7,540 bases of DNA. Origin: Caldisericota bacterium. GTDB taxonomy: Bacteria > Caldisericota > JANLFM01. The first letter of the stretch is position 1. Each line of letters opens with the position of its first letter. Both the position numbers and the translations under genes were made by a program. The notes under the pieces are model-generated. The model searched no databases, was not told the DNA's origin, and was given only the letters and a program-made list of their open reading frames with translations. Below, piece by piece: positions 1 through 7,540 of the stretch. The stretch lies in assembly GCA_024655865.1 (NCBI GenBank), contig JANLFM010000006.1:81649-89188 (forward strand). Direction: 5' to 3'.

Positions 1-118
1 AGGGCACTGTGGTAGTTGTGGCTGCGGTAGTGGTCGTGTCTTCAGCCAGGGTCATCACCGGCGCCAGAGTGCAGAGCATGGCGGCAGTTACGAGCAGTAC
101 TAATAGCTTTTTAGCCAA
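1..118 (-). CDS. Secreted protein, N-terminal fragment (runs off the window)
   Basis: The minus strand has an open frame from a TTG at 118 to the window edge, 39 codons, too short to stand out by length. It begins M-A-K-K-L-L-V-L-L-V-T-A-A-M-L, a typical signal peptide: two lysines, a hydrophobic core of about 17 residues, then a plausible cleavage after T-L-A before E-D. A Thr-rich stretch (TTTTAATTTT) follows, as in linkers of wall proteins. The TTG start is chosen because a perfect AAGGAGG lies 10 nt upstream (129-135). The gene follows the SLH gene in the same direction after a 130-bp gap with no clear terminator, so the two may share a transcript. It may be another surface protein, but the functional part lies outside the window and no domain can be named. 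Confidence 0.75.
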   Translation of the reverse strand, partial: MAKKLLVLLVTAAMLCTLAPVMTLAEDTTTTAATTTTVP

Positions 119-215
119 GTTTTTCTTTCCTCCTTCTTTCAAGGATCAGATTTTTCCCCAGCTTCGGGGAAAATGCTTTGGCCTCTTTCGCGGGGCCAAA
201 AAGATTGTTCAGCAT
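111..215 (-). CDS. Possible 34-codon small ORF overlapping the next start
   Basis: An ATG at 215 on the minus strand opens 34 codons ending in TAA at 111-113. An AAAGGAGGG lies 4-5 nt upstream (220-228), a strong but rather close ribosome binding site. The peptide would begin MLNNLFGPAKEAKAF and end with a very basic tail (ERRRKEKLG). Its stop lies 5 nt inside the following secreted-protein gene (TTG at 118), which would allow translational coupling. The ORF spans the two hairpins at 152-200, so the segment could instead be an untranslated leader with structure. A second ATG four bases upstream opens a 26-codon frame, so the reading is not unique. I recognise no family. Confidence 0.28.
   Translation of the reverse strand: MLNNLFGPAKEAKAFSPKLGKNLILERRRKEKLG
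129..135 (-). promoter_or_regulatory. Ribosome binding site AAGGAGG for the partial secreted-protein gene
   Basis: On the minus strand AAGGAGG ends 10 nt before the TTG at 118. It fully matches the anti-Shine-Dalgarno sequence and is the main reason for accepting a TTG start there. Confidence 0.75.
152..200. other. Two adjacent stem-loops in the intergenic leader
   Basis: TTTTCCCC at 152-159 pairs with GGGGAAAA at 166-173 (8 bp, 6-nt loop). TTTGGCC at 177-183 pairs with GGCCAAA at 194-200 (7 bp, 10-nt loop). Neither is followed by a clear U run in the minus direction, so they are poor intrinsic terminators. They lie between the SLH gene and the partial secreted-protein gene and could affect RNA stability or translation of the latter. 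Confidence 0.5.
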
Positions 216-248
216 CCATCCCTCCTTTCTCAAAATTAAATTCCCAAC

Positions 249-1397
249 TTACGGCGTAGCTCCCTTTAAAAGGAGAGCATCGTAAAGGGAAGAGAGGGAA
301 ATGGCCACCTCTCCCCTCAAAGCCTCCTCCTCGGGAGCGAAGTCCGGATACAGAAGTCCGTGCTGTGCCCCTACCACGCTGTACCCGGCAAACCAGGGGG
401 CATCCTTGAGGTAAGCCTGAGCCGCCTGAGCTTCCCGCTCAAGCCCCGCTGCCCGCACTAAGGCAGCGATCACCTCTTTGCCTGTAATATATTCTTCGGG
501 ACGGAAGGTTCCGTCCGGGAAGCCTTTCATTAAACCCTGAGCGGAAACGAACTCCACCGCCTGATACGCCCAGTGCTCCGGGGGAAGGTCACTGAAGGTC
601 ACAAAAGTTGCGGGGGAAGTGGGCGGGGTGTAGTTGGCTTTGGTCAATGCTCTAGCCAGGAAAGCGGCAAACTCCGCTCTGGTCACTTTGTTTAAGGGGC
701 GCATGGTGCCATCGGGATAGCCCTGCATAATCCCTAAATCAGAGAGCTTGGTCATCGCCTGGGCATACTGGGAGGGGATTTCCTGGACGAAAGCTGTAAC
801 CAGCGGGGAAAAGGCGCTCTGGTTTCCCGCCTGGTCCTGAGCGTAGTAAAGGATGTCGTGCCAGCCGGGGGAGAGGTTCAAGCTGCCCGTGGAGAAGCGC
901 CCGTTCTCGTCTGCGGGAACATCCTTCACGGGCACGCTGTCCACGAGGACAAAGACCCTGGAGCCCGGTTCAGCCGATCCATAAAGGAACTGGGTGGGCT
1001 CGAGGATCACCGAGGTGCTCTCGGGGAGGGGAGCAAGAGGGGGAACGAGGTCTAAAGTGATGTATAGCGTGGAGCTGAATTCGCTGTAGGAGCCGTCGGG
1101 GAGAAGGGTGCGGGCCCGGAAAGCGTTGATTCCTCCGGGGATTTCCTCAAGATAGGTGATCAGGGAGAACTTTCCGTTCTGGTCAGTGTAGGCCAGCCCC
1201 AGGGAGCGGTCGTTGCGGAAGACCTCCACAAAGGAGAAAGGCGGAGCCTGGCCCTCAATAGTGACTATGAGCTGGTTGGTAATGGGAGTAGAAGTAAAAA
1301 GGACGGGTGTCGCTCCTTCCTGCGCTTCTTGGGCGAAGGCGGGAAGGCTACCCGCTAAAACAAGTACCAAGATTGTGGCCACAATCCTGAATTTCAT
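249..1397 (-). CDS. Secreted protein with two Ig-like domains and three SLH repeats
   Basis: This 382-residue protein has a signal peptide (residues 1-22, basic MKFR, hydrophobic core, cleavage after A-F-A). Two Ig-like beta-sandwich domains follow at about 30-115 and 116-205, each with the D-x-N-G-[KR]-F-S strand typical of bacterial Big-type repeats (TDQNGKFS near 71-78, ADENGRFS near 162-169). SLH repeats lie at about 211-251, 268-319 and 329-375. SLH1 has GYPDGTMRP and the TRAE motif, and SLH2 has WAYQAV and GFPDGTFRP. SLH3 is degenerate, and SLH2 and SLH3 lack TRAE. SLH trimers usually bind pyruvylated secondary cell-wall polymer, so this is a wall-attached structural or adhesive protein with no visible catalytic domain. 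The ATG is fixed by an in-frame TAA 12 nt upstream and by the signal peptide. No good Shine-Dalgarno precedes it, only GTGAG touching the ATG. Transcription is probably sigma-54 dependent (site at 1415-1429). Confidence 0.94.
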   Translation of the reverse strand: MKFRIVATILVLVLAGSLPAFAQEAQEGATPVLFTSTPITNQLIVTIEGQAPPFSFVEVFRNDRSLGLAYTDQNGKFSLITYLEEIPGGINAFRARTLLPDGSYSEFSSTLYITLDLVPPLAPLPESTSVILEPTQFLYGSAEPGSRVFVLVDSVPVKDVPADENGRFSTGSLNLSPGWHDILYYAQDQAGNQSAFSPLVTAFVQEIPSQYAQAMTKLSDLGIMQGYPDGTMRPLNKVTRAEFAAFLARALTKANYTPPTSPATFVTFSDLPPEHWAYQAVEFVSAQGLMKGFPDGTFRPEEYITGKEVIAALVRAAGLEREAQAAQAYLKDAPWFAGYSVVGAQHGLLYPDFAPEEEALRGEVAISLSSLYDALLLKGATP

Positions 1398-1414
1398 CTC
1401 ACTTAATTAAAGTA

Positions 1415-1429
1415 GCAATATCCGTGCCA
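1415..1429 (-). promoter_or_regulatory. Sigma-54 (-24/-12) promoter for the Ig/SLH protein gene
   Basis: The minus strand reads TTGGCACGGATATTGCTA. This matches every conserved base of the sigma-54 consensus YTGGCACG-N4-TTGCW, with GG at 1427-1428 and GC at 1415-1416 at the right spacing. By the usual geometry transcription would start near 1403, leaving only about 5-6 nt before the ATG at 1397. Sigma-54 promoters need an enhancer-binding protein bound 80-150 bp upstream; the inverted repeat at 1530-1549 lies at that distance. No activator gene is in the window. Confidence 0.75.
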
Positions 1430-1529
1430 AAATTTCAGAAAAGGGGTGGTGGCGATTTTTTCGCTTTGTATGGGAGGGGTGTAGGTCGGAAAAAATTTCC
1501 TCCACTTTGGGGCATCTTGGGGACATGGT

Positions 1530-1549
1530 TTAACTGTTAAGAAAGTTAA
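1530..1549. promoter_or_regulatory. Inverted repeat, candidate activator or operator site
   Basis: TTAACT at 1530-1535 and AGTTAA at 1544-1549 form 6-bp arms with an 8-bp centre that itself contains GTTAA. The site lies about 100-120 bp upstream of the sigma-54 promoter and just upstream of the -35 box of folB. It could serve as an enhancer site for the former or an operator for the latter. Position and symmetry are the only evidence. Confidence 0.35.
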
Positions 1550-1564
1550 CTTCCGCTCAAAAAT

Positions 1565-1593
1565 TTGACAAAAATGGGGACTGTCCCTATTTT
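1565..1593 (+). promoter_or_regulatory. Sigma-A-like promoter for folB
   Basis: A perfect TTGACA (1565-1570) is followed after 17 nt by TATTTT (1588-1593, 4 of 6 bases of the -10 consensus). Transcription would begin near 1600, on the GTG start of folB itself, giving a leaderless mRNA. The -10 box lies inside the palindromic repeat at 1570-1596, so the repeat appears to supply half of the promoter. Confidence 0.5.
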
Positions 1594-1596
1594 TTT
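1570..1596. repeat. Palindromic dispersed repeat A, copy 1
   Basis: The imperfect palindrome has core GGGGACTGTCCCTATTTTT with a run of A on its left and T on its right. The arms pair as A-run/T-run plus GGGAC/GTCCC around a central T. A second copy, identical over its core, is at 2510-2536. I recall motifs of this kind near REP-associated (RAYT, IS200-like) transposases in many bacteria, but no such transposase is in this window. This copy ends 3 nt before the folB start. Confidence 0.85.
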
Positions 1597-1599
1597 GCC

Positions 1600-1953
1600 G
1601 TGAGAGAGGAAAGGGTCGTCATCCGGGGAATAAGTCTTGCCTTGAAACTCGGAGCTTACGAGTGGGAAAGAGTAAGAACGCAGCCAGTGCTCCTGGATCT
1701 GGAGCTCGTTTTTCCCTTCCCTGAGGAGGACAGGCTGGAGGAGACTGTAGATTACTCCAGGGCGGTGGAGCTTGTAAAGGGGCTTGTGGAGGAGGAGTTC
1801 TTGCTCCTTGAGACTGTAGCGAGAAGGGCAGCGCGCTTAATTTTTGACTCCTTCCCCAGTCTGGAAGCGGTGAGGGTCAGGGCGCACAAGCCCGGGGCTC
1901 CCCTTCCCGTAGAATTCCAGGACCTCTACGCGGAGTGCTTCCTTGAGCGCTGA
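1600..1953 (+). CDS. folB: Dihydroneopterin aldolase
   Basis: FolB converts 7,8-dihydroneopterin to 6-hydroxymethyl-7,8-dihydropterin plus glycolaldehyde in cytoplasmic folate synthesis. The 117-residue length is normal. Family features are visible: the first strand VVIRGISLALKLGAYEWER (residues 6-24) with the conserved acidic region after the glycine, as in E. coli GVYDWEQ; QPVLLDLEL (28-36); the VDYSRAVELV segment (50-59) after LEETV; LLLETVARRAARLI (68-81); and VRVRAHKPGAPLP (91-103), whose Lys97 matches the catalytic lysine. The GTG start is the only candidate near the first strand and has no ribosome binding site. With the promoter at 1565-1593 the mRNA would be leaderless. The usual partners folP and folK are absent from the window. 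The stop codon lies within the first unit of the downstream tandem array. Confidence 0.9.
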   Translation: MREERVVIRGISLALKLGAYEWERVRTQPVLLDLELVFPFPEEDRLEETVDYSRAVELVKGLVEEEFLLLETVARRAARLIFDSFPSLEAVRVRAHKPGAPLPVEFQDLYAECFLER

Positions 1954-2303
1954 ATGCTATCTTATGCGTACAGGGCTTTTCTATGCGTATAGGGCTTTTC
2001 TGGGGGCTGAAGGGCATGTTATGTATTGAGCTTTGTATTGAGCTTCCCTGAGCGGGGAACGCCATCTTAGGCGTATAAGGCTTTTCTTGGCTTGAAGCGG
2101 TCTTATGCGCATAGGGCTTTTCTGGGCGCTGAAGGGCATCTTTGAGGCCTGAACGGGGTCTTATAAGTAAAGGGCCCTTTGCAAAGGGCTGTGGGCTTTT
2201 CTGGGCGCTGAATGCTATCTCCAACGTGAAGGGCTTTCCTGAGTGCGGAATGCCGACTCAAACATAAAGGCCTTCCTGAGCGGACAGCGCCTTTGTGATC
2301 GCG
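1947..2303. repeat. Degenerate tandem array of about 36-bp units downstream of folB
   Basis: Roughly seven to nine diverged units follow one another, beginning near 1947, 1983 (partial), 2005, 2052, 2091, 2127 (expanded), 2206, 2243 and 2280 (decayed). Typical units are 36-39 bp, with the pattern GCGCTGAAGGGCATCTTATG then CGTATAGGGCTTTTCTGGG. Exact shared blocks include GGGCTTTTCTGGGCGCTGAA at 2114-2133 and 2193-2212, and GCGCTGAATGCTATCT at 1947-1962 and 2205-2220. There are no spacers, so it is not a CRISPR array. The first unit contains the folB stop codon. Minus-strand reading gives repeated E-K-P-Y peptides, but units vary in length and shift frame, so coding is unlikely. Confidence 0.8.
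2169..2189. repeat. Overlapping perfect palindromes inside the array
   Basis: AAAGGGCCCTTT (2169-2180) and GCCCTTTGCAAAGGGC (2174-2189) are each perfectly self-complementary and share GCCCTTT. They lie in the expanded unit of the array, so an inserted or duplicated palindrome probably lengthened it. The two palindromes could form alternative, mutually exclusive hairpins. Confidence 0.6.
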
Positions 2304-2509
2304 ATTCAACGCCCCTTTTGTAATCCCCATTTTGAGCTCAAAAAAATGGAGGCCAAAACTAATTTCGTGGACCCTCGAGGGCTTTGGTTTCTTCCTAGAC
2401 CTAGGGATTTCCAGTTCCTCGAAAACGAAAGGAAGATGTTTTGAAAATTTCCTCGGAGAAGAAAAGTCGAGTCCGGGAAAGGTCATAAAAAGAGGGGCGC
2501 AGCTCCTGG
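2304..2509. other. Intergenic stretch with no recognisable gene
   Basis: Between the tandem array and the second A repeat I see no credible gene. A 68-codon plus frame (TTG 2332 to 2538) has no ribosome binding site, and its last codons are translated from repeat A. A minus frame from 2486 runs into the array. A small near-palindrome, CCTAGACCTAGG, lies at about 2394-2405. No terminator for folB is evident apart from the hairpins of the array and repeat A. Confidence 0.5.
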
Positions 2510-2536
2510 AAAAAATGGGGACTGTCCCTATTTTTT
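2510..2536. repeat. Palindromic dispersed repeat A, copy 2, overlapping the prmC stop
   Basis: The core is identical to the copy at 1570-1596 (GGGGACTGTCCCTATTTTT after an A run). On the minus strand it encodes the last two lysine codons and the TAG stop of prmC, so the reading frame ends inside the repeat. As RNA it can form a short GC stem flanked by A and U runs, so it may act as a weak bidirectional terminator. Confidence 0.85.
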
Positions 2537-3367
2537 GATTTTCAGGACCCGGGGAAGCCCCTGGAGATCGTAAATTAGAGAGACCTGGGCATCAGGAAAG
2601 GCCTCCTTCGCCTTTTCAAGGAGCTTTTCCTCTCCCTCCCCGATTTCCGCAAGGAGGAACCCCGGGTCCTTGAGCCAGCGGGGCGCACCCTCGAGCATGC
2701 GGAAAACAGTTTCCGCTCCGGATTCTCCCCCAATCAGGCTTGAAGGGGGTTCAAAGGAAAGCTCAGCTTTTCCCTTAACCCATTTTTCGGGAACATAGGG
2801 GAGATTGGCCAGGATGGCGTCTACCGGCTTCCTTAAGGGAGAAAAGAGATCCCCTTCAAAAAAACTAATCCTGTCCTCGACCCTGTGAATTCGGGCGTTG
2901 ATTCGGGCAACCTCCAGGGCATCAGGAGAAATATCTGAAGCCAGAACTTCCGCCTCCTCAAATTCCAGAGCCAAGGTCACGGCAATACACCCGGAACCCG
3001 TCCCCAGATCGAAAAAGGTGAGCCCTTCTCCACCGTGAGTCCCTCCCCGGAGCTCCCTTCCCAGGGAAATGGCCTCCTCGATCAAAATCTCGGTCTCCGG
3101 GCGGGGGATGAGCACCCTCTGGTCCAGGTAAAACTGGCGCCCGTAGAATTCCTTTAAATGGGAAAGGTAAGCCAGGGGTACTCCCCGGGAGCGCATCTCA
3201 ATCCAGCGTAAAAGTTCGGCCGGGCTTCCCTCGAATTCCTCTTCCGGGTGGGCAAGAAGATAGGAAAAGTCCCGGCGCAGAAAGGCGGAAAGCAGGTAGT
3301 TCGCCTCCCTGGCGTCCTTCAACTTTTCCTGAGCAATCTTCAGGGCCTCTTTGAGCTTCATTTCCAC
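2528..3367 (-). CDS. prmC: Peptide chain release factor N5-glutamine methyltransferase
   Basis: PrmC methylates the glutamine of the GGQ motif in release factors RF1 and RF2, using S-adenosylmethionine, in the cytoplasm. The 279-residue product has the usual helical N-terminal domain (1-80), RGVPLAYL (61-68), the linker motif VLIPRPETE (85-93), the SAM-binding loop DLGTGSG (120-126), DISPDAL (145-151) and the substrate loop. That loop reads NLPY (188-191) instead of the common NPPY. The start is placed at GTG 3367, not at the longer ATG 3406, because GAGGTG lies 7 nt upstream of it and the extra 13 codons would come from the dispersed repeat at 3386-3404. An ATG two codons later (3361) is a second option. 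The gene usually follows prfA, but here it stands alone. Its stop codon is supplied by repeat A. Confidence 0.93.
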   Translation of the reverse strand: MEMKLKEALKIAQEKLKDAREANYLLSAFLRRDFSYLLAHPEEEFEGSPAELLRWIEMRSRGVPLAYLSHLKEFYGRQFYLDQRVLIPRPETEILIEEAISLGRELRGGTHGGEGLTFFDLGTGSGCIAVTLALEFEEAEVLASDISPDALEVARINARIHRVEDRISFFEGDLFSPLRKPVDAILANLPYVPEKWVKGKAELSFEPPSSLIGGESGAETVFRMLEGAPRWLKDPGFLLAEIGEGEEKLLEKAKEAFPDAQVSLIYDLQGLPRVLKIKK

Positions 3368-3374
3368 TATTTTA

Positions 3375-3380
3375 CACCTC
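3375..3380 (-). promoter_or_regulatory. Ribosome binding site GAGGTG that decides the prmC start
   Basis: On the minus strand GAGGTG ends 7 nt before GTG 3367, ideal spacing. It lies inside the longer frame from ATG 3406, which has no comparable site. The shorter protein starts MEMKLKEALK, as expected for PrmC. Confidence 0.65.
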
Positions 3381-3385
3381 TTCCC

Positions 3386-3404
3386 GGGGTCAGGTCTTGC
3401 AATC
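3386..3404 (+). repeat. Dispersed repeat B, copy 1 (GGGGTCAGGTCTTGCAATC)
   Basis: This 19-bp element sits 19 bp upstream of the prmC GTG. It is a perfect inverted copy of 3641-3659 and a one-mismatch inverted copy of 3824-3842. A shorter same-orientation copy is at 7466-7479. I recall this motif as a common dispersed element in many bacterial genomes, possibly linked to RAYT-type transposases, but nothing in the window proves the link. Confidence 0.85.
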
Positions 3405-3625
3405 ACACATTTTCCGCCGGACTCCCCTAACTCAATTCAGCACAGGGATACTGGGCAGGAAGGCTCATTTTGGGTTTAAGCCTTGGGAATTCGGCGAATT
3501 AGCTTTTATCACAGGAATATTCAGCGCAAGAAGGGTTAATAAGGGGAGTAGAAAAGAGGGGAGGAGAACAGGGGCCTCATGGCCAGACATAAAGGGAGTT
3601 AACCGACCGGGAGTCCAAGTTGAAA
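3405..3625. other. Segment enclosed by inverted B repeats, no recognisable gene
   Basis: The segment between the inverted B copies carries no convincing ORF. A 94-codon plus frame (3397-3681) starts and ends in repeat sequence and has no ribosome binding site. A short palindrome AATTCGGCGAATT lies at about 3488-3500. With the flanking 19-bp inverted repeats the whole unit (3386-3659, 274 bp) resembles a non-autonomous element. No target-site duplication can be seen. Confidence 0.4.
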
Positions 3626-3659
3626 GGGTAGAAATTGTTGGATTGCAAGACCTGACCCC
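3626..3659 (+). repeat. Extended repeat B, copy 2 (34 bp)
   Basis: These 34 bases recur at 3809-3842 with one change (C to T in AGACCTG/AGATCTG). The unit is GGGTAGAAATTGTTG followed by the 19-bp core GATTGCAAGACCTGACCCC, which is the inverse of copy 1 at 3386-3404. The two direct copies are 183 bp apart. Confidence 0.9.
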
Positions 3660-3700
3660 AATTACTTTGACGCAAGGATAATTGCTTTTTTGGGATAAAA

Positions 3701-3733
3701 CTCCGCTTCTCCTCCGCTTCCACTCCGCTTGAA
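3701..3733. repeat. CTCCGCTT motif repeated with an 11-bp period
   Basis: CTCCGCTT begins at 3701, 3712 and 3723, giving three units of exactly 11 bp (CTCCGCTT plus a variable triplet). A second pair at 3781 (CTCTGCTT) and 3792 (CACCGCTT) has the same 11-bp step. Both clusters lie between the two direct copies of the 34-bp B repeat. One motif per DNA helical turn suggests an iterated protein-binding site, but low-complexity slippage could also explain it. Confidence 0.6.
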
Positions 3734-3808
3734 GTAGGTGGAAAACCCCGGCAATTTTACCCCCTGAAGTTCAGAATCTCCTCTGCTTCCCCACCGCTTA
3801 CCCAAAGG

Positions 3809-3842
3809 GGGTAGAAATTGTTGGATTGCAAGATCTGACCCC
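3809..3842 (+). repeat. Extended repeat B, copy 3 (34 bp)
   Basis: This is the direct repeat of 3626-3659 with a single C-to-T difference in the core. It lies 30 bp upstream of the -35 box of the promoter for the glycosyltransferase operon. Confidence 0.9.
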
Positions 3843-3871
3843 GCTCAATCTCGATAAAATTTGGTGTAAAC

Positions 3872-3900
3872 TTGAAAAGGGTGCTCGCTGGTCTAATAAT
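3872..3900 (+). promoter_or_regulatory. Sigma-A promoter for the glycosyltransferase operon
   Basis: TTGAAA (3872-3877) and AATAAT (3895-3900) are separated by 17 nt, each matching 5 of 6 consensus bases. Transcription would start near 3907, giving a leader of about 90 nt before the ATG at 3998. No riboswitch fold or attenuator is recognisable in the leader. Confidence 0.55.
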
Positions 3901-3901
3901 C

Positions 3902-3925
3902 AGGAATGCTCAAAGGAATGCTCAA
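3902..3925 (+). repeat. Perfect 12-bp tandem duplication
   Basis: AGGAATGCTCAA occurs twice back to back, right at the predicted transcription start of the glycosyltransferase operon. It probably arose by slippage. Confidence 0.7.
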
Positions 3926-3997
3926 AAAGGAAAAACGAGCAGAAATACAAACGAATCTTGACCGAAAAAAGGCGCAAGGAGGCTGTGTCTGAACTTA

Positions 3998-5233
3998 ATG
4001 GAAATCTTTAAAAGCATCCTCATTTGGATTCTGGCAAACTTCAAGTGGGGTATCATCTTTATGTGCTCCTACCTCATCTTAATTGCCTTGGGGAATCTTC
4101 TCCCCCGCCCCAAAGTCCGGCCTTCCCCGCCTTCTACCCGTTTTGCCATCGTCATTCCGGCCCACAACGAGGAGCGGGTGATAGGTGATCTGATCAGGAA
4201 CCTGAAAGCCATGGACTACCCCAAAGAACTTTTCGACATCTACGTAATCTGCGACCGCTGCACGGATAGAACTCCGGAAATCGTCAGGGAGGAGGGGGCT
4301 GTGGCCCTGATCAAGGAGCACGAGGGCAAAAGGGGGAAGGGCGCAGCTTTAGACTGGGGATTGGAGCAAATCTTCGCTTTGAAAGGAAGAAAATACTACG
4401 ACGCCTTCTGCTTCTTCGATGCCGATAACCAGGTGCGCACCAACTTCCTTCAGGTGATGAACGACCACCTGAATTCCGGGCACAATTTAATGCAGGCCTT
4501 CCTGGATTTAAAGAACCCCCGCTCCAATTGGATCACGAGGACGATCTTCGTGGAACAGCGCTCCACGAACTTCCTCTGGCACGGAGGGAAGACCCGCTGG
4601 GGGCTGGGGAACTACCTCATCGGCACGGGGATGTGCGTCAAGGGAGAGCTCATTGCGGAAACGGGGTGGAAGGTGGAATCTCTGACCGAGGATCTGGAGT
4701 TTTCCCTGAAGATGGCCCTCAAAGGGGAGCGCATTTACTGGGTGGAGGATACCAGGGTCTTCGACGAGGCGCCCACGGATCTGCGCACCATCTGGTTTCA
4801 GAGGCAGCGCTGGGCAATCGGAGCCTGGCGCTGTTTTTTCCGCTATTTTTTCCCCTGTCTTTTCAACGCCATTAAAAGGGGGAGTCCCCGCCTCCTCGAT
4901 ATGACCCTTTATTTGACACTTCAGGCCTACGGGGTGTTCACGATATTATACGGCCTCATGAACTTTATCAACGGGATTTTCAATCTTGTCTATCTTCCCC
5001 CGGATCCCGCAGCCACGATCCTGGGAGCGATTTTCGCCCTGACCTACGTGCCTTCGGGAATTCTCTTTTCCAGAATTCCCCTCAGGGAAAACATTCCCTT
5101 TATCCTCATCTATATGGGGCTTCTCACCTCTTTAGGGGCCGTGGAGGCTTTCTTCGGGCTCTTCCGCGTGGGCACGAAGGTTTGGTTCCACACCCCACAC
5201 AAAGCGAAGTTAGATGAAAAGATCAAGCTTTAA
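3998..5233 (+). CDS. Membrane glycosyltransferase, family 2 (polysaccharide synthase type)
   Basis: This 411-residue enzyme has an N-terminal membrane helix (about 14-35), a cytoplasmic GT-A catalytic domain (about 48-285) and hydrophobic C-terminal helices (about 303-331, 337-357 and 366-390). Catalytic motifs of processive family 2 synthases are present: IVIPAHNEE (51-59), FFDADNQV (139-146) with the metal-binding DAD, TEDLEF (230-235) with the likely base, and QRQRW (268-272) that holds the growing chain. This set resembles poly-N-acetylglucosamine, chitin and hyaluronan synthases, but sugar and product cannot be read from sequence. AAGGAGG lies 15 nt before the ATG, rather far, yet no in-frame ATG, GTG or TTG is closer. 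It overlaps the SLH/glycosidase gene by 20 nt, so the two are cotranscribed and probably coupled in translation. The pair suggests synthesis of an extracellular or wall glycan. Confidence 0.93.
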   Translation: MEIFKSILIWILANFKWGIIFMCSYLILIALGNLLPRPKVRPSPPSTRFAIVIPAHNEERVIGDLIRNLKAMDYPKELFDIYVICDRCTDRTPEIVREEGAVALIKEHEGKRGKGAALDWGLEQIFALKGRKYYDAFCFFDADNQVRTNFLQVMNDHLNSGHNLMQAFLDLKNPRSNWITRTIFVEQRSTNFLWHGGKTRWGLGNYLIGTGMCVKGELIAETGWKVESLTEDLEFSLKMALKGERIYWVEDTRVFDEAPTDLRTIWFQRQRWAIGAWRCFFRYFFPCLFNAIKRGSPRLLDMTLYLTLQAYGVFTILYGLMNFINGIFNLVYLPPDPAATILGAIFALTYVPSGILFSRIPLRENIPFILIYMGLLTSLGAVEAFFGLFRVGTKVWFHTPHKAKLDEKIKL

Positions 5234-7340
5234 ATCAGCCCTTAAATCCGCCCTGATTTTATGGCTCCTTTTGGCCCTCCTTTCCTCTCCGTGCCTGAGC
5301 GCAGGGCCAGTTTCCGTGAAGGAGGAAGGGGTACGCCTCCGGGATCGGCCCTCCGCAAGTGGGGAGGTTCTGGCTACCGTTTCCCAAGGGGTGTCTTGCG
5401 AGCTCCTCAAGGAGGGGGAGGACGAGAACGGACGGGTGTGGTTTTTCGTGCGCACGGAATCCGGAGAAGAAGGGTGGGTGGCTTCCTGGCTCCTTAATTA
5501 TGGAGATCTGAAATGGGTGGTGGTGAACGAGGAGCTTGTGAACCTGCGTGAGGGTCCGGGAATTGAGAACCCGGTGGTTGATCAGGTGACTCTGGATACC
5601 GTTCTCTATTTAGAGGGAGAGGAAAAGGACCAGGAAGGCCAGGTCTGGTACAAGGTTTCAAGCGGAGAGGGGAAAGAGGGCTGGATCGCCTCCTGGCTCA
5701 CCAGGCCGGGGAGGGTCTCCGAGCCACCGCCGGTACCTGTGGAAATTGAAACGGAAAAGGGGAAAGTAGTCCTCTACGATATCTACTACCACTGGGGAAA
5801 GGAAGAAATCATCTCCAGCGTGAAGGCTGGGCTGGTTACGGGGTATCCGGATGGCACCTTCCGCCCCGACCAGAAAATCACCCGTGCGGAATTCTATTCC
5901 CTGATCGTGCGCTTAAAGGGAATCCCCCTCGAGCCCAGCTCCTCTCAGACCTTTCAGGACTTGCCCCCTTCCCACTGGGCCTTCCCTTATGTTTCTAGTG
6001 CCTTGAAAGCGGGATATTTAGGTCTTCCGCCATATCCTCTTGACCTGGAACCGGACGGCGCCATCACCAGAAAGGAGATCGCCCAGGCGGTAGTGCGCGC
6101 TTCAGGCTGGGAGAGTGTTGCTTTATCCAGGGCCAATGCCCGCCCCTCTTTTTCTGATGCCCTCTCTTATCCCTTTGCCCCTTATATCCAGGTGGCTGAG
6201 GAGTGCGGTCTGATTAAAGGATACCCGGATGGCACTTTCAAGCCGGAAAACGGGGCCACGAGAGCGGAAGCCCTGACTGTGTTAGAGCGGATGAAGAATC
6301 CCGCATCACCCGGGCACATTTATTTAGCGCAGAAACAGGTGGCCCTTTCCGCCACGCGAACCGTCACCGTGGATTACGCCGTGGTGGACCTCTCCTATCC
6401 CAACATTAAACCCCGGGTTTACATCGCCCAAGACCAGGTGGGAAGGCTGGAGTCCCTACAAAGTCTGGCTTCAAGGAACAAGGTAACTGTAGCTGTTCCC
6501 GCGGCTTACTTCGACAAGAAGAGTTCCGACCCCTTAAACCCCGATGGCCCTTACCGCTACATCTGGGGAAACTTAGAGAATGACGGGACATTCATCACCT
6601 TAACCAATCAGGGAACCTCCATCGGTTTTACGGAGGATAATCAGGTTTACTTCGCTCCTTTAGAGGTGGGAATCACAGGGCGCATCCTCCCCGAGAACCT
6701 GGATGGGCGCACGCCGGAGGACCTGAGCTTCTACGTTTCCGGTTTGAACCAGCCCCTGCTTCCGGATTCCGTGCGCATCTTCACCCCGATCTACGGACCC
6801 TCGGTGAACGTCGGGGAGGCCAAGGCTGTGATTTTCCGGCAGTACAAGGTCGTGGAGATCAAATCGGGAGAGGTGGAGATTCCCAGGGACGGCTTCGTCC
6901 TCGCCGCACCGGCTGGTTCCTGGCTTTATGCCCACTTCCGGGTTGGGGACAGGGTGGAGCTTCAATACAAGTACACCCACAATGTGACCGGGGAACTTCT
7001 TCCCTGGCACACTGTGCGCACCACGGCCTCCGCGGGACCCAGGCTCTTAAAGGGAGGGCAGATCGCCCTCTCGAAAAACGAGGAGCGCTTCGATGACTCC
7101 CTGCTTGCGGAAAGCGCCCGGAGAACAGCCATCGGCCTTTCGGGATCAAGCATAATTATCCTGGCCAACGTCCTGGAGCCCGTGAAATTGGACGAGCTGG
7201 CATTAATCATGCTCAATTTAGGGTGTCTCGAGGCTGTGAATTTGGACGGAGGCGCTTCCTGTGGGCTCTATTATCGGGGAAAGGTGATCAATGAGCCCAG
7301 GGGAAGTTTAACGAATATTCTGGCCTTCACGGAATTTTAA
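5214..7340 (+). CDS. Secreted SH3b-SLH-phosphodiester glycosidase (NAGPA-like) protein
   Basis: This 708-residue protein has a signal peptide (1-30, basic KRSSFKSALK, cleavage after L-S-A). Two SH3b domains follow at about 33-94 and 101-163, each with LR-[DE]-x-P near the start and EGW-[VI]-ASWL near the end. Three SLH repeats lie at about 193-235, 247-297 and 313-361 (GYPDGTFRP plus TRAE in the first, GYPDGTFKP plus TRAE in the third). The C-terminal half (about 370-708) is a phosphodiester glycosidase domain of the NAGPA/DUF2233 type, with RTAIGLSGS (637-645) and the signature NLDGG (676-680) followed by YYRGKVINEPRG and NILAF. Family members hydrolyse GlcNAc-1-phosphodiester bonds. SLH and SH3b parts should hold the enzyme in the wall. 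The start overlaps the glycosyltransferase by 20 nt with only a weak ribosome binding site, which suggests coupling. C27 is preceded by proline, so it is not a lipobox. Confidence 0.95.
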   Translation: MKRSSFKSALKSALILWLLLALLSSPCLSAGPVSVKEEGVRLRDRPSASGEVLATVSQGVSCELLKEGEDENGRVWFFVRTESGEEGWVASWLLNYGDLKWVVVNEELVNLREGPGIENPVVDQVTLDTVLYLEGEEKDQEGQVWYKVSSGEGKEGWIASWLTRPGRVSEPPPVPVEIETEKGKVVLYDIYYHWGKEEIISSVKAGLVTGYPDGTFRPDQKITRAEFYSLIVRLKGIPLEPSSSQTFQDLPPSHWAFPYVSSALKAGYLGLPPYPLDLEPDGAITRKEIAQAVVRASGWESVALSRANARPSFSDALSYPFAPYIQVAEECGLIKGYPDGTFKPENGATRAEALTVLERMKNPASPGHIYLAQKQVALSATRTVTVDYAVVDLSYPNIKPRVYIAQDQVGRLESLQSLASRNKVTVAVPAAYFDKKSSDPLNPDGPYRYIWGNLENDGTFITLTNQGTSIGFTEDNQVYFAPLEVGITGRILPENLDGRTPEDLSFYVSGLNQPLLPDSVRIFTPIYGPSVNVGEAKAVIFRQYKVVEIKSGEVEIPRDGFVLAAPAGSWLYAHFRVGDRVELQYKYTHNVTGELLPWHTVRTTASAGPRLLKGGQIALSKNEERFDDSLLAESARRTAIGLSGSSIIILANVLEPVKLDELALIMLNLGCLEAVNLDGGASCGLYYRGKVINEPRGSLTNILAFTEF

Positions 7341-7462
7341 GAGGCGATTTCGAAAATTCCTCCTAAGAAAACCGCCACCGCTCCTCCGACGACCAGATAC
7401 CCTCCGTAACCGAGGCCGCTGATGAAGCTCTGGAAGTTGGTCCAACTTCCAAAAAGAGATTC
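7337..7462 (-). pseudogene. C-terminal remnant of a membrane protein
   Basis: On the minus strand 41 codons ending in TAA (7337-7339) read like real protein: ESLFGSWTNFQSF, then a Gly/Val-rich hydrophobic helix (GYLVVGGAVAVFLGGIFEIA). Going upstream, the frame enters the B repeat at 7460-7491 and meets a TAG about 17 codons on, without any ATG, GTG or TTG that would include this segment. The frame thus seems to have lost its 5' part where the repeat now lies. Its stop overlaps the stop of the convergent SLH/glycosidase gene. A frameshifted or ATT-initiated small protein is possible. I do not recognise the family. Confidence 0.45.
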
Positions 7463-7491
7463 CCGGGGGTCAGGTCTTGTTCCCGGGGGTC
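7460..7491 (+). repeat. Dispersed repeat B, copy 4, with a duplicated flank
   Basis: GGGGTCAGGTCTTG (7466-7479) matches the first 14 bases of copy 1 at 3386-3404. The 12-bp sequence TTCCCGGGGGTC occurs at 7460-7471 and again at 7480-7491, separated by AGGTCTTG. This could be a partial tandem duplication of the element or the trace of insertion. It separates the membrane-protein remnant from unidentified sequence reaching the window end. Confidence 0.75.
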
Positions 7492-7540
7492 TATCATCGG
7501 ATTTATGAATCTACCCTCCATATTAAAGGATGTGAAGTTT

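Follow-up and report, generated by a model that had tools for sequence, protein, structure and literature searches.

Organization of the predicted SL1-SL2 operon

We analyzed a 7,540-nt stretch of DNA (the window) from G000, a Caldisericota/Coprothermobacterota-type MAG (96% complete, 63 contigs, 1.82 Mb), together with the other members of a family set of five draft MAGs (G000-G004). The minus strand of the window carries SL1 (249..1397), which encodes a 382-aa exported protein in which SLH repeats come after two Ig-like domains, as expected of a wall-anchored surface protein. Pfam searches returned SLH (90 bits, two domains) and Big_6 (31 bits). The N-terminus reads as positively charged and hydrophobic, as in an export signal, and residues M1 and K2 were invariant in four orthologues. 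A modest-confidence structure model built from these four orthologues (mean pLDDT 62) showed two beta domains (pLDDT about 80-88); the SLH part after them came out helical and poorly modelled. Codons 5-10 of SL1 contain a perfect 16-bp palindrome, GATTGTGGCCACAATC (1371..1386, minus strand), which was present in G001 and absent in G003 and G004. We also considered and rejected a conserved hairpin or thermosensor at the 5' end, around the start codon, as the fold was found only in G000 (z -2.4), being weak in G001 and absent in G003 and G004.

Downstream on the same strand, SL2 starts at a TTG codon at 118 and leaves the window (1..118). This second operon gene encodes a giant SLH protein of 1395 aa in G001, up to 1458 aa in G003 and at least 1186 aa in G000, the last value being a lower bound set by 10 N in the contig just outside the window. 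SL2 followed SL1 on the same strand in all four genomes that carry SL1 (G000, G001, G003 and G004), with SLH in both proteins, and the two genes would be co-transcribed; SL2 was not found in G002 or outside the family. Both proteins have an acidic composition (pI 4.6 and 4.3), which is at most compatible with a surface-lattice or major-surface-protein role. An earlier note on this DNA had described a single S-layer-type Ig/SLH gene as the regulatory target. The SLH and Big_6 domains were indeed found, but the target is an operon that includes a much larger SLH protein, probably the principal component of the S-layer or sheath.

The SL1-SL2 junction carries two ribosome-binding-like elements. 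SL2 has its own Shine-Dalgarno sequence, GAAGGAGGAAAG (125..136, minus strand; -12.2 kcal/mol), unlike SL1. In all four genomes this was preceded by GGAGGGATG, located 68-98 nt before the SL2 start; in the window the element reads GAAAGGAGGGATGG (216..229, minus strand), stands at the 98-nt end of this range and could be an extra SD-like element or a tiny ORF. Since the short frames that follow the ATG of GGAGGGATG had no common sequence, a stabilizer resembling a STAB-SD appears more likely than a conserved peptide. A GC-rich stretch lies between GGAGGGATG (229-216) and the SD of SL2 (136-125) on the minus strand, giving a conserved double SD arrangement.

A consensus -24/-12 element upstream of SL1

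The minus strand from 1430 down to 1395 reads TTGGCACGGATATTGCTACTTTAATTAAGTGAGATG. It contains the sigma-54 -24/-12 promoter sequence TTGGCACGGATATTGCT (1414..1430, minus strand), within which TGGCACGGATATTGC (1429-1415) matches the consensus exactly, with the -24 GG doublet at 1428-1427, the -12 GC doublet at 1416-1415 and every conserved position filled. The full-consensus match described in the earlier note was recovered, with the two doublets correctly spaced. DNA of the window's size should contain about 0.007 exact matches by chance, and the six remaining matches to the motif in the window carried 2 mismatches each, a number at chance level. No sigma-70-like promoter was found near SL1 on the minus strand.

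Genome-wide, exact TGGCACN5TTGCW occurred at 2 sites compared with 1.7 expected by chance in 1.82 Mb. We therefore dropped the motif count as proof of a promoter: it proves nothing alone, and position and conservation carry the evidence. Across the five family genomes, the relaxed pattern TGGCAYN5TTGCW gave 21 sites compared with 7 for the reversed control.

Several repeats were observed elsewhere in the window. Two identical 26-nt copies of AAAAATGGGGACTGTCCCTATTTTTT lie at 1570-1595 and 2511-2536, one of them about 150 bp upstream of the sigma-54 promoter; the core of this sequence also occurs elsewhere in G000 (L073, L159) and in G001 (L038, L068), as in a dispersed REP/MITE-like repeat. 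Elements of the type GGGGTCAGGTCTTGCAATC (3385-3414, 3626-3659, 3809-3842 and about 7467), partly arranged as inverted pairs, recall repeats near REP-associated transposases. Just after folB, at 1918-2291, there is a cluster of imperfect direct repeats with units such as TATGCGTATAGGGCTTTTCTGGGCGCTGAA and spacings of 19/38 and more.

Conservation of the element and its distance to the start codon

A scan with a single sequence returned no named relatives, and an alignment scan returned three. In GenBank, the three relatives that carry SL1 are MAGs under the label Caldisericota or Coprothermobacterota. The motif was TTTTGGCACGGATATTGCT in G000 and G001, CTTTGGCACGATTCTTGCT in G003 (56% protein identity) and TTTTGGCATCGCAATTGCT in G004 (47% protein identity), in each case 17 nt from the ATG, so that all four genomes with SL1, down to 47% protein identity, retained both the motif and the exact gap. 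The GG/GC doublets, whose loss in close relatives the earlier note had named as a refutation, were intact in all four orthologues. Between G000 and G001 the motif was identical at 20/20 positions, whereas blocks more than 10 bp upstream matched at only 1-5 of 10 positions, and among the four genomes the upstream DNA had diverged beyond alignment. The conserved letters were those of sigma-54 promoters (TTTGGCAY and TTGCT), while the interior of the element varied. We find this comparative evidence convincing that 1430-1414 on the minus strand is, as far as sequence can tell, a genuine sigma-54 promoter.

Predicted transcription start and SL1 leader

At sigma-54 promoters, the first transcribed nucleotide normally lies 12 nt past the -12 C. 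With this C at 1415, the predicted +1 falls at 1403, leaving a predicted leader of 6 nt (1403-1398, AGUGAG). The spacer between the -12 C and the ATG at 1397 comprises 17 nt (1398..1414, minus strand) and had this length in all four orthologues. The start near 1403 and the leader of about 6 nt proposed in the earlier note agree with these predicted values, and the exact 17-nt gap in four genomes supports them. Such a leader differs from one of 0 nt, and SL1 would have to be translated from it.

The results of the anti-SD calculations, which used the general CCUCC core and may differ from those for the organism's own 16S tail, showed that the SL1 start lacks a Shine-Dalgarno sequence in all four genomes (+0.1, -0.5, +1.6 and -2.8 kcal/mol). 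In G000 the duplex energy of +0.1 kcal/mol compares with a median of -8.0 kcal/mol across 241 genes, each taken at its best start, which bears out the absence of an SD noted earlier.

Putative leaderless genes in the lineage

Among 67 sampled genes without an SD, TANNNT stood at exactly -12 to -7 in 11, with other positions averaging about 1.35 (Poisson P about 2e-7). These results suggest that leaderless messages of a sigma-70 class are translated in the lineage. Loci of this class in G000 include L138, L142, L149, L153 and others, and from their translations we take some of these starts to be those of lepA, dnaE and dcd. The earlier note had regarded a leaderless sigma-54 message as unusual. 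By this signature, leaderless or near-leaderless messages are not unusual here (11/67), and what stands as unusual is a sigma-54 promoter supplying a short leader. On this sequence evidence, the distinctive feature of SL1 is its sigma-54 promoter at a fixed distance without room for an SD, rather than leaderlessness.

Sigma-54 machinery

The earlier note had proposed looking for rpoN and enhancer-binding proteins in the genome, and both were found. G000 encodes one complete copy of rpoN, with AID, CBD and DBD present and the RpoN box ARRTVTKYRMELG. It also encodes a single strong sigma-54 activator, an NtrC-type response regulator (receiver, AAA+ and Fis HTH) with GAFTGA present, although in draft MAGs this count of one could be too low. 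The activator gene follows a gene for a membrane histidine kinase (PAS/HisKA/HATPase), and this pair was orthologous in 5/5 family genomes, with identities of 50-81% for the kinase and 64-87% for the activator. About 13.5 kb separate the activator from the S-layer operon in G001. The search for an activator site upstream of the promoter gave no significant candidate, the best shared word being TTGTCAA (P = 0.09).

Three further observations concern these genes. G003 has a second activator (L105, contig C143); a consensus sigma-54 site lies shortly after it, in front of a response-regulator gene that the contig end truncates. At L072 and L073, with gene names read from translations, gap, pgk and gpmI follow rpoN directly, a YvcK-like gene is its neighbour, and the kinase-activator pair follows pfkA, so both sigma-54 components have glycolysis neighbours.

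Other sigma-54 sites

The second exact site in G000 precedes a gene for an exported L,D-transpeptidase (YkuD). This site was also exact in G001 and G004, carried one mismatch in G002 and was absent in G003 (4/5 genomes), indicating that the regulon is not fixed. Its distance to the ATG varied (38, 52, 40 and about 59 nt), and the L,D-transpeptidase starts likewise lacked a good SD. We looked for more regulon members among the G000 sites with 1 mismatch and found none: almost every one fell within an open frame, and those few of intergenic appearance had no clear gene just downstream. The regulon is probably a small one devoted to the envelope, comprising the S-layer operon and the L,D-transpeptidase.

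TGGCAC/T..TTGCA sites were also located directly upstream of genes in further families of the phylum (L202-L211). Unlike the SL1 site, these precede genes for E1 dehydrogenase, PCC-domain or small proteins, several with an AGGAGG-type SD, and their gap to the start is mostly about 19-26 nt rather than 17 nt (L207 has an alternative ATG with a 6-nt gap). Because the L,D-transpeptidase gaps vary and the sites in other families have longer leaders, the constant 17 nt is, in this sequence comparison, particular to the S-layer gene among the sigma-54 sites compared. In one of these families (f5; L202-L205), sigma-54-like sites were observed before genes for membrane proteins of 68-70 aa that have a conserved tail, ...HLYFL or ...HIYFL, and a perfect SD.

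Proposed mechanism and alternative explanations

Taken as a whole, the data are very probably best explained by a sigma-54 promoter that drives the SL1-SL2 operon, is fired by an activator and gives SL1 a near-leaderless start. No observation contradicted this reading. RNA polymerase with sigma-54 would sit on the -24/-12 elements, waiting. Upon a signal, the NtrC-type regulator, phosphorylated by the adjacent membrane kinase, would open the promoter through ATP hydrolysis, and the same system would probably also fire the L,D-transpeptidase promoter as part of a small wall-and-coat programme. Transcription would begin about 6 nt before the SL1 ATG, and SL1 would be translated without an SD by a leaderless or short-leader route, which some sigma-70 genes of the lineage seemingly use as well; SL2 would use its strong SD signals. 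A bolder version, which we put forward tentatively and hold to be less likely true than false, treats the promoter and start codon as one fused element. The 17-nt gap would then force SD-independent initiation at SL1, with SL2 relying on strong SD and STAB-SD-like signals, and one two-component/sigma-54 switch would set both the amount and the SL1:SL2 ratio.

A chance match to the sigma-54 consensus, without promoter function, would accord with the 2 exact genome matches against an expectation of 1.7. It is nonetheless highly improbable, given the same motif at equal distance in three further genomes with diverged flanks, and the only other exact G000 match is also upstream of an envelope gene and conserved. 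Conservation by itself names no binding protein, and the block might instead be bound by a different regulator or act at the RNA level, for example as a repressor operator over an unrecognized sigma-70 promoter. We give this possibility just as little credence: the fixed letters and variable interior are those expected of -24/-12 elements, the genome contains a complete sigma-54 and an activator, and the early mRNA has no conserved fold.

The alternative that deserves most attention, though we consider it unlikely, accepts the promoter but gives SL1 an ordinary leader, with translation starting elsewhere (such as the GTG at codon 6) or transcription starting further up. In its favour, the codon-6 GTG in G000 is preceded by a weak AGG, and the start at 1403 is a prediction only. 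Against it, M1 and K2 do not vary among the orthologues, K2 belonging to the positive N-terminus needed for export, and each of the four genomes has the same 17-nt distance from the element to this ATG. That this ATG has no SD, and that the minus strand upstream has no sigma-70-like promoter, likewise speak for the near-leaderless start from the sigma-54 promoter.

A sigma-54 promoter at SL1 would couple S-layer production to a signal sensed by an activator, in a lineage about which little is known. With one sigma-54, one activator and two evident promoters, the regulon may be small enough for a complete solution. The fixed near-leaderless gap offers a natural test of whether sigma-54 promoters feed leaderless translation, for which nearby sigma-54 sites with longer leaders in the same genomes could be used as controls.

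Comparison with known systems

The literature searched contained no known role for sigma-54 in this lineage and no paper in which sigma-54 and a leaderless S-layer transcript come together, though this does not prove that none exists. Francke et al. 2011 (PMC3162934) reported that site numbers fail to separate genomes with and without sigma-54, while location upstream of starts does, and S-layers are never mentioned there (0 occurrences). The chance-level site count in G000 agrees with that result. The SL1 promoter resembles those of that study in its consensus, its presumed need for rpoN and an activator, its position 0-200 nt upstream and its envelope target. It differs in its targets, here an SLH/S-layer operon together with an L,D-transpeptidase, in the one or few activators of the lineage and in leaving no room for an SD.

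The junction element resembles the STAB-SD of cry3A (PMC4113751), an SD-like element some way upstream of a very highly expressed gene with its own SD. Here, however, the element sits between two operon genes, and the likeness is one of sequence arrangement only. Zheng et al. 2011 (PMC3160421) described leaderless genes with TANNNT about 12 bp before the start, the signature also seen in G000. SL1 is like these genes and those of Deinococcus (PMC12340547) in that its promoter abuts the ORF and no SD is present, but unlike them its promoter is of the -24/-12 type and its predicted leader is 6 nt, not 0.
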